Part shown: one piece after another, positions 1 through 64,000 of the stretch | Layout of the letters: the number at the start of each line of letters is the position of its first letter | Position numbering within the stretch: position 1 is the first letter of the stretch | Assembly: GCA_007693595.1 (NCBI GenBank) | Contig: REDI01000041.1 | Span: forward strand, 1-64,000 | DNA: 64,000 nucleotides | Reading direction: 5' to 3' | From: Deltaproteobacteria bacterium | GTDB taxonomy: Bacteria > Myxococcota_A > UBA796 > GCA-2862545 | Made by a program: the position numbers and the translations under genes | Notes under the pieces: model-generated | What the model saw: the letters and a program-made list of their open reading frames with translations, nothing else | Told to the model about the DNA's origin: nothing | Databases searched by the model: none

Positions 1-3000
1 GTCTTCTCGGCGACGAGCTGGGTGAGCTCCTGCAGGATGGCCGTGGGGGAGGTGGCGGAGGAGGGGCGAGCTGGTGGGGCGGCTGGCGCTGGTGCGACCG
101 AGGACTGAGGCACCGAGACAGGGCGCAGCTCCGCCTGGCCCCCTGCGGGCGAGACCTGGGGGCGAAGGGGGAGGAGCAGGTCTGTGTCGCTCGGCACCAC
201 CCGGAGCGTTCGCTGCCCGATCTCCTCGCGGACGCGGTCGTAGCCGGTGACGCGGTGCAGCCAAGCACGACGACGCTCGAGGTCGTCGCGGTCATCGTCG
301 ACGGCGATCCCCCGCCAGAGGGTGCACGCGAGCTGGGAGCCGAAGCCCGCCGCGAGGCGTAAGGCGTAGCGCACCCGGCGTCGCTCCCCCTTGGCGAGAC
401 GCAGATCCCCCAGCGCGGGATCGGGATCGCGGAAGTTGGCGATGGGCGGGAGCTGGCCGTACTGCAGCGCCTTGACCGTGACCGTGTCCTCGATGCCAGC
501 GCTCATGGGGTGGCCGGTGTAGCCTTTGGTATTCGCGATGGTGATCTCGCCGGCCGCCTCGCCGAAGGCGCTTCGCAGGGCTTCGATCTCGGCTTGAGCG
601 GAGCCTCCGCGGGCCGGCGTGTAGGTCTCGTGGGACATGAAGAGGCCCTCGCGGGCGAAGGCCTGCGGGGAGATCCCAAGTCTCTGGCAGGTCTGATGGA
701 CCGCACCTTGGACGACCTCGCGAATATGGCTTGGGTGGAGGCGGGTGCCATGGAAGGCCGAGTTGACGAAGACGCTCTCGAGCAGCTCGGCGATGGGCGT
801 GATCCCGCGCTCCGCAGCCGCCTCGGCGGTCTCGAGCACCATGCCGTGCGCCCCCATTCCGAGGACCAGGCCGTGCCTTCGCGCGTCGAAGGGCAGGGCT
901 GCCTCTTCGGGGCGATCCGCGATCGACGCGGCCCCCGCCGCCAAGAATCCTCCCCCGATCCAGGGTAGGAGGGCCTCGCTCGTCACGTTGTCGGCGCTCA
1001 CCACCACGACCCGCCGGCACCGGCCCACCCGCAGCCAGTCCTGGGCGATGGCGGTGGCTTGGGCGGGGCTCGCACAGGCGGCGTTGATCTGGGTGTTGGG
1101 CCCTCGAGCACCGATGGCCTGGGCGATCTGGCTGTGCCCCATGGCCAGCACTTGAAACAGGAACCTTCGATCGAACGGGGCCCCAGGCTCCTCGGCCCGC
1201 CGCTCGAGGTGTTGGACGAGCTGGTCATAGCCGGGGAAGGCGCTGGCGAAGATCACCCCGGTCTCGTCACGAAGGGGCTCGGGAAGGGCCCAGCCGGTGG
1301 GTACGACCTTGCCCGAGGCCGTGGTCTTGGTCGTGCGCTGAAGGGGGATCCCGGCGTCGCGCAGCGCCTCGAAGGTGGCCGCCATCGCCAGGCGGGTCGT
1401 GATGTCGAAGGCCTCGATACGGTCGGCCGGCAGCCCCCACTCCGTCAGATCGAAGCGCCCCGCCTGCCCCGCCAGCTTGATCACGTCGGAGCGGTCGGTC
1501 ACCAGGGCGAAGGTGCCGCTGCCAGTCGTGGGATCCTTGCGTAGCCGCACGATGTTCATGTCGAGAAAGCGATCGGCGCGGTCGCCTAGCGCTCCGATCC
1601 GGTTCTCGCCGCGGAGCAGTCGGGCGAGGTTGTCGGGTCCGAAGACCTCCTCGCCCCCGGGGAGCCCGACGCTCGCCCCCGTGCACACCACCTGGGGCCA
1701 AGCGGGACTGGGGGCTGAGATCGACGGGCGACTTGTGGCGCGCGTCGGGGCGGGGGCCGGAGCCTTGCGCGTTGGAGGGGACGCCGTGGTCGGCTCAGGG
1801 GGGCTCTGGGGGGAGGCACTTGGATGAGCCGCGTCGAAGGCCGCTTGGATCAGCCCTTGAACGCTCGGGAGGAGGGCACGGGCGAAGGCCTCGGCGTCGA
1901 GGCCGTGCATGCCGGCCTTGGCCGCCTCGAGGAGGAAGCTCTGGATGGCGTCGTCGTCGGCCGGCGGCGCCGGTTCGCGCTGCGGCACCTGGGGCCGGGT
2001 CGCGCCGATCCGGGCGGCCGCCCAATCGATGACGCTGCGAAGGCTGCGGTGATCCGCGAAGCTGAACGAGGGATCGGGCGCTATCCCGTAGGTCTCGCGC
2101 ACGACGGCAAAGATCTCGGCCTGCTTGACGGTGTCGATCCCAAGGTCGGCCTCGAGCTCGAAGTCCAGATCGAGGTCTACCGTCTCATAGCCTGTCTTGG
2201 CAGCCACGATCCGGAGGATCCCTGCGGTGACGTCGGGGGTGGCCTCGGTGATCTGCTCGACCAGGGCCAGCCGGGCGGTGACGGCCTCGGTGGTGGCGGT
2301 TCGCGGCGCTGGGGTCGCGAAGAGGTCTGGAAGCTGCGCCGAGGGCTCGGCGCGGACGGGCAACCCGGCCGCCGTTAGACCCGCGAGCGCGTCGCGGAAG
2401 GACTGCGCGCCGCCGCGCTTGGGGTGGTTGGTGTAAAAGGCCCGATGCGGACGTCGCTTGAGGATCGACACCACGAAGCCGGTGAGCGCGCGTTTGGGCC
2501 CACACTCGACGAAGAGGCGCGCCCCATCGGCGTACATCCTGTCGATCTGTGACGTCCACTCGACCGGCGCGCTGATCTGCTCCCCCAAGAGCTCGATGGC
2601 CTTCGTCGCCGCGTCGGGGCCCGTCGGGTAGTAGTCGCTGGTGACGTTCGTGGTGATCGGCCTCCGAGGTGCTTGCAGCCCGAGCCGCTCGAGCACCACT
2701 TTGAGGGGCTCGGTCGCAGGAGCGACGATCCGGGAGTGGAAGGCGTGGCTCACTGGCAGCCGGTAGACCGTCAGCCCGCGGGCCTGGAAGCGCTCGACCG
2801 CCTCGTCGACCGCATCGGAGGCCCCTGCGATCACAGTCTGGGTGGGGCAGTTCTTATTCGCCGCGATGACGTAGCCGTCGATCTCGGCCAGCAGCTCTTC
2901 GACCACGTCCGTCGAGGCCGCGACCCCAGCCATCTTTCCAGGGTCATCAATGCGGATTGACGCCATCTCCCGACCGCGCGCGCTGACGGCGTGAAGCGCT

Positions 3001-6000
3001 TGCTCGAAGCTCATCACCCCAGCCGCGACGCAGGCGGCGTACTCGCCGAGGGAGTGGCCCGCGACCATGTCGGGGTACACGCCATAGCTGGCGAGTAGCC
3101 GGAGGATCGCCACGTCGACGGTCAGGGTGGCGGGCTGACTGATCTCGGTACGCTGGAGGATCCGCTCCTGCTCCGCGCGGTCCTGTGCAGGGTTGGACCG
3201 AATGAAGTCGGTGATTCCTTGGCCGAGGGCACCGCGGACGATCTGGTCGGCCTCGTCGAAGGTCCGCTGTACCAGGGGGAAGGCGGCGGCCAGATCCAAC
3301 CCCATGTCTAGATATTGGCTGCCCTGCCCTGTGAAGAGGAAGGCGACCTTGCCGTCGTTAGGAGCATCCTCGACGTAGACGTTGCGGGCGCGAAGAAGGT
3401 CGGGACTCTGGTCGCGCTCCAGCACTTTGAGCGCGCGATCGATCTGGCTGGCGCGCTCCTGGGGGTCTCGGGCTGCGGCGGCCACGCGCACCGGATCGCT
3501 GGGATGCCAGGGGACGGGTTGACCTTGGCGGAGGCGGTGCAGGTTCTGGATCAGCCCCGCCTTGTCGAGGGCGGAAGTGGCCCAGAGGCCGTCGGGTAAG
3601 GGGCGTTCAGCCATGACGATCTCGTTGGACGAAAGAGAGGAGGAGGCCATCGGCCGGGGCCGGGGCAGCGCGGGGCGCGGACGTGCGCCGCGTCGTGGGA
3701 CGGGCTGGCCCGCCCAAGACTCGATCACGACGTGGAAGTTGGTGCCTCCGAAGCCGAAGGCGGAGATCCCTGCGCGGCGCACGCCGTCGGGGGTGGCAGG
3801 CCAGGGCTCGGTCCGGGTCTGGACCTGAAGGGGAACAGCGGCCAGGTCGACGTCGGGTCGGGCCTCCTTGAAGCCCAAACTCGGGGGAAGCACCCCGTGA
3901 TAGACGGCGAGGGCGGCTTTGATCAGCGCGGCGGCTCCCGCAGCGCTCTTGAGGTGGCCGATCATCGACTTGACCGATCCGACCCGTACCGGCCCACGAT
4001 CGCCCCGCTTGCCTTGGCCGATGAAGGCGCTCAGGGTGTTCAGCTCGACGCCGTCGCCCACCGCCGTCGAGGTGCCGTGCGCCTCGATCAGATCCACTTG
4101 CGCGGGATCGAGCCCGGCCTGGTCATAGGCGCGTTGCAGCGCGAGCTCTTGCCCGCGCGGGTTGGGGGCCGTGATCCCCTTGCCCCGACCGTCGGAGGAG
4201 GCGCCGATGCCGCGAATCACGGCGTAGACCTTGTCACCATCCGACACCGCGTCCCGGAGTCGCTTGAGGACGAAGACGCCTACCCCTTCGCCCATGACGA
4301 AGCCGTTGGCGTCTTTGTCGAAGGGGGTGCTCCGGTCGGGCGAGAGAGCGCCGATCTTACAGAACTTGACGTAGGTGGAGGGGTTCATCGAGCGGTCAGC
4401 GCCGCCGCTGATGGCGAGGTCGAAGTCGTGCCGTTGCAGGCCCTGGACGGCGGCTTGGAGCGCGGCGAGCGAGCTTGCGCAGGCGGCGTCGGTGGTGAAG
4501 TTCGCGCCTCGCAGGTCGAATGCGTTGGCGACGCGACCTGCGATGACGTTCGAGAGCTCGCCGGGCATCGAGTCTTCGGTGATCGGGGGCAGGCTGGCCT
4601 TGAAGGCTCGGCGAAGCTCTTGAAGCAGCGATCGCTGCCGGTCCGGGGAGAGGGCCTGAATGTCGGGGCTCTGGCCGAGCTGAGCCTCGATCTCGGGCCA
4701 GGCGACGCGCAGCGCGTAGTCATCCTTGATCTCGCCACCGAGGCTATTACCTAGGATGACCGCGCACCGTTCACGAGAGAAGGGTCGCCCCTCCGGCTTG
4801 CGGGGATCGGCCTGGAGACCGGCGTCGCGCAGGGCGTCGTCGACCGCGTGAAGCGTGATCTGCTGCACGGGGTCGAGGCTCGGCACGACCTTGGGGGGCA
4901 CCCTGAAGCGCCGGTTGTCGAAGGTGAAGCCTTGGAGAAAGCCACCGATCCGGGAGTAGGTCTTATCGGGCGCCGCCGGATCGGGATCGTAGTACCGCTC
5001 CACGGCCCACCGATCGCTGGGCACTTCGATGATCGCGCTGATGCCGGCTTGGACGTTGGACCAGAAGGCCCCGACATCGTGGGCTCCGGGCAGCCGGCAG
5101 CCCAGGCCGATGATCGCGACGGGCTCGTCGCTGGGGACGGGCGGTCCCGGGGGCGCGTCGTCGCTGGGGGGGGGGCTCGGGCTGGGAGCCGGGGGCGGAG
5201 CCGGATCCGACGGCGCGGCGGGAGTCTGTGGCTCGGAGGTGGGCAGGCCCTTGGCGGCGGCGAGCTTCGTCAGAGCCGATCGGGCTGCTTCGATGGCCTC
5301 GGGCTCGGCTACGAGTGGCAGCCCCGTGGCGACCGCGGCGCGGAGGGGCCCGCGGATGGGCCGTCCGAGTCGGGCCGCTTGTTCCCACAGGACACCCAGT
5401 CCGACGGTCCCGCCGGGGGCGGCGACCGCGTTGTGGGCTTGCAGTGCTGCGCCGGAGCCGACGTCGCGCCCGACCGGGGCGGGTCGGGCCTTGGTTGCGC
5501 GCCAGCCCCAGCTCGAGAAGGCACGGTCGTAGGTTGCGATCGCGTCGGCCACGTCGTGGTGGGTCTCGGCGATGTAGGTCGCGAGCGCCGCGCCTTGATC
5601 GATCAGCCACAGCGCCTCGCGCAGATCGCCGCTCGACCAGGCTTGGCGGGCGAGCCGCCAGGGATCTTCACCGTGGGCGAGCTGACGAAGCACCGGAGCG
5701 ACCGCTGGGTTGCCCACGCGCCAGCCCGAGACCAGATGGGTGATCTCGTCGTCGGGAACCTCGAGCCGGCGCCGGAGGGCTGAGGCTAGGCCGAACGCCG
5801 GCAGCGCGAGCAGCGGGCCGCAGATCACGACGCCTGCCCCCCCCAGGGCACCGATCGCTGCGGTCGCGGTGGGGCCGAGTCCGGCGTCGACCAGGACTCG
5901 GTCGGGCTGGGGGTGGGCGGCCAGCATTTCGACGCCGCTCTGCTCCCCGCAGAGCCCGCCCGCTTCGCTCCCCTTCAGGACCAGTCCGGCGAAGCCAGGG

Positions 6001-6251
6001 GGGACCTCGTGGACCGAGGCGACCTCGAGCCAGGTGGGTCGGTCGAGCACGGGTGCGCCATCTTCGGCCAGGATGACCGGCCCCCGCCCAGGAGCGGGCT
6101 GGCCCGGTCGGATGCGCACCCAGGCGCCGTCGGGCACCTGCGCTGGAGCCTGCACCGTCGCGTCGAGGATCGGCACCCCTCCCGCCTCGAGGACCGTCGC
6201 CGCGAGGTGGTGGGCACATGTAGGAAGGAGCACGTGAATCGCGCGGGCCAT
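1..6251 (-). CDS. Giant iterative type I PKS / PUFA-synthase-like protein (3' end outside window)
   Basis: Open frame of more than 2083 codons that runs off the window at base 1. Its ATG at 6251 is preceded by AGGAG at 7-base spacing. Domains in order: residues 1-345, a shortened nitronate-monooxygenase/PfaD-like TIM-barrel region (motif GLVLKGSEAGG); an Ala/Pro linker; KS1 about 370-840 (active-site Cys591 in DAACASS, EAHGTST, and GH in the second His motif); AT about 965-1270 (GQGSQ, GHSLGEYAA with Ser1067, AFHS suggesting malonyl units); ACP about 1330-1410; KS2 about 1520-1975 (Cys1726 in NAACASP, GHPMSAG). A linker ending in VAEK at the edge suggests another ACP. The ACP motif is LGIDTVKQ, with Thr1374 where phosphopantetheine is normally carried on Ser. 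The layout resembles Pfa/Hgl-type lipid synthases, so it probably makes a long-chain lipid or polyketide; the product is unknown. Confidence 0.9.
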   Translation of the reverse strand, partial: MARAIHVLLPTCAHHLAATVLEAGGVPILDATVQAPAQVPDGAWVRIRPGQPAPGRGPVILAEDGAPVLDRPTWLEVASVHEVPPGFAGLVLKGSEAGGLCGEQSGVEMLAAHPQPDRVLVDAGLGPTATAAIGALGGAGVVICGPLLALPAFGLASALRRRLEVPDDEITHLVSGWRVGNPAVAPVLRQLAHGEDPWRLARQAWSSGDLREALWLIDQGAALATYIAETHHDVADAIATYDRAFSSWGWRATKARPAPVGRDVGSGAALQAHNAVAAPGGTVGLGVLWEQAARLGRPIRGPLRAAVATGLPLVAEPEAIEAARSALTKLAAAKGLPTSEPQTPAAPSDPAPPPAPSPSPPPSDDAPPGPPVPSDEPVAIIGLGCRLPGAHDVGAFWSNVQAGISAIIEVPSDRWAVERYYDPDPAAPDKTYSRIGGFLQGFTFDNRRFRVPPKVVPSLDPVQQITLHAVDDALRDAGLQADPRKPEGRPFSRERCAVILGNSLGGEIKDDYALRVAWPEIEAQLGQSPDIQALSPDRQRSLLQELRRAFKASLPPITEDSMPGELSNVIAGRVANAFDLRGANFTTDAACASSLAALQAAVQGLQRHDFDLAISGGADRSMNPSTYVKFCKIGALSPDRSTPFDKDANGFVMGEGVGVFVLKRLRDAVSDGDKVYAVIRGIGASSDGRGKGITAPNPRGQELALQRAYDQAGLDPAQVDLIEAHGTSTAVGDGVELNTLSAFIGQGKRGDRGPVRVGSVKSMIGHLKSAAGAAALIKAALAVYHGVLPPSLGFKEARPDVDLAAVPLQVQTRTEPWPATPDGVRRAGISAFGFGGTNFHVVIESWAGQPVPRRGARPRPALPRPRPMASSSLSSNEIVMAERPLPDGLWATSALDKAGLIQNLHRLRQGQPVPWHPSDPVRVAAAARDPQERASQIDRALKVLERDQSPDLLRARNVYVEDAPNDGKVAFLFTGQGSQYLDMGLDLAAAFPLVQRTFDEADQIVRGALGQGITDFIRSNPAQDRAEQERILQRTEISQPATLTVDVAILRLLASYGVYPDMVAGHSLGEYAACVAAGVMSFEQALHAVSARGREMASIRIDDPGKMAGVAASTDVVEELLAEIDGYVIAANKNCPTQTVIAGASDAVDEAVERFQARGLTVYRLPVSHAFHSRIVAPATEPLKVVLERLGLQAPRRPITTNVTSDYYPTGPDAATKAIELLGEQISAPVEWTSQIDRMYADGARLFVECGPKRALTGFVVSILKRRPHRAFYTNHPKRGGAQSFRDALAGLTAAGLPVRAEPSAQLPDLFATPAPRTATTEAVTARLALVEQITEATPDVTAGILRIVAAKTGYETVDLDLDFELEADLGIDTVKQAEIFAVVRETYGIAPDPSFSFADHRSLRSVIDWAAARIGATRPQVPQREPAPPADDDAIQSFLLEAAKAGMHGLDAEAFARALLPSVQGLIQAAFDAAHPSASPQSPPEPTTASPPTRKAPAPAPTRATSRPSISAPSPAWPQVVCTGASVGLPGGEEVFGPDNLARLLRGENRIGALGDRADRFLDMNIVRLRKDPTTGSGTFALVTDRSDVIKLAGQAGRFDLTEWGLPADRIEAFDITTRLAMAATFEALRDAGIPLQRTTKTTASGKVVPTGWALPEPLRDETGVIFASAFPGYDQLVQHLERRAEEPGAPFDRRFLFQVLAMGHSQIAQAIGARGPNTQINAACASPAQATAIAQDWLRVGRCRRVVVVSADNVTSEALLPWIGGGFLAAGAASIADRPEEAALPFDARRHGLVLGMGAHGMVLETAEAAAERGITPIAELLESVFVNSAFHGTRLHPSHIREVVQGAVHQTCQRLGISPQAFAREGLFMSHETYTPARGGSAQAEIEALRSAFGEAAGEITIANTKGYTGHPMSAGIEDTVTVKALQYGQLPPIANFRDPDPALGDLRLAKGERRRVRYALRLAAGFGSQLACTLWRGIAVDDDRDDLERRRAWLHRVTGYDRVREEIGQRTLRVVPSDTDLLLPLRPQVSPAGGQAELRPVSVPQSSVAPAPAAPPARPSSATSPTAILQELTQLVAEK

Positions 6252-6352
6252 GCCGGAGCTCCTGACAAGGATCGTCCGTGAGACTGGTTGGGCACCCTAC
6301 CAGCCGCGGGCCTGGCGTTCATCCTCTTTCGCGCGCCTTCGGGGAAGAAGGC

Positions 6353-7456
6353 CTAGCCCAGCGCCCAGCGTTGGCTCCGGTTTCCGCTGATTCTATAAGT
6401 CAGACCTAGCGTAGCGAGCGCCTCGATCTGAGCGATGACCCGGTCCCTGGGCTCCCCGATCCGGTCGCTGATCTCGGCGGTGGTCGAGGGCCCATGGTTG
6501 GCGAGATGGTCGACGATGTGTCGAATCAGCACTGCCTCATCGGGCTGAAGAGGCGGACGTTGTGCCTCTTTGACCGCCTGGGTCAGGGCCGCGGGGGCGC
6601 TGCGGCCTCGCTTGAAGCCACGCCATCGATCGGTCTGCGTCGTGTTCTCGCGCCGGCTCTCGTAGGCGGACTCGCGCGCGGCCTCGGAGCCGGCGAGGTA
6701 GAGCGGCTCGAGCGCTTGCACCAGCTCGTCGCCGCCAGGAGGGGGTCCCAGCGCTTGGAGGCCCGCGAGGGACTCGACCTTGGCTGCAAGGTGAAAGGCC
6801 ACCTTGGGCAGGGCGACCGGACTGGTGGTCCACCCGGAGCTGATCCGGGGTGGCGGCGCGGTCGGCTCGGCCTGGGGCGGGACCAGCGGGGTCGGATCCC
6901 CCCAGGCCTTGCGGACCCGGCGCAGGAGCTGGTCTCGATCGAGGCCCCGGAGGGTGAGCAAGAGGAAGGGGTCGCCGTCGAGGGCATCGGCGACGAGATT
7001 GTGAGCCGCGGCCATGTGACAGCAAGGCAGCCGAAAGTCGTCGCAGTCGCAGTCGCCCTCGAGCTGATCGAGGCTGGGGAGAAGGGGCAGTCCATCGCTG
7101 TGGAGGGTGGTCACCAGACTCTCGGGCAGCTCCCCTTCGAGAAGCGCTGCGATTCGCGAGATCTGCTCGGTCAGCCGGGCGATCACCCGCTCCCATTGGT
7201 CGTCGGTGAAGGGATCGACGCGCAGTCGGACCGTGTGCACCGCGCCCCCGTCGCTGATCTCGGCCCCGACGATGCTCGGGCTGAACCAGAGCTCGCGAAC
7301 CCTGCCACCACGCGCCAGGGATCGCCCTCGGGCGAGTTGCCCGTGGTGAGTCTCGCGAATGCCGTCGAAGATGGCCATCCATGCCTGTGCCGCCCAGCCG
7401 GGAGGGCTCGAAGAGGCGACGATGCCTTCGGAGGGGCCTCGAAGAGAGGGGCTCAT
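6353..7456 (-). CDS. SWIM zinc-finger protein with C-terminal winged helix
   Basis: 367 residues. A SWIM-type zinc motif (CDC followed by CCH, CxC...CxH) lies near residue 145. The C-terminal 65 residues read as a winged-helix DNA-binding fold (VDHLANHGPSTTAEISDRIG). The ATG at 7456 is chosen because it overlaps the SNF2 gene's TGA as ATGA. Longer upstream reading would lie inside the SNF2 gene. SWIM proteins commonly sit next to bacterial SNF2-family ATPases and are thought to act with them on DNA or protein targets. Coupling here implies equimolar synthesis. The Arg- and Pro-rich middle has no recognisable domain. The precise role is not known. Confidence 0.88.
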   Translation of the reverse strand: MSPSLRGPSEGIVASSSPPGWAAQAWMAIFDGIRETHHGQLARGRSLARGGRVRELWFSPSIVGAEISDGGAVHTVRLRVDPFTDDQWERVIARLTEQISRIAALLEGELPESLVTTLHSDGLPLLPSLDQLEGDCDCDDFRLPCCHMAAAHNLVADALDGDPFLLLTLRGLDRDQLLRRVRKAWGDPTPLVPPQAEPTAPPPRISSGWTTSPVALPKVAFHLAAKVESLAGLQALGPPPGGDELVQALEPLYLAGSEAARESAYESRRENTTQTDRWRGFKRGRSAPAALTQAVKEAQRPPLQPDEAVLIRHIVDHLANHGPSTTAEISDRIGEPRDRVIAQIEALATLGLTYRISGNRSQRWALG

Positions 7457-10275
7457 GGGTCCTCCTCGATCATGGCGTCCTCGCCGAGGCTCACGAGCAT
7501 TCGAAGGGCGCTGTCGTCGAGCTCCGCGACGAGACCCTCGCCGCTCCCTACGACCTGATCCGCCAAAGCTCGCTTGTCTTCGAGGAGCTGGTCGATGCGC
7601 TCCTCGAGCGTGCCTTGGGTGATCATCTTGTGTACTTGGACATTCTGGCGCTGCCCGATCCGATAGGCCCGATCGGTGGCCTGATCTTCGACCGCAGGGT
7701 TCCACCATCGATCGTAGTGAATGACGTGCGTGGCGCGTGTGAGGTTGAGCCCGGTGCCGCCCGCTCGGAGCGAGACGAGCAGAATGGGGCTCGCGTCGTC
7801 GTCCTCTTGGAAGGAACGAACCATTTCTTCGCGCTTTTCGGCCGGTGTCCCGCCATGGAGAAAGGGGGTCGGGAGGTCGTGGTGTTCTTCGAGGTGGCGT
7901 ACGAGAAGATCACCCATCTGCCGATACTGTGAGAAAATGATCGCGCGCTCTCCTCCTCGAACGATGAGCTCCACCAGCTCGCTGAAACGCTCGAGCTTGC
8001 CGGAACGGCCGTCGAGGCGACCGGGCTCCTTGAGGTATTGTGCGGGGTGGTTGCAGACCTGCTTGAGCTTGGTGAGCATGGAAAAGACATGGGTTCGACG
8101 CTCGTTCGTCTCAGCCAGCTCGATCTGTTCCATCGCCTCGTCGACCACCTGCTGGTAGAGCCGGGCTTGCTCGGCCGAGAGGGGAACGAAGTCCTTGCGC
8201 TCGATCTTGTCGGGGAGGTCGTCGATGATCGCCGGGTCGCTCTTGAGTCGGCGCAGGAGGAAGGGGGCGATGCCCAGCTTGAGGCTGTGCGCGACGGCTT
8301 CGTCGCCGAAGCGCTCAATCGGGATCGCCACGTTGCGCTCGAAGGTTCGGCGAGGTCCAAGCAGACCTGGGACGAGGAACTCCATGATCGACCAGAGCTC
8401 GTCGAGGCGGTTCTCGACCGGGGTTCCCGATAGCGCGACCCGGTGGCTGGCTTGGATGGAGCGGGCCGCACGGGCGCGCTTGCTGTCGGGGTTCTTAATG
8501 GCCTGAGCCTCGTCGAGCGCGAAGACGTCCCAGGCCACCTCGCGGAGGGCCTCGACGTCGCGGGAGAGCAGCCCGTAGGTCGTGAGGACGACGTCGGCCT
8601 TGGATAGGTCCTGCGGCTTGCGTTCGACCCCGTGGTAGCGAAGCACCTTGAGGGTGGGGGCGAAGCGTTGGATCTCTCGCCGCCAGTTTCCCAGGACCGA
8701 GGTGGGACAGACCACGAGGTGTGGTCGTCCGCGGCGATCGAGGAGATGGGCGATGAGCTGGACCGTCTTTCCAAGGCCCATATCGTCGGCAAGGCAGCAG
8801 CCAAGGCCCATGCGACCCAGGGTCGTGAGCCAGGAATATCCGCGCGTCTGGTAGGGGCGAAGGGTGCCTTGGAACCCTTCGGGTAGAGGGGTCTCGGGAG
8901 GGTCGCGGAGCGCTCGGAGCACCAGATCGAGCTTCTCGTCCGCGATGACCGGCACGCCGCGATACTCCCCGGTGAGAACGGCCCGTAGGGCCTCCGCGGC
9001 GGGCAGGTTGCCGATCTCGCCCAGGTCGTCGGGCAGCCGACGGATCTCGGCGGGGTCGAGCAGGACCCACTGATTCTGAAACCGTACCACCGGCGACTCT
9101 TTCTTGAGCAACGTCTTGAAGTCTGAGCCCTCGATGAGCTGATCGCCGAGCGTGACCTCCCAGCGGAAGGAGAGCATCTCGCTCAAGGCGAGGCGATGAC
9201 CGTCGTCGCGGGCTTCGATGCGCATGCGCGCGCGGATCCGGCGGGCGCCCGCCTGCTCGAAGTCCTTGGGGATACCTACGCGCAAGCCGGCGCCTCGCAG
9301 TGCGCCCACCCCTCGGCTCAGGAAGCTCCAGACCTCGTCGGGTCCGAGCTTGAGGTCCTCGGGCTCCGGGCCTCGGAGGGCTTGGGCGAGGGGCGACCAG
9401 AGCCGGCTGGCGCGGCTGAGGTCTCGCATGGCGTAGTAGGCCGGGTGTTCGATCAGGCTGTCGCCCAGCTTGAAGGAGGCTCCCGCGCGCCACGCCTGGA
9501 GGATCGGGGCCCTGGCTGTGTCGTCGTGGGTAGCGGTGACGTATAGGCGAAGAGGGAAGGTTCGAGCACGCCCGCGCGGTAGCTCCAGCCGAAGCTCGAG
9601 GGTAAGAGAGCTGCTGTCGGCTCCTGAGGACCACGCCTGGAAGGTGGTCGGTAGGTTCTGAAGTCGGGCCTCGCGAGGGGAGAAGTCTCGGTTGGGGCCG
9701 GTGAGGGCCTGGGCCAGATCGTGGGCCCACCCCAGGGAAGGGCCGGGCCAGACGCCGCGACGGTACAGCGAGTCGATCACCTGGTCGATGAAGGAGCGTA
9801 GTGCCCGCTCCGTGGTCAAGAGGCGAGGCGCGCTGGGGGTGCCGGTGGGCACGGACCGGCCCGAGGTGGGTAGGGCGTCGATGAGGCGCTCGAGGGTCCG
9901 TTGGTCTTGCTCCCGAATAAAGAGAGCCTTCCAGAGAGCCTCTCCGTTGATGACGGTGGGGGCAACCTGCTGGGAGATGGCGATCTGGAGCGCGAGCTTG
10001 GCCGCGACGCTCCAGCAACGGACGCTATCGGAGACGGGCCGCTCGAGGTTGAGGTTTGTCAGGAGTCGCAGGGCCTCGGAGATCGAGAGGTCGAGCCCAT
10101 CGACCTTGACTCGACGTGGGCGTTCACCAGGGATGACCACCTGACGCGTCGCGGCCGCGCCCACAGAGAGGAGCAGGTCGGGCAACTCGCGGGCGCAGGC
10201 GAGCTCGAGAGGGTCGCGCACGGACCAGCAGAAGAGCCTGCTGTCGGGGGTCCATGTCGCTTGCACTTGACTCAC
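7453..10275 (-). CDS. SNF2/Swi2-family DNA-dependent ATPase (DEAD/DEAH helicase-like)
   Basis: About 940 residues. The N-terminal ~450 residues are the extension typical of bacterial SNF2 proteins. The ATPase core follows: motif I DDMGLGKTVQ, motif II DEAQ, motif III SGTPVENR, then the helicase C lobe with LLVSLRAGGTGLNLT and DRAYRIGQ. These proteins translocate on double-stranded DNA; bacterial members such as RapA remodel nucleoprotein complexes, but this one lacks RapA-specific domains. I prefer the GTG at 10275, which has GGAG five bases upstream. A GTG six codons earlier (10293) has no ribosome site. The stop overlaps the start of the SWIM gene. Confidence 0.9.
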   Translation of the reverse strand: MSQVQATWTPDSRLFCWSVRDPLELACARELPDLLLSVGAAATRQVVIPGERPRRVKVDGLDLSISEALRLLTNLNLERPVSDSVRCWSVAAKLALQIAISQQVAPTVINGEALWKALFIREQDQRTLERLIDALPTSGRSVPTGTPSAPRLLTTERALRSFIDQVIDSLYRRGVWPGPSLGWAHDLAQALTGPNRDFSPREARLQNLPTTFQAWSSGADSSSLTLELRLELPRGRARTFPLRLYVTATHDDTARAPILQAWRAGASFKLGDSLIEHPAYYAMRDLSRASRLWSPLAQALRGPEPEDLKLGPDEVWSFLSRGVGALRGAGLRVGIPKDFEQAGARRIRARMRIEARDDGHRLALSEMLSFRWEVTLGDQLIEGSDFKTLLKKESPVVRFQNQWVLLDPAEIRRLPDDLGEIGNLPAAEALRAVLTGEYRGVPVIADEKLDLVLRALRDPPETPLPEGFQGTLRPYQTRGYSWLTTLGRMGLGCCLADDMGLGKTVQLIAHLLDRRGRPHLVVCPTSVLGNWRREIQRFAPTLKVLRYHGVERKPQDLSKADVVLTTYGLLSRDVEALREVAWDVFALDEAQAIKNPDSKRARAARSIQASHRVALSGTPVENRLDELWSIMEFLVPGLLGPRRTFERNVAIPIERFGDEAVAHSLKLGIAPFLLRRLKSDPAIIDDLPDKIERKDFVPLSAEQARLYQQVVDEAMEQIELAETNERRTHVFSMLTKLKQVCNHPAQYLKEPGRLDGRSGKLERFSELVELIVRGGERAIIFSQYRQMGDLLVRHLEEHHDLPTPFLHGGTPAEKREEMVRSFQEDDDASPILLVSLRAGGTGLNLTRATHVIHYDRWWNPAVEDQATDRAYRIGQRQNVQVHKMITQGTLEERIDQLLEDKRALADQVVGSGEGLVAELDDSALRMLVSLGEDAMIEEDP

Positions 10276-10438
10276 GCGCGCTCCGGAGGACACGGCCCAC
10301 GTTCGCGATCACCGATCAGCGGTGAAGGACGGTGCCGAAGAGAGAGAACGGAGAAGGTAACCTGTGCCCCCCTCCTCCGCTCGCTGCCTTTTGGATCCCG
10401 CGTCCACGTTTTGTGAGGCGTCGCGTTCGGTGCGCCGC

Positions 10439-10786
10439 TCAGTCGTCGAGGTCGTCGAGGTCGTCGAGCTCTTCATCGTCCTCGATGCTGTCCCAGACGA
10501 TGTGGCAGACGCGCTCGAGCAGGCTGACGATCTCTTCGCCGGTGTACTCGAACTCATCGTTTGAGGACATCTCGGCTTCGAGGGTCTCCTGAAGGGGAGC
10601 GTCGAGCTCGCCCGACTCTTCGAGCGAGGTGATCATGTCGTCGATTCCGTAGTCGTCCGCGTAGATCTCGAGCTGCTCGATCAGGAACTCTACGATGGGC
10701 TCCGGGTCGGGCTGAGAACCGTAGGCGTCGAGCATGTCGTCGAGCTCATCGACGAGGGTCTCGCGGAATGCATCGTCCAGCTTCAT
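10439..10786 (-). CDS. Small acidic protein of unknown function
   Basis: 115 residues, very acidic, ending in an Asp/Leu run (EELDDLDDLDD) written in near-perfect 9-base DNA repeats at 10442-10470. The body is predicted helical (VDELDDMLDAYG, PIVEFLIEQLEIYADDYG). There are no transmembrane segments, signal or cysteine motif. The ATG at 10786 is chosen because GGAGGG lies a few bases upstream; the frame could extend further but without such a site. I do not recognise a family. An acidic helical cytoplasmic protein could be a protein-protein adaptor, but nothing in the sequence proves it. Confidence 0.7.
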   Translation of the reverse strand: MKLDDAFRETLVDELDDMLDAYGSQPDPEPIVEFLIEQLEIYADDYGIDDMITSLEESGELDAPLQETLEAEMSSNDEFEYTGEEIVSLLERVCHIVWDSIEDDEELDDLDDLDD

Positions 10787-10810
10787 GTGGCCCTCCGGGC
10801 GTGACAAGGG

Positions 10811-10822
10811 GGTGCTAGCACC
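10811..10822. promoter_or_regulatory. Perfect 12-bp palindrome, possible operator
   Basis: GGTGCTAGCACC is a perfect palindrome in the 174-bp space between the divergent genes starting at 10786 (-) and 10961 (+). It is flanked loosely by GACA and TGTC, which are also inverted. It lies about 25 bases upstream of the start codon of the acidic-protein gene, where an operator or 5'-leader hairpin could act. No regulator is known. Confidence 0.3.
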
Positions 10823-10960
10823 TGTCCCCTCTGCTTTCAAGGTTATTCGCGATCTCGGTCGTATGGCGATGGTTCGGGAGGTGCTTGGCGGGGTATGGGA
10901 ATGGTGTAGGCCATCTGATGCCCCGCGCGCTACAGCGTCGGCCACACCGAGGAGGTCCCG

Positions 10961-12190
10961 ATGATCACCGATGAGCTGCTGCGTGCGCTACCCAAGTCTG
11001 ATCTCCACTGCCACCTCGATGGCTCGCTTCGCCTCGAGAGTCTGATCGAGATGGCCCGAGAGCGTTCGATCAAGCTACCCTCCGACACCCCTGAAGGAAT
11101 GCGTGAGCTCGTCTTCAAGGAGACGTACCGCGATCTGCCGGAGTACCTGCATGGCTTCGCCTTCACCTGCGCCGTGCTGATCGACGCCGAGGCCCTCGAG
11201 CGGGCGGCCTACGAGCTCGGACAGGACTGCTTGGCCGAGGGAGTGTGCTACCTCGAGGTGCGCTTTGCTCCCCAGCTTCACGTCCGGCCTGGCCTCAACG
11301 TCAGCGACGTGCTCAAGGCGATCGACAAGGGCCTCGACCGAGCCCGACGCGAGCATGAGCGCAGCGAGGCGGTGACCGAGCGTGGGCAGCCTCCCTTCCG
11401 ATATGGTCTGATCACCTGCGCCATGCGAAACTTCAGCGCAGGGTTCTCCCCCTATTATCGAGGGCTGATCGAGGCGCTTGGCTCTCACTGGCCCATGAAG
11501 GATGTCTATGGCATCGCCTCGCAGACCCTCGTGCGCGAGGTGATCGAGGCCAGGGACCGGCTCGGGATCCCCGTGGTCGGCTTCGATCTCGCGGGCGCCG
11601 AGGCGGGTCACCCAGCGTCCGACCACAAGCGGGCTTATGACTATGCGCATCGTCACTTCCTCAAGAAGACGGTCCACGCAGGCGAAGCCTACGGCCCCGA
11701 GAGTATCTTTCAGGCGATTACCCTCCTCCACGCCGACCGGGTGGGGCATGGCACTCACCTCTTCCGGCTCGACCTGGTGCGCGCCGACGACCCGGTTCGC
11801 TACGTTCGCCAGCTCGCCGAGTATATCGCGGACCGCAGGATCACCCTCGAGGTCTGCATCACCTCCAACCTGCAGACGCTCCCCGAGCTCCGCCGGGTCG
11901 AAGACCACCCGCTGGGTCGTATGATCGACGAGCGGCTCTCGGTCACGCTGTGTACCGACAACCGCTTGGTTAGCAGCACCACGGTCAGCCGGGAGCTCCG
12001 CCTGGCGGTCGATGCCTTCAAGCTCCAGCCCAGCCACCTGAGAAACCTGGTGCTGCACGGGTTCAAGCGTAGTTTCTACGCCGGCAGCTACCGCGACAAG
12101 CGCAACTACGTCCGCCAGATCATCGACTACTACGATAAGGTCGCCGCTGCGCACGATCTGCCCCCCGTGCGTCGGGGCGACCCGGTCTGA
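10961..12190 (+). CDS. Adenosine deaminase-family protein
   Basis: 409 residues, longer than classical adenosine deaminases (about 330-350). Metal-dependent deaminase motifs are in order: HCHLDGS (zinc ligands His16 and His18), a second half with TVHAGEAYGPESI (catalytic Glu region), VGHGTHL, and CTDNR in place of the usual TDDP. The extra length includes an insertion around 125-145 and a C-terminal YRDKRNYVRQI region. The family deaminates adenosine or related purines and serves purine salvage. Substrate choice cannot be read from sequence, and adenine or another nucleoside derivative is possible. The ATG follows GAGGAGGT. Transcribed divergently from the acidic small protein. Confidence 0.85.
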   Translation: MITDELLRALPKSDLHCHLDGSLRLESLIEMARERSIKLPSDTPEGMRELVFKETYRDLPEYLHGFAFTCAVLIDAEALERAAYELGQDCLAEGVCYLEVRFAPQLHVRPGLNVSDVLKAIDKGLDRARREHERSEAVTERGQPPFRYGLITCAMRNFSAGFSPYYRGLIEALGSHWPMKDVYGIASQTLVREVIEARDRLGIPVVGFDLAGAEAGHPASDHKRAYDYAHRHFLKKTVHAGEAYGPESIFQAITLLHADRVGHGTHLFRLDLVRADDPVRYVRQLAEYIADRRITLEVCITSNLQTLPELRRVEDHPLGRMIDERLSVTLCTDNRLVSSTTVSRELRLAVDAFKLQPSHLRNLVLHGFKRSFYAGSYRDKRNYVRQIIDYYDKVAAAHDLPPVRRGDPV

Positions 12191-12224
12191 GCGCCTGGGA
12201 GCGGGCTGTAGGGACGAGAGCAGG

Positions 12225-12238
12225 GTTTCTTAAGAAAC
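12225..12238. other. Perfect 14-bp palindrome between converging genes
   Basis: GTTTCTTAAGAAAC reads identically on both strands and fills the 49-bp gap between the convergent stops at 12190 (+) and 12240 (-). With no loop and few flanking T residues it is a weak intrinsic terminator. It could be part of a bidirectional end or a protein-binding site. Confidence 0.35.
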
Positions 12239-12239
12239 G

Positions 12240-12920
12240 CTAGACTTCGACGGCCGTGTGGACGCGCTGGTGCGCGTTGAGCGCGCCGATCGAGAGGAGC
12301 AGGGGGAGGACCCGACGCCAGCGCCTGCCGAGGGCTTGGTTGACCGCGAGCACGCCCAGGGCGAGGCTCAGGGGGGTTCCGACCACCGCTGCGGTGGCGG
12401 ACGCCTTGCGGATTGCGAGGAACCAAGGGCCGATGTGGGGAATGTAAGGCACCCAGCGACCCACGGGGCCTGTGGCGAAGCGGAGCACGGCTCGACCCCC
12501 AGCGCCCAGGCCGTAGCTTCCGAGGCTTCCCGTGCCGAAGGCGAGGGTTGGGAAGGGGTTGCCCCGAGCGCGGGCGCGATGGTCGGCCCGCAGGTCTTGA
12601 AAGCGGACCGGGGCCACGTCATCGAGCAGGGTTCGGGTCAGGTGGGACAGCCGGCCCCAGTCGTCGGTGTGGGAGGGTAGATCGCCCACCTTGAGGCGCC
12701 GTGCCACACCTCGGACGATGTGGTCGAGGTCGACCCGATCGAGGGCGTAGCCGAGGGGGGTGGTCCAGTGCCACCACAGCGCGTTGGCGATGCGCTCGGC
12801 GAGCTCGCGGCTGGACTGCGCGTCGCCGAAGGAGACATCACTCGCCTCGAGGACGAGCACGAGCTCTCGCCGTTCGCAGGCGGCGAGCATGTCGATCACG
12901 TCTTGGCGGGAGGTGGGCAC
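12240..12920 (-). CDS. Hypothetical protein with hydrophobic C-terminus
   Basis: 226 residues from the GTG at 12920, which has GGAG six bases upstream; a longer frame exists but without a ribosome site. The N-terminal half is soluble and helical (SRQDVIDMLAACERRELVLV). The C-terminal 80 residues carry two moderately hydrophobic segments (AAVVGTPLSLALGVLAVNQA and VLPLLLSIGAL), so it may be membrane-associated. No family is recognised. It is divergent from the HtrA-like gene with 82 bp between the starts. Confidence 0.65.
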   Translation of the reverse strand: MPTSRQDVIDMLAACERRELVLVLEASDVSFGDAQSSRELAERIANALWWHWTTPLGYALDRVDLDHIVRGVARRLKVGDLPSHTDDWGRLSHLTRTLLDDVAPVRFQDLRADHRARARGNPFPTLAFGTGSLGSYGLGAGGRAVLRFATGPVGRWVPYIPHIGPWFLAIRKASATAAVVGTPLSLALGVLAVNQALGRRWRRVLPLLLSIGALNAHQRVHTAVEV

Positions 12921-13002
12921 CGGGGCTCCAGGTAGGCAAGAGGCTGGGCGGCGGGCTAGATGAGCGCTGTCACTTCTCCATCTTAACCCGCCCGGAGACC
13001 CC

Positions 13003-14337
13003 TTGTTCCACCTCTTCGCCTTGTGGATCGGTCTGGCTGTGGGCGCTCCGACCCTCGAAGATGCCTTGGTGGGGGTCTCGGCCAAGGCCCAGCCGGCCGT
13101 GGTCTACGTCGAGGTCAGTCAGGGGGTCGGGTGGTCTCCGGTCTTGCTGGATCTCCTACACCGCTTCGATCTACAGCCTCCTCCGCGTCGTCACCGGGGG
13201 GAGCGGGCGACGGGCTCGGCCTTCTTCATCACCCCTGAAGGCCGGGCGCTGACGAACCACCACGTCGTCGCTGGCGCGACCACGGTCACCTTGGTCCTCT
13301 CGGATCAGCGCCGCTACCTCGCGGATGTGGTGGGATCCGATCCGCGAACGGACCTGGCGGTCCTGCAGGTCCGAGCCGACCGAACATTTCCATGGCTTCC
13401 GCTCGGCGACTCGGATCGCGTGCGGGTAGGTCAGATCGTGCTCGCCGTGGGCAACCCCTACGACTTCGCGTCGACCGCGACCATGGGCATCGTCTCCTTT
13501 ATCGGTAGACGTGGGCTCGATGCACGGGAAATCCAAGACTACATCCAGACCGATGCACCTGTTCACCCAGGGAACTCGGGCGGACCGCTCCTGTCGCTGC
13601 GCGGCGAGGTCGTCGGCATCAACACCGCCATCTATGCGCGGGGGGTCGACTCGGGATCGGGGATCTCTTTTGCGATCCCCTCGAACATGGCCAAGCGGAC
13701 GTCCGAGGAGGTCCTCAGAGACGGGCGCGCGCGACGCCCTCGGATCGGGCTTCGCGCGGAGGACGTCGAGGAGGTCGAGGGAGACGCGAGCATGCGGGGA
13801 GCGGTGGTGACCTGGGTCGTTCCGGGCTCCCCCGCGAGCGCTGCAGGGCTCCGTCGGGGGGACGTGATCGTGCGGGCTCATGGGGAGCCGGTTGTCGGGG
13901 CAGCAGCACTAAGATCCCTGGTTCGCGCGCGTCCGGTCGGGGAGGGGATGGAGCTCGACGTGGTGCGCGGGCAGCAGCGCCTTCGGCCGCGGGTCGAGCT
14001 GGTCGATGAGCAGACCCTCGCGCTCGGCCAGGCGGACAGGACCGAAGGTGACCACGTCTATGCCGGGATGGTCTTGGGTACAGCCGACGAAGAGGTGCGA
14101 CGGGCGTTGGGCGTGGGTCCTGCCGAAGGGGTCTTGGTTCGCGCCGTCACACCCGGCTCGACGGCGGCCAAGATGGGGGTTTTGGCTGGCGATCGCGTGG
14201 TCTCGGTCGCGGGGCGGTCCGTCGAGGAACTCCAAGAGTTGGTAGAGTACCTTGAGATCGTTCAAGACGCGCCCGTCGTGGTCGGGCTGCGTCGAGGAGC
14301 GGAGCTACGGCGGACCATCCTTCTTGGGGAGCCCTGA
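13003..14337 (+). CDS. HtrA/DegP-like serine protease with two PDZ domains
   Basis: 444 residues with an N-terminal signal-like hydrophobic stretch (FALWIGLAVGA), so probably periplasmic. The trypsin-like catalytic triad is visible: His87 in TNHHVV, Asp117 in RTDLAVL and Ser192 in GNSGGP. Two C-terminal PDZ domains follow (about 250-330 and 350-440, each with a GLRRGDVIV- or GVLAGDRVV-type core). The family degrades or refolds misfolded envelope proteins. The start is TTG at 13003, with CGGAG seven bases upstream and a sensible signal peptide. The last 33 bases overlap the convergent yacG gene. Confidence 0.9.
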   Translation: MFHLFALWIGLAVGAPTLEDALVGVSAKAQPAVVYVEVSQGVGWSPVLLDLLHRFDLQPPPRRHRGERATGSAFFITPEGRALTNHHVVAGATTVTLVLSDQRRYLADVVGSDPRTDLAVLQVRADRTFPWLPLGDSDRVRVGQIVLAVGNPYDFASTATMGIVSFIGRRGLDAREIQDYIQTDAPVHPGNSGGPLLSLRGEVVGINTAIYARGVDSGSGISFAIPSNMAKRTSEEVLRDGRARRPRIGLRAEDVEEVEGDASMRGAVVTWVVPGSPASAAGLRRGDVIVRAHGEPVVGAAALRSLVRARPVGEGMELDVVRGQQRLRPRVELVDEQTLALGQADRTEGDHVYAGMVLGTADEEVRRALGVGPAEGVLVRAVTPGSTAAKMGVLAGDRVVSVAGRSVEELQELVEYLEIVQDAPVVVGLRRGAELRRTILLGEP

Positions 14338-14523
14338 GCTGAGGGTGCGTGAGGGAGAGGGCTCGGTCTGGGGGCTGTCTGCGGGGCTGCTGGCGACGGC
14401 GTATCGGCCGTCGAGCCAGTTCGACAGATCGATCATCCTGCACCGCTCCGAGCAGAACGGATGCCAGCGGTTCATGGGAGGAAGGGCCGCAGGAGCGCGG
14501 CAGCTCGCGCAAGGGGTGGTCAT
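14305..14523 (-). CDS. yacG: YacG-like zinc-binding protein (DNA gyrase inhibitor family)
   Basis: 72 residues. A four-cysteine zinc site is formed by CASC near the N-terminus and CSERC further on, followed by the family signature IDLSNWLDGRY. E. coli YacG binds GyrB and blocks gyrase binding to DNA. The C-terminal tail is Ser/Pro-rich and low complexity. The 3' end overlaps the convergent HtrA gene by 33 bases, so the tail is constrained by both reading frames. No clear ribosome site is seen before the ATG. Confidence 0.85.
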   Translation of the reverse strand: MTTPCASCRAPAALPPMNRWHPFCSERCRMIDLSNWLDGRYAVASSPADSPQTEPSPSRTLSSGLPKKDGPP

Positions 14524-14635
14524 GTCGAGAGTCTATCCGTGGATGGACCTGATTTCCACACGAAGGGGCGGGGCGCTGGAAGCCTCGCCGGGGTAGTGTC
14601 GGAGCGGGCGTCGTTCGGGTGATGGGCCCTCGGCG

Positions 14636-14663
14636 CTGACGGGTGGCCAGGGTCGGCTATGTT
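14636..14663 (+). promoter_or_regulatory. Possible sigma-70-type promoter for ssb
   Basis: CTGACG at 14636-14641 and TATGTT at 14658-14663 are separated by 16 bases and lie about 40 bases before the ssb start. The match is moderate, but the site is one of few AT-rich spots in this gap between divergent genes. Confidence 0.3.
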
Positions 14664-14704
14664 ACCCGGACCGCGGCGCGGAACATCGAAGACACGGAGT
14701 GAAC

Positions 14705-15148
14705 ATGACGGTCAACAAGGTACTTCTTATCGGCAACCTGGGCGCAGATCCCGAGATGCGCACGACCAACAGCGGCACCTCGGTCGCCAACCTCCGGCTC
14801 GCCACGACCGAGCGCCGCAAGGATCGGGACGGCAACTGGGGTGACCACACCGAGTGGCATCGGGTCGTGGTCTTCGGCCGAACCGCCGAGAACGTCGGTA
14901 AGTATTGCCGTAAGGGAAAGCAGATCTTTGTCGAAGGCAAGATCAGCACCCGCGAGTGGCAAGACAAGGACGGCAATCGCCGCTGGTCCACCGAAGTCGT
15001 CGCAGATGTCGTCCGCTTTCTCGGCGGCGGCGGAGGTGGCGGAGGTGGTGATAGCTACGGTGGCGGCGGGAGCTACGGCGGCGGCGGCGGCGGCAACGGC
15101 GGGGGCTATGGTGGCGGTGGCCCCTCCGATGATGACATTCCCTTTTAG
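14705..15148 (+). CDS. ssb: Single-stranded DNA-binding protein
   Basis: 147 residues. The N-terminal OB-fold (about 1-108) begins [15 protein letters not shown] and contains the [14 protein letters not shown] and [11 protein letters not shown] strands typical of bacterial SSB. A Gly/Ser/Tyr-rich disordered tail follows, ending in the acidic tip DDDIPF that recruits partner proteins. It binds ssDNA as a tetramer in replication, recombination and repair. The ATG at 14705 is preferred over a GTG two codons earlier because GGAG lies five bases before it. The linker coding region is a GGC/GGT-rich low-complexity run. Confidence 0.96.
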
Positions 15149-15251
15149 GGATGCCTCGCAGGGCGCGGCGCTCCGGCCGCGCTCCCTCGCGTATCCTCGG
15201 GCTAGGACCGGGGCTGACCGTGGCGGGCCTGTACGTTTCCGCGGGATCTGA

Positions 15252-15884
15252 ATGGCTGACATCATCGCCCCACCAGGACTCTTTCGGCGGCGCTCAACGT
15301 GGCTCGCGCTCGTGCTGATCGCGCTGATCGGCGGGGTCGGCATGGGGGTGGGCCTCGGATGGAGGGCGGCGGTCCAGCGGACCCTGCTCTCCGCGCGCTG
15401 CGAACCCATCGAGCGGGTCGAGCTGAGCATCGACGACATCGTAGCGCTCAAGCGTCGTTGGAAGCGTTTTTTACGCGCGTCGGCTCAAGAGTTGGCCCAT
15501 TTCGATGTCTCCCCCGCAGAGCTCGCCTTCCTGCTGAGCGGTGAGTCCTCGGCCGACATCGCCCTGCAGGCCACCGGGGACCGGCTGGTGGCTCGGGCGG
15601 CGGTCCCGATGGCCTCAGGATGCTATAACATATATTTTCAAGGGGGTTTTCGGATCGACGAGGGGGTCGCGATCCTCGAAGTGGAGCGCTTGGTCATCGG
15701 GGACACCGACATCTCGGATCTCGGCGCGCTCGGAGGGGCGCTCGGCGGCTCGCGTCAGGTGGTCGCGCCCGAGGACCTGCAGGATGAGGACCTCGCTGGT
15801 CGCCTCCGAAATATCCAGCGTCTTCGGATCGAAGAGGGGCGCGTTCGGGTTCGGTTCGTCGACACCGAGGCGGTGTGGCGATGA
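15252..15884 (+). CDS. Hypothetical single-pass membrane protein
   Basis: 210 residues. One transmembrane helix near residues 16-38 (LALVLIALIGGVGMGVGLGW) follows a basic N-terminus, so the rest is probably periplasmic. The domain after the helix alternates strand-like segments (LVARAAVPMASGCY, GVAILEVERLVIGDTDI), reminiscent of lipid-binding or AsmA-like folds, but I cannot name a family. The stop overlaps the next gene's start as ATGA, so the two are coupled. A short AT-rich patch at 15624-15640 is unlike the surrounding GC-rich coding sequence. Confidence 0.75.
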   Translation: MADIIAPPGLFRRRSTWLALVLIALIGGVGMGVGLGWRAAVQRTLLSARCEPIERVELSIDDIVALKRRWKRFLRASAQELAHFDVSPAELAFLLSGESSADIALQATGDRLVARAAVPMASGCYNIYFQGGFRIDEGVAILEVERLVIGDTDISDLGALGGALGGSRQVVAPEDLQDEDLAGRLRNIQRLRIEEGRVRVRFVDTEAVWR

Positions 15885-16186
15885 GGTGGGTATTGCTCCT
15901 CGCGGGGGGACTCCTCCCTGGCTGCTACCGGGCCACGGTCCAGGTCCAGCCCGCCAGCGCCTTGATCGAGCTCCCGGACGGTCGCTACGCGGGCGCGACC
16001 TTCGAGGTCCGCACCCGACCCTGGCCGCTCCCACCCCCGACGTTCTCTGCCCGATCGCCCGGCTACTGGGATCTCACCGTGCCGGTACGGTGGAGGCTCG
16101 GTGCAGCGCTGGGCCGATCTCGGACCGTCGAGGTTCGCATGGTCCCGGAGCATGAGCTCCCCGCTTCCGAAGGGGAGGAGCGCTGA
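15881..16186 (+). CDS. Small lipoprotein, unknown function
   Basis: 101 residues. The N-terminus MRWVLLLAGGLLPGCYR is a lipoprotein signal with lipobox LPGC, placing the mature protein on a membrane. The mature part looks beta-rich, including a Pro-rich stretch. The ATG at 15881 overlaps the preceding stop, so it is translated with the single-pass membrane protein and the pair probably work together in the envelope. No family recognised. Confidence 0.72.
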   Translation: MRWVLLLAGGLLPGCYRATVQVQPASALIELPDGRYAGATFEVRTRPWPLPPPTFSARSPGYWDLTVPVRWRLGAALGRSRTVEVRMVPEHELPASEGEER

Positions 16187-16303
16187 GCGCACCGGCCGTC
16201 TTGGGAGGCGCCTTCAAGGATTGAGCCGGCCCTCGGCGGGGCAGACACGCCTCGGATCGAGTAGACTTCACCCCATCCGGCGCGATCCGACGTGGAGGTA
16301 GGG

Positions 16304-18538
16304 TTGTCGGACCTGTCTCAGCCGCCCAACATCGCCGAGAGGCGCTCCTTTCGGTTTCAGCGTTGCCTGGGGCGAGGGGGCTTCGGAGAGGTCTATCTGG
16401 CCACGATGGTCAGCGCGGGAGGCCTCGAGAAAGAGGTCGCGATCAAGGTGCTCCTCGAAGGGTTGGATCCACGAAGTCAGGCGGTCCGGCGCCTGCGTGA
16501 CGAGGCTCGACTCCTCGCGCTGATGAACCACCCCGCCATCTTGGTCGTCCAAGACCTCGTGCTCCTCGACGGCCGGATTGGTCTGGTGATGGAGTACGTA
16601 GAAGGCGCAGACTTGGATGAGTGTATCTCGGCACCCGATCCGATCCCCCAGCGGTCCCTCGTCGAGATCGTCGAGATCGTGGCCGATGCCCTGGCGGCCG
16701 CGTACATGCGCCTTGGACCTTTGGGAGAGCCGCTTCAGCTCGTACACCGCGATATCAAGCCCGCCAATATTCGCGTCGGAAAGAGCGGGGTCGTCAAGGT
16801 GCTCGACTTTGGGATCGCCAAGGCGCGGGTCGAGGATCGCGCGGCCGAGACCAAGACGGACACGGTGCTCGGCTCCTTTCCGTACATGGCGCCGGAGCGC
16901 TTCGACCAGGATCCGACGGTAGATCAAGCAGGTGGCGACATCTTCGCCTTAGGCTGCGTGCTCTTTGAGGGGCTGGCCAAACGCAGGCTCTTTCATGAGC
17001 TCCCGATGCGCTCGCTCTACAACCTGGCGTTCAGCGAGGAGCGGCATGGCACATGGGTTCGGGACGCCTTGGCCTACTTGCCCGAGGTCCACCCCGATCT
17101 GCGCGCCTTGCTCGTGGACATGCTCGCCTTCGATCCAGATCGGCGGCCGACGGCCAAGCAGGTGGTCGAGCGCTGTGATGCGCTCCTTCCTGAGCTGCCG
17201 GGTGACAACCTCCGGCGCTGGGCGCGCTCCCACTCCTGGCCCGAGCCGGGGGAGTACCAAGGCGCCCTCGAAGGGCGTCAGCTCACGGAGTCGAGCTTCT
17301 CGTGGTCAGGCCAGGCGACGCGGGGCTCTGCGACCGCGTGGCTGGACCCAGAGGTGACCTCTGCTCAGGCGATGGAGCCAGCCTCTTCGACCTTCGCCCT
17401 GCACCCGGAGCCTTCGGCCGTCCCTGTTCGTTCGGGGGTCCCAGGCCCCCTCGGCCTCACCCTGGGTGCGCTGGCCGGCATAGGGTGCGCAGGCGTCCTG
17501 ATCACGATCGTCTTGTTCGCTTCGGTGACGCTGTTCAATCGCTCCCTTCCAGGAGGAGCCTCGGAGCGTCTCCTCCGGGCCGACGAGGGCGGACATCCGC
17601 ACCCTTCCGGCTATCCAGCCACCGGGCATCGCGGGGGCGCCACAGGCAGCGAGGCTCCTGAGCCCGCCGATCTCCTCGATCTCGCTCCGGCGTGCGGGGA
17701 GCCCTCCGAGCTCGTTCAGGCTGCGACGGCCGGCCGGCTCCCCTCGGGGTCGAGGGCTTGTCTCGAACGGCAGATGCGTGACGAGTCCTCCGCGCGGCGT
17801 GTACGAGCCCAGCACGCGAGCCTCCTTGTGCACGAAGCGCGTCGTCGCTGTGCTCGGAGCCCCTCAGATTGTGAAGTCTACGAGCAGGTCCAGCCTTACG
17901 TCCTCGATGAACTCGATGACTCAGATCTTGAGGCGGCCCTCGCCTGGGCTCGACACCTCTCCGACACCGGACAAGGCACGCGCGACGAGTACGAGCAGAT
18001 CGCGCGCTGGAGCAACCATGTGCTCCAGCGCAGAAAGGATCTAGATAACCCAGGCTTCTATATCGGTAATGTTCAGGAGGCCCTCTACCTCCGGGCCAGC
18101 TCCGCCCTGCAGATCCACCAGATCATGAGAGTCGAGGACGACCCGGATATGGAACGGCAGCGTCGCCGGGCCGTAGACGAGCTGCTGGAGTGGGCCAACT
18201 ACGATCTCAAGCTCGGTCACCGGAACCAGAACACCCTGGAGCTCTGCTACCGACTCGTCGACGAGAGGGAGGAATGCGACAGACGACTGGTCGAGCCTCG
18301 GGCGGTCTACCGGGTCAGCTTCTTGTCGAGCCCCCAGGGGGGCCACGTCTACCTCGACGGGGAGAGCCTGGGGGTCGCGCCGACGGTGACGACCCTGCCT
18401 GAAGGGGAGTACGAGCTTCGGATTACCCTGGGAGAAGCAGAAGGCGTGCGGAGTCTCCGCATCGAACCCGGAGGTCCCGACTGGTTTCGGTTCCGGCTCG
18501 AGGACGGCGCATGGGAGGTCGAGACCCACGGGCTCTAG
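16304..18538 (+). CDS. Membrane Ser/Thr protein kinase with C-terminal PEGA domain
   Basis: 744 residues. The kinase domain (about 15-290) has the Gly loop GRGGFGEVY, VAIKV lysine, HRDIKPANI catalytic loop, DFG and an APE-type motif (MAPERF), so it should be active. A transmembrane helix near 385-410 (GCAGVLITIVLFASVTLF) leads to a periplasmic Cys-containing helical region. A PEGA-type beta domain (GGHVYLDGESLGVAPT) closes the protein. Such PEGA kinases are common in myxobacteria. I chose TTG at 16304 since GGAGGT precedes it by about four bases; a GTG four codons upstream has no site. Confidence 0.9.
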   Translation: MSDLSQPPNIAERRSFRFQRCLGRGGFGEVYLATMVSAGGLEKEVAIKVLLEGLDPRSQAVRRLRDEARLLALMNHPAILVVQDLVLLDGRIGLVMEYVEGADLDECISAPDPIPQRSLVEIVEIVADALAAAYMRLGPLGEPLQLVHRDIKPANIRVGKSGVVKVLDFGIAKARVEDRAAETKTDTVLGSFPYMAPERFDQDPTVDQAGGDIFALGCVLFEGLAKRRLFHELPMRSLYNLAFSEERHGTWVRDALAYLPEVHPDLRALLVDMLAFDPDRRPTAKQVVERCDALLPELPGDNLRRWARSHSWPEPGEYQGALEGRQLTESSFSWSGQATRGSATAWLDPEVTSAQAMEPASSTFALHPEPSAVPVRSGVPGPLGLTLGALAGIGCAGVLITIVLFASVTLFNRSLPGGASERLLRADEGGHPHPSGYPATGHRGGATGSEAPEPADLLDLAPACGEPSELVQAATAGRLPSGSRACLERQMRDESSARRVRAQHASLLVHEARRRCARSPSDCEVYEQVQPYVLDELDDSDLEAALAWARHLSDTGQGTRDEYEQIARWSNHVLQRRKDLDNPGFYIGNVQEALYLRASSALQIHQIMRVEDDPDMERQRRRAVDELLEWANYDLKLGHRNQNTLELCYRLVDEREECDRRLVEPRAVYRVSFLSSPQGGHVYLDGESLGVAPTVTTLPEGEYELRITLGEAEGVRSLRIEPGGPDWFRFRLEDGAWEVETHGL

Positions 18539-18630
18539 GGTCGGCTACGGGGGACCTTGCGGGCTGGCGCGTGGCGTGGGATGGGGCGTGATACGTCCTG
18601 CCGAATGAAAGGAGGTGTGCCCTGAACGAT

Positions 18631-19575
18631 GTGCCCCGTCTCTCGCTCGCCCGCTTACCCACCCCGGTCGAGCCCCTGACTCGGCTCTCAGCGCACCTCG
18701 GCGTCGAGGTCTGGATCAAGCGTGACGATCTCACTGGCTTTGGGTTGTCAGGGAACAAGGTTCGCAAGCTCGACTTCCACTTAGCCGCGGCACGCGAGCA
18801 GGGCGCGACCGGCGTGCTCACCACCGGCGGCCTTCAGTCCAACCACTGTCGGGCCACGGTCCTGGCGGCGCGGCGACTCGGGCTCGAAGCGGGGGTGCTC
18901 CTCCGGGGCGACCTCCCTCCCACAGCCGACGCCAACCTATTGTTGGACCAGCTGGCGGGGGCATGGATCCGAACGTGTACCGTCGAAGCGTACCGTGACG
19001 CGCGTGAAGAGCTGCTCACAGCTTGGGCCGAGGAGCTGCGTTCGCGAGGGGTAGTGCCCTATGTCATCCCTGAAGGAGGTAGCGACGGCCTGGGAGCCCT
19101 CGGCTTCGTCGCTGCCGCGCGGGAGCTGGCCGGACAGAGTGAGCTGCCCTTCGAGCGGGTGGTGGTCGCGGTCGGATCGGGGGGCACCCTCGCCGGGCTC
19201 GCCCTGGGGGGACTCCACCCCCAGATCTCGGGGGTGGCGGTCTGCGACGATGCCCCCACCTTCGAGCGCCGGGTCCGCGAGATCGCCGCCCAGGCGGGCA
19301 CCTTGGGCTCCGATCCGCTGCCTGCTTCGGGCTGGGAGGTCGTCGAGGGCTACCAGGGCCCCGCCTACGCGGTGGCGACCCCCGAGATCTGGCAGACCAT
19401 CACCCTGGTCGCGCGACTCGAGGGGATCCTTCTGGATCCCGTCTACACCGGAAAGGCCATGCACGCCCTGGTCTCCGAGACGCGCGCCGGCCGCTGGGGG
19501 GGCCCGATCCTGTTCTGGCACACGGGCGGTGCCTTCGGACTCTTCGGGCGCGGCCGCGAGGTGGTTGGCTTGTGA
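18631..19575 (+). CDS. D-cysteine desulfhydrase / ACC deaminase-family PLP enzyme
   Basis: About 314 residues of fold-type II PLP enzyme. SGNKVRKL contains the Schiff-base lysine, GGLQSNHCRAT is the substrate loop, and VGSGGTLAGLALG binds the PLP phosphate. Family members open D-cysteine or 1-aminocyclopropane-1-carboxylate; D-cysteine desulfhydrase is the commoner bacterial activity, but substrate is not proven. The start is unusual. AAAGGAGG at 18608-18615 is an ideal ribosome site, and the codon at correct spacing is an in-frame CTG at 18622; the GTG given here is 15 bases away. The stop overlaps the lipid-kinase start as GTGA. Confidence 0.88.
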   Translation: MPRLSLARLPTPVEPLTRLSAHLGVEVWIKRDDLTGFGLSGNKVRKLDFHLAAAREQGATGVLTTGGLQSNHCRATVLAARRLGLEAGVLLRGDLPPTADANLLLDQLAGAWIRTCTVEAYRDAREELLTAWAEELRSRGVVPYVIPEGGSDGLGALGFVAAARELAGQSELPFERVVVAVGSGGTLAGLALGGLHPQISGVAVCDDAPTFERRVREIAAQAGTLGSDPLPASGWEVVEGYQGPAYAVATPEIWQTITLVARLEGILLDPVYTGKAMHALVSETRAGRWGGPILFWHTGGAFGLFGRGREVVGL

Positions 19576-20540
19576 GTTCGGTACGACCCACGATCCTTGT
19601 GAATGAGCGGGCGGGGCGCGGCTGGGGTCGGGCGCGGCGGCTCCGACAGCTCGAGTCCCTGGTTCAAGGGCGCGCCGCGGTTCAGGTCACGGCGGACTTG
19701 AGGGCCCTCGAACGGGTCTGCGCGATACTGGCGGCGCAAGGGGTGGATGAGGTCGCGCTCCTCGGTGGCGACGGCACCGTGAGCCGATCTCTCAGCGCTC
19801 TCGTCGCGGCGTATGGACCGTCCGAGCTACCTCGGATCGCGCTGCTGGGAGGGGGCACCATGAACACCCTGGCGCGCAGTGTCGGCACCCGCACGGGACC
19901 GCTCCGGGCCGTGCGGCGGTGGCTCGACCACGTCTCGGGCGATGACCCTTGCGACATCGTGGAGCACGCCACGCTTCAAATCGACGGGGACCGGGTAGGC
20001 ATGCTCTTTGGAACAGGGCTCTTCGCGCGGTATATCATAGACTATGACGCCGGTGCCGGTGGCCCCCTCGGCGCGGCGCTCGTCTTGGCGCGAGCCGTGG
20101 TCAGCGCGCTCGTCGGAGGCCCCTACGTCCAACGCCTCACCGCGCGGACGGCGGCCGTGGTCGAGGTAGACGGTGAGCGCATGGCGGAGGGGGACTGGCT
20201 GGTGGCCGCCGCAGGGGTGATCCCAGCGGTAGGGCTTGGCTTTCGGCCGTTCGCCGCCTGCCGCGATGACCCCGGTGGCTTTGCCTTCTTGGTGATCGGC
20301 TGCTCACCCGCTGCGCTCGCAGTCCGCATGCATCGCGCCTTCCTTGGCCTCCCGCTGGATCATCCCCAGATCGTCGAGGGCGTGGCGCGTCGGGTGCGGC
20401 TGATCGCCCAGAACCAAGGACCCTACATGATGGACGGCGACGTGTCGGAGACCGGGCCGGTGACCACCATCGCGGCCGGACCCAGGCTGCGCTTGATCCG
20501 GCTCGACGCTCAGGCGCAGGCCTCGACCAGGGCCCGGTAG
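19572..20540 (+). CDS. Diacylglycerol/sphingosine kinase-family lipid kinase
   Basis: 322 residues. The N-terminal DAGK catalytic domain begins with ILVNERAGRG and contains the nucleotide-binding GGDGT motif and LGGGTMNTLAR. The C-terminal beta-rich half ends in MMDGDVSETGP, as in YegS/DgkB-like kinases. It likely phosphorylates a diacylglycerol-type lipid at the inner membrane. The GTG start overlaps the stop of the PLP enzyme gene. The last 31 bases overlap the convergent amidotransferase gene. Confidence 0.88.
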   Translation: MSSVRPTILVNERAGRGWGRARRLRQLESLVQGRAAVQVTADLRALERVCAILAAQGVDEVALLGGDGTVSRSLSALVAAYGPSELPRIALLGGGTMNTLARSVGTRTGPLRAVRRWLDHVSGDDPCDIVEHATLQIDGDRVGMLFGTGLFARYIIDYDAGAGGPLGAALVLARAVVSALVGGPYVQRLTARTAAVVEVDGERMAEGDWLVAAAGVIPAVGLGFRPFAACRDDPGGFAFLVIGCSPAALAVRMHRAFLGLPLDHPQIVEGVARRVRLIAQNQGPYMMDGDVSETGPVTTIAAGPRLRLIRLDAQAQASTRAR

Positions 20541-21205
20541 GGGCGTAGGTCGCCCAGGAGCTCCGGGTGCCACTGCACGCCCAGGGCGAAGCCCCGAGTG
20601 CCCGAGATGATCTCGATGGAGCCGTCGGGGGACCAGCCGCAGGCGATCATGTGCTGGCCTGGCGAGCGCACCGCTTGGTGGTGGGTGCTGTTCACTTGGA
20701 TCTCGGCGCCGAAGAGCGCGGCCGCTGGCCCCTCACAGCGGACGGCGTGCCAGGGTTGCGCCGGATCGGTGGGCTGCTCGTGGTCGAGGGGATGCGGCTC
20801 GAGGTGCTGGACCAAGCTCCCCCCCGCGGCGACCGCGAGGGCTTGGTGACCGCCGCAGATCCCGAGGACGGGCACCCTACGATCTAGGCAGGCGCGGGCC
20901 AGGCTGAGCTCAAGATCGGTCCGCGCGGGCTCGACGCGGTCGAGGCGCCCGGTCACGGTCTCGCCGTAGTGGCTGGGGTGGATGTCGAAGAAGCCGCCGG
21001 TGAGCACGACGCCATCGGCCACCGCGAGCAGGGCGTCGAGATCCGTCGGGCCCGGCGGTAGCAGCAAGGGCAGGCCCCCTGCGCGTCGGGCCGCGTCGAT
21101 GTAGGCCTCAGTGATCCAGGCCTCGTGCCGGGCCGGACGCACGCGAGGGTGATCCTTGCCAGGACGAAGGCGGCGATCGGTCGTGAGCAGCAAGATGGGC
21201 GCCAA
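20510..21205 (-). CDS. Class I glutamine amidotransferase-like (peptidase C26) protein
   Basis: 231 residues. Nucleophile elbow GICGGHQAL with catalytic Cys, and His/Glu in WHPELLGD complete the triad. TGGFFDIHPSHYGE resembles the PuuD gamma-glutamyl-GABA hydrolase signature GG.D..P..YGE. The family cleaves gamma-glutamyl amides, for example in polyamine breakdown, but no polyamine genes are near. The start is TTG at 21205, with GGAG five bases upstream. It lies 21 bp after the aldo/keto reductase gene as the last member of that operon, and its end overlaps the lipid-kinase gene. Confidence 0.86.
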   Translation of the reverse strand: MAPILLLTTDRRLRPGKDHPRVRPARHEAWITEAYIDAARRAGGLPLLLPPGPTDLDALLAVADGVVLTGGFFDIHPSHYGETVTGRLDRVEPARTDLELSLARACLDRRVPVLGICGGHQALAVAAGGSLVQHLEPHPLDHEQPTDPAQPWHAVRCEGPAAALFGAEIQVNSTHHQAVRSPGQHMIACGWSPDGSIEIISGTRGFALGVQWHPELLGDLRPYRALVEACA

Positions 21206-21226
21206 GGGGGCTCCGATGGCGACGGC

Positions 21227-22234
21227 TCAGCCTTCGCGCCAGTCCTGTGGACTGCTGGGGGCGTTGTCGAGGACGCCTTCGATGGCTTGAAGGACCTCGT
21301 CGGTGAGCTTGGGGAGCAGGTCCACCGCCTTCATGTTCTCGACCACCTGATCGGTGCGGGAGGCGCCGGTGATCACGGTGCTGACGTGGGGGTGTCGGGC
21401 GGCCCACGCGATGGCGAGCTGGGCCATGGTGCCGCCGAGGTCATGAGCGATCTCGGTGAGGGCCTTGACCTTGTCGACCTTGGCCGGAAAAGTGGGATCG
21501 TTGAGGAGGCGCTCGCGGAGCCAGTCGTAGTCGGGCAGACTGAGCCGCGATCCCTCGGGCACGCCATCGTTGTACTTGCCTGTGAGGAGGCCGCTCGCCA
21601 GGGGGCTCCAGGTGGTGGTCCCCAGCCCCTTGTCTCGCACGAGTGCGGCGTACTCGACCTCGACCCGTGCGCGGTGGAACATGTGGTACTGGGGCTGCTC
21701 CATGAGCGGTCCGATGAGCCCGAGCTTGTCGGCGACCCGCCAAGCCTCGCGGATCTCTTGAGCGCTCCACTCACTCGTGCCCCAGTAGAAGGCGTAGCCC
21801 CGGTCGATGACGTGGTTCATCGCACGCACCGTCTCTTCGATGGGGGTGTGGAGATCGGGGCGGTGGCAGAAGACCAGGTCGAGGTGGTCGAGCTGGAAGC
21901 GCCGGAGTGCGGCCTGAACGCCCTCGACGATGTGCTTTCGTGAGAGGCCCCGCTGGTTTGGCTCCTCGCCTCCCCAGAAGATCTTGGTCGAGACGGTGTA
22001 GCGATCGCGTGACCACCCGAGCTGCTTCAGCGCTTCTCCCATGACCTCTTCGGACTTGCCGCCCGCGTACACCTCGGCGTTGTCGAAGAAGGTGCATCCG
22101 GCATCGAAGGCGGCGGCCATCGCCTCGCGGGCGGGACCGACTCCGAGCTGGCGGTCGAAAGTAACCCAGGATCCGAAAGAGAGGACGGGCACTTTGAGGC
22201 CTGAGCGGCCGAGGTAGCGGTGAGGCATGGACAT
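21227..22234 (-). CDS. Aldo/keto reductase (Kv-beta/YghZ-like)
   Basis: 335 residues, TIM-barrel NADPH oxidoreductase. The catalytic tetrad is visible: Asp and Tyr in FFDNAEVYAGG, Lys in VSTKIFWGG and His in LVFCHRPD. The nucleotide-binding C-terminal part contains VITGASRTDQVVENM. It resembles potassium-channel beta-subunit-like reductases such as YghZ, which reduce aldehydes like methylglyoxal. The substrate is not deducible. The ATG at 22234 has GGAG five bases upstream. It is 11 bp after the M23 peptidase gene. Confidence 0.9.
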   Translation of the reverse strand: MSMPHRYLGRSGLKVPVLSFGSWVTFDRQLGVGPAREAMAAAFDAGCTFFDNAEVYAGGKSEEVMGEALKQLGWSRDRYTVSTKIFWGGEEPNQRGLSRKHIVEGVQAALRRFQLDHLDLVFCHRPDLHTPIEETVRAMNHVIDRGYAFYWGTSEWSAQEIREAWRVADKLGLIGPLMEQPQYHMFHRARVEVEYAALVRDKGLGTTTWSPLASGLLTGKYNDGVPEGSRLSLPDYDWLRERLLNDPTFPAKVDKVKALTEIAHDLGGTMAQLAIAWAARHPHVSTVITGASRTDQVVENMKAVDLLPKLTDEVLQAIEGVLDNAPSSPQDWREG

Positions 22235-22245
22235 GGGGTCTCCGG

Positions 22246-23208
22246 TCAGAGCTCGTCAAGAAGGGCGGCCCGATCGAAGCGATCGGCTTCGAAAGGGAGG
22301 TCGAGGCGGGGGGTGCGGGAGGCTTGGTCGGCGTAGACGCAGACGCGCTCCGAGAAGCGAGTCGGATAGTAGTTCATGGTGGCGATCACCGCGGCGGCTC
22401 GCCGCCAGAGCGGTGCGGTGCGCCGCAGCTCCTCGCGCGCCGAGGCGACGACACAGGCCTCGATGGCTCGATCGACGGCCTGGGGATCGTAGGCCGAGGG
22501 CTCAGGGAAGGGCTCTGGCTGGCCGTCGGCGGGGGGAGGGGTCGGGCGATCGCCAGCCCGCCAAAGACTCGGCGCGTCGTCGAAGGGAAAGGGGTCGACC
22601 GGCGCTCCGTTGAGCCAGACGTTGAAGTGGACGTGCGGCACCCCCCAGGGGAAGGTCGCGAAGCCATCGAGCCCGCTGTAGCCGGACCAGGCGATGCGCT
22701 CGCCACGCTCGACCCGCTGACCGGGCTCGACATGGGTACGCGCGAGGTGGGCGTAGCAGGTCATCATCCCCTGGCCGTGGTCGATAAAAACCTTCAATCC
22801 GCCCCGGTTGAACTCCGACGCCACCCGCACTACGGTTCCGGCGGCGGCCGTGAGCACGGCGGTACCGACAGGGATCGCGAAGTCGGTGCCGTTGTGGCTG
22901 TCGTAGGTGAGAGACCGGCCTCGGAAGTCACGCATCTGGGTGCGGCGGACGGACCAGCCCTCGGCGATCGGGGTCTGGGTGTGGTTGAAGAGGTTGGTGA
23001 TCAGCACCGTTCGGGGCACCGGCTCATGACCCCGCCAGAGGGGAAGCGAGATCCGGGGCTTGAGCTGGCTCAAGCTGGTTCGATCGAAGCGGCTCGGCGG
23101 CACCCCCTCCTCGCCGCGGAGGGCGACGAGGGCTTGGTGGAGCCGTAGGCGCAGCGGCCTGATACCCGTGGCCTCGGAGAAGCGGATCGGGGGCGTGGGC
23201 CCGCTCAC
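22246..23208 (-). CDS. M23-family (LytM-like) metallopeptidase
   Basis: 320 residues. The LytM zinc site is present: HNGTDF (HxxxD) and GVPHVHFNV (HxH), around the conserved barrel with GTAVLTAAAGTVV. M23 enzymes cut peptidoglycan cross-bridges. No signal peptide is seen, so it is either cytoplasmic or exported by another route, which is odd for a wall hydrolase. The start is GTG overlapping the stop of the upstream exported-protein gene (GTGA). The tail after the catalytic domain is an unassigned helical segment. Confidence 0.86.
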   Translation of the reverse strand: MSGPTPPIRFSEATGIRPLRLRLHQALVALRGEEGVPPSRFDRTSLSQLKPRISLPLWRGHEPVPRTVLITNLFNHTQTPIAEGWSVRRTQMRDFRGRSLTYDSHNGTDFAIPVGTAVLTAAAGTVVRVASEFNRGGLKVFIDHGQGMMTCYAHLARTHVEPGQRVERGERIAWSGYSGLDGFATFPWGVPHVHFNVWLNGAPVDPFPFDDAPSLWRAGDRPTPPPADGQPEPFPEPSAYDPQAVDRAIEACVVASAREELRRTAPLWRRAAAVIATMNYYPTRFSERVCVYADQASRTPRLDLPFEADRFDRAALLDEL

Positions 23209-24332
23209 TTACGCGGAGGGAGGGAGATCTTGGAGGCCGACTTCGACTTCACCGTCTTGCCCTGAGCCTCCCACTGAGACGCCAGCTCGTCGGCCCAGGC
23301 GCTCACCGCCTTGCTGTCCGCGAAAGGCTCGGGGCTGACCACGACGGGCCAGGGCTCATCGGCCTTGCACTTGAGCCGGGACTTCACGCTGCGGGCCTTG
23401 GTCTCGACGTCGGTCTGAATGGACCAGCGCGAGGCGGGCTCGGTGACCTCGGTGACGTGAAGCATGACTTGGTCTTCGCAGGCTTCGATGGTGGCGACAC
23501 CGTAGAGCATGGTGCCGTCGGACTGGACCCGGTCGGGAAAGATCTTGGGGAGCAGCGAAGCCGCTTCGGACTCGGCGCCCGCGTTGAACAGCCGATCGGC
23601 GACCTGACGCGCCTTGTTGGGGTCGACGCCGCCCGCGATCTCGACCAGGGCTCCGCGCAGCGCACCGATGTGGGCGGGGTCGGGATCTTGGCCATAGGTC
23701 TCGGGTTGGACGGAGCGGTCCATGGCTTCGAGGATCGGAAGGAAGGGACCATCTTTCTGGGCGGCAGTGATCGCCGCGCTCTTGAGGGCCGGCAGGGCTT
23801 CGGCCCCCTTGCGGGCGGTCCAGATCGAGAGGATGGTGTTGTATTTTTCGTCGAAGGTAAAGGCTGGTGGATCCTTGATCCGGCCTTCGACCCAGCCTTC
23901 GATGTCGTCGCTCGGGCACGAGACGAAGGCGTCGTCCCACTGGGAGAACTGGATGCTCTTGAGCCCGAAGTATGCGCCCTTGAGGAAGACGACGACCTGC
24001 GGGTGCTCTAGGCAGGTCTCGCCGATGGCGGTCGCGGTCTCGTCGCGCACGTTGTAGGGGATGCGCTCGAGGCTCTCCCAGACGGGCTTGTAGACTTGCT
24101 CGTCGATGGCGGCGAGCGAGAGCTGGACCATGGTGGGGACGTCGCCCGTCTGCTTGAGGAAGTCGTTGTACGAGGCCTCGGCCGCGCCCTTGTCACACTG
24201 GATCAGCGAGCGATAGGCTGAGATCAGCGCGTCGCCCTTGGCCGTAGCGGCCTTTCGGACCAGGTGGTCGCAGTTGGCCGAGGCGATCGAGGGCAGGGTG
24301 AGCAGGCTCAGGGCGACGAGAAAGCGGACCAT
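23205..24332 (-). CDS. Exported protein of unknown function
   Basis: 375 residues from the ATG at 24332, chosen because it begins a clean signal peptide (MVRFLVALSLLTLPSIASA, cleavage after ASA). The mature protein has several Cys residues and alpha-helical repeat-like content (about 40-270). No family is recognised. It is coupled by GTGA overlap to the M23 peptidase, which suggests an envelope role such as supporting or controlling peptidoglycan hydrolysis. Confidence 0.75.
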   Translation of the reverse strand: MVRFLVALSLLTLPSIASANCDHLVRKAATAKGDALISAYRSLIQCDKGAAEASYNDFLKQTGDVPTMVQLSLAAIDEQVYKPVWESLERIPYNVRDETATAIGETCLEHPQVVVFLKGAYFGLKSIQFSQWDDAFVSCPSDDIEGWVEGRIKDPPAFTFDEKYNTILSIWTARKGAEALPALKSAAITAAQKDGPFLPILEAMDRSVQPETYGQDPDPAHIGALRGALVEIAGGVDPNKARQVADRLFNAGAESEAASLLPKIFPDRVQSDGTMLYGVATIEACEDQVMLHVTEVTEPASRWSIQTDVETKARSVKSRLKCKADEPWPVVVSPEPFADSKAVSAWADELASQWEAQGKTVKSKSASKISLPPRK

Positions 24333-24431
24333 GGGGTGCGTCTCCGGGAAGGCGGGCATGTCTAACGGGCGACCGGCCTGCCGTAAAGCGACGGGGACCG
24401 GACGCGCGCTCCTGTGGACCCCCGCGACCCT

Positions 24432-24839
24432 CTACATGTTCCGAACGGGTGTGAACGACCACGGGACCGCGACGGGATCGCGAAGCTGGTCGCCGTGGAT
24501 ACGAAAGCTACCCTCGACGAGTTGGTCCCACTCTCCCGGGCGGTAGGCCCAGACCCCGACGGTGATGACCTGCTGGCTGCCTGGTTCGAGACGAGGCAGG
24601 GAGGGTTCTTCTTCGAAGCGGGCCCCAAGCTGGAGCCGCTCGCTGTCAAAGCTGCGGATCGACAGGTCCAGCGGGCGGGATCCGTCGTTGCGGAGGACGA
24701 CCTCGAGGGCGTCGTAGCCCTCGTCGGGGCGCTCCTGGTGGAAGTCAACCTCGCCGAAGTCGAGGGCTGCAGGGGATACCGCGAGCTCGCCGCTCCCACA
24801 GCCGACCAGCAGCAGGGTCAGGAGCCAGATCGAACGCAT
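24432..24839 (-). CDS. Lipoprotein with an immunoglobulin-like (ASH/DUF1573-type) domain
   Basis: 135 residues. Lipoprotein signal with lipobox LVGC (MRSIWLLTLLLVGCGSG). The mature domain starts VSPAALDFGEVDF and continues with alternating strands, the pattern of ASH/MSP-type Ig folds. Such domains mediate protein contacts at the cell surface or periplasm. The ATG at 24839 has GGAGGT close upstream; a longer frame to 24872 would hide the signal. It is the first gene of the minus-strand run down to 20510, 99 bp before the next. Confidence 0.75.
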   Translation of the reverse strand: MRSIWLLTLLLVGCGSGELAVSPAALDFGEVDFHQERPDEGYDALEVVLRNDGSRPLDLSIRSFDSERLQLGARFEEEPSLPRLEPGSQQVITVGVWAYRPGEWDQLVEGSFRIHGDQLRDPVAVPWSFTPVRNM

Positions 24840-24896
24840 GGACACCTCCGGGGCGGGACGTGGCCTCGCCACGCTCGCTAGTAACCCCTTCGGCGC

Positions 24897-26246
24897 TCAG
24901 GAGCGTAGACGTGACCCCCTCTCCAACACCTCCTCGACATGCTCCCGCAGACCGCCCTCGAAGCGGTCGGCGAAGCGGCTCTCGAGGATGCGCGCGCGCA
25001 CGCGCCAGCGGCCAGGCTCCTGCTCCTCGCGAATCATCTGCGGAGGCAGGGGGGCTGCCCAGGGTGAGACCAGCACGGCGTCTTCGATGACCCGGCGCAC
25101 GGCGCTCGGCGGGTGATGCGTCGGGACCAGGAGCTCGAACTCGAGGGTAGGCCAGCGACCCCTATCGGTGATCACCGCGTCGCGAAGGAGGGCCCGGTTG
25201 GGGATGGTGACCTGGCGTCCTGTCGCGTCGCGGATCCGCGTCACGCGCAGGGTGGTCTGCTCGACGATACCCGAGGCGATCGCCGTGGAGATCCACTGGC
25301 CGGGCCGGATCCTCCGCTCGGCGGCGAGCACCAGTCCTGCGACGAGGTCCGGGAGGAGGTCCCTCCAGGACCATCCCGCAGCCAGCGCTGCTCCAATCAC
25401 GATGATGGGGAGCGCGGGCTCGAGGTTGGAGGGCACGATGGCACCGATGACGCCGATGACAAAGAAGATCGCGCCGATACGCAGCCCGTGCTGAACTGCG
25501 CGGATCGCCGTAGGGAGCACGCCATTCGCGGCTAGGCGATCCCGAAGAGGGTTGAGGAACTGGGCCAACGCCCATGCGATGATGGCGATGAACGCGAGGA
25601 AGATCCCCCAGGCCCAGCCGCGAAGGACGATGCGGGGCATGAGCGCGTCGGTGGCCTCGCGGACCCCATGCAGAGGCGAGGTTGTGGGAACCTCGGCTGC
25701 CTTGGAGTCTTGTCGGTGCGGATCGGGCTCGGGCGCTAGCAGTGGGGGCTCGATCGTGGGGGGAGAGGGGGTTGCGGCCTCTGAGCTCGAACGCCCATCC
25801 TTGGCAGCCGGGGCCTCGCCGTCCTGAGCTTTGGGGGCGGGCTCCGCGCTCTCGGCGGACGGCGGGGCCCCTTCGACGCGGTCCTCAGGCTCCACAGACG
25901 AGGGCTCTTCGGCGTCGGCCTCGGGCTCTTGTGGGCCTTCCCCGACCGCCTCCTCTGGCGCTTCGCGCTCCACCGTGGTCGCCTGCTCCTCGCCGTCCAA
26001 CTCGTCGTCATCCAGCTCGTCGCCGTCCAGCTCGTCGTCATCCAGCTCGTCGCCGTCCAGCTCGTCGTCATCCAGCTCGTCGTCATCCAGCTCGTCGCCG
26101 TCCAACTCCTCGCCTTCTTGGTCGTCCGCGTCTCGCCCCTCGCCATCCTGTTGCTCGGCGTCGTGTGTCTCCACCGCCTCCGGGCTCGGTTCGTCTTCGA
26201 CGGCCAAGGCGGGAGAGAACACGAGCCACAAGAACAGCGGGATCAT
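24897..26246 (-). CDS. MscS-family mechanosensitive channel with acidic repeat N-terminus
   Basis: 449 residues. A signal peptide (MIPLFLWLVFSPALA) is followed by about 170 residues of Asp/Glu/Ala/Pro-rich sequence containing tandem DELDD/DELDG pentapeptides. Three transmembrane helices lie near 200-300. The MscS beta domain follows (GIVEQTTLRVTRI, then VTIPNRALL). MscS channels release solutes on hypo-osmotic shock. The ATG at 26246 overlaps the stop of the antiporter-ATPase gene (ATGA), so this is the last gene of the potassium cluster. The acidic N-terminus would lie in the periplasm and is not part of the usual channel. Confidence 0.88.
   Translation of the reverse strand: MIPLFLWLVFSPALAVEDEPSPEAVETHDAEQQDGEGRDADDQEGEELDGDELDDDELDDDELDGDELDDDELDGDELDDDELDGEEQATTVEREAPEEAVGEGPQEPEADAEEPSSVEPEDRVEGAPPSAESAEPAPKAQDGEAPAAKDGRSSSEAATPSPPTIEPPLLAPEPDPHRQDSKAAEVPTTSPLHGVREATDALMPRIVLRGWAWGIFLAFIAIIAWALAQFLNPLRDRLAANGVLPTAIRAVQHGLRIGAIFFVIGVIGAIVPSNLEPALPIIVIGAALAAGWSWRDLLPDLVAGLVLAAERRIRPGQWISTAIASGIVEQTTLRVTRIRDATGRQVTIPNRALLRDAVITDRGRWPTLEFELLVPTHHPPSAVRRVIEDAVLVSPWAAPLPPQMIREEQEPGRWRVRARILESRFADRFEGGLREHVEEVLERGSRLRS
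25998..26102 (-). repeat. Tandem 15-bp repeat, seven units, coding
   Basis: Seven copies of a 15-base unit (CAGCTCGTCGTCATC or its CAGCTCGTCGCCGTC variant on the + strand), with a degenerate eighth copy to about 26117. They encode the pentapeptide series inside the MscS-like protein. Variants alternate partly in pairs, so copy-number change by slippage or 30-base duplications is plausible and would stay in frame. Confidence 0.9.
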
Positions 26247-29200
26247 TCGGTCCACCCCCGCTCAGCCAAGACACGCGCCAGCGGCCCTTGTAGGTGCATG
26301 GCGACCGCGTAGCCCTGCGGGACCCGGACCAGCAGGCCGAGGTGGGCGAGGTGACCGAGGTGAGCCTCGGCTTTGACGAGACTGGAGCAGAACAACCACG
26401 CCTGACACTCGACCGTCATGACCCCCTGACGGGTGACCTGCCGGAGGGTGAGGAGGTCGTCGTCGGGGAGCTGGCGAAGGGCGGCCAGCGGCGGGGAAGG
26501 CACGTCGCCGATGACGATCACTCCGCGATCTTCGTCGATGTGGGCGATGGAGGCCATCCAGAGCTGGAGGCCGTCGTTGAGCAGTCCTCCGGTCGCGGCA
26601 TGGATCTGAAGGAACCAGGCCTCGCGCTCGCGATCGACGCCGTGGTTCGATGGCTGAAGCAAGGAGCGGACCTTCCAGGACAGGCTGGGTCGATTCTGAA
26701 AGTCGAGGGTGTAGCCGCTCATGCTGTGTCGGGCCGTGAGGGCCTGCGCGAGCGCTTTGGGGGGAAGGGGCTGGATCTCCACGATCTCGGCGAAGGCGTC
26801 TTGGAGCTCCGCGACTCGGTTGGCAAAGCGCCACAGCGGAGTGTGAGCCTGGACGAGCCAGCGGTTCTTGCCTTCGTCTTGGACCAGGCCGCGGGTGAAG
26901 GCGCGCAGGGCCTTCATGCCCCCTGGCTCCATGGAGAAGAGCCATTGAAAGCCCTCGATGACGACGAGACGATCCTGTGCGTCGCCCTGGAACCACTGCT
27001 CCACCTCCTCCTCGGTCGCGAAGTCGGTGAGTTGGATTCGAACCACATTCCGGGTATCGACCTTGCGAACCAAGGTGTTGGCGATCGCGCGCTTTCCGAC
27101 CCCCGCGGGCCCGACCAAGGCGACCGACCGCAGCTGTCCCCCGGCCTCGCCGTCGAGCACACGGCGCGCGCGGTCGAGCTCGGCGCGTCGGCCGATCAGA
27201 AGGTCGCCGGCTTCCATCGCGATGTCGCTGAAGAGCCGCCGGTAGACGAGGGGCAGCCCTTCGGGCACCGGGGCGGCCGCGAAGGAGCTCGGGGCGGGGC
27301 GCTGCTCGATCGCGCGGTCGGGTAGCCCCAAGAAGCTCTCTGCCCGACGGATCCCCTCGCTACCCAAGGCGCCTTGCAGGACTTCCCCTGCGGCATCGCC
27401 GGCGGCCTGGAGCACCCCACCCAGGCCCCCTGCACGGTTCATCATGCGCCGTCCAGCTGCGGCCTCGCGCACCAGCCGGAGGCGGAGCTCCGAGATCTGT
27501 CCGTCATGAACCTGGACCCGGAGCTTTTCGAGCTCCCCGACGACCCCTTCCTTCACGCCCTCAGCGGCTCGTTCGCCCCACCCTTCGAGCAGCTCGGCCT
27601 GCTCGGTGAGTCGCGTTCGGGATCGGCCGAGGTTCCCGAGCACCATGTCGTGGACCAGCTCCTTGGTCGACTCAGGGATCTCGCCGTCGATTAGCTCAAG
27701 CTCGCCGGTCGCCAGCTCGAGGTTGAACGCGACCAGCCGATCGAAGTCCTCGAGGGTCGCCACCAGCGTATCGGCCTCGGAGGCCAGGGAGCGGGTGAGC
27801 TCGGCGAGTCTCTGTGTGATGGTGGTCTCGATGAAGACCTGCACGACGTCGCGGAGCGGAACATCGGCGGTGGGAACCTCGGGCGGTAGGGCCCACTCGC
27901 CGGAGGGCTCGGGGCCTACGGGCACGGTGTAGCGCTCCGTGAGGTCGCGCGATGCCGCGATCAGTGCATCGACCAAGGCGCCGAGCGCGTAGTCGTCGGC
28001 CAGGAGCTGTCGGAGCTTGCTCGCAGATCGGGCGGCGTCTTCTGAGATGTGCTGCAGCGCCGTGCAGGCATCCCGCAAGGATCGGGCGAGGGTGGCGGCC
28101 TCGTTCTCGCGCTCCATGATGTCGGCGACCGAGACGAGGGTATCGCGGAGGGCGCTCCCAACTCGCGCGAGTTGCGTGTTGCCCTTGCCACGCACGTTGC
28201 GAGCGAGCTGTTCCCCATGTTGTGCGACGAGATCGGTCACTCTTCCCTCGAGCTTGGCGAGCTCTAGATCGAGGGCCAGCGCGGTAAACCGCCCGCTGAC
28301 GTCCTGGCGCGCGCGGCCCAGGCCCCGGCTGAGCAGCTTGACCCCCTGGGTTCGCTGCCGAAAGACCCTGCTGTATCGGCGAGAGCTGCCACGTAGGTCG
28401 AGGGTGTTCATGCGGGGGAGCTCTTCGATCCACTCCCGGTAGGTTCGACCGAGGATGCGTGCGGTCCGTAGGACCCCCTCGTGCTGGATGGCCGAGAGCT
28501 CATCGCGGGCGAGGGCGAACTCCTCTTCGATGTCCTGTCGGATCTGGGTCAGGAGCTCGTCGTGTTGCGAGATCGCCTGACCCTCGGGAGGGTCGAGGGT
28601 GGCGAGCGCGTCGTAGCCGTGATTGATCGCGTGAAAGAGGCTGCGGGTGCGTCGGTGGAGGTGTTGATCCGCGCTCACGAGCAACGCGGCCAGGCCCTCG
28701 AGGCGTGCGGGCACCAGCCCGACGAAGTGGTACCGCGCGAGGAGCTGCACTTGTACCGCGCGCTGGGGGGGCTTACCGCCCAGCAGACTACTGAGCTTGA
28801 ACCAGAGCTTGAAGGCACCCCGAAGCAGCGCCAGCCAGCCTGACTCCTCCTCGGGGCCCATGAAGGTCTGGGGCTCGTAGGGCACCACCACGGTCTCGGG
28901 GAGGCGGTTGACGGCATCTTCGATGGCCTCGACGAGGTCTAGAGGGCTCCAGCCGGGCTGCGAGATGTCTGAGGCGCGGGCGAGCACGGCGTCGCGCCAT
29001 CGGTCGGCGAGGATCGCGGTCTCGGACCGGATCCTGGGCGCCATGTCGGCGCGACCGTCCTGGGCAGCGACGGTGAGATGGCGGTGGTGTCTGAGGAAGT
29101 CCTTGCGCAGGATGTTCAGATAATCTCGGGCCTCTTCGACCCAGGCGCTCAGCGCGGCGCTCTCGACGTCTTGAAGGAGGCTCTGGAGCTCTGCCTTGAA

Positions 29201-30880
29201 GTCCTCGCTCAGGGAGCTGAGGGACTCCGCGGCGTAGCTTGGGGCAGGTGGCCAGGGATCTTCGACGCCCTCAGGCGGCCGCCAGATCTGGAGGGGCTCG
29301 GTGGACCGTGCCTCGAGGGACTCGGGCTCCTCCACTTTGGGGCTGGTGGTGCTCGGCAGCTCGCCGGCCATGCCCAGACCTGTCTTGAACAGGACGGGTC
29401 CGATGATCTCGTGGATGGCCACCCCAGCGATCGCGAGATCACGCAGGGCGACCCCCACATCGCCGAATCGGTCGGCCATCAGGCCAGCCAGCGCGATGGC
29501 GATCCCTGCTTGCGAGACGAAGCCCATCCAGGTGTAGCGCTGGATCGGCTCCGAGGACCCCACCATCCGGGTCGCGCCTCGGATCCCCAAGTAGACCCCC
29601 GCTCCGCGAAGGAGAACCAGCCCGGCCACGAACGGGGCGAGGGTCACCAGGCTGTCGAGGTGCAGGCTCGCCCCCGCTAGGGTGAAGAAGACGACGTAGA
29701 CGGGTAGTCCGAGCTTCTCGACCTCGTGGATGAGCTTGTCGCCTTCTTCGCTGAAGTTGGTCGTGGCGAATCCCGCCGCGATACACATCAGGGTGCTGTC
29801 GAGACCGGCGGCGGTTCCGACGTAGGCGATGACAAAGATGAGCGAGACGAGGAAGAGCAGGATCTCGACACGGACGAACCGTAAATAAGCGGCGATCCCG
29901 AAGCCGACGAGGGTGCCGAAGACCAGAGAGCCGCCGACGTGCCAGACCAGCGAGAGCGTGAACCGGCCGACGCCTGTTGATTCTCCTGCAATCTCGTCCG
30001 AGAGATCCGCCCCGCCCGCGGAAGCCACGAGCGCGGCGGGGTCGATCCAGCCTGTGGCGATCGCGCCGAAGATGCTGAAGAGCAGCACGATCACGACCTC
30101 CATCAACACCACCGCTGAGAGCGAGGTCGTGGTGACGGGACCCTCGGCGCGGGTGCTGGTGATGACCGCGACGGTGGCGGCCGGAGAGGTCGCGATGGAG
30201 ACGATGGCGAAGACGGTGAGCAGGAGCAACATGCCGACCGGGTCGAGCTTGCCCAGTGCGGCCTCTTCGGTCCCGAGGAAGGGTAGCGCCAGGCCTGGCC
30301 CCAGCACGCCGCCGATCGCCAGTCCAAAGAGGGCCATCATGGCGCCGACGGCAAAGAAGTGCCCGCCCATCACTGCGAGGATGTCCTTGAGCCCTCGACG
30401 CAGGCTCTCGAGCTTGAGCTCCCCGCCGGCGGTCAACGCGATGAGGGAGACGGCGAGCGTGTTGAAGATCGCGAGCTGACCCACCACACTGTCGTTGAGG
30501 ATGCCTTCGTCGAAGGGGGGAGGGAGCTGGCTGCCTCGAGGAAGGACGGCGAGCAGCGGGCCCGAGAGGGTCTCGCCCAGCCAGGGCGCGAGGGTGGTGG
30601 GTCCCTCGGCGACGGCCCAGCCGAGCGCGCTCGCGGCAGAGCCACCGAGCACGAGTCCCGCGACGAGGTAGCCCGTGATGTGGGGCAGCTTGATGGCGCC
30701 CACGATCTCGCCGAAGGTGTAGGATGCGAGAACTACGAAGCCCAGCGCCAGCATGGCGGTGGGGTGGAGCTCGTGCCCGGTGACCCCGAAGCGGTGCAGC
30801 AGCCACATCGCTCCCAGTAGCACCATGACGATGGCTACTTTTCGGAGGACGTCCGTGTTCTCGGAGCTGTGCGAGGCCAT
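26243..30880 (-). CDS. CPA2/Kef-type cation:proton antiporter fused to helical region and P-loop ATPase
   Basis: 1545 residues. Residues about 10-510 form a multi-pass Kef/Na-H exchanger-type membrane domain (DPVGM, TSPAATVAVI, repeated hydrophobic helices). About 560-1200 is charged, helical and coiled-coil-like without known domain. A P-loop NTPase follows, with Walker A GPAGVGKR near 1252 and Walker B LVVIEG near 1303. The last ~100 residues look like a winged helix. Kef systems normally end in a NAD-binding RCK domain, which is absent; the ATPase takes its place. It sits between TrkH and MscS genes, with gaps of 3 bp and -4 bp. I infer a nucleotide- or partner-gated K+ (or Na+) exporter. 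Confidence 0.88.
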   Translation of the reverse strand: MASHSSENTDVLRKVAIVMVLLGAMWLLHRFGVTGHELHPTAMLALGFVVLASYTFGEIVGAIKLPHITGYLVAGLVLGGSAASALGWAVAEGPTTLAPWLGETLSGPLLAVLPRGSQLPPPFDEGILNDSVVGQLAIFNTLAVSLIALTAGGELKLESLRRGLKDILAVMGGHFFAVGAMMALFGLAIGGVLGPGLALPFLGTEEAALGKLDPVGMLLLLTVFAIVSIATSPAATVAVITSTRAEGPVTTTSLSAVVLMEVVIVLLFSIFGAIATGWIDPAALVASAGGADLSDEIAGESTGVGRFTLSLVWHVGGSLVFGTLVGFGIAAYLRFVRVEILLFLVSLIFVIAYVGTAAGLDSTLMCIAAGFATTNFSEEGDKLIHEVEKLGLPVYVVFFTLAGASLHLDSLVTLAPFVAGLVLLRGAGVYLGIRGATRMVGSSEPIQRYTWMGFVSQAGIAIALAGLMADRFGDVGVALRDLAIAGVAIHEIIGPVLFKTGLGMAGELPSTTSPKVEEPESLEARSTEPLQIWRPPEGVEDPWPPAPSYAAESLSSLSEDFKAELQSLLQDVESAALSAWVEEARDYLNILRKDFLRHHRHLTVAAQDGRADMAPRIRSETAILADRWRDAVLARASDISQPGWSPLDLVEAIEDAVNRLPETVVVPYEPQTFMGPEEESGWLALLRGAFKLWFKLSSLLGGKPPQRAVQVQLLARYHFVGLVPARLEGLAALLVSADQHLHRRTRSLFHAINHGYDALATLDPPEGQAISQHDELLTQIRQDIEEEFALARDELSAIQHEGVLRTARILGRTYREWIEELPRMNTLDLRGSSRRYSRVFRQRTQGVKLLSRGLGRARQDVSGRFTALALDLELAKLEGRVTDLVAQHGEQLARNVRGKGNTQLARVGSALRDTLVSVADIMERENEAATLARSLRDACTALQHISEDAARSASKLRQLLADDYALGALVDALIAASRDLTERYTVPVGPEPSGEWALPPEVPTADVPLRDVVQVFIETTITQRLAELTRSLASEADTLVATLEDFDRLVAFNLELATGELELIDGEIPESTKELVHDMVLGNLGRSRTRLTEQAELLEGWGERAAEGVKEGVVGELEKLRVQVHDGQISELRLRLVREAAAGRRMMNRAGGLGGVLQAAGDAAGEVLQGALGSEGIRRAESFLGLPDRAIEQRPAPSSFAAAPVPEGLPLVYRRLFSDIAMEAGDLLIGRRAELDRARRVLDGEAGGQLRSVALVGPAGVGKRAIANTLVRKVDTRNVVRIQLTDFATEEEVEQWFQGDAQDRLVVIEGFQWLFSMEPGGMKALRAFTRGLVQDEGKNRWLVQAHTPLWRFANRVAELQDAFAEIVEIQPLPPKALAQALTARHSMSGYTLDFQNRPSLSWKVRSLLQPSNHGVDREREAWFLQIHAATGGLLNDGLQLWMASIAHIDEDRGVIVIGDVPSPPLAALRQLPDDDLLTLRQVTRQGVMTVECQAWLFCSSLVKAEAHLGHLAHLGLLVRVPQGYAVAMHLQGPLARVLAERGWTE

Positions 30881-30883
30881 GGG

Positions 30884-32446
30884 TCAACGCTTCCAGAAGT
30901 CAGGGAGGAAGAGGGCGAGCAGCGTGAAGAACTCAAGCCGGCCGACGATCATGGCGGCGGTGAACCAGAGCTTGGCCAAGTTGCTGTAGTCCGAAAAGTT
31001 GTCGGCGGCTTCAGGGTCGATGTTGGTCAGCCCGACTTCGTGGAAGGGAGCAGGGCCCATGTTGGAGAGCGTCGTGAGCATCGCGCCGAAGGCCTTGGGT
31101 ACGCTGACTCCGTCGGTCACGCCGACAAGCCCGATCCCGAACAGCATGAGGAAGGCGTAGATCGCGAGGAAGGCCGAGACGTCGAGCACGAGGGAGGGGT
31201 CGATGGGCCGGCCATCCATGCGGAGGACCTGCACGACGTTCGGGCGAAAGCTCTGCCGCACCTGCGCCCAGACGAGCTTGGCGGTCACCACGATGCGGAC
31301 GATCTTGATCCCGCCCGCGGTGGAACCGGCCGATCCGCCGATGAAGAGCAGGAAGATCATGGTGATGATGCCGACGGTTGGATAGTGTCGATAGCCTTCG
31401 ATGCTGTACCCAGTCGAGGTGATCGAGGTGGCGGTGGTAAACAAGCCCTGCCGGAAGCTTGCGAACAATGTGTCCCAGCCCGGAGCGGCCCACCAGACGG
31501 AGGCCCCGATAATCAGGGTCGCGCCTGCCACGATGCTCAGGTAGGCTCTGAGCTCTGTGGAGCGCCAAGCGGCTCGGAGCGATCGGGTGCGCAACACAGC
31601 GAAGAAGATGGCATAGTTCATGCCGCTCAGCAGGATGGTTGCCACGGCCGTCCACTCGATGGCCAGGCTGTTCCACCACCCGACTCTCTCGGCATCGAAG
31701 CCCCCAAGGGAGCTGTCGAGGGTGGAGAACCCCCCGGTTGGCATGGTCGTGAAGGCGTGGCAGACCGCTTCGAACCAGGTCATCCCGAAGAGTTTATAGA
31801 GCAGGATCACCACCAAGGTGAGCAGCACGTAGAGTTGCCACAAAACACGTCCGGTCTCGGCGATCCGAGGCTGGAGCGAGGTGACGGTGAGCCCTGGTGC
31901 CTCGCTGCGATACAGATGCCGAGCCCCAACCCCGATGTTGGGAAAGATGGCGACGAAGAGGACGATGATACCCATGCCTCCGAACCACTGGGTCAGAGCG
32001 CGCCAGAGCAGGGTCGGCCGGGAGAGAGTGCCTTCGATGTCGGAGACCACCGTAGAGCCCGTGGTGGTGAACCCGCTGATGGCCTCGAACAGCGCGTCCG
32101 CCGGGCCCATGCTCGCGTCGAGAACGTAGGGTAGGCCCCCGAGCATTCCGCAGAGAATCCACATCACGGAGACGACTAAGATGGCCTCACGACGCCCCAG
32201 GGCGGCGCCTGCTGCGTGGCGGCCGTAGACGAAGAGCGCGCCACCGGCCGCGAGCGTAAGCATGCCCGAGAGCACCAGGCCCACCGCCGCACCCTGATCC
32301 TGGGGCCGCGTGCCCCCCTCGGTCCAGGTCCACAGCGGAGCTGAGAGGGCGCACAGCAACATGCTGATCCCAAGCCCGATAGAGATCGCGCCGACAGGCC
32401 GGGCCACCGCCTGCTGCAAGGTTACCGCTGGCGTGGTTGGCTTCAT
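30884..32446 (-). CDS. trkH: TrkH-type potassium uptake channel subunit
   Basis: 520 residues, polytopic. The four pore-loop repeats of the TrkH/KtrB superfamily are visible: FTTTGSTVV, FTTMPTGGFST, TSITSTGYSI and a terminal LSNMGPA. GSAGSTAGGIKIVRI matches the superfamily signature around the third pore region. It is the K+-translocating pore and needs the TrkA protein, encoded 19 bp upstream, for gating. The next gene starts 3 bp after its stop. Confidence 0.93.
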   Translation of the reverse strand: MKPTTPAVTLQQAVARPVGAISIGLGISMLLCALSAPLWTWTEGGTRPQDQGAAVGLVLSGMLTLAAGGALFVYGRHAAGAALGRREAILVVSVMWILCGMLGGLPYVLDASMGPADALFEAISGFTTTGSTVVSDIEGTLSRPTLLWRALTQWFGGMGIIVLFVAIFPNIGVGARHLYRSEAPGLTVTSLQPRIAETGRVLWQLYVLLTLVVILLYKLFGMTWFEAVCHAFTTMPTGGFSTLDSSLGGFDAERVGWWNSLAIEWTAVATILLSGMNYAIFFAVLRTRSLRAAWRSTELRAYLSIVAGATLIIGASVWWAAPGWDTLFASFRQGLFTTATSITSTGYSIEGYRHYPTVGIITMIFLLFIGGSAGSTAGGIKIVRIVVTAKLVWAQVRQSFRPNVVQVLRMDGRPIDPSLVLDVSAFLAIYAFLMLFGIGLVGVTDGVSVPKAFGAMLTTLSNMGPAPFHEVGLTNIDPEAADNFSDYSNLAKLWFTAAMIVGRLEFFTLLALFLPDFWKR

Positions 32447-32465
32447 GGGTGGTGCGAGGACCTCA

Positions 32466-33809
32466 TCAGAGTACCCTTCGCTGGAAGAGACGCTGGATCG
32501 CGGGTCGAGCCCGCTCGGTCGCGAGCACGATCACCGTGTCCCCTTCTTCGATGATGTTGTCTCCGCGGGGGATCGTGAGCTCTTTGTCGTTGACGATCGC
32601 CGCGATCAGCGCGCCGCGGGGAATGCCGAGGCGGCGGAGCGGAACGCCCAGCGCGCGGCTACCCGCGGTGGCGACAATCTCGAGTACGTGGGCCTGGCCG
32701 CCCTCGAGCTCGGTCAAGCTCTTGATCTCGGTCGCTCGCGTGTAGCGGAGAATGTGGTCGCTGGCTGCGATCCGAGGAGACAGCACGATGTCGATGCCGA
32801 GCTGCTTATAGATCTCGAGATAGTCGGGACGATGGACGACCGAGATCGTTCGTTTGGCACCTGCGCGCTTGGCCAGCAGGCACGACATCAGGTTGGTCTC
32901 GTCGTCGTCGGTGGTGGCGACGAATAGGTCGTAGGCGCCGACGTTCTCTTCGCGAAGCGAGACGAGGTTTGTGCCGTCTCCTTGGATGACCGTGACCTTC
33001 GGGAGCTCTTCTGCCACGGAACGAGCCCGCTCCGCGTCTCGCTCGAAGAGCATGACCCTCGTGCCGTCGTGACAGAGCTGACGGGCCAGGGTCGTGCCGA
33101 TGACCCCGCCGCCGATGACGGCGGCGCTGCGGGCCTCGCGCGTCCCGGTGAACAGGTCCTCGGCCCGCTCGATGTTCTCGCGTCGACCGAGCAGGTAGAT
33201 CCGGTCGTTGGCGCGTAGGACATCCGCGCCACCGGGTACGGAGAGCTCACCATCTCGTACGATCGCCGCGACCAGGGTGTCTTTGGGGAGCTCAAGCCGA
33301 GAGAGGGGCTTCTTGAGCAGCCGACAGTCCGTACCGAGCTCCATCTGGACGAGCTCGACGCGATCATTCGCCAGATCGATGACCTCGAGGGCGCCGTGAG
33401 AACGCGCCACTTTCGCCATCTCTTGGCTGAGCAAGAGTCTTGGATTGACGACGACATCGACCCCGAGCAGGCCGTAGCTCACCCCCTCCCGGCGGTCCGA
33501 CCAGGCCGCGCCTTGGACCCGCGCGACCACCTTCTTGGCGCCGAGCTGCTTGGCAGCCAGGGCCGTGATCAAGTTGATCTCGTCGTTATCTGTCACCGCG
33601 ACCACGAGATCGGCCTTGGCGACCCCGGCTTCCCTCAAGATGTTCTCGTTGGCGCCGTAGCCGACGAGGGACATGACGTCGTGGTGCTCCTCGATCTCTT
33701 GGATGACCTGACGGTCCTCGTCGATCACCACGACATCGTGGCGCTGCCAGGCCAGGGTTCGCACGATGTGTCGGCCCACTTGCCCGATTCCGACCACGAC
33801 TACATACAC
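32466..33809 (-). CDS. trkA: TrkA potassium uptake regulatory subunit
   Basis: 447 residues with two tandem RCK modules. The first Rossmann motif is GIGQVGRHIVR at residues 6-16 with acidic DEDRQ at the end of strand 2; the second is IGGGVIGTTLARQL near 225. Each is followed by a TrkA-C domain (VAAIVRDGELSVPGGAD; AIVNDKELTIPRGDN). It binds NAD(H)/ATP and gates TrkH at the inner membrane face. The GTG start lies one base after the upstream antiporter's TGA. Confidence 0.93.
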   Translation of the reverse strand: MYVVVVGIGQVGRHIVRTLAWQRHDVVVIDEDRQVIQEIEEHHDVMSLVGYGANENILREAGVAKADLVVAVTDNDEINLITALAAKQLGAKKVVARVQGAAWSDRREGVSYGLLGVDVVVNPRLLLSQEMAKVARSHGALEVIDLANDRVELVQMELGTDCRLLKKPLSRLELPKDTLVAAIVRDGELSVPGGADVLRANDRIYLLGRRENIERAEDLFTGTREARSAAVIGGGVIGTTLARQLCHDGTRVMLFERDAERARSVAEELPKVTVIQGDGTNLVSLREENVGAYDLFVATTDDDETNLMSCLLAKRAGAKRTISVVHRPDYLEIYKQLGIDIVLSPRIAASDHILRYTRATEIKSLTELEGGQAHVLEIVATAGSRALGVPLRRLGIPRGALIAAIVNDKELTIPRGDNIIEEGDTVIVLATERARPAIQRLFQRRVL

Positions 33810-33810
33810 C

Positions 33811-35133
33811 TCAGCCTCCGGGGTTCTCGTCTTTGATGTCGCCGGTGTCGACCAGTAGGCCCTTGAGGATACGCGGCGCCACCACCTCGTGCACGATCAC
33901 CCCGATGAGGATCGCGGTATAGGTGGCGTCGATGGCGTCATGGGCGTAGTCTTCCAAGATCCCTGGCATCAGGGCCACGTCGTAGACCAGCTTGAACGAC
34001 ACCGCCATCGCGATCGCCACGTCGCCCTGGCCCACCATGCCGCGGAAGATGTCTCGACGAAGGGTGGTGCCCATCGAGGCGACCATCCCCGAGAGGATCT
34101 TCCCTCCAAGCCGGACGCCCAAGACGACCAAGGTGAGCAGGGCGGTCAGGAGCAGCGGAGGCGGTGTCCACATCGCTCCGGCCAACAGCAGCAGGAGGAG
34201 GGTGATGGGGCGATAGGTGCCTTCGATGGATCGGCGGACCTTGTCCCCCGACTTGGACACGTTGATCAGCACCATGCCGAGCACGAGGTTGATGGTGAGG
34301 CCTGAAAGGTCGAGGAAGAAGGCGGCGCCAGAGGCGAAGGCGATGATGCCGGTCAGCGCGAGGAGCGAGCCGGTGTCGCTGTCGTCTTCGTCGAGGAACC
34401 ACGAGAAGAGCGCTCCGAGGGCTGCGCCCAGCCCCAAGGTGATCACCACCCACTCGACCTCGGTAGGCAGGCGGCCGAGGGGAGCGTCGCTCGAGATCTC
34501 GGGAACGGCGACCCCGTGAAAGACCGCGAAGAGGACCCCGAAGGCGAGGATGGCGAAGAAGTCGCTGAAGCGTGCGGCGCGCACGAGGGTGTCGAGGAAG
34601 GAGCCGCCGACGCTGTAGCGCCGCCGAACGACGTCCATGGCCGAGGTGGAGCCGGCCCAGGCCGTGACCCCGAGCACGCCCGCGCTGAGCATGAGCGCGG
34701 CGTGACTCTCGTCGGTGGCGCCTGGGTAGAGGACGTTGAAGATGCCGTAGCTCGCCAGCGCGACGGGGGCGGCGGTAACCAGGCCCTCGATCACCGCGAG
34801 TCGCAGCGCTCCGTCGCGGCGCTCGAGCAGCGAGGAGGCCCGGATGCTCATGCCGTAGATGAGCCCGATCCAGCCCGCGGCGAGCGCGATGAGAGGAGCG
34901 ACGACCGCCAGACTCGACAAGGGCTCGGGCCAAGCGATGAGCCCGAGCAAGGCGGCGTCGGTGACCGGCTCACGACCCTTTGTGGGCAGGATCAACATGC
35001 CTATCAGCACGCCGAGCAGCAGGTACTCGATGCTGGTGGAGATGAGGAAGGTGCGCTGGAGCCAGTCGACGACGAAGTGGGTGAGCAGGTAGGCCGCACC
35101 GATCACCGCGATGAGGAGCACGACCACGGTCAA
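33811..35133 (-). CDS. CPA-type cation:proton antiporter; real start may be an ATT at 35223
   Basis: At least 440 residues, about 11-12 transmembrane helices, Na/H-exchanger-like (GLTINLVLGMVLINVSKSGDKV). It lacks C-terminal regulatory domains. It is the first gene of the potassium cluster. The TTG at 35133 used here has no ribosome site. Reading further upstream in frame gives 30 more codons without a stop that form a classic signal sequence (RHLASATLTLAALWPLPAAA). These begin at an ATT (35221-35223) four bases after GGAGG; the next upstream in-frame stop is at 35236. ATT starts are rare but known (infC, pcnB). A CTG inside the leader is another option. Confidence 0.85.
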   Translation of the reverse strand: MTVVVLLIAVIGAAYLLTHFVVDWLQRTFLISTSIEYLLLGVLIGMLILPTKGREPVTDAALLGLIAWPEPLSSLAVVAPLIALAAGWIGLIYGMSIRASSLLERRDGALRLAVIEGLVTAAPVALASYGIFNVLYPGATDESHAALMLSAGVLGVTAWAGSTSAMDVVRRRYSVGGSFLDTLVRAARFSDFFAILAFGVLFAVFHGVAVPEISSDAPLGRLPTEVEWVVITLGLGAALGALFSWFLDEDDSDTGSLLALTGIIAFASGAAFFLDLSGLTINLVLGMVLINVSKSGDKVRRSIEGTYRPITLLLLLLAGAMWTPPPLLLTALLTLVVLGVRLGGKILSGMVASMGTTLRRDIFRGMVGQGDVAIAMAVSFKLVYDVALMPGILEDYAHDAIDATYTAILIGVIVHEVVAPRILKGLLVDTGDIKDENPGG

Positions 35134-35284
35134 GGCGCCCGTGTCAGGGCCCGCCCCCGCCGCGGCAGCAGGCAGGGGCCACAGCGCAGCGAGGGTCAGG
35201 GTGGCGGAGGCGAGGTGCCGAATGTGCCCTCCAGATCAAGGGAAGGGGCGGGGGGCTTCCTCCCCTCCTAGGCTCCCTGAGCGG

Positions 35285-35998
35285 TCACTCAAGAGGGACG
35301 CAGGACTCGCCGACCCAAGTGTAGCTCGCGGGCGGACCCACGCGCTCCAAGTCGCTTACCAGGCGCCAAGACATACCACGGGTGGCGTATTCGGTGTCGA
35401 GGACGGGGCGGCCGCTCGTAATGTAGTGGGCGGTAATGCTTATTCTGCCACCATCATGGGGTGATAGGTCGACGGCGTCGTGGCTATCGATGAGCAGGTA
35501 GAGCTGGTAGGATAGAGGCGCGGTGTCGTCGTCTGCGTCGGAGGCGTTGAAGATCGGGTCGTAGCGGTAGTCACAGCCCCGCTCCACCAGGGTTCGTTCC
35601 ACGAGATAGCCCACGTTGCATGAGCTACACCCTAAGTCGGCATACGGGCCCACGACCCACTCGCCCCGGAGCTTGAACACGTCCTTGCAGTCGGCGGGAT
35701 CGTTGTCGCCATGAAACCAGTACCAGGTCTCGCTGGCCGTGAAGCTCACGCTGCGACCGCTGGGATAGCTCTCGGCGTCAGGGCTGTGGCGATAGACTTG
35801 AATGCCCTCCTGCTCGGCCTCGGTCCGGCAGGGCTCGGTGGTGTTCCAGTGCAGCCGGAAGCTCTCGGGTACATCGAGCCGCTCTGCCGACGAGACGGCG
35901 ACATCTTCGCTCGCCGTCTCGCGGATCTGCGGAGCGACGTCGTGTTCGGTACATCCTAAGACAGCGCTCGCTGCGAGCACGGCCAAGGCGCGGCGCAT
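35285..35998 (-). CDS. Lipoprotein, unknown function
   Basis: 237 residues. The ATG at 35998 begins a lipoprotein signal with lipobox LGC (MRRALAVLAASAVLGCTEH), preceded by GGAGG. The mature protein is beta-rich, with Cys pairs (GCSSC, ADCKD) that could form disulfides. No family recognised. It lies upstream of the potassium cluster on the same strand, and 62 bp separates it from the possible ATT start of the antiporter gene, so cotranscription is possible. Confidence 0.72.
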   Translation of the reverse strand: MRRALAVLAASAVLGCTEHDVAPQIRETASEDVAVSSAERLDVPESFRLHWNTTEPCRTEAEQEGIQVYRHSPDAESYPSGRSVSFTASETWYWFHGDNDPADCKDVFKLRGEWVVGPYADLGCSSCNVGYLVERTLVERGCDYRYDPIFNASDADDDTAPLSYQLYLLIDSHDAVDLSPHDGGRISITAHYITSGRPVLDTEYATRGMSWRLVSDLERVGPPASYTWVGESCVPLE

Positions 35999-36070
35999 CG
36001 ATCCTCCTCTCCGCAGTATAGCGAAGGCCTCGGCAGACGGCACCAGGGAGTGCGCTGTGCGCGGGGGAGA

Positions 36071-37033
36071 CTACGACGAAGTCGGGGCTCTGGGCCAAGC
36101 CACAGGGTGTTGAGGAACATAGCCGAGTCGCTTGCGTGCCCGGGTCCCATCAAGCACCAGACCGTAGTGCATGCGGCGCCGGTTCATGCCGTAAGAAAAG
36201 TCCGTTCCAAGGACTCGGTGGCGCATGTTGTATAGCGGAGAGATGAGAGAGCCCGGCGCCGGCAGCTGGGCCGTGCCCCAGCGCGCGATGGCTTCGGAGA
36301 GGGGGAGGGTGTCGTAGCCGGGGATGTTGAACACCCCCTCGCCGCTGCCATGAATGGCACGGGTCATGGCTGCGACCAGATCCTCGATGGTCGCGACGTT
36401 GACCATCGGATCGTAGCCCAGGGGGCGGAAGGCGATGGGCCCGTCCAGAAGATCATAGAGCTGGGATCCGGTCTCGGGGGCGAGCGCCTCGGCGCAGCGC
36501 AGCACGACGATCTCGGCATCGGACAGCCCCATGCGCGCACAGGCCGTCAGATCCGCCTCGACCCGATCCCGGACCCACTGTGGAGCACCCGGCGAGAGAT
36601 CGAGGGGGTGATCCTCGCTCACGAGCACCGGCAGGTGCAAGCTCACACGGTAGATCTCGGCGTAGGACTTAACGATCACGCGCCGGATGGTCGGATGTCG
36701 ATCCGAGAGGTCCAGGATGGATCGAAGGGACTCGACGTTCAGCTTGTGCGCCAACCGGCCGCCGTAGCGCACCCTTCGGTGCTGGGCGAGGTGGGCGATG
36801 ACCTCGACGCCCCGATCCCGCGCTGCACCGAAGAGGAGGTCGTGGACCTTGCGCGTTCGGGTGAGGTCCACCTTGACGTAGCTCAACCGCGGGTGCTGCC
36901 TCGCTCCGAGGGCCTCGACGCGCGAAAGATGGCTCGCGGCGACGACATGCCCGACCCGCGTGTCTCGGAGCAGGTGGTCGACCAGGGACAGGCCGATCGG
37001 GGTGGCGACGCCTGTGACGAGTACGGAGTTCAT
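36071..37033 (-). CDS. NAD-dependent epimerase/SDR-family protein
   Basis: 320 residues, extended SDR fold. The nucleotide motif is VTGVATPIGLSLVDHLL (TGxxxxxG type), and NVATIEDLVAAM marks the substrate half. The catalytic Tyr region is SYAEIYRV rather than a clear YxxxK, so activity is uncertain. The start overlaps the acyltransferase stop (ATGA). Pairs of SDR and PlsC-like proteins appear in lipid metabolism, and a role in modifying a lipid made with its partner is inference. Confidence 0.78.
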   Translation of the reverse strand: MNSVLVTGVATPIGLSLVDHLLRDTRVGHVVAASHLSRVEALGARQHPRLSYVKVDLTRTRKVHDLLFGAARDRGVEVIAHLAQHRRVRYGGRLAHKLNVESLRSILDLSDRHPTIRRVIVKSYAEIYRVSLHLPVLVSEDHPLDLSPGAPQWVRDRVEADLTACARMGLSDAEIVVLRCAEALAPETGSQLYDLLDGPIAFRPLGYDPMVNVATIEDLVAAMTRAIHGSGEGVFNIPGYDTLPLSEAIARWGTAQLPAPGSLISPLYNMRHRVLGTDFSYGMNRRRMHYGLVLDGTRARKRLGYVPQHPVAWPRAPTSS

Positions 37034-37866
37034 CGAAAGACTCCGGTTCGCAGTCTCAGGCCCTCGTGCAGGAGCTCCTGCACCGCGTGTTTGACCTCGT
37101 TGGAGGCCCTGCGCACGATGTCTGGATCATCCGCTTGCTCAGGGAGGTATCTGGCGGAGAAGTCCAAGGGAGGGCCGTAGAGGATGCGGTAGCGCACGGG
37201 CAGGGGAAAGGGGGTGGCTGGGATAGGCAGGTAAGGAACCGGGCCCAGACCAGGGAGGCGAAGGAGCTGGGGCATCTGCTCTTCGGGACCGACGATGCCC
37301 GCAGGGATGACCGGCGCTCCATGACGGATCGCGAGCTCACAGTGACCCTCGCGCCACTCCTGGAGTCGGTAGCGATCCTTGAAGGGCTTGCCGATCCCAG
37401 GTGTGCCCTCGGGGAAGAGCATGAGCAGCTCGCCGGCCTGGAGCAGGGCGCGAGCGTTCCCTCGGCTGCCGCCCACCATGCCGGTTCGAGCGAAGAGCGT
37501 TCCGATAAAGGGTAGCGAAGGCACGAAATAGTCCGCCATGGCTCTCGGCGCACGGGGAGGATCGGTCTGGCGGTAGATGTCGGCCCATAGCATCGCAGCA
37601 TCAAAGGGCAGGGTGCCCGAGTGATTTGCGGCGACGATCGCCGGACCACTGCCGGGGAGGTGGTGGGCTCCATAGCTCTCGACGCGGAAGTACCGTCGGT
37701 ACACCGGGCTCGTGACCAGATCGGCGAGGGCGACGAAGTCTGGCTGAAGCCCGAACTGGTCGTACCCGTGCCCCGCGTCGCGAAAGACGAAGCGTCGACG
37801 TCGATCTTTGAGGGCCTTCGAGCCCAGGGCGCGGGTGAGCGCCCGAATCGCGGGGGTCGGGAGCAT
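37030..37866 (-). CDS. PlsC-type 1-acylglycerol-phosphate acyltransferase-family protein
   Basis: 278 residues. The acyltransferase motifs are present: a NHSGTLPFD block (NHxxxxD variant of HxxxxD) and FPEGTPGIGKPFKD, with PVIPAGIVG further on. It transfers acyl groups to lysophosphatidate-like acceptors at the inner membrane. The ATG at 37866 is preferred because AGAGGA is close upstream; the frame extends further without a start signal. Its stop overlaps the SDR gene, so the two form a coupled pair. Confidence 0.86.
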   Translation of the reverse strand: MLPTPAIRALTRALGSKALKDRRRRFVFRDAGHGYDQFGLQPDFVALADLVTSPVYRRYFRVESYGAHHLPGSGPAIVAANHSGTLPFDAAMLWADIYRQTDPPRAPRAMADYFVPSLPFIGTLFARTGMVGGSRGNARALLQAGELLMLFPEGTPGIGKPFKDRYRLQEWREGHCELAIRHGAPVIPAGIVGPEEQMPQLLRLPGLGPVPYLPIPATPFPLPVRYRILYGPPLDFSARYLPEQADDPDIVRRASNEVKHAVQELLHEGLRLRTGVFR

Positions 37867-37924
37867 GGAGTCCTCTGCGCACAGGATAGCCGATGCGCTC
37901 TGGTCGGGGGGCGGAAGACGGCCC

Positions 37925-39235
37925 TCAGCGTTCGCGAAGCCGGATGGACTCCTCGAAGCTCCTCCGCGCCTCCGCGACGCGTTCCAGCTCGACCAGAGCT
38001 CGGCCGCGCACCCAGTGCAGGTCGGCCTGTTCGACACGGGAGAGCCCGGAGCGCTCAAGGAGCGCGTCGAGTTCATCGAGGGCGGCTCGGGGGTCGCCAC
38101 CGCCGAGCTGCTTGGCTGCAGGGTGCGCGATTTCGTTGAGGGGCCCGCGAGGCCGCGCGTCGCGCTCAAGGTAAGTCACGTCGGGCTCTGGCGCGGTCTC
38201 GGACCGACTCTGGGCGGGTGCCGGCGGACTAGGAGCCGAGGCCTCAGGCTGCGCATCGCGCTCGACATCGAGGGTAGGCGCACGGGCTGCGGCGCGGCCC
38301 TTCCGTGAGGTCGTGGTGCGGGAGCGCGCCTCGCTGACGGGAGCGTAGTCTTCAGCATCGAGGGCGAAAGCTTCTTCGTCTGCCTCCTCTTCGATGGCTT
38401 CGTCGGGCTCTGCCAGCCTGACGCTCTCGGCCCCGGAGCCTGAGAGGAGGTCGGAGTCTAGGGCTTCTTCGGAGGGGGCCTCGGCCTCGAGATCGGCGAC
38501 GGCGTCCTCGTCGAGATCCTCGGAGGCTCTGGGGCTCGGTCTGGCCGAAGCCGGAGCTGGAGCCGGAGCGGATCGAGGGGCTTCGGCCCTGCCTCCCGCG
38601 ACCATGTCGGCCGAGGGGGGAGGCGGGGGCTTGGGTCGGGGCGAAGGGTCGGTTGGCTTGGGCTCGGCGGTCCGCGGGGGCGGAGGCATCTCTGCTGAAC
38701 GGGACGCCACCGACTCGCCGACACTCCGCTCGTCGACCCGAAGCTCGCTCCCCTGCGCGATCTCACCGCGGGGCTGGGACTCGGCGGCGGCCTCTGGGCG
38801 GTCCTCCTCGGCTTCGGGAGCCTCCATGGGCGCGGTGGCCTGAAGGGCGGGCGAGGCTTGATCTTCGAGCACGGGAGGGAGGGCGGGCAGCAGCACGAGC
38901 GTCACCAAGGCGGCGGCGAGGACCGCGGCGGCGCCCCCACCTGCCGCCCAGCGGACCCACGGGGACCTCAGCCCCGTCGGCCGGTTGGCGGCGGCCTGAG
39001 CTAGATCCGGCGCGATGGCCGGATCCTCGGCGATGGCGGAGGGAGGGCGTGCGAGCGGGCCCGAGCGAACGTCACCCAAGATCTCATCCGCCGTCACCCT
39101 CGGGGGTGGAGCGAGCTCGGGCTTGAGGCACAACACCGCCTCGACGACCTCGGGATCGAGGTCATCGGGTGGGGGTTGTCGCGGATCCTCCAGCCATCTG
39201 GCCAGGGCCTCCGCCTCTCGCTCTTCGGGGGTCAT
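37925..39235 (-). CDS. Membrane regulator of the ECF sigma factor (anti-sigma-like)
   Basis: 436 residues. A short cytoplasmic N-terminus (EVVEAVLCLKPELAPPPRVT) is followed by one transmembrane helix about 94-118. A very long Ala/Pro/Glu-rich low-complexity region (about 120-360) leads to a C-terminal TPR-like helical repeat. The start overlaps the sigma gene stop as ATGA, the usual sigma/anti-sigma coupling. The HxxxCxxC zinc motif of many anti-sigma factors is absent, so anti-sigma activity is inferred from position and topology. The Pro-rich region would span the periplasm. Confidence 0.72.
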   Translation of the reverse strand: MTPEEREAEALARWLEDPRQPPPDDLDPEVVEAVLCLKPELAPPPRVTADEILGDVRSGPLARPPSAIAEDPAIAPDLAQAAANRPTGLRSPWVRWAAGGGAAAVLAAALVTLVLLPALPPVLEDQASPALQATAPMEAPEAEEDRPEAAAESQPRGEIAQGSELRVDERSVGESVASRSAEMPPPPRTAEPKPTDPSPRPKPPPPPSADMVAGGRAEAPRSAPAPAPASARPSPRASEDLDEDAVADLEAEAPSEEALDSDLLSGSGAESVRLAEPDEAIEEEADEEAFALDAEDYAPVSEARSRTTTSRKGRAAARAPTLDVERDAQPEASAPSPPAPAQSRSETAPEPDVTYLERDARPRGPLNEIAHPAAKQLGGGDPRAALDELDALLERSGLSRVEQADLHWVRGRALVELERVAEARRSFEESIRLRER

Positions 39236-39828
39236 GGTGGGAATACCTTGCGAAACGCCTTGCAGGCGCGGTGAAAGAGGACATCGAGGGTGCCGAGCTT
39301 CACCTCGAGGAGTTCTGCGCACTCTTCACGGCTTCGATCCTCGAGGAGTCGTAGTCGGAGCACGCGGGCGTAGCGGTCGTTGAGTCTGGACAGGGAGGTC
39401 TCGACCTGCAACCTCAGATCCTCGATCTCGATCCCTCGGTCGGGGCGCGGTGTCGGTGCGTGAAGGACCTCGGCGGGCTCTGCCTTCACCTTCTCTTTCA
39501 GGCGATTCTGCCGCTGGCGCTTTCGGTGCGCGTCGATCGCCTTATTGATGGCGATCCGGCGCAGCCAGAAGTAGATGCTGCGATCGGTGAGGGTGAAGGT
39601 ATCGATCTTCTCGAGCGCGACCCGGAAGGTGTCTCGCAGGGCGTCTTCGGCAGCCTCGCGTTGGCCTAGTCGGGGCAGGATCGCCTGACGGTAGAGCCTC
39701 TCGCCGTACCACTCATAGAGGGTGGCAAAGGCGCCTCGGTCTCCGTCTTTGAGCCGCTGGATCACGTCGCGCTCCTGGTCGAGGGGCACGAGGTCGCTCG
39801 GTGCTCTGTCCGTGGCTACCTCCTGCAC
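39232..39828 (-). CDS. ECF-type RNA polymerase sigma factor
   Basis: 198 residues, the usual ECF size. Region 2 (GAFATLYEWYGERLYRQA) and region 4 with a helix-turn-helix (EECAELLEVKLGTLDVLFHR) are visible. Region 2.4 contains FWLRRIAINKAIDAHRK. I place the start at GTG 39828 with GGAGAGG just upstream. An ATG at 39888 would overlap the FAD-oxidase gene and add a non-conserved N-terminus. It is coupled to the membrane regulator downstream, so it probably answers an envelope signal. Confidence 0.86.
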   Translation of the reverse strand: MQEVATDRAPSDLVPLDQERDVIQRLKDGDRGAFATLYEWYGERLYRQAILPRLGQREAAEDALRDTFRVALEKIDTFTLTDRSIYFWLRRIAINKAIDAHRKRQRQNRLKEKVKAEPAEVLHAPTPRPDRGIEIEDLRLQVETSLSRLNDRYARVLRLRLLEDRSREECAELLEVKLGTLDVLFHRACKAFRKVFPP

Positions 39829-39859
39829 ACACCTCTCCAACGCAGCTCGGGCCGTCAGC

Positions 39860-41290
39860 TTACAACGATCGCTCGGAAAACGCGACATCCGGCGGCGAGA
39901 GCAGGTTGCCTCGACCGAGGATCCACGCGGGGTCCAGGTGGCGCTTGAGGGCCTGGAACTCGAGTAGGGTGGCCTCACCGACCTGCTGGGCGAGCAGCTC
40001 CCGTTTGAGCTTCCCTACGCCGTGCTCTGCGCTGATCGTGCCTCCGAGCGCGATCGCGCGCTCGGACAGCTCTCGATACCACCGCCGCGCCAGCTCCAGC
40101 TCGGCCGCGGTGGTGGGCAGCACGTTGCAGTGCAGGTGGTTGTCTCCGAGGTGCCCGAAGATCAGGTGGGGCAAGGGGCAGGCCTCATACGCTTCGAACA
40201 TCGTATGGAGCGCCGCGTCGGGCACCGCCAGATCGGTGCCGACCTTCGGCATGCCGTTGCGCACCACGCGCTCGTTGATCCCGGCGGGGATGGCGTGACG
40301 CATGGCGTGCAGTCGCCTGCGGGAAGGCTCGTCTTCGGTGATGAGGGTGTCGGCGGCGAGGGGCCCCGAGAAGTCGGAGAGGGCCTCGAACCACGCCTCG
40401 AGGTGCTCGGCCTCCCCCACGACCTCTTGCTCGCAGAACAGCGCGGCTCCCGCTCCTTCCGGTACGCCGCCGACCCGCTCTTGGATGAGCTGGACGCAGT
40501 GGTGGTCGAGGTACTCGATGCACCGGGGAGAGAGGGGGTCGGTGGGGTCCTCGCGCAAGCGTCGGCGCGCGTGCTCCATGAAGCGCACCGCCTGCGCCCG
40601 ATCGGCGAACCAGGCGAGCACCCCGAGGACTGCGTCGGGCCGGATGGTGAGCCTCAGCTCGGCTCGAGTGATCACCCCGAGGGTTCCTTCATGGCCGATG
40701 AAGAGGTCGAGAAGGTTTGCGGTGGGCGCGTAGCCGGCCGCTGTTTTGACGGGGGGCTCGGTCCACGAGGGGCGAGGCCAGTCGGCGGGGATGGGATCGT
40801 TGCGCGTGGCCCAGATCGCCTGGCCGGTGGGGAGCACCACCTCGAGGGCCTCGATCCATGGACGGGTGGGGCCGTAGCGAAAAGAGCGGGCTCCAGAGGC
40901 GTTGCAGGCGATCGCCGCGCCCAGGGTGCAGTCGTAACGGCTCGTCGGATCGGGGGGAAAGAGGCGACCTCGGGCCTCGATCTCGTCTTGGAGGGCGCCG
41001 AGGCGCACGCCCGCCTGAGCGATGGCGCGATCCTCGCCGAGGTGTTCGACCTGGTCGAGGTGTTCGGTCGAGAGCAGCCAGCCGCCGAAGGGGACGGCAG
41101 CTCCGGTCGTCGAGGTTCTGCCTGCGGTGATCGTGAGGGCGATGCCTCGCTGCTGACAGTGGTGCACGACCTCACATACCTCTTGGGTGGTGCGAGGGCG
41201 CACCAAGGCCTCGGCGTGGCCCCCTGCCAGGTTGCTCGCGTCGGTCAGGTAGCCCTGCAGCACGCCAGGGTCGGTGATCGGGTCCAGCAT
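39860..41290 (-). CDS. FAD-linked oxidase, GlcD/D-lactate dehydrogenase family
   Basis: About 476 residues. The FAD-binding type 4 (PCMH) domain (about 30-215) contains EALVRPRTTQEV and GRTSTTGAA. The C-terminal FAD-oxidase cap has FGHLGDNHLHCN with histidines and ISAEHGVGKLKRE, the family signature. It oxidises a 2-hydroxy acid such as D-lactate or glycolate and passes electrons to a membrane acceptor. An adjacent ATG three bases upstream (41293) is possible, but GGAG spacing favours this one. The sigma gene begins 31 bp after its stop. Confidence 0.88.
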   Translation of the reverse strand: MLDPITDPGVLQGYLTDASNLAGGHAEALVRPRTTQEVCEVVHHCQQRGIALTITAGRTSTTGAAVPFGGWLLSTEHLDQVEHLGEDRAIAQAGVRLGALQDEIEARGRLFPPDPTSRYDCTLGAAIACNASGARSFRYGPTRPWIEALEVVLPTGQAIWATRNDPIPADWPRPSWTEPPVKTAAGYAPTANLLDLFIGHEGTLGVITRAELRLTIRPDAVLGVLAWFADRAQAVRFMEHARRRLREDPTDPLSPRCIEYLDHHCVQLIQERVGGVPEGAGAALFCEQEVVGEAEHLEAWFEALSDFSGPLAADTLITEDEPSRRRLHAMRHAIPAGINERVVRNGMPKVGTDLAVPDAALHTMFEAYEACPLPHLIFGHLGDNHLHCNVLPTTAAELELARRWYRELSERAIALGGTISAEHGVGKLKRELLAQQVGEATLLEFQALKRHLDPAWILGRGNLLSPPDVAFSERSL

Positions 41291-41417
41291 CATCGCTCCA
41301 CGATCAGAGGTCTACCGCGGGAGGCATTCGGCGTCAGGTCGACTGGTAGAGGCACGGTCGAAGGAGTAAGGAACTCGGGTAGGTGTCTGGACGCTTGTAC
41401 CCCTTTCTCCAGGAGCG

Positions 41418-41984
41418 ATGATGCGGGCCGCCCTTCCCCTGTTCGCCCTCCTCGCGGGTCCCGCCCACGCGGTGGACTTTGAGGCGGGCCTCGATCTCGA
41501 TGCGGCCTTCGCCATGGGCGAGGGTGTCAGCGGTCCAGGCGGCGGGGGCACGGCGCGCCTCGGCATCGGCCCCGATCCCATCGAGATCGGCCCTGCGGGG
41601 CTGTCTATCATGTTGGAGCTGGCCGGTTCGTTCTGGCGGTTTCCGAGCGCGACGAGCGACGACACCGACATGATCCGGGCCCTAGGTGGGCTGCGGTTCA
41701 TCTACACCATCCTCTGGATCCGTCCTCCCGCGAGCGAGGGTGGGCGTGGGCGAGGGATCCGACTTGACTTCCCCTTCGCCGTGCGCGCGGGTGGGGGTAG
41801 CCTCGACCACGGCTCGAACTGGACCCCTACGGCCGATGGCTCCGTAGGGCTCGCGATCGGCTTTCTGCCGGTGCAGATCGGGCTTCACGTCGGGGCGGGT
41901 GGGATCTCGGCCTCGTCCAACGTCGAGGCCCTGCAAGGGGCGGCCTGGATCAACGCGGGTCTTGACCTCGGCGTCGTGTTCTAG
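41418..41984 (+). CDS. Putative small outer-membrane or exported protein
   Basis: 188 residues. The signal peptide is MRAALPLFALLAGPAHA with cleavage after AHA. The mature part is Gly-rich with alternating hydrophobic strands (GLSIMLELAGSF, AIGFLPVQIGLHVGAGG), ending in DLGVVF, a terminal Phe typical of outer-membrane barrels. Two ATGs are adjacent; GGAG lies just upstream. No family recognised. It is divergent from the FAD oxidase and convergent with the unknown gene at 42038. Confidence 0.72.
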   Translation: MMRAALPLFALLAGPAHAVDFEAGLDLDAAFAMGEGVSGPGGGGTARLGIGPDPIEIGPAGLSIMLELAGSFWRFPSATSDDTDMIRALGGLRFIYTILWIRPPASEGGRGRGIRLDFPFAVRAGGGSLDHGSNWTPTADGSVGLAIGFLPVQIGLHVGAGGISASSNVEALQGAAWINAGLDLGVVF

Positions 41985-42010
41985 CGTTTCGTCGGGGGTT
42001 CACCCGTCGC

Positions 42011-42037
42011 ATCGCTCTGCGGAGCGATCGGCCGATC
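42011..42037. terminator. Hairpin and palindrome between convergent genes
   Basis: ATCGCTC-TGCG-GAGCGAT (42011-42028) forms a perfect 7-bp stem with a tetraloop. GATCGGCCGATC (42026-42037) is a perfect 12-bp palindrome partly overlapping it. They occupy most of the 53-bp gap between opposing stops. There is no strong T-run, so termination would be modest. The exclusive alternative folds are notable. Confidence 0.4.
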
Positions 42038-42739
42038 TCAGGTGGCGGGGCTGAGGGCGTTCACGCCGTCGCCTTCGGGGGCCCCCAGAGGAGAGAGGCC
42101 CTCCTCATGAAGAAGGCCCCCTTCGAAGCTACCGTTGGGCCGGAGCAGGGCGATGAGGGAAGGGGAGCTCGGGTGAGTCTGTTGCACCCAGCCCGCCAGG
42201 CGGATCGCGAGCTCGGTCGGAGAGACGCTGCGCCGAAGATCGCGGGGGAGCTTCTCGAGGCCGCGTGAGATCCCATCGGGGAGGGGCACGGTGGAGCTGA
42301 CTTGAACCGAGAAGCTGGTCTTCGCTTTGGCTCGGCCGAGTCCACCGGGCTGCGCGTATGACGGCACGATCCAGCTCCCCTCGATCGCGAAGGGACCGTC
42401 GTCGCCGTCGACCTCAAAGTTGCTCACCCGCCACCGCCAGCTCGCGCGATGCCCCTCGGGCGAGACACCCCAGCCGGCTAGGAGGGCCGTCGTCGGATCG
42501 TCGCCCCCGCAGCGCGCGCCGAGCTCGGTCGCCAGCCAGCCCGCGAGCTCGCTGGGGTCAGCGAGGGTGCGTCGCTCCAGCTCGGGGATGAGGGTGGGGA
42601 TCAGCGCCGTCTCGCCGAGCACCGAGAGCAGGCCCGGCGCTCCGTGCCGCTGAAGCTTGAGCGTGCGAGGGACGGCGGCCGGGGCGTCGGAGACCTGGAG
42701 CAGCCAGTCGGGGGTCAGCACGGAGATCACGAGGGCCAT
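42038..42739 (-). CDS. Hypothetical protein, possibly Ntn-hydrolase-like
   Basis: 233 residues, no signal. The first strands (MALVISVLTPDWLLQVSDA) recall the start of proteasome-like Ntn hydrolases that usually read as a beta strand followed by a ...SDR motif, but the match is short and the N-terminal nucleophile is not obvious. The rest is mixed alpha/beta. It starts 25 bp after the PLD lipoprotein gene on the same strand, so it may be the last gene of that operon, though it is not exported like the others. Confidence 0.6.
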   Translation of the reverse strand: MALVISVLTPDWLLQVSDAPAAVPRTLKLQRHGAPGLLSVLGETALIPTLIPELERRTLADPSELAGWLATELGARCGGDDPTTALLAGWGVSPEGHRASWRWRVSNFEVDGDDGPFAIEGSWIVPSYAQPGGLGRAKAKTSFSVQVSSTVPLPDGISRGLEKLPRDLRRSVSPTELAIRLAGWVQQTHPSSPSLIALLRPNGSFEGGLLHEEGLSPLGAPEGDGVNALSPAT

Positions 42740-42764
42740 GGGGCAGACTCCTGGCGAAGAAGGG

Positions 42765-44579
42765 TTAGTCTCGGGGACTGTTGGGCTCGCCTGGGGTGGC
42801 GATCACCTCGTCGCGGAAGTCGGGGTGCACGTTCTGCCCTCCTGCATCGAGGGTGCAGGAGTACCATCGGCTGGGGTCGGCGCCGTCGCCAGGGGCGTCC
42901 TCGCGTCGCTCCATGCTGAAGGCTCGCCCTTGGCGCGGACCACCGGCGAAGGCCGCGCCTCCATCTCCGGCCTGGTCCACCACCACCCCGCGGGGGTCGC
43001 GCAGGTAGAGCTCGAGGGAGCTCCCCTTGAGGTACAGGCGCGCCTGGCGGTTGTCGTTGAAGGAGTTGATGACCAGATCACCTGTGCTGAAGGCGGAAGG
43101 GGTGTCTTGGGGGCGGCCCTCGAGGTACTCAGCGACGACGTGGTCGAGGATCGTGAAGGTCCCGTTGGCGGGGATGTACGAGCCTGGGGGCAGGCCGACG
43201 ATGAAGTCGGTGGCGTTGGTGATCGACCACATATCGAGGTGAAGATCGCGATCGGTCGTGTTGCGGAGCTCGATGAACTGGTCGAAGCCCTCGAGGTTGA
43301 TCGAGTTCACCCCGTACCAGTGCACCTCGTTGATCAGGATGTCGCCTGGCTCGATGACCTCTTTGCCCAGCCGGCGGGCGTCGCTGCGCGCCGAGCTGTC
43401 GTCGGCGTCGATGGCCCAGGTATTGCCCAGGTGCCTCCCCGTGTCCCAGAGGTGCTCGAAGTATTCGTTGTACTGCTCTGAGACGCGATCCCCCCGCAGG
43501 ACGATGAGGTACTCATCGTTGGAGATCGTGGCGGCAGCTGACCAGTTGAAGGAGCCGGTCAATACGGTGGGCGTGATGTCGGGATCGCTGGCGTAGGTGT
43601 CGATGAGCATGGTCTTGCTGTGCAAGCGCCCGCCGCCGGCCTGATAGTCGCCTGGTTGCGAGTTCATGTCGATACCGTCGAGCCGCATAGGCACGCCGTA
43701 GCCGCCGATTCGATATCCTTCATGGTACTGACCGTTGCTGTGAAGCTGGCTCTGGTCGATGACCCCCGCCACGCTTCGCCGGGGCAGGAGCTGGTCGCGG
43801 TCGGGGTCGTCGGCCCAGCGCTCCTGGAACTCCTGGTGCTTGCGGATGTAGGCGGAGCCGACTTCGCGTTTGGTGAAGGCGAAGATCGTGAAGCGGATGG
43901 ACTCTCGAGCGGCCTCGACCACCTCGAGCATGCGGCCCATGGTGTCTTCGTTGGGGCTGAACCAGACCTCGACCTCGGTGTCGCCGACCTGGTAGATCCG
44001 TCCGTTGTCGATCCGATCCTTGACGTAGCCGAAGCGGCCATCGAAGAGCTGTTGGAACTCCTCGGTGAAGTCGGCCGCCACGCCGGGGTGGTCGATGAAG
44101 AGCATGTTGTTGGAGTTCATCACCATGTCGGAGCGGGTCCAGTTCGCCGTTCCCAGGAAGACGAAGCGGCCGTCGACCACGATGAACTTGTTGTGCATGA
44201 TGTGAGCATCGTTACCGACCGACATCGGGATGCTGCGCCGGAGCAGCATCTGGTAGCCTGAGTTGTGCCAGTGGTTGACGTCGCCCACCATCCGGATCTC
44301 GACGCCGCGCTCGAAGGCCATCTCGATGGCACGGACCAGATCGGGATGGTTGAAGCCCATGACGGCGAAGTCGATGCTCACCTTGGCGTTGTGGATCTGG
44401 CGGATCATCGCCTTGAGGCCGTAGGGCATACGCCAGGAGTTGTCGGGTCGGGTGCCGGGCTCATTGAAGTAGACCTCGACCCGGCCGGTGCGAGTGGCGT
44501 CGACGTCGTCGAAGTCGGGGGGCCCACAGCCCGAGAACAGGATCAGGGAGCCGAGGGCGAGGTGGTGGAGCGCAGACAT
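42765..44579 (-). CDS. Secreted PLD/nuclease-family lipoprotein with two HKD motifs and lamin-tail domain
   Basis: 604 residues. Lipoprotein signal with LFSGC. Two phospholipase-D motifs are complete: HNKFIVVDGRFVFLGTANW near 130-150 and HSKTMLIDTY with TGSFNWS near 320-350. A lamin-tail domain follows (about 420-600; ILINEVHWYG, QFIELRNTTDRDL). HKD enzymes cleave phosphodiesters in DNA or phospholipids through a covalent His intermediate. The ATG at 44579 overlaps the upstream TGA as TGATG, with GAGAGG upstream; a GTG sits one codon earlier. It is the only clearly catalytic protein of this operon. Confidence 0.88.
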   Translation of the reverse strand: MSALHHLALGSLILFSGCGPPDFDDVDATRTGRVEVYFNEPGTRPDNSWRMPYGLKAMIRQIHNAKVSIDFAVMGFNHPDLVRAIEMAFERGVEIRMVGDVNHWHNSGYQMLLRRSIPMSVGNDAHIMHNKFIVVDGRFVFLGTANWTRSDMVMNSNNMLFIDHPGVAADFTEEFQQLFDGRFGYVKDRIDNGRIYQVGDTEVEVWFSPNEDTMGRMLEVVEAARESIRFTIFAFTKREVGSAYIRKHQEFQERWADDPDRDQLLPRRSVAGVIDQSQLHSNGQYHEGYRIGGYGVPMRLDGIDMNSQPGDYQAGGGRLHSKTMLIDTYASDPDITPTVLTGSFNWSAAATISNDEYLIVLRGDRVSEQYNEYFEHLWDTGRHLGNTWAIDADDSSARSDARRLGKEVIEPGDILINEVHWYGVNSINLEGFDQFIELRNTTDRDLHLDMWSITNATDFIVGLPPGSYIPANGTFTILDHVVAEYLEGRPQDTPSAFSTGDLVINSFNDNRQARLYLKGSSLELYLRDPRGVVVDQAGDGGAAFAGGPRQGRAFSMERREDAPGDGADPSRWYSCTLDAGGQNVHPDFRDEVIATPGEPNSPRD

Positions 44580-45736
44580 CACAGACCTCTCGATCGGGCG
44601 AAGTGGTCTTCGTACAGGTCGACAGCGAGGCGGAGCGGTTGGCTGTAGCGACGGGGACTACCCTGATGAAGTTCGTCCTCGACCACCCAGAGCACGCCGT
44701 CGATGAGCTGGTCGTTTTTGACGGGATCGCCCTGGTAGAGCCGCTTGGCCGAGACCAGATCGTGGCTGAGGGAGAAGACACGGGCGGGGTAGTAGTGGCC
44801 GTCGCGGGCTCGCTCGGTGTCGATAATCACGACGGTGGGGTTCGGACCACGGATCCGGCGCCTCACGACATCGGGGGAGCTGTTCAGGAAGTCGCGCGCG
44901 AGCGCGGAGCTGTTGGTGCCGAACTGCTCTCCGACGATGACCTCGACGTCGAAGCCAAGGCCGGCCTTGTCTTGCAAGGCGCGGGCGAGGCCATCGTTGG
45001 ACAGGTCATCGGTGAGCACCCGCACGTTCGCCCGAGCGCGGTAGATCGCGTCGATGATGCGCTTGGTCAGCCGTTGCTGTGGGCCGAACCACAGCTCAAG
45101 CCCGCGACCATCGTGCATCCGATAGAGCCATCGGGGATCGGCGATCGACTTGGCGGGGTTGGCGAACGCTGTGGTCGAGACCGCGTCGGTTCCGCCGAAG
45201 AGTTGGTTGTGCTCTTTGAGCAGGTCATCGGTGAAGTCCTGCCCGTTGCCCGAGAGGATGAAACGCGCGCGTTCATCGACGTGGCCCAGATCGTTCGCGA
45301 TCAGAAAGAAGATCCGATCGGAGCAGATGAAACTACTCGACAGCACGGTATCTTCACTGGGGAAGACCACGTCGCGTCCCAAGGCGAACTCGAAGTATTC
45401 CAAGCCGTCGTTGGCGAGCCGGAGGGGGACCTCGGCCTCCATGAGATCGAGGATCCCCGGATCGTTCTGCTGGTCCCAGTCGGTCACCACCTCGACGTCG
45501 ACCCCGGCTCGCCAGGCGGAGAGGATCGCGTCGGTGATCCGGGTGTCTTGCCCAGCGGGCAGGGCGATCCGCAGGGTGTGCGTCGTGCTGTCGATCAAGT
45601 CGACGGCAGCGGCCGCCGCGTCGTCGGTGGTGCCGGTCTCGAAGGTAGGATCGATGCCGAAGTCGATGCCACGAGAGCCGGGCACGGGCGCGGCGCACGC
45701 GACGAGGCTGAAGGTCAAGAAGAGGAAGGCGCGCAT
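44579..45736 (-). CDS. PLD-like exported protein lacking HKD catalytic residues
   Basis: 385 residues. The signal is MRAFLFLTFSLVACAAP, a likely lipoprotein (LVAC). The two-lobed PLD pattern can be followed without its active sites. At the first site ICSDRIFFLIANDLG then RFILSGNGQDF replaces HxK...D...G.N. At the second NPTVVIIDTERARDG then ARVFSLSHDL replaces HSK. It therefore looks like a paralogue of the neighbouring HKD protein that has lost catalysis and may bind substrate or pair with the active enzyme. Start and stop overlap both neighbours by TGATG. Confidence 0.75.
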   Translation of the reverse strand: MRAFLFLTFSLVACAAPVPGSRGIDFGIDPTFETGTTDDAAAAAVDLIDSTTHTLRIALPAGQDTRITDAILSAWRAGVDVEVVTDWDQQNDPGILDLMEAEVPLRLANDGLEYFEFALGRDVVFPSEDTVLSSSFICSDRIFFLIANDLGHVDERARFILSGNGQDFTDDLLKEHNQLFGGTDAVSTTAFANPAKSIADPRWLYRMHDGRGLELWFGPQQRLTKRIIDAIYRARANVRVLTDDLSNDGLARALQDKAGLGFDVEVIVGEQFGTNSSALARDFLNSSPDVVRRRIRGPNPTVVIIDTERARDGHYYPARVFSLSHDLVSAKRLYQGDPVKNDQLIDGVLWVVEDELHQGSPRRYSQPLRLAVDLYEDHFARSRGL

Positions 45737-46449
45737 CAGTCGAAGGCTCCTGCGGCGAAGGCTCCGGAGTAGTCGGGGCTGTTGGGCATTCCGGGTGAGG
45801 CGCCGGTAAAACGCCGACACTCTGGCTTCATGCGCGTATTGTTTGGGACTTGTACGGGTGCGTTCGTGTAGTGGTGCCAGGCGTGAGGCTCGCTGCCCCG
45901 AGGCCCGAAGATCTGGCCTGCCTGCTCCATCGAGCGGCTGACAACCAGGTCGTAGCCGCCGGCGAAGGGCGGCATCTGGGGATCGCCCGCGACCTCGATC
46001 AGTCGCTCGTCGATGTCCACGAGCACGACCCGGAAGGGATCATCGAGGGGGAGTCGAAGGCCCGGAATCACGATGTCGGGCTCGGGGAAGCAGCCGGAGG
46101 TCTTGGCGACGATGAGGACCTCGCGCGCAACCCCCAAGACGAAATCGGTCTCGGGGATCCGAAAGCCCTCGGGCTGGGTGCCGTCGATGTGCAAGCGCCA
46201 GCCCGAGAGGTTGAGCGGTCGGGCCCCTTCGTTGCGGAGCTCGATGAAGATGTCCGTCGGATCCCAGATCGTCTCGCCCTCCTCAGTCTCGCGCACCGTG
46301 CCCGACCAGAGGATCTCGTTGATCTGCACCGTGCCTCGCTCGCCGTTGTCCCCCCCGTCGTCGAGGGGACTGCGGTAGCCGACCTGCAGGACCTCGTCGT
46401 CGGGGGCGTCGCATGCGATCAGGGTGGAGAGTAGCAGGAGTCGTCGCAT
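45736..46449 (-). CDS. Lamin-tail-domain lipoprotein
   Basis: 237 residues. Lipoprotein signal with lipobox IAC (MRRLLLLSTLIACDAP). The lamin-tail domain covers about 40-130: VQINEILWSG, DIFIELRNEGARPLNLSGW. These Ig-like domains occur on secreted nucleases and adhesins and are thought to contact nucleic acid or other surface partners. The C-terminal part after 170 is unassigned. Overlaps both neighbours by TGATG. Confidence 0.8.
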   Translation of the reverse strand: MRRLLLLSTLIACDAPDDEVLQVGYRSPLDDGGDNGERGTVQINEILWSGTVRETEEGETIWDPTDIFIELRNEGARPLNLSGWRLHIDGTQPEGFRIPETDFVLGVAREVLIVAKTSGCFPEPDIVIPGLRLPLDDPFRVVLVDIDERLIEVAGDPQMPPFAGGYDLVVSRSMEQAGQIFGPRGSEPHAWHHYTNAPVQVPNNTRMKPECRRFTGASPGMPNSPDYSGAFAAGAFD

Positions 46450-48116
46450 CAGAACCTCAGGTGGGTGCCGGCGTTGAGGATCCAGGCGGGCGGGGCGTCG
46501 GGGTGACCGAGCTGGGTGCCCGCGACCCGGGCGACCTCGGTCTTGTAGTAGCCGCCTGGGATAAAGACTCCGCCCGATACGTTGAACAAGAGCTTGTCGC
46601 TCATGTCGAAGTAGAACTCCAGATCGATCTCTTGTCCGAGCACTTGGCCCATGCGCTCCTGGGCGGCAAACTCGGCGCGAGAGTAGCCATAAGGTGGGTC
46701 GATCGTTTGGATACGCCCGAAGTCAAGATAGGAGATGCCGGTGTCTTGCAGGTAGAGGAAGTTGCCCACGACGGTCATGCGCCCGATGTTCAGCCACGAG
46801 GCCTTCGCTTGAAGGACCCGGGTTCCCCCCTTGCGGTCGGACTCGTGGAGGTCGTGTGAGATCCCCGACCAACCCACATAGGCGGCCGGGTGAAGGCCCA
46901 GGTATCGGTTCGCGATCAGCCCGTCGATGTGCCGACCCTTCATGCCGACGTAGCCGTGGCTGTACTGCATGCCATCTTCGGCAAAGGCCGCGCCCAGGGC
47001 CTCGTAGTAGCCGAGCAAGAGGCGTGGCCCCTTGGGCTCTTGATAGGCCTTGATGATGGCGCCCACGCCCCAGGCAGCTCCGGTGGTGTCGACGTCGCGG
47101 GCGACGGCTTCCTTGCGGTCGATCCCATAGGAGGCGTCGAGGTTGGCGTAGAGGTCGACGTTGCCGAGCATGGCCTCGCCGCGGATCCCTGCGTTGCCCA
47201 CCCAGTCGTTATCGGCGAAGTTGCCCAGCTCACCGGCGTAGCTGATGTCGGCGCCAGTTCCAGGTCGGCCGTCGCGGCGTGCGCCACCAGCCCCGATCGC
47301 GGTGAAGAAGCCGTAGGCGGTCGCGCTGATGGGCGACTCGTCCTTGTGGAATCGGAGCAGACCGCCGGTGCGCAGGGTGCGGTTTCGCCCGCGGAAGTTC
47401 CAAGGACTGTCCGTAGAGCTCGCGATGTAGCCTGCGAAGTTGACGTCGTCTGCGCCGGGCGTGCTGCCGACCACGTCGATCGGGATGGCGGTGAAGCTAC
47501 CGAAGCCCTTGATCGGAACGTCGATCCGGATCATGTCGTTGATGTCGGCCCAGCTGTAGTCTCGGGTGCCCGCCAGGTTGCCGATCTGAAACGGCTGTCG
47601 ACCGATGCGGATGTGGGTGCCGTCCTTACCCCAGGGGTGCCAGTCCAGGAAGACAGCCGTGAAGTAGAGCCAGCCTCCGAACTGGTTGGTCGTTCCGATC
47701 TGGTGCGTGCCCCACAGCCCGCGGTGTGCGCCGCCGAAGCGGATGTTGACCGTGTCGTCGACCTCGTAGTCCAGCTCGAAGTTGATGCCGGTAAAGGCGA
47801 AGCCCGTGCGGTCATCGGAGTCGAGGATGTTCTGATCCGTCGACTCGTCGAGGCGGCGGAAGTTGAGGTTGTTGAGCTCATGCCACTCCAGATCGAAACC
47901 GAAGCGGGTGCGCAGCCCCTTGATCCGGCGCTGAAGCGGCTCTTCGGTGGCTTGGAACTCCAGGTCATCTCGGTCGAAAGAGCCCAGCGCGTCTCGCTCG
48001 GCCTTCTTGGTCGGGTCGGTGAGCATGCTGTCGGGGTCGATGTCGAAGTCCTGCGCATGGGCGGACGTGACCGTGGCGACGACGAGTGCCGCACAGAGGA
48101 AGGTCGATCGGGACAT
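46449..48116 (-). CDS. Outer-membrane beta-barrel protein
   Basis: 555 residues. Signal peptide MSRSTFLCAALVVATVTSAHA (cleaved after AHA). After an acidic segment come many alternating strands (TGINFELDYEVDD, AYVGWSGISHDLHES) ending in NAGTHLRF, the terminal Phe of outer-membrane barrels. It resembles alginate-export or porin-like barrels in general pattern only. No TonB box or plug is present. As the only membrane pore in this operon, it could be an anchor or conduit for the lipoproteins. Confidence 0.82.
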   Translation of the reverse strand: MSRSTFLCAALVVATVTSAHAQDFDIDPDSMLTDPTKKAERDALGSFDRDDLEFQATEEPLQRRIKGLRTRFGFDLEWHELNNLNFRRLDESTDQNILDSDDRTGFAFTGINFELDYEVDDTVNIRFGGAHRGLWGTHQIGTTNQFGGWLYFTAVFLDWHPWGKDGTHIRIGRQPFQIGNLAGTRDYSWADINDMIRIDVPIKGFGSFTAIPIDVVGSTPGADDVNFAGYIASSTDSPWNFRGRNRTLRTGGLLRFHKDESPISATAYGFFTAIGAGGARRDGRPGTGADISYAGELGNFADNDWVGNAGIRGEAMLGNVDLYANLDASYGIDRKEAVARDVDTTGAAWGVGAIIKAYQEPKGPRLLLGYYEALGAAFAEDGMQYSHGYVGMKGRHIDGLIANRYLGLHPAAYVGWSGISHDLHESDRKGGTRVLQAKASWLNIGRMTVVGNFLYLQDTGISYLDFGRIQTIDPPYGYSRAEFAAQERMGQVLGQEIDLEFYFDMSDKLLFNVSGGVFIPGGYYKTEVARVAGTQLGHPDAPPAWILNAGTHLRF

Positions 48117-48134
48117 GGAGGGAGGCTCCGTGGG

Positions 48135-48986
48135 CTACGGCCCTTCGGCCGGCTCATCGGGGCAGGGCTCGTCTTCGTCGACGAGGGCGACCTGGCCGAT
48201 GCGCATGATGGGGATGCTATAGGTACTGAAGCTGAACTGCACGGGCCCGGTCACGCAGAGGGTCTGACCGACGGGCGGGTGGAAGCGGCGCCGGTTGAGC
48301 TCGGCGCTCAGGCTGATGTGGTAGGTCACGCCGTCGGCGCGGACCCTGAAGTCACCGAAGGTGTCTGGAGCTTCCTGCACGACGCCACGGATCCTCCGGG
48401 TCTCGCCGATGTCGCGATCTTCGAGTCGGCGGTTGACGGCCTGATAGTAGACGGGCCGGGCCTCCCGATGGACCTCGAGCACGTCGTAGGCATAGATCAT
48501 GTCCATACCGAAGTTCGTGCGCACCGCACGCACCTTCAGCTTGACGCGATCGCCCACGGTGAAGGGCGCGACGCGCGAGTCGCCGACCACGAAGATGCCG
48601 CTGGTGGCATCCTCGATGAACCAGTTGCCGTAATACTTCTCTTCGGCCCGGTTGCATCCTCGTAGCTTCATGTACCACTCGGGATGCAAGGTGACGATGC
48701 CTTCGAGCTCCCAGGGGAGCTCCGCGCTCTCGCGGAACTCACACTCGCTGCCCGGGGGGTAGCCATCACCGGGCGCGTAGGTCAGCTCGATCGAAGGCAG
48801 GAGCGCGTCTCGTAGCGCGCGGACCCCTGGCCGGTCGCCAGGGAGGTCCGGGTAGGGCTCCGGGGTGAACCGGATCGGCTCCTGAACGTCGTAGTCCACC
48901 CCCTCGGGCCACCAGTCGGCGGTGTTGGGGAGGGGCGCGACCTCGGCGCAGGCGCCGACCAGGACGAGCAGGCTCCAGCGCCTCAT
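48135..48986 (-). CDS. Lipoprotein with OB-fold-like domains
   Basis: 283 residues. The signal is MRRWSLLVLVGACAEVA, lipobox VGAC. Two OB-fold-like units are suggested. The first has SGIFVVGD followed by VGDRVKLKVRAVRT; the second has IRGVVQEAPDTFGDFRV and VGQTLCVTGPVQF. The pattern resembles OB domains on extracellular nucleases such as YhcR and ExeM, but the assignment is by eye. The ATG at 48986 overlaps the previous gene's TGA (TGATG). The barrel gene starts 18 bp after its stop. Confidence 0.72.
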   Translation of the reverse strand: MRRWSLLVLVGACAEVAPLPNTADWWPEGVDYDVQEPIRFTPEPYPDLPGDRPGVRALRDALLPSIELTYAPGDGYPPGSECEFRESAELPWELEGIVTLHPEWYMKLRGCNRAEEKYYGNWFIEDATSGIFVVGDSRVAPFTVGDRVKLKVRAVRTNFGMDMIYAYDVLEVHREARPVYYQAVNRRLEDRDIGETRRIRGVVQEAPDTFGDFRVRADGVTYHISLSAELNRRRFHPPVGQTLCVTGPVQFSFSTYSIPIMRIGQVALVDEDEPCPDEPAEGP

Positions 48987-49876
48987 CAGTAGCGCCGGAC
49001 CCAGTCGAGGTCGAGGATGTCGAACTGGGGCTCCCCGTTGTCTTCGGTCAGAGGTGCGACGACCTCGACGCAGTTCCCGATCTCGTAGGAGATAATGCGC
49101 ACGCGAAGACGGTATTCGTGGTCGCCGCTCTTGAGGGTATAGCAGGTGGGCGCTCCGCACGATCCCCGATCTTCGGTGATCTCGCCCCAGAGGTGGACGT
49201 TCTGCCCTGCGTGGACGTCGAGATTGGGCGCAGTGCCATCGGTCAGGTCCACGACGTAGACCGGCTCGACCTCGCTGTGGACCACCAAGTTACTGATATC
49301 GGTGATCTCGACGTTGCCTCGGAAGTGCGAGGTTCGGTTCACATCGAAGGAGATCACGGACCCCGGCTCGGGATCACCGCTGATCAGCGACTCGTCGTAG
49401 GCGTTGAAGAACTTGATGCCAGCCGTCTGATCGGCGACGAAGATGCCCCCGGTCACCGTGTCCTCGGGGGCGTAAGGGCGGTTGATGACCACCGCTCGCT
49501 CCACCGGGATCACCGGGTCTTGATTGCCCGAGGACGCGTCGAGAACATCCTCGAGGCCCGCGTCGAAGTCGAAGGGCGTGTTCGTCACGTTGGCGGGGTT
49601 GAAGATCCCCATCCATTCTCCTGCATCGCCCGGGCCGCGATCGCAAGTGAAAGGGATGAAGTCGGAGTCGGAGTCAGAGTCGGAGTCGGAGTCGGAGTCG
49701 GTGTCGGTGTCGGAGTCGGTGTCGGAGTCGGTGTCGGAGTCGGTGTCGGAGTCGGTGTCCGCGTCGGTGTCTGCGTCGGACTCGGAGGAGGCTCCGACGG
49801 TGGGCGGCGCGCTACGGCAGGCGCTGATGGCGAGGAGGAGAGTGAGGGCTGAGAACGAGACAGTTTTGACGCGCAT
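48986..49876 (-). CDS. Lipoprotein with Asp-Ser/Asp-Thr linker and OB-fold-like domain
   Basis: 296 residues. The lipobox is ISAC, followed by an about 40-residue linker of alternating Asp with Ser/Thr. The C-terminal domain has GGIFVADQTAGIKFF, VISFDVNRT and NVEITDISNLVVHS, an OB-like pattern seen in surface nucleic-acid-binding proteins. The linker is probably a flexible spacer lifting the domain from the outer membrane. It is the first gene of the operon, divergent from the pseudokinase-phosphatase gene. Confidence 0.78.
   Translation of the reverse strand: MRVKTVSFSALTLLLAISACRSAPPTVGASSESDADTDADTDSDTDSDTDSDTDSDTDTDSDSDSDSDSDSDFIPFTCDRGPGDAGEWMGIFNPANVTNTPFDFDAGLEDVLDASSGNQDPVIPVERAVVINRPYAPEDTVTGGIFVADQTAGIKFFNAYDESLISGDPEPGSVISFDVNRTSHFRGNVEITDISNLVVHSEVEPVYVVDLTDGTAPNLDVHAGQNVHLWGEITEDRGSCGAPTCYTLKSGDHEYRLRVRIISYEIGNCVEVVAPLTEDNGEPQFDILDLDWVRRY
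49661..49780 (-). repeat. Tandem 6/12-bp coding repeat (Asp-Ser/Asp-Thr linker)
   Basis: Imperfect tandem array of six-base units on the + strand (GTCGGA, GTCGGT and variants) for about 120 bases, encoding alternating Asp and Ser/Thr. Units are in frame, so linker length can change without breaking the gene. The pattern is typical of slippage-prone surface linkers. Confidence 0.85.
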
Positions 49877-50151
49877 GGTGGCTCCGGGCTGGGTGGAAGC
49901 GCGGGGCTTGTACCCGGATCTGCGTCGAGGTGCACGAAAATGGCTCTGACGGACGTGTGCCGATCTGGTGTCATGGGCCGAGCACGCCTTCCCTGGCCCT
50001 GATCGGGCGACGAGCCCTCATGCTGGCGTTCAGGGCGCTCGATCCCATGGCTCGGGCGGCTCACCTCAAGGTCGCGCGTTACCCGAGGAGTCCGGGGGGC
50101 TTGCAAACGACCCTCACCTGCGCAAGACTTCGCTGCCGACGGAGGAACGTC

Positions 50152-51591
50152 ATGTCGCCGACTCGTCCCCAGCACTTCCCGCCGGGCACGCCCATCGGGG
50201 AGCGCTACACCATCGAGGGTCTGGTTCGTCTGGCCGAAGGGCGAATGTTCTACCTCGCGAATGACATGCGCCCCGACAGCCCCTCCGGGGATCAGCGCGG
50301 CCGTCGATACCTTCTGTCGACCCGATGGGACCCCATGGGTTTCGATGCCTTCGAGTCCTTCGCGGCCTTGGCGCTCGCGCATCCCGGCCTGGCGGCTCCC
50401 GTCGATGTGCTTCGGCTTGAGGGGCAGCTCGTCTCGGTGGTCCCTTACGCGGGCGAGGGGCTGATGCTCGACGAAGCGGCCCCCTTCTCCAACGCCCGCA
50501 TCCTCGAGATCGCCCAGCGCATCGCGGGCACCTTGGCTTTCTTGCATGTCAACGGGGTTCGGGTGGGTCCGATCACCCGGTCGAACCTGCTGATCTCTCC
50601 CGATAACAGCATCCGGCTCTTCGATCTCGACATCCTCAGCGTCGGGGACCAGCCTGTGCCCGACGGGGCGCGCTCCGACGAGCTGCGGGCGGTCGGCGAG
50701 ATGTTGCGTCAATACTGTAACGTCGAAGCCGAAGCCCTCGCCCAGTTCATGCACTCGGTCGCCTCGGGCGAGTACCCCTCGCCCGCGGCCTTCGGTCGCG
50801 CAATCGAGAAGCGCTTCGAGACCTTCGAGGCCCTCACCTACCCGCCGAAGCTCGCGGCCATCACCGACGTCGGCTTGACCCGGCAGCTCAACGAAGACAA
50901 CTGGGGTTGGCGCAAGCTCTCGAGTCGAGCCACCCTCTACGTCGTCGCCGATGGCATGGGTGGGCACGACAGCGGCGAGGTCGCGAGCGAGATGGCTGTT
51001 CGAAATATCTGTAAGATCGCATACCAGATCGAGTCCGAGGCCCCGCCGCCCAGCGAAGAGCTCGAGGCCCTGCTCGACCAGGCCTTTCAGGGCGCCAACA
51101 ACAGCATCAAAGACGAAGCCGACGAACGCGGAACCGACATGGGCACCACCATGGTGTGCATGCTGGTGGTCGATGGAACGCTCGCACTCTTCGCGAATGT
51201 TGGCGATTCTCGGGCCTATCTCATGCGAGGCGGCACGCTCCATCCCGTCACCGAAGACCACAGCTTGGTGGCGAAGTATGTGCAGAACGGCAAGATCACC
51301 GCCGAGGAGGCTCGTCACCACCCCCACAGCAATATCCTTCTTCGCACCGTCGGTACCGAGCGCGATGTCGACATCGACATCAGCGCCCTAGAGATCGAAG
51401 TAGGCGATAAGGTGCTGCTGTGTTCGGACGGCCTCTGGGGTGACATCGACGACCAAGACATGGAGTCGATCCTCAACACCTACGACGATCCCCGGTTGGC
51501 CGCGCGCGAGCTCGTGCGGGCCTCGCACAGCGGTGGCGGCAAAGACAACGTGACCCTGGTCTTGGTGGACTTCACCGCACCGGCTGGGTAG
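50152..51591 (+). CDS. Pseudokinase fused to PP2C-type protein phosphatase
   Basis: 479 residues. Residues 15-225 resemble a Ser/Thr kinase but lack catalysis. The HRD loop is replaced by VGPITRSNLLIS (140-149; only the Asn is kept) and DFG by DLD (158-160); the Gly loop is also absent. Residues 233-475 are a complete PP2C/SpoIIE-like phosphatase: NEDNWGW, VVADGMGGHDSGE, ANVGDSRAYL, LCSDGLWGD and GGKDNVTL. The ATG at 50152 has GGAGGA upstream. The pseudokinase may bind nucleotide or a kinase partner and control the phosphatase. No membrane segment, so cytoplasmic. Confidence 0.88.
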   Translation: MSPTRPQHFPPGTPIGERYTIEGLVRLAEGRMFYLANDMRPDSPSGDQRGRRYLLSTRWDPMGFDAFESFAALALAHPGLAAPVDVLRLEGQLVSVVPYAGEGLMLDEAAPFSNARILEIAQRIAGTLAFLHVNGVRVGPITRSNLLISPDNSIRLFDLDILSVGDQPVPDGARSDELRAVGEMLRQYCNVEAEALAQFMHSVASGEYPSPAAFGRAIEKRFETFEALTYPPKLAAITDVGLTRQLNEDNWGWRKLSSRATLYVVADGMGGHDSGEVASEMAVRNICKIAYQIESEAPPPSEELEALLDQAFQGANNSIKDEADERGTDMGTTMVCMLVVDGTLALFANVGDSRAYLMRGGTLHPVTEDHSLVAKYVQNGKITAEEARHHPHSNILLRTVGTERDVDIDISALEIEVGDKVLLCSDGLWGDIDDQDMESILNTYDDPRLAARELVRASHSGGGKDNVTLVLVDFTAPAG

Positions 51592-51602
51592 CAGGCGGCG
51601 GG

Positions 51603-54089
51603 TCAGCGCCGGGCTCGGTCCGTGCGCTCGACCGCCTGTGAGGGTGGATCGGGCTCCGGGTCGAGCAGGTAGCCGGATGCGCGGAGCATGTCTCTGAGTT
51701 CAGGATCGAAGCCGACCGTCGCGGCGCTGGCGCCGTCGGGGATCAAGACCAAGCCGGCTCCGAACTGGAGAATAGCTCCGGCCGGAGTGGGGACCAGGAC
51801 GTCTCGTCGGGGTGCATGGGGAGCTGGGATCTCGACGAGCTGCGGCGACGCGGTGCTCTCGCCCCTGCGATGGTCGATCTGGATGGTCGAAGCCTTGGCC
51901 AGAGTCGGCGAGAGGAAGTGTACCTCGTGCACCCCGAGCCAGCCTTGGGGGATCGCGATCTGGACGCCGCCTGGGCTCGCGTTGGGCACCAGCCGGTCAC
52001 CACCGAGGGGAGAGGGCAGGTGGTGCTCGTGGACGATGGGGTCTTGCAAGGTCAGCGCGAGTGACTCGGGCGCGTGCGCGCGGCCGGAGCCCTGAACCCG
52101 CAGCGAGGGCAGGAGCGTGGCCTTGTGGGCCCGCGCCAGCTCTCCTCGCCAGTGGGTCACGGAGCCCTCGCTCTGGTCGCTCCAGGGGAGCTCGGGCCCG
52201 GTAGGGTCTGAGAGATCGAGGAGGCGCTCCTCGCCGCGATGGATTTGGAAGGCGCGATCGCCCCGCACGACCCCCCAGCGGGGTAGGCCGTAGAGGGGCT
52301 CACCCACGGGTAGGGCGCGGGTGGCCGAGGTCGGACCAGCGAGGAGGTTTTGTCCATCCAGAGATGGATCAGGCAGGTCGAGCCAAGCCAGGATCGTGGG
52401 GACAAGATCGAGCAGCGACACCGGATCGTCGCGCACCTCCACCGGCACACCAGCCCCTCGGATCACCACGGGGATCCGAAGGAGCTCTTCGGCGAGGGAG
52501 TGGCCGTGCTCGAAGCCCCCGTGCTCCCAGAACTCCTCGCCGTGATCGCTGAAGACGAGAAGAAGGTCCTCGGGTCGAAGCGCCTCGGCGAGCACGCCGA
52601 GGGCGTCGTCCGCGTATCGGATGTTGTTCAGGTAACGCCCATGGATCCACGCCTGGACCTCGGGAGTGGGGTCCTCGGCGAGCACCCGAGGGCGGGTGAA
52701 GGCCTCGGGCCAGCCCTGTGGGGCCGGACCGGCGAAGCGATCCCGGTGGGATGCGGGCTCCAGATAGGGCAGGTGAGGGTCCATGAGGTGAACGAGGAGG
52801 AGCGCGTCGTCGTGCTCCTGGGCGTTCAGCCATGCGAGAGCCTCTCGAACCTGATCCGGGGCTGCGGGGTCTCGGGCGACGTGGTGCTCCCCCCATCCGC
52901 GTGGTCCCTCGAACGGCCGGGAGAGGTAGACGTTGCCAGCGAACATCGCGGTGGCCCACCCTTGGGATCGAAGTCTCTCGGCCAAGGTCGTGGCGTCGCC
53001 CCAGGCGTGGGGATGTCTGCCGGTTACGGCGGCTCGATAGGAAGGGAGGGTCCAAGGAGCCACGGAGCGCGCGTTGGTGAACCGGGTTCCCTGCGAGGCG
53101 ATGCGGCTCAGGGCGGGGGTCGTGTCGAGGTCAAAGCCGTAGGCAGAGGTTCGATCCGCGCGCAACGTGTCGATGAAGATCAACACGACGCGACGGGGCT
53201 CAGACCGTGTAGACGCGATCCGTGGATCGGCGAAGAAGACCTGATCACCGATGTTGTTGGACTTCGGAGTCGTTCGGAGCTCGATCGTTACGGATTGTCC
53301 GGCCCACCGGGTCAGATCCAGATCGACCGGCGCTGCGTCGCCCAGCGAGAGATCTGCGGACCACAGCTGTTGAGCGCCTCGGTCGTGGTGCAGCCAGACC
53401 TCGGCCCTCGCGCCATCGGAGGCTGGTAGATCGGCAAGCTCGGGTGGTAGGAGGCGTGCGGTAGCGCGCAGCCTTGGGTGCGGCGGCAGATCGACCGCGA
53501 CCGAGAGCCGAGCGGGTGCGGGGAGCAGGAGGCCTGCTGCGGTCTCGCCGTGGACCGTGGCCTGGTAGCGGACGAAGTCTACGGGGCTCAGGCTTGCGCT
53601 GTCGAGGTGCCTTCGACGCTCTCGCTCGGCGGCGAGAGGATGGTGCAACACCGCGCTGCCCACGTCGAGGCTCTCCGACGCGCCGTTTAAGCGCACGACC
53701 GTCTGTGAGACCGACCACCAGACCCCAGGCTCCTCGGTCGGGTGGGAAGGGAGTCGGGTCTCGCCGAGTGAGAGGGACATGCCCTCGGGGGGCCGGTGAA
53801 AGAACAGCGCCCTCGGGAGAGATGGCAGCGGCGCCTCCAGCCCGTCGGCGGTGGGTCGCCAGTCCGTCAAGTCCACCTGCTCGCGCACCGGCAGGTCGCC
53901 GCGGGTGTTGGGAGGAAGCGTCAGGTCGACCGGATCGAGGAGGTCGAGGGCGGCCCCGGATGGAGGGGTGAGACGAACCTGTGAAGACTCAGGAGTAAAG
54001 CAGGATGTGACAAAGAAAAGGATCACGGCGTTAACAGGTGTCCGGCTGAGGAGACACTGAGAGGCGACCGTCGCGCCGCGTTGGTGCAA
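51603..54089 (-). CDS. Sulfatase-superfamily lipoprotein with Thr at the nucleophile position
   Basis: About 828 residues. The N-terminus has a hydrophobic segment and lipobox-like VTSC (VNAVILFFVTSCFTPES). A beta-rich domain (to about 300) precedes the alkaline-phosphatase-superfamily catalytic domain. Metal motifs are IFIDTLRADR, HLMDPHLPY and VFSDHGEEFWEHGG. The usual CxPSR/SxPSR formylglycine site reads APWTLPSYR, with Thr (53049-53051) at the nucleophile position. A true sulfatase is doubtful; a phosphatase or phosphotransferase role is possible. The start is uncertain: TTG 54089 is used, and the frame is open to 54149. Divergent from the TonB receptor gene. Confidence 0.8.
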   Translation of the reverse strand: MHQRGATVASQCLLSRTPVNAVILFFVTSCFTPESSQVRLTPPSGAALDLLDPVDLTLPPNTRGDLPVREQVDLTDWRPTADGLEAPLPSLPRALFFHRPPEGMSLSLGETRLPSHPTEEPGVWWSVSQTVVRLNGASESLDVGSAVLHHPLAAERERRRHLDSASLSPVDFVRYQATVHGETAAGLLLPAPARLSVAVDLPPHPRLRATARLLPPELADLPASDGARAEVWLHHDRGAQQLWSADLSLGDAAPVDLDLTRWAGQSVTIELRTTPKSNNIGDQVFFADPRIASTRSEPRRVVLIFIDTLRADRTSAYGFDLDTTPALSRIASQGTRFTNARSVAPWTLPSYRAAVTGRHPHAWGDATTLAERLRSQGWATAMFAGNVYLSRPFEGPRGWGEHHVARDPAAPDQVREALAWLNAQEHDDALLLVHLMDPHLPYLEPASHRDRFAGPAPQGWPEAFTRPRVLAEDPTPEVQAWIHGRYLNNIRYADDALGVLAEALRPEDLLLVFSDHGEEFWEHGGFEHGHSLAEELLRIPVVIRGAGVPVEVRDDPVSLLDLVPTILAWLDLPDPSLDGQNLLAGPTSATRALPVGEPLYGLPRWGVVRGDRAFQIHRGEERLLDLSDPTGPELPWSDQSEGSVTHWRGELARAHKATLLPSLRVQGSGRAHAPESLALTLQDPIVHEHHLPSPLGGDRLVPNASPGGVQIAIPQGWLGVHEVHFLSPTLAKASTIQIDHRRGESTASPQLVEIPAPHAPRRDVLVPTPAGAILQFGAGLVLIPDGASAATVGFDPELRDMLRASGYLLDPEPDPPSQAVERTDRARR

Positions 54090-54277
54090 TGACCCTTCAC
54101 CACCTGTCACGCTTTGTGTAGGATTTAGCGTTGTGGATGACAGAATCATGTTGCTCCAGGTTGACGACTGCTGCCCCAGCTTGTATCCCTAGGGACCCGC
54201 GACTCGCTCGTGTGCTCGGTGGATATTCAGGCATAATCCTGCTTCCGCCTACACTTTCGACTTACAGGACAGGTCCG

Positions 54278-57034
54278 ATGGACACGCTCCGACCATCCGT
54301 GAAGATGCTCATGGCCCTCTTCGCGTCTTTGTTCGTCCTCCTCATGGCCTCGCCGGCCCTCGCGCAGACCACTGGCCAGCTTCGTGGCACGGTGCTCGAT
54401 GAGTTTGACTTTGGGGTTCCCAACGTCGAAGTGCGGCTCAAAGGCAGCACGCTCATCGGTGGTGAGCAGGCCCGAAAGACCGACGACAACGGGAACTTTC
54501 AGTTTGTCGAGCTCCCGCCGGGCAAGTACGACCTGACCATCAATATCCCGAGCTACGCTCCGGTCACCTACAAAGACATCCAAGTGGCGATCGGTCGTAC
54601 CGCCACTCAGACGGTCAAGCTCCAGCCCTCCACCGCCGAAGAGACCATCGAGGTCGAGGGAGAGCGACAAGTCGTCGACGTCGAAGACGTGGGCCGCGGG
54701 CAGGTTCTCACCAAAGAGTTTCTGCAGCGCATCCCAACCGGCCGGTCCTACCAGTCCGCCGTGCAGATGGCGAACGGTGTCGTCGGCGGCGCGAACCCGA
54801 ACATGGGTGGCGCCGCCTTCAACGAGAACACCTACATGCTCGACGGCGCGAACATCACCGACCCCGTCACCGGCACCTTCTCAGTCAACTTCAACTACGA
54901 CGCGATCCAGCAGATCGAGGTCATGCTCGGCGGCTTCATGCCCGAGTACGGTCAGTCCCTCGGCGGCATCATCAACATCGTCACCGACTCGGGCTCGAAC
55001 AATCTCGAGTTCGATACCTCGGTCTTCTACACCAACGGCAACTGGCGCTACCATAAGGATGCCCGCTACACGGCCGATGGCTTTCAGCTTCAACCCACCG
55101 ACTTCGACTCCAACTTCCAAATGCTCCAGATCGCGGGCAAGGTCTCGGGTCCGATCGTGCGTGACCGCGCGTGGTTCATCGTCAGCTACCAGCACAGCCG
55201 CACCTTGATCGCCAACATCGGCATCCCGCTACCCCGTGACTTCGACGGGCACTACGTGATGGGCAAGATCACCGTCCAGCCCAACAGCGAGCACCGCTTT
55301 ACGAGCTTCTTGCAGCTCAACCCCACGTCGATCGATAACACCCGCCAGGCCGATATCTTTGTCAAGCCCGAGGCCCAGGCGCGCCAGTATCAGGGCGGCT
55401 TCGTGAGTCAGTTCCGCTGGCAGTGGTTCCTCGGCTCCAAGGCCAACCTCGACACGCAGGTCGTCGTGCAGAAGACCTTCATCGAGGTCGGCTCCGTGCC
55501 GTGTACGCACAACACCAACCTGGGCTACAACCCCTGCCGTCCGGGGCAGCGCGAGGGCTTCGAAGATTGGGACACGCCCGGCCGCCAGGGCATCTTTGGC
55601 GCCTTCGACTCGGTCAACCTGGGTCAGTTCTACTTCGACAATCGCATGCGCTATCAGGCCAGTAGCAAGCTCTCGATCCTCTCGGTCGAAGATCCGCTTG
55701 GCGGCTCGCACGACATCAAGGTGGGTGTCGAGGGCATTCAGACGGTCTGGGATCAGCTCCAAGGGCGCTCGGGCAACCTCCTCTACGCCGACATCAACGC
55801 CGTTGGCTGGGACCCGCTCAGCTTCACCAACTGGTATCGCTGGGAGCTTACGGGTCCGATCAACTTCCGCACCACAGGCTCTCAGTGGAACGCCTTCATC
55901 CAAGACGCCTGGAAGCCGATCCCCAACTTGGTCATCAAGGGCGGCATTCGCTACGACAACTCGATCATGCGTAACGACATTGGTGAGCCGGTCTTCGCCC
56001 AGAGCCTCTGGGGCCCCCGCCTGTACGCGTCTTGGGACCCCTTCGGCGATCAGCGCACCAAGATCGCCGGTGGTTACGGCCGGTTCAACGATGCGGGTCG
56101 CCTGGCGGTCGCTGGCTTCACCAGCAAGTCCTCGATCGGCGCCAAGCTCTGGCTGGGCGAGTTCCAGGACGGTGACTTCGCGTCCAACCAGAACAGCATG
56201 TATATCTACCAGCCTCGCGAGAACCCGGCGATCGCGCACCACACGCTCCGCGCCCCTCGCTCCGATGAGTTCAACCTCATCATGAGCCGCGAGATCATGA
56301 AGGACATCGGCATCGAGATTCAGAGTACCTACAAGATGACGCGCTTCATCTTCGAGTACGATGAGCGCAACCTCATCTACGACGAAGACGGCTCCTCTGT
56401 CATCGGTTCGCGCTTTGGCGACAACCTGGTCAGCAACCCCCGCATGCGGACCCCCGAGCTGGCGCGCCGGAACTACGTCCAGATCGACAACACCTTCTAC
56501 AAGATCTTCTCTCGTCGCTGGTTCGCGAGCGCGACCTACACCTACTCGATCTCCATGGGCACCTCGACCCAGGCGCTCTCCGGCAGCTTCGCCAACTCGC
56601 CGCAGGTGCAATACAACTATGGCCCTATGCTCCAGACCGACGTTCGCCACATGGTCAAGGCCTTCGCGTCCTGGCAGATCCCGACCGACCCGTGGAACCA
56701 GACCATCGGCTTCACCTTCGAGTACTACTACGGCAACCCGCTTGAGCGGTTCTACCCTGGCGACGAGCCCCCTCCTGGCAACTCCTGGAACATGCGCATC
56801 CGGCCTCGTGGCCCCTACACCCGCTTCCCCGACGAGTGGGCGGTGGGCTTCAAGTTCACCCAGGACTTCGATGTGCGTAAGGGCAAGATCCAGCTTGATC
56901 TTCAGCTGCTCAACGCCTTCAACAATCGCGCCCCAGCTAACTTCCTTGGCGCGTTCTACACTGAAAACCGCTTGTTCGCGACGCAGCGTCAGGATCCCCT
57001 CCGGATCCAGCTCGGCGCCCGCTACCTCTTCTAG
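54278..57034 (+). CDS. TonB-dependent outer-membrane receptor with carboxypeptidase-regulatory-like domain
   Basis: 918 residues. Signal peptide with PALAQ cleavage. A CarboxypepD_reg-like domain (GQLRGTVLDEFDFGVPNVEV through GKYDLTINI) is followed by a plug domain with NENTYMLDGANITDP, FNYDAIQQIEVMLGG and SLGGIINIVTDSGSN. The long barrel ends in LGARYLF (terminal Phe). Such receptors import large nutrients using TonB energy. The ATG at 54278 has AGGACAGG upstream and a CATAAT -10-like hexamer at 54232. No TonB box is obvious. The two lipoprotein genes follow at 10 bp and -4 bp. Confidence 0.9.
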   Translation: MDTLRPSVKMLMALFASLFVLLMASPALAQTTGQLRGTVLDEFDFGVPNVEVRLKGSTLIGGEQARKTDDNGNFQFVELPPGKYDLTINIPSYAPVTYKDIQVAIGRTATQTVKLQPSTAEETIEVEGERQVVDVEDVGRGQVLTKEFLQRIPTGRSYQSAVQMANGVVGGANPNMGGAAFNENTYMLDGANITDPVTGTFSVNFNYDAIQQIEVMLGGFMPEYGQSLGGIINIVTDSGSNNLEFDTSVFYTNGNWRYHKDARYTADGFQLQPTDFDSNFQMLQIAGKVSGPIVRDRAWFIVSYQHSRTLIANIGIPLPRDFDGHYVMGKITVQPNSEHRFTSFLQLNPTSIDNTRQADIFVKPEAQARQYQGGFVSQFRWQWFLGSKANLDTQVVVQKTFIEVGSVPCTHNTNLGYNPCRPGQREGFEDWDTPGRQGIFGAFDSVNLGQFYFDNRMRYQASSKLSILSVEDPLGGSHDIKVGVEGIQTVWDQLQGRSGNLLYADINAVGWDPLSFTNWYRWELTGPINFRTTGSQWNAFIQDAWKPIPNLVIKGGIRYDNSIMRNDIGEPVFAQSLWGPRLYASWDPFGDQRTKIAGGYGRFNDAGRLAVAGFTSKSSIGAKLWLGEFQDGDFASNQNSMYIYQPRENPAIAHHTLRAPRSDEFNLIMSREIMKDIGIEIQSTYKMTRFIFEYDERNLIYDEDGSSVIGSRFGDNLVSNPRMRTPELARRNYVQIDNTFYKIFSRRWFASATYTYSISMGTSTQALSGSFANSPQVQYNYGPMLQTDVRHMVKAFASWQIPTDPWNQTIGFTFEYYYGNPLERFYPGDEPPPGNSWNMRIRPRGPYTRFPDEWAVGFKFTQDFDVRKGKIQLDLQLLNAFNNRAPANFLGAFYTENRLFATQRQDPLRIQLGARYLF

Positions 57035-57044
57035 GAGCCTGATC

Positions 57045-57923
57045 GTGCGACGCTCTCTCTCCCTAGCTCTACTCGCGCCCCTCGCACTCTCTGCGTGCGG
57101 CTTCAACGAGGGCCTCATCATCGAGGACATGAAGATCCGCATCCTGGTGCCCCGCGAGGCGGCCACTCGGGTCATGCCCAACGGCGAAGAGGTCACCGAT
57201 GTCCGTCTCATCGGTCCGGTCTACTTCGGCTTTTACGCGGATGTGCGCGATGACATCTTCGGCTACGGCCATCCTTCCATCGGTCCGGTCTTCAACAACC
57301 AGGTGGGCGGCGATGCCTACCCCTACGGAGGCTCCAGCCTAGGCGACATCCGCTATCCCTGCCTCGAGTTCCTCGTCTGCAAGGTGGTGTCGGGACGGTA
57401 CGTCGACTTCGACGAGATGGTCGAGTGGTTTGGGGAGTACTACGAAGACCCCATCGTCGATTCGCGCGACAACGAAGTCACGACCGGCGAATACATCCGC
57501 CAGACCTGCTTCGAGCGGATGCGCGTGACGGGCGACGACGAGATCCGTCTCACCGTCTATGAGGACCGAAACGAGGATGGCAAGCTCGATCACCTCGACT
57601 TGGACTTCGTCGAGAACGCCGATGGTGACTTCGAGGCCGAGGCCATGGTCTGGCAGCAGGAGTTTGTGGAGGGCTTCCAGCTCTGGGGCTGGATGGACAG
57701 CCCCGGTCAGGTCACGGGGCGCTTCAACACCTGCAACTCCGCGGAAGGGTTCCTCGATCAAGAGTACGACAACAACTTCCGCGGTGGGCGCCCGCACCGC
57801 GATCTGCTCAACTTTCCCTCGCGCTACATCCGAAACACGGACTGGGTCGCGTCCGAAGGCAAGGAATTCCAGAACTGGGATGACGAGGTCGTGCTCGTCT
57901 TGGATCATGAGGTGAACCAATGA
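57045..57923 (+). CDS. Lipoprotein, partner of the TonB receptor (unknown function)
   Basis: 292 residues. The lipobox is LSAC (RRSLSLALLAPLALSACGF). The mature protein is acidic and beta-rich, with several Cys residues (YPCLEFLVCK, TCFERM). The GTG at 57045 has GGAG seven bases upstream, 10 bases after the TonB receptor stop. Position suggests a surface ligand-binding partner of the receptor, as SusD is to SusC, but it has no SusD-like repeats that I can see. Confidence 0.78.
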   Translation: MRRSLSLALLAPLALSACGFNEGLIIEDMKIRILVPREAATRVMPNGEEVTDVRLIGPVYFGFYADVRDDIFGYGHPSIGPVFNNQVGGDAYPYGGSSLGDIRYPCLEFLVCKVVSGRYVDFDEMVEWFGEYYEDPIVDSRDNEVTTGEYIRQTCFERMRVTGDDEIRLTVYEDRNEDGKLDHLDLDFVENADGDFEAEAMVWQQEFVEGFQLWGWMDSPGQVTGRFNTCNSAEGFLDQEYDNNFRGGRPHRDLLNFPSRYIRNTDWVASEGKEFQNWDDEVVLVLDHEVNQ

Positions 57924-58903
57924 GGCCAACAACAGGACTTCTCGCGGTCGTTCTTCCGCTGTTGGCGGCGGGTTGCAGCTACTCTGGCGAGTGGCTCTTC
58001 CCCGAGCCCGACCCCCGCGTTCCCGGCGTCCAGGAGCTGGGCACCCTCGAGCCGGCGACGGTCTCGACCTACGAAGAGATCCAAGAGGCGGTCCACTACG
58101 GTGAGCTGGCCCCCACCGGCACGGCGGATATCGGTGGCGCGACCTTTACCTTCGAAGGCACAGGTGGTGCGGTCTGCATCTGGGTCGACCCCGAGACGGT
58201 CTACTGGAGTCAGTCGGTGGCGGCGTCGAACCCCCAGCCGCGCTTCTCGTACCCCGACAACGTCCGTGACGACGGGGACATCGACATCCGTGCGGGTCTG
58301 TCGGTCTACTACAATGGCTCCCCGGGCGTCACGTTGGGCGACTTTCAGGTGCGCTACCAAGACGAGCTGGGCAACTCCATCCCTGTCGAGTTCAACCAGT
58401 GCGTGATCACCTCCGAGCAGTATCCGGCCGGCGGTGCGCACTCCGGCCGTGCCGCGCCGGAGTACTGCACCCTTAACAACACACAGCTCGGCACCAGCTA
58501 CACCGTGATCCTGGAGCTCTTCAGCGCGCCCTACGACGATAACCGCTTGGGCTACGGTCTCTTGCTGACCCACGGGAACTGCGAGAACCTTCGCAACCTC
58601 AACCCTACCGAGACCGATGAGTGCCTGATCCTCGGCGAGAGCATTCGTGGCGACAATGACCACGACTACCGCGAGGAGCCGTTCATCGCCCAAGGCTTCA
58701 CCGAGGTCGAGGACGTCTCCTGGGAAGGCTCCAGCACCATCGAGGGCCTCTTCTGCGCGGCCTACAGCTCCGCCCAAGAAGGCCTGCTTGAGTACTGCCT
58801 CGCCGAAGAAGAAGAGATCCCCATTCGCTCCGACTGCGATGAGCCCGATATACGCTGCTTCTGCGGAGACATCGCCGATACGCCTAGCCCAGGGTCTCGC
58901 TGA
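57920..58903 (+). CDS. Lipoprotein, third gene of the TonB-receptor operon
   Basis: 327 residues. The signal is MRPTTGLLAVVLPLLAAGCSY with lipobox AAGC. The mature protein is beta-rich with Cys pairs and a Cys-rich C-terminus (CDEPDIRCFCGD). The ATG overlaps the preceding stop (ATGA). No family recognised. Two successive lipoproteins after a TonB receptor form a three-component surface uptake or sensing unit. Confidence 0.78.
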   Translation: MRPTTGLLAVVLPLLAAGCSYSGEWLFPEPDPRVPGVQELGTLEPATVSTYEEIQEAVHYGELAPTGTADIGGATFTFEGTGGAVCIWVDPETVYWSQSVAASNPQPRFSYPDNVRDDGDIDIRAGLSVYYNGSPGVTLGDFQVRYQDELGNSIPVEFNQCVITSEQYPAGGAHSGRAAPEYCTLNNTQLGTSYTVILELFSAPYDDNRLGYGLLLTHGNCENLRNLNPTETDECLILGESIRGDNDHDYREEPFIAQGFTEVEDVSWEGSSTIEGLFCAAYSSAQEGLLEYCLAEEEEIPIRSDCDEPDIRCFCGDIADTPSPGSR

Positions 58904-58932
58904 GTCTCTCCGCAGGTCGTCCCAGGTCTGGG

Positions 58933-60168
58933 TCAGGCCTGCGATAGGAGCCAGGCTCGGGCCTCGTCGATGGCCTCGGTGTAGGTCGAGATCGCGCCGT
59001 CGAGCTGGCGTTGATAGACCGCGTCGAGGCATGCGCCCAGCTGTGGGCCAGGTCGGACACCAAGCGTGATCAGATCCCTGCCGCGGAGGAGCGGCGAGGG
59101 CGCCGTGTCGGCGATCCCCAGGGACTCGATGCGGTCTTGCCAGGCCTCGAGGCGGGCAGCCGGGACGCGCGACAGGGCTCGCTGGGTCCCGAGCCACAGG
59201 GTGAGCTCGGTGCGGGTGGAGAGGTGCCGCAGATCGGCGTCGGTCTGAGGCCGGCTGCCCAGCTCTCGATAGGCTTGGACCACCCGATCGCGGAGCGGGT
59301 AGGTCTTCCAGCGATGAAAGGCAAGGCGGTCGAGGGTGTCGACCACTCCTGGCTCGTCGCTCTCGGCGAGCCAGGCGAGCAGGGGCACGCCGAGCCGGCG
59401 GCCCTCGATGTCCCGAGGGGCGAGGTGGACTGCGCGGTCGACGGCCTCGTCGAGGGCGGGCTGGTCGTTCAGGCGGGGAAAGATGATCGGTAGGAGCCCG
59501 GCTCGGCGAAGAAAGCGCAGGCCTCGTGAGGGCTCGAGCCCGCGGAGAAGCAGCTTGGTCCACTCCATCTGGATGCGTTCGGCCGGGAGCTCGTGCAGCT
59601 CCGCCTCTGCGCACAGCGCCTCGAGCGCTGGATCGATCTCGAAGCAGAGCCGCGCGGCGAACTGGGCGACCCGCACGGCGCGGAGCGGATCCTCAAGAAA
59701 GGTTGAGACGTCGACGGCCCTGAGCCAGCCACGCTCCAGGTCCTGCTGTCCTCCGGCGGGATCGTGGATCTGTCCCGTGTTGACGTCGAGCATGATGGCG
59801 TTGACGGTGAGGTCACGCCGGGTGACGGCCTCTTCGAGGCTCATGTCGGGATCCCCCTCCACGGCGATCCCTCGGTGACCGGGGCCGACCTTGTTGTCGC
59901 GGCGCGGCAGACTGATGTCGAGCTCCCGACGACCGCAGGCGAGCTTGTAGACGCCGAAGGCTCGCCCGACGGGGTTTACGCGGCCGTGCTCGCCGAGGAT
60001 CTGCTCGAGGGCCGGAGCGGGCAGACTGAAGACCTCGAGGTCGAAGTCCTTGACCGGCCGTCCGAGAAGGTGGTCGCGCACGCTGCCGCCGACAAGGTAG
60101 ATCCGACCGCCAGCCCGGTCGACATCCCGGGCGAGGCGAAGGATCTGTTGCGGTAGCTTCAAACTCAT
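58933..60168 (-). CDS. tRNA nucleotidyltransferase / poly(A) polymerase family protein
   Basis: 411 residues. The class II nucleotidyltransferase head has LVGGSVRDHLLGRPVKDFDLEV, with catalytic DxD, and RRDLTVNAIMLD. RNA- and ERhxxE-type motifs follow (EDPLRAVRVAQF, PAERIQMEWTKLL). It adds CCA to tRNA 3' ends, or A residues if it is a PAP. The downstream tRNA genes here encode CCA already, so repair is the likely role. It starts 21 bp after the alpha/beta-hydrolase gene. Confidence 0.88.
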   Translation of the reverse strand: MSLKLPQQILRLARDVDRAGGRIYLVGGSVRDHLLGRPVKDFDLEVFSLPAPALEQILGEHGRVNPVGRAFGVYKLACGRRELDISLPRRDNKVGPGHRGIAVEGDPDMSLEEAVTRRDLTVNAIMLDVNTGQIHDPAGGQQDLERGWLRAVDVSTFLEDPLRAVRVAQFAARLCFEIDPALEALCAEAELHELPAERIQMEWTKLLLRGLEPSRGLRFLRRAGLLPIIFPRLNDQPALDEAVDRAVHLAPRDIEGRRLGVPLLAWLAESDEPGVVDTLDRLAFHRWKTYPLRDRVVQAYRELGSRPQTDADLRHLSTRTELTLWLGTQRALSRVPAARLEAWQDRIESLGIADTAPSPLLRGRDLITLGVRPGPQLGACLDAVYQRQLDGAISTYTEAIDEARAWLLSQA

Positions 60169-60189
60169 GCGCTGCCTTGGGCGGTGGGC

Positions 60190-60948
60190 TCACTCCCCAA
60201 AGCGCTTACCCTGGGTTTCGCCCGCCTTGGGCTCGCTCAGGCGCACCCGACCGTCGGGGGTCTGGGCGTCGCTCAGCTCATAGGTGCCGCGGAGCCAGGT
60301 GAAGATCTGGTCTTCGAGCTCCGGGTGTTCGAGCAGCAGGCGCGTGCCGGTGTCTCGCCCTGGCAGGTAGACAGCTCGCTTGGGTCCTTCGAGCTTGGTG
60401 TCGAGGAACTTGATCGTGTTGTAGGCGCGGCTGTCTTGTTGGCCTGCGGCGAGAAGCACGGGACGATCACCGAGGTCATCGAGGATCGTGCTGATCCGAA
60501 AGCCCTTGTTCTGCAGGATGGGTGAGAGGAGCACCAAGCTCTTGATCTTGGGGTCCTCTGACGCGAGCTGCATGCCGAGGTTGGCGCCGAGCCCCGCGCC
60601 GATGATGACGATCTCGCGGGCTCCGCGGCTGCGCAGGCGACTCACGCCCGCCCTGAGGTCGTGCACCATCGAGGGCCAGTCGGGTTCGGTCGCGTCGAGG
60701 AGCTCGATGGAGTCACCGTGACCGCGCAGATCGAGGGCGAGCACGCGGTAGCCACGCTCTTCGAGGCGAGGCCGCAGCAGCCCCCAGTCCGCCTTGGTGC
60801 GGGAGGCGTCGTGGACCAAGAGCACGCCGGTAGTGCCCTTGCCCCCCTCCACTGCGGCGATCTGTTGACCGTCTGAGGTCTTGAGCTTGACCTCAGACCC
60901 CCAGGCCGTGCCCATCCCCAGCATCAGCGAGAGCAGTATCACGCACAT
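60190..60948 (-). CDS. Alpha/beta-hydrolase-fold exported protein lacking the serine nucleophile
   Basis: 252 residues from ATG 60948 (AGGAGAG upstream) with signal MCVILLSLMLGMGTAWG. The fold is recognisable from GVLLVHDASRTKADWG and LALDLRGHGDS. The nucleophile elbow, normally GxSxG, reads IGAGLGAN (Gly119 instead of Ser). The later acid and His positions are less clear. It may be a non-catalytic binding protein or use different chemistry. Located upstream of the CCA-family gene in the same direction. Confidence 0.8.
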   Translation of the reverse strand: MCVILLSLMLGMGTAWGSEVKLKTSDGQQIAAVEGGKGTTGVLLVHDASRTKADWGLLRPRLEERGYRVLALDLRGHGDSIELLDATEPDWPSMVHDLRAGVSRLRSRGAREIVIIGAGLGANLGMQLASEDPKIKSLVLLSPILQNKGFRISTILDDLGDRPVLLAAGQQDSRAYNTIKFLDTKLEGPKRAVYLPGRDTGTRLLLEHPELEDQIFTWLRGTYELSDAQTPDGRVRLSEPKAGETQGKRFGE

Positions 60949-61161
60949 GATCTCTCCTGTCCCTTCGACCTGTCTAGGATGCTCGACCCCCGACGAGCGT
61001 GCAAGCTTCCGGCTCAGGCTCGGCGTTGTGCCCCGAGGGAGATGGTAAGCGACGCGGGGGAGGGGCGGCGCGCGCGGCGGAGGGCTTGACGGAGGTGTGA
61101 GCATACCGTTAGACCCCGGGGACGATGGGGCGCTGGCCCCGGCGATCTTTGAACAGGTGGA

Positions 61162-61638
61162 ATGAGCACTGAAGGTCACGAGCACTTCATGCGTCAGGCG
61201 CTCGCGCAGGCACAGTCGGCGCGAGAGCTTGGCGATGTGCCGGTCGGTGCGGTGGTGGTTCGCCAGGGGCAGGTGATCGGGGCCGGGTTCAACCGGCGCG
61301 AGATCGACCAAGACCCTGCGGCTCACGCTGAGCTGATCGCGATCCGTGCCGCGGCCGAGCACTTGGGTTCTTGGCGTCTCGAGGGTTGTACGGTCTACGT
61401 CACCCTTGAGCCCTGCCCCATGTGCAGTGGCCTCATGGTGCTCTCACGAATCGAGCGCTGCGTCTACGGGGCCTCCGATCCCAAGGGAGGCTTTCTGGGC
61501 ACGCTGGCGGATCTCTCTCAGCACCCCAGGCTGAACCACCACTTTGCGGTGGTGCCAGGGGTTCTCGAAGCAGAGTGCGCTCATGCGCTTCGCTCGTTTT
61601 TTCGTGAAATCCGCCGCAAGCGCAAGCTGAGTGACTAA
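61162..61638 (+). CDS. tadA: tRNA-specific adenosine deaminase
   Basis: 158 residues. Cytidine/deoxycytidylate-deaminase fold with HAE (zinc ligand and catalytic Glu) in DPAAHAELIAIR and PCPMC (two Cys zinc ligands). LGDVPVGAVVV and FREIRRKRK at the C-terminus match TadA. It converts A34 of tRNA-Arg(ACG) to inosine so that CGN codons can be read. The stop codon ends one base before a tRNA-Ser gene, so it probably shares its transcript. Confidence 0.93.
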   Translation: MSTEGHEHFMRQALAQAQSARELGDVPVGAVVVRQGQVIGAGFNRREIDQDPAAHAELIAIRAAAEHLGSWRLEGCTVYVTLEPCPMCSGLMVLSRIERCVYGASDPKGGFLGTLADLSQHPRLNHHFAVVPGVLEAECAHALRSFFREIRRKRKLSD

Positions 61639-61726
<88 letters not shown>

Positions 61727-61743
61727 GCTCAGCAACCCCTTCC

Positions 61744-61831
61744 GGAGAGATGACCGAGTGGCCGAAGGTGCACGACTGGAAATCGTGTGTGGGGCAACCC
61801 ACCGAGGGTTCGAATCCCTCTCTCTCCGCCA
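61744..61831 (+). tRNA. tRNA-Ser (anticodon GGA)
   Basis: 88 bases with encoded CCA. Acceptor GGAGAGA pairs with TCTCTCC, discriminator G. The anticodon stem is CACGA/TCGTG with loop CTGGAAA, giving anticodon GGA for UCC/UCU codons. The long variable arm is typical of tRNA-Ser. It lies 17 bases after the first tRNA and shares most of its T-arm sequence. Confidence 0.95.
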
Positions 61832-62000
61832 GGTTTCCCTTGAACGCCCTCGGGGTGGTTCAGGGGAGAGTCGGTCGGTCGAGTGAGGGTCGGGTCCTGT
61901 GGACTGCGAGCTGTGAACTCCGCCAGGTCCGAGAGGAAGCAACGGTAGCGGTCATCGCGGGGCCACAGGGGTGCCCGGCTCTCTCTCCTCCGACCGACAA

Positions 62001-62030
62001 CGCCAGATGGCTCTTGATAGCCATCTGGCG
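62001..62030. terminator. Strong hairpin terminator
   Basis: Perfect 12-bp stem CGCCAGATGGCT / AGCCATCTGGCG with loop CTTGAT, followed by TTCTTGGTTAA. It ends the tadA-tRNA-Ser transcript and, being symmetric, can also serve the convergent pseudouridine-synthase gene ending at 62038. The T-tract is only moderate. Confidence 0.7.
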
Positions 62031-62037
62031 TTCTTGG

Positions 62038-62682
62038 TTAAGCCCAAGGATCCTCGGGGCCGCCCGCGAGCCGCCAGAGCGCGTCGAGATCCTCGGGCAG
62101 GGGGGCGGCGAAGCGCATCGCCCCTCCTTGGGTCGGGTGCGAGATCCCAAGCCTGGCGGCGTGGAGCGCTAGGCGCGGCCAGCCTCGCCCCGCCTCGGCG
62201 CCGTATCGTTGATCGCCGACGATGGGGGCGCCGGCCATCGCGGCGTGTCGCCGGATCTGGTGAGTACGTCCGGTCTCTAGCGTTACGATCACCGATTGGT
62301 AGCCCCGCGCAGGGGCGGCAGGTCGGACCCTAGTGCGCGCGGACTTGCCGTCGAGGGGGCGGTCCCAGACGACCTCGTCGACCGGGGCTGCGAGGACCGC
62401 GAGGTAGGTGCGCGAGGCAGAGCGGTCGCGGAGCTGCTGCGCGAGGCTCCGGTCGGCGGCAGGACTGAGCGCTATCGCGAGCACCCCCGAGGCCGGCTGA
62501 TCGAGCCGGTGGTGCAGGTGTGCGCTCGTCCACCCCGCGGCTTGGAGGTGCTCGATGAGTCCCGGCTCTCCGTCTCGCCCCGCTTGGGAGGCCAGGCCCG
62601 AGGGCTTGCTCACGACGAGCAGGTGCTCGTCTTGGAAGAGCAGGTCGATCCCGAGGGGGCGCAGAGACGCCTCGGAGCTCAC
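62038..62682 (-). CDS. RluA-family RNA pseudouridine synthase
   Basis: 214 residues. Catalytic motif HRLDQPASGVLA with the essential Asp. Later core motifs are LETGRTHQIRRHAA and GAPIVGDQRYG. It lacks the N-terminal S4 RNA-binding domain. It converts uridine to pseudouridine in rRNA or tRNA; target not predictable. The GTG start overlaps the recR stop (GTGA), extending the dnaX-ybaB-recR operon. Confidence 0.88.
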   Translation of the reverse strand: MSSEASLRPLGIDLLFQDEHLLVVSKPSGLASQAGRDGEPGLIEHLQAAGWTSAHLHHRLDQPASGVLAIALSPAADRSLAQQLRDRSASRTYLAVLAAPVDEVVWDRPLDGKSARTRVRPAAPARGYQSVIVTLETGRTHQIRRHAAMAGAPIVGDQRYGAEAGRGWPRLALHAARLGISHPTQGGAMRFAAPLPEDLDALWRLAGGPEDPWA

Positions 62683-63281
62683 GAGAGCTCTCGTCGGTAT
62701 TCGAAGGCCCGCGCCAGGCTGACCGTATCGGCGTACTCGATCTCGGTGCCGACGCTGATCCCGTGGGCGAGTCGGGTGGTGCGCACCCCGATCGGTCGCA
62801 GGAGCCGCGCGACGTACATGGCGGTCGCGTCCCCCTCGACGTTGGGATCGGTGGCGAGCACAACTTCGGTCACGGTCTCGGCGCGGAGACGCTCGAGCAG
62901 TGGACGGATCCGAAGCTGGTCGGGGGTGATCCCATCGAGCGGCGAGAGCGCGCCGTGCAGGACATGGTATCGGCCGCGGTATTCGCCGGTACGCTCGAAG
63001 GCGAGTACGTCTTGGGGGTGCTCGACCACGAGGATCAGCGTGTCGTCTCGATCGCCCCGAGCGCAGAGGCGGCAAGGGTCCTCGTCGTGGGTCGTGAGGG
63101 TGCAGCAGACCTTGCACTCGGTGATCGAGGCGTCGAGCTCCTGCAGGGCGGAGGCGAGCTGCGCCGGCACGTCGCCGGGCTGCGTCAGCATCCAGTAGAC
63201 GAGTCGAGTCGCTGTCTTCTCGCCGATGCCGGGAAGCCTCGAGAGCTGGCGCACGGCTCGGCGGATGGGGTCGGAGGTCAT
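62679..63281 (-). CDS. recR: Recombination protein RecR
   Basis: 200 residues, the normal length. The N-terminal helix-hairpin-helix has LSRLPGIGEKTATRL. A four-Cys zinc site (CKVCC...CRLC) is followed by a Toprim domain with VVEHPQDVLAFERTG and VVLATDPNVEGDATAMY. It acts with RecO and RecF to load RecA at gaps. The start is 5 bp after the ybaB stop; the stop overlaps the pseudouridine synthase. Confidence 0.95.
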   Translation of the reverse strand: MTSDPIRRAVRQLSRLPGIGEKTATRLVYWMLTQPGDVPAQLASALQELDASITECKVCCTLTTHDEDPCRLCARGDRDDTLILVVEHPQDVLAFERTGEYRGRYHVLHGALSPLDGITPDQLRIRPLLERLRAETVTEVVLATDPNVEGDATAMYVARLLRPIGVRTTRLAHGISVGTEIEYADTVSLARAFEYRRELS

Positions 63282-63286
63282 CGGCC

Positions 63287-63607
63287 CTACATGCCGAGCA
63301 GGCCCGGAGGGATCGGCAGGCCTTGCGCGAGCTCGCCCATGTTGCGCTTTGTCGTGTCGCGCGCCTTGCGGAGCGCTTCGTTGGTCGCGGCACGAACGAG
63401 ATCCTCGAGCATCTCGGCGTCGTCGGTGACGGAGGGATCGATGTGGACGTGGGTGCAGTCATAGGCGCATGTCACGCGCACGACCACCTTGCCCGAGGCG
63501 GCGCTGCCCTCAACCTCGGTGGTCTCGGCGCGGCGCTTCATCTCATCCATCTTCTGCTGGAAGGCACCGAGCATGGCGCCCATATTGGACATGTCAAAGG
63601 GGTTCAT
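63287..63607 (-). CDS. ybaB: YbaB/EbfC nucleoid-associated protein
   Basis: 106 residues. Family pattern MLGAFQQKMDEMKRRAE followed by VEGSAASGKVVVRV and a conserved LVRAATNEALRKA helix. It binds DNA as a dimer. The start overlaps the dnaX stop as ATGA. Its position between dnaX and recR is the standard bacterial arrangement. Confidence 0.93.
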   Translation of the reverse strand: MNPFDMSNMGAMLGAFQQKMDEMKRRAETTEVEGSAASGKVVVRVTCAYDCTHVHIDPSVTDDAEMLEDLVRAATNEALRKARDTTKRNMGELAQGLPIPPGLLGM

Positions 63608-64000
63608 GAGCTGGACTCCGGAGAGGGCTCGTCGGTTGACGACGAGGGGTGGGGGAGGACGCGCTCGACCTCAGCCTCGAGCACCTCGAGGATGCGCTGG
63701 AGCGCGGGATCGGCACGGAAGGTTCGCTCAAGCGCGTCGGTCGCGCCGTTCCCCGAGCCGGCGATCGACTCGATCGAGAGCTGAAGCCCGGGGTAGCTCG
63801 CCCGCAGTGCTTCGGCCACGGCGGAGCTCTCGGCGGCCCGGGTGGCTTCGACCAAGGCGCGGCCGGGACGGAAACGCAGCCGAAGGAAGCCTCCGTCGCG
63901 CAGGGGCCTCGCCAAGGTCAGCGGCTTGAGGGCTGGATCGCTGGCCAGCAGCTGGGCGCAGAATCGGTCCCAGACCTCGTCGGCCGGGGCGTTGGGGTGG
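63604..64000 (-). CDS. dnaX: DNA polymerase III gamma/tau subunit, C-terminal part
   Basis: Frame enters from the window edge at base 64000 and ends at 63604, so only the last 131 residues are seen and the ATPase domains are outside. The segment APADEVWDRFCAQLL through LRLRFRPGRALVEATR is a helical C-terminal domain. Identification rests mainly on its place before ybaB and recR and on the overlap with ybaB; the tail ends in Ser/Pro/Glu. Confidence 0.8.
   Translation of the reverse strand, partial: HPNAPADEVWDRFCAQLLASDPALKPLTLARPLRDGGFLRLRFRPGRALVEATRAAESSAVAEALRASYPGLQLSIESIAGSGNGATDALERTFRADPALQRILEVLEAEVERVLPHPSSSTDEPSPESSS

Follow-up and report, generated by a model that had tools for sequence, protein, structure and literature searches.

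Nucleotide-binding control of CPA antiporters is exerted by the RCK domains of KefC and by the C-terminus of KEA3 (PMC11150392, PMC10981695), and MscK, a K+-dependent channel of the MscS family with a periplasmic domain, ties K+ to tension (PMC9653487). Work on how bacteria coordinate K+ import, the exchange of cations and emergency release usually deals with separate systems, and one operon in the window analyzed here, a 64,000-nucleotide stretch of contig REDI01000041.1 from a Deltaproteobacteria bacterium, unites all three. The operon consists of five minus-strand genes arranged nearly without gaps and encoding a CPA-like antiporter, TrkA, TrkH, a fusion protein and an MscS channel. The fusion (gene 4, 26243-30880) is one intact open reading frame of 1,545 amino acids running on the minus strand from an ATG at 30880 to a TGA at 26245-26243, which confirms the coordinates and length given in an earlier note that left the strand unmentioned. 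The same note recognized the ion-transport setting but mentioned neither the Trk/CPA/MscS operon nor the MscS partner that is almost always present.

Gene 1 (33811-35133) encodes a second CPA-like antiporter of 440 amino acids that has no regulatory domain, here called CPA440. CPA440 is paralogous to residues 344-519 of the fusion (27% identity, E 4e-8) and itself has zero Pfam matches; a homolog at locus L096 matches PF00999 with 48.7 bits, and in relatives the corresponding gene is the first of the operon. Gene 2 (32466-33809) encodes TrkA with two RCK units (NCBIfam TrkA equivalog over its cut-off; two Pfam TrkA_N and two TrkA_C matches), and gene 3 (30884-32446) encodes the K+ uptake subunit TrkH (PF02386, 182.8 bits). 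The product of gene 5 (24897-26255) is an MscS channel (PF00924, MscS beta domain, 54.2 bits) with a signal-like N-terminus and then an acidic repeat tail, and an MscS ATG at 26246 shares bases with the fusion stop codon in the sequence ATGA at 26246-26243. A 15/30-nt tandem repeat at 25985-26114 encodes the acidic tail (DDELDGDEL...). An aldo/keto reductase-like reading frame (21227-22234, minus strand), which may resemble voltage-gated K+ channel beta subunits, lies some 2.7 kb further downstream. A search of the window's own genome, which is 98.4% complete, identified the operon TrkH as the sole TrkH and found no Kup or KdpA, which makes this operon the likely main route of K+ uptake in the organism.

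Most contigs of sufficient length, also in distant families of the phylum, preserve the order CPA-TrkA-TrkH-fusion-MscS, and a type II variant carries two antiporters without Trk genes between them. Bare antiporter pairs lacking the C-terminal domain of the fusion occur at loci L050 (2052-4624, minus strand) and L051 (4303-6902, plus strand); in both, one antiporter resembles CPA440 and the other resembles residues 1-522 of the fusion, pointing to a pair of antiporters as the probable origin of the fusion. In the order, 26 of 63 genomes contain a match. Full-length fusions of about 1,500 amino acids recur, their parts in unchanged sequence, in about 20 of its genomes and in other phylum families, arguing that the architecture is not a product of chance. 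A single-protein scan of genome contigs returned zero relatives.

Four parts make up the fusion, all on the minus strand: a CPA antiporter fold (residues 1-522, 29315-30880), a long cytosolic helical arm (residues 523-1195, 27296-29314), a STAND/AAA+-like P-loop domain with lid (residues 1196-1480, 26441-27295) and a winged helix (about residues 1470-1545, 26246-26473). We refer to residues 1196-1545, comprising the P-loop domain and winged helix, as the A domain. The arm, recognized from its composition and from modeled helices of up to 89 residues, spans about 670 amino acids and corresponds to the charged-helix region of about 650 residues that the earlier note had described.

The antiporter assignment draws on a family profile, Pfam matches in homologs and an AlphaFold model (pLDDT 82.6, pTM 0.81). 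Pfam Na_H_Exchanger (PF00999) is matched by 13 of 16 homologs (best 3.8e-25) and not by the window fusion itself, perhaps owing to insertions that are absent from its relatives in the alignment. The family profile matched NHE6, NHE9 and NapA in the PDB, and structural comparison of the model gave Z 30-32 against SOS1, NapA and NhaP1 and Z 24 against KefC. The fold is thus that of a CPA antiporter as previously proposed, whereas the label "Kef-type" is not established: the CPA1 proteins SOS1 and NhaP1 tie with the CPA2 protein NapA, and KefC scores lower. Neither TrkA_N nor TrkA_C of Pfam matched the fusion chain, which by this measure contains no RCK/KTN domain. The antiporter part carries an SPAAT motif at residues 232-236, and the acidic residue of the TM5-like ion-binding motif is E261 in LMEVV, with Asp at this position in most relatives. 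In a sub-clade including loci L037-L040 the TM5-motif Asp is replaced by Asn (NN), and the antiporter part there may no longer transport. We do not claim complementary loss of the acidic residue between the two CPA proteins, which would hint at heterodimers, as the counts fit independence (one locus lost both, about 1.3 expected).

The A domain scores below cut-off for Pfam AAA_16 and just above it for AAA_5, and its predicted structure (pLDDT 85.4) comprises an AAA+ core, a lid and a winged helix. Foldseek returned RuvB and ORC/Cdc6 as top matches, many AAA+ proteins scored at Z 14-15 in a structural comparison, and the winged helix in homologs gives MarR/TrmB-type matches, bearing out both the STAND/AAA-like label and the C-terminal winged-helix-like domain proposed from sequence. 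Of 377 genomes from the phylum, an A-domain profile detected the domain in 128; a 9-row alignment of A recovered 14 loci with organism titles, and the window copy had no match on plasmids in PLSDB. Contigs of relatives are labeled mostly as Myxococcota or Deltaproteobacteria MAGs, with a few named "proteobacterium" or "Oligoflexia".

The N-terminal parts of 99 A genes are CPA antiporters in 52 cases and something else in 47, two of the latter (L052, L054) being contig fragments of CPA fusions. Four loci instead join an SLC12-type (NKCC/KCC) cotransporter to the A domain, each followed by MscS (L106 5233-10458, minus strand; L175 2974-8481, minus; L176 4074-9203, plus; L180 1-4704, plus), and at the two loci tested the cotransporter part matched SLC12 with E about 1e-60 and amino-acid transporters with E about 1e-8. 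A third form begins with a signal-like sequence and contains a long helical or coiled-coil part that looks periplasmic, together with several transmembrane segments. An origin of this form from MscK was considered and rejected, its N-terminal part having no Pfam or PDB match and zero sequence matches to MscK structures. At L136 the A protein has no predicted transmembrane segment and sits between TrkH and MscS. Homologs of the A region outside antiporter fusions, for which the earlier note had proposed a search, therefore exist in cotransporter and periplasmic coiled-coil forms and in one with no predicted membrane part.

An MscS domain lies directly after the A gene in 88 of the 92 loci (out of 99) with at least 900 nt downstream, a count over related and hence non-independent loci. 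Chance would place MscS after an A gene in about 0.2% of cases (7 MscS genes among roughly 4,500 genes, the latter our estimate rather than a count). The four exceptions are L092, with MscS slightly further off, L103, with MscS 2.2 kb away, L105 and L132. Two of the seven MscS genes in the window's own genome follow A genes. The second A protein of this genome (L059, 5329-9785 on G000:C97; 1,201 amino acids) also precedes an MscS gene. It begins with a signal-like sequence, has a helical part that looks periplasmic and transmembrane segments, and lacks both an antiporter and, in its A domain, the Walker A Lys. N-terminal parts have been swapped while the MscS partner stayed, though the loci are related; together with the L136 protein, in which no membrane part is predicted, the cotransporter fusions indicate that A domain and MscS form the constant part and a volume-relevant transporter the variable one.

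We propose that the operon encodes a turgor module in which the A domain links transporter and MscS as a switch or scaffold, an explanation to which we give about an even chance. Trk would take up K+, one or two CPA antiporters would swap cations for protons, and MscS would release ions under tension; turgor control is suggested because a single unit combines uptake and exchange with release driven by tension, and because its kinds of transporter set cell volume in other organisms. The arm and A domain would act as a cytosolic coupling element that physically ties the antiporter to the MscS channel of the adjacent gene. Ancestrally the A domain would be a nucleotide switch, with bound nucleotide or its absence setting the position of the arm so that transporter and channel activity are tuned jointly, and in many descendants, perhaps partly including the window copy, its action would need no hydrolysis and would rest on binding or scaffolding. 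We infer the physical contact between A domain and MscS, the direction of regulation and the role of nucleotide. Gene adjacency may instead reflect only co-regulation, and L103, L105 and L132, where no MscS gene is adjacent, count against the coupling, as does the possible loss of transport in the Asn sub-clade (L037-L040).

The nucleotide-binding motifs bear directly on this proposal. On the minus strand the window copy carries an hhGRxxE motif (LLIGRRAEL, 27176-27202), a Walker A motif (GPAGVGKR, residues 1257-1264, 27089-27112) that keeps the Lys and lacks the next Ser/Thr (GPAGVGKR-A), and a Walker B-like VVIEG (residues 1306-1310, 26951-26965), so that both Walker sequences named earlier are located; the GxP motif is absent from this copy, which has GGLLNDG at that place. 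Across 99 A domains, GxxxxGK is kept in 70 and gone in 29, canonical GK[ST] occurs in 40, an acidic residue occupies the Walker B place in 84 and Pro the GxP place in 57, and the GRxxE form is found in 20. With GxxxxGK retained in 70 of these domains, selection seems to act on the P-loop across much of the family. On a tree of 79 A domains, for which the tool inferred no root, the Walker A state changes a minimum of 14 times at scattered positions, and intact copies occur in both main branches, which makes an intact P-loop the likely ancestral condition. Judged from these motifs, including the GxP or hhGRxxE motifs present in many members, nucleotide binding by the A domain may be ancestral; the ancestor plausibly had a nucleotide switch, and nucleotide control is plausible for it and for many relatives. 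The many losses of Walker A mean that a nucleotide role cannot be general. P-loop loss tested against membership in the Trk-linked class gave Fisher p 0.13 under one grouping and 0.05 under another, and we claim no association.

The best-surviving rival to the turgor module holds that the P-loop domain replaces RCK and gates the antiporter by binding and hydrolyzing ATP, with MscS a mere neighbor. GxxxxGK and an acidic Walker B residue persist in the window copy, and nucleotide-binding tails control CPA antiporters in KefC and KEA3 (PMC11150392, PMC10981695), both in favor of an ATP gate. However, we consider this gate unlikely: the window copy has no Ser/Thr, only 5 of 29 CPA+Trk members have GK[ST], the Lys motif is lost in 13 of those 29, and the A domain exists without an antiporter yet nearly always with MscS. 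ATP hydrolysis by the window copy is doubtful, and the motif losses combined with its missing Ser/Thr imply that hydrolysis cannot be the general gate. Of the ATPase gate first proposed for this protein, the P-loop domain stands and a general hydrolysis gate does not, with GK[ST] in only 40 of 99 A domains; the loss of Walker motifs in relatives that was expected to count against it is partial, affecting GxxxxGK in 29 of 99 and sparing it in 70. Next in our ranking, and likewise unlikely, is a pseudo-ATPase scaffold that in the window's clade never senses nucleotide and clusters antiporter, Trk and MscS. At least 14 Walker A state changes on the tree, GGLLND in place of GxP and the missing Walker A Ser/Thr of the window copy are consistent with such a scaffold, but GxxxxGK is kept in 70 of 99 A domains, including most of those outside the window's order.

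Heptamers are known among STAND-type assemblies, and MscS itself is a heptamer. In a bolder and less probable version of the coupling proposal, a ring of A domains would dock under the MscS cage while the arms tie transporters to one channel, forming a supercomplex of a class not known before and common to the antiporter, NKCC/KCC-like cotransporter and periplasmic-sensor forms, in which one nucleotide- or ion-sensitive switch would set ion uptake and exchange as well as the tension threshold of release. Quite improbable is a membrane-tethered transcription regulator with its winged helix on DNA and a membrane part that senses ions: RuvB and ORC, which match the fold, use a winged helix on DNA, and the C-terminal winged helix resembles MarR/TrmB, but STAND and AAA+ proteins often have a winged helix without DNA binding, and fusion to transporters with constant MscS adjacency fits protein-protein coupling better. 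A defense role is unlikely, and very much so the stress- or infection-triggered ion release device suggested earlier, read here as abortive defense: a STAND-like switch does stand beside a channel, but the window protein matches no PADLOC family, no sensor repeats were seen, and the operon is conserved across families and includes the sole TrkH, a position that fits housekeeping turgor control. Among relatives, weak PADLOC matches fall on the winged helix at L100 and L176, with one at L100 on the P-loop side.

The turgor module remains our preferred reading, and its parts can be set beside described systems. Searches of Pfam, NCBIfam, PADLOC, the PDB and open-access literature returned no description of the fusion or of the A-MscS system, and hence no known family with this architecture, whose existence the earlier note had named as one of two things that would refute its reading. 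Like Trk/Ktr systems gated by TrkA/KtrA rings, the operon contains a normal TrkA-TrkH pair; to our knowledge the fusion is an extra component absent from described Trk systems. The A domain shares with STAND and ORC-Cdc6-RuvB AAA+ proteins its fold, the lid-winged helix order and, in most members, the P-loop, but it is membrane-fused and MscS-linked, with GxP and Walker A degenerate in the window's clade. Four relatives bear a transporter of the SLC12 (NKCC/KCC) type in place of the antiporter, here fused to arm and A domain with MscS next. As in KefC and KEA3 (PMC11150392, PMC10981695), the CPA module carries at its C-terminus a cytosolic regulator of the nucleotide-binding kind, but the regulator of the fusion is a STAND/AAA+ domain and winged helix on a 670-residue arm rather than RCK, it is paired with MscS and Trk, and its P-loop is gone in many members. 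The third A form resembles MscK in its signal-like start, periplasmic-looking coiled coil and transmembrane segments, whereas the channel here is a separate MscS gene and an A domain is added. The A domain is an apparent connector of three kinds of volume-relevant membrane protein with almost always the same channel family, and if the link is physical it would allow coordinated turgor control to be tested directly and would represent a new, non-RCK route from cytosolic state to antiporters, cation-chloride cotransporters and mechanosensitive channels. Every fold in the system is known, and across the phylum genomes and open-access literature covered here, their combination and the constant MscS partner appear to be new.

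Follow-up and report, generated by a model that had tools for sequence, protein, structure and literature searches.

What would a bacterium do with five lipoproteins and an outer-membrane barrel encoded in a single run of mostly overlapping genes? This question is raised by a locus in the window, the 64,000-nucleotide stretch of DNA analyzed here, in which six open reading frames, A to F, follow one another in the same direction on the minus strand (42765-49876). The explanation that we favor, with a probability of roughly 0.55, is that the products of all six genes form a single complex in the outer membrane, which takes hold of nucleic acid at the cell surface and cleaves it.

Organization and conservation of the six-gene operon

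Gene A (48986-49876, minus strand, as are all six) encodes a putative OB-fold lipoprotein of 296 residues, in which an Asp-rich low-complexity spacer follows the lipid anchor (lipobox ISAC), and gene B (48135-48986) a tandem OB-fold lipoprotein of 283 residues. The product of gene C (46449-48116) is a 555-residue, 18-strand outer-membrane barrel with the predicted fold of the alginate exporter AlgE. Gene D (45736-46449) encodes a 237-residue lamin-tail-domain lipoprotein with homology to the C-terminal portion of F, gene E (44579-45736) a degenerate PLD lipoprotein of 385 residues, inactive but homologous to the PLD portion of F, and gene F (42765-44579) a 604-residue lipoprotein of the PLD superfamily, a two-HKD phosphodiesterase with a C-terminal lamin tail. 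The original prediction gave this order and placed TGATG overlaps at four of the five junctions; the open reading frames and a direct reading of the sequence agree, locating the overlaps at 48984-48988 (A/B), 46447-46451 (C/D), 45734-45738 (D/E) and 44577-44581 (E/F). Only B and C are separated by a gap, of 18 bp. For B, E and F, the first-listed open reading frame starts upstream of the likely true start.

A lipoprotein signal with a lipobox cysteine is present in A, B, D, E and F, while C has an ordinary cleavable signal peptide. Five lipoproteins together with an outer-membrane barrel thus place the set in the cell envelope, where the proteins would be exposed at the surface and would assemble into a complex. 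In some Bradymonadia-type loci (L145, L146, L147, L149, L153, L157 and L168), E seems to lack a lipobox and to start with an ordinary signal peptide instead, and may therefore be soluble there.

The neighbors of the operon in the window are genes for a PP2C phosphatase, a sulfatase and an FAD oxidase. The PP2C protein, which has a weak protein-kinase-like part, is encoded divergently (49930-51591, plus strand), and beyond it lies the gene for the sulfatase-family protein (PF00884; 51603-54149, minus strand). A PP2C gene occurs near the operon in 13 loci, all from nearer relatives, and is divergent in 12 of them; the sulfatase gene is nearby in eight. A larger operon was considered and rejected, since no seventh gene is co-conserved in the flanks examined and the divergent PP2C gene recurs in the near family only. 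A scan of the locus for promoters and terminators returned nothing informative.

Among 58 relatives, C was found in 28 genomes and E in 27 of these, the one exception falling at a contig end; the two genes occupy the same genomes. Operon-type F, defined by an E-value below 1e-160 or as a contig-end fragment of such a protein, was likewise confined to genomes with C and E, and the remaining F matches were more distant PLDs without a full match. The order B-C-D-E-F is intact in every locus of sufficient length, and A lies upstream of B in most, so that the conservation of gene order in Myxococcota on which the original prediction depended is indeed observed. Overlaps or very short gaps between the genes were found again in relatives and are strictest at D/E and E/F. 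Such an order, co-conserved in dozens of genomes with repeated overlaps or short gaps, lies well beyond chance. Gene A is the least constant member: L057 and L062/L080 have a diverged OB-type lipoprotein in its place, and L063, L065, L076, L078 and L150 lack it. In L075, L158, L159 and L161, further A-like OB genes are encoded close to the operon on the opposite strand, and in L069 about 2.7 kb of extra sequence separates B from C.

More broadly, 61 of the 379 Myxococcota genomes sampled carry C, and the genes keep their order across the phylum. C was found in 20 of the 21 genomes of the window's own family and in 19 of 21 from a second family, f16, which appears to be that of the cultured predators Bradymonas sediminis (FA350) and Persicimonas caeni. 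Both species are predatory or belong to a predatory order, and this occurrence in a predatory clade is the sole pointer to a role in predation or nutrient use. As the operon is near-universal among the genomes sampled from this family of cultured, predatory Bradymonadia, its function can be tested there. A collection-wide scan with C returned 30 loci labelled as proteobacterial or myxococcal, bar a few with generic or evidently mistaken labels; as it used two short patterns and missed Bradymonadia, it is silent on other phyla. Two mobile origins were rejected: a plasmid origin, because C had no plasmid match, and a phage origin, because PHROGs returned nothing informative apart from one PLD-type family without a name, which F and E match.

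The gene trees of B to F are broadly concordant (Spearman correlations of patristic distances 0.73-0.90), although a minority of the supported splits conflict; of the genes of the operon, F evolves most slowly and E fastest. The kept order, the concordant trees and the restriction of lamin-tailed F essentially to genomes with the operon together argue for one functional unit. The operon is therefore real and conserved, and its six genes behave as a unit within which A is less constrained. That A is missing from some loci does, however, speak against the reading of all six proteins as one complex.

A probable phosphodiesterase, its homologues and the adjacent OB-fold proteins

Profile and structure comparisons bear out the OB, lamin-tail and PLD assignments of the original prediction, and in addition reveal what it had not described, namely that the operon is built of homologous pairs: A with B, D with the tail of F, and E with the catalytic part of F. 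The lamin tail of F matches PF00932 above the cut-off of 34.3 bits (39.0 bits, E 1.2e-9). The match of D falls below it (24.9 bits, E 2.7e-5), yet lamin structures head the list when D is searched against the PDB (E 0.008), and D is homologous to the C-terminus of F (HMM-HMM 99.8%, E 3.6e-29). Likewise, F matches PLDc_2 with an E-value of 8.4e-39 and protein E matches it with one of 5e-9, and protein E aligns with the N-terminal, PLD half of F (HMM-HMM 99.85%, E 6.8e-31).

The two PLD proteins differ in their active sites. Both HxK(x4)D motifs of F, H129/K131/D136 and H320/K322/D327, are invariant in 48 of 48 sequences. At the first site of E, an alignment of 26 E proteins shows that the catalytic His and Lys have been lost and the Asp kept; the second site is aligned to F less surely. 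As D and E are homologous to the two parts of F, together they can be regarded as a copy of it that is dead and split in two. D precedes E in the operon, whereas the corresponding domains of F come in the opposite order, and F may instead be the product of a fusion between an E-like and a D-like gene. The genome also encodes a second secreted two-HKD PLD, which is without a lamin tail and lies beside a MutY-like gene (L169:5913-7439, contig C27).

F would thus be the only live enzyme of the set, a two-HKD phosphodiesterase of the Nuc/Zucchini type that cuts nucleic acid, with D and E probably pairing with it or holding the substrate. When each half of F was searched alone against the PDB, the nearest solved structures were Nuc and Zucchini/PLD6, followed by NucT, with phospholipases far lower. 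In NCBIfam, F matches NucT at E 5e-17 versus 6.5e-5 for cardiolipin synthase, and its plasmid matches begin with short plasmid PLD-family proteins. This similarity suggests nucleic acid as the substrate, although similarity cannot prove it, and a nuclease function of the system is probable on these grounds. A role in DISARM defense was also considered, and was rejected because F is only weakly DrmC-like (2e-9) and the other five proteins match no other Drm protein.

The PLD superfamily also includes phospholipases, and F might instead act as a phospholipase or transphosphatidylase on the phospholipids of prey or host envelopes, with the other proteins docking it on target membranes. F does match a phospholipase (E 8e-12) and the cardiolipin synthases weakly, the carriers include a predatory clade, and PMC6085458 cites a suggestion by Mans et al. 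that bacterial lamin tails serve in targeting to membranes. We consider this improbable, since both halves of F are nearest to the nucleases Nuc and Zucchini, and two tandem-OB partners would suit nucleic acid better than lipid.

The model of B (pLDDT 93.0) has a tandem OB fold, whose best structural matches in the PDB are the nucleic-acid binders RPA, Teb1, HIN-200, POT1 and SSB. Its C-terminal OB domain superimposes on archaeal RPA with a Z-score of 10.5 (rmsd 2.0 over 83 residues), a match with which the OB domains of tRNA synthetases tie. The homology between A and B extends over most of A (HMM-HMM 98.4%, E 7e-15), which suggests an OB fold for A as well. The position of the spacer in A is conserved among relatives and its composition variable. 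Searches of PDB sequences with A, B and C gave nothing useful.

A and B, as lipid-anchored tandem OB proteins, may bind nucleic acid near the surface, and the spacer would extend A away from the membrane. Proteins and sugars are, however, ligands of OB folds as well. The six proteins are without exception acidic, with median pI values of 4.1-4.6, which lends no electrostatic support to DNA binding. The nucleic-acid reading is favored by the two invariant HKD motifs of F, its slow evolution, the siteless state of E and the resemblance of B to nucleic-acid binders.

The barrel and the possible fate of the products

The outer-membrane barrel of the original prediction is likewise upheld by the model of C (pLDDT 84.7, pTM 0.85), which has 18 main strands and, beyond what had been proposed, is predicted to be of the AlgE type. 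The top 16 Foldseek matches are all AlgE (best E 3.7e-17), and C superimposes on AlgE with a Z-score of 23.0 (rmsd 3.3 over 349 residues, VIA-align), versus about 20 for OprD-type porins. Of 24 relatives, 6 match PF13372 (Alginate_exp) with E-values of 1 or lower, the strongest being 5e-7, and the C protein of the window does not match it. Despite the shared 18-strand fold, C is only 11-12% identical to AlgE, no alginate genes lie nearby, and the AlgE partners AlgK and AlgX are unrelated to the partners of C. The pores also appear to differ in charge: the AlgE pore is electropositive (PMC4118822), whereas the inward strand positions of C hold on average 18.8 Asp or Glu versus 10.5 Lys or Arg, giving a net acidic lumen according to an approximate assignment by strand parity on the model.

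In the proposed complex, C would anchor the assembly in the outer membrane, and it may export the lipoproteins or admit products. Its closeness to AlgE (Z 23) raises another possibility, namely that C is a true AlgE-like exporter and that the set exports, trims or tethers a phosphodiester-linked envelope polymer edited by F, and HKD enzymes do act on many phosphodiesters. Yet genes for polymer synthesis or export do not recur in the operon flanks examined, and none for polymer synthesis is conserved there. As the inferred lumen of C is also acidic where that of AlgE is electropositive, such a role seems quite unlikely.

Alternatively, the operon could encode a DNA-uptake device, for competence or nucleotide scavenging, in which A and B bind DNA, F nicks it and C passes the fragments inward. 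NucT has been implicated in purine salvage and transformation (PMC5714352), and Bradymonabacteria have been reported to be without complete purine synthesis (PMC7460792). A count made by hand gives about 25 of the 61 carriers of C without a strong PurE match (E below 1e-30), compared with about 62 of the 318 non-carriers. However, about half of the carriers without a strong match belong to one family, so that the difference is concentrated there and confounded by ancestry. PurH is present in 50 of the 58 relatives and PurE in 359 of the 379 genomes; the genome of the window retains both, so that a need to scavenge purines is not evident for it. A link to scavenging through gene presence was therefore rejected, and the distribution of PurE and PurH neither proves nor excludes scavenging itself. 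Since, in addition, the operon has no recurrent neighbor for competence or nucleotide transport, and the acidic lumen of C argues against the passage of nucleotides, we hold such a device to be of low probability.

On the model of C, product entry through the barrel is doubtful, and uptake of the products is speculative. It is rather unlikely that the operon represents a new class of outer-membrane machine, in which an AlgE-fold barrel would carry a nuclease at the surface together with the dead, split paralogue of this enzyme and a pair of OB receptors, and the whole would capture, cut and import nucleic acid from prey or the environment. Were that so, it would be the nucleic-acid counterpart of the polysaccharide-utilisation complexes.

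Comparison with known systems

The original prediction held that no system of such composition had been described, and our full-text literature search, with subscription journals and preprints outside its coverage, found no description of an operon of lamin-tail, OB, PLD and barrel genes. A strictly ordered, phylum-wide module is thus described nowhere in the literature covered. Confirmation of its proposed function would show a diderm bacterium mounting a multi-protein nucleic-acid-processing complex on its surface, would furnish a clear case of a duplicated enzyme retained as a dead, split partner, and would give bacterial lamin-tail proteins their first context outside single-chain nucleases.

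In ExeM, Xds and YhcR, as in the operon, a secreted enzyme that cleaves phosphodiesters is associated with a lamin tail and with OB-like modules in tandem. In ExeM, a lamin-tail domain and two OB-like regions lie in one chain with an EEP nuclease; deletion of the OB-like region abolishes activity, and deletion of the lamin-tail domain reduces it (PMC6085458). It had been proposed that the operon holds the split modules of such a nuclease. This does not stand: catalysis in ExeM is by an EEP domain, whereas the six-gene system has an HKD-PLD fold, separate lipoproteins, an outer-membrane barrel and a dead enzyme copy, and its D and E proteins are homologous to the parts of F itself. With a different catalytic fold, the operon is not a split ExeM.

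Ca. Izemoplasma also has loci in which genes for breaking down extracellular DNA lie together, one of them encoding a lamin-tail nuclease (PMC8289736). Those loci consist of different genes, with transporters and nucleotide catabolism, and have no barrel, HKD pair or split copy.

By the sequence similarity of both halves of F, its closest relatives are to be found among Nuc, NucT, Zucchini (PLD6), PLD3 and PLD4, with which it shares HKD chemistry; Nuc and NucT are, moreover, secreted, as is F. Nuc, NucT and Zucchini carry one HKD motif per chain and dimerize, whereas F combines two HKD motifs in a single chain with a lamin tail and a lipid anchor.
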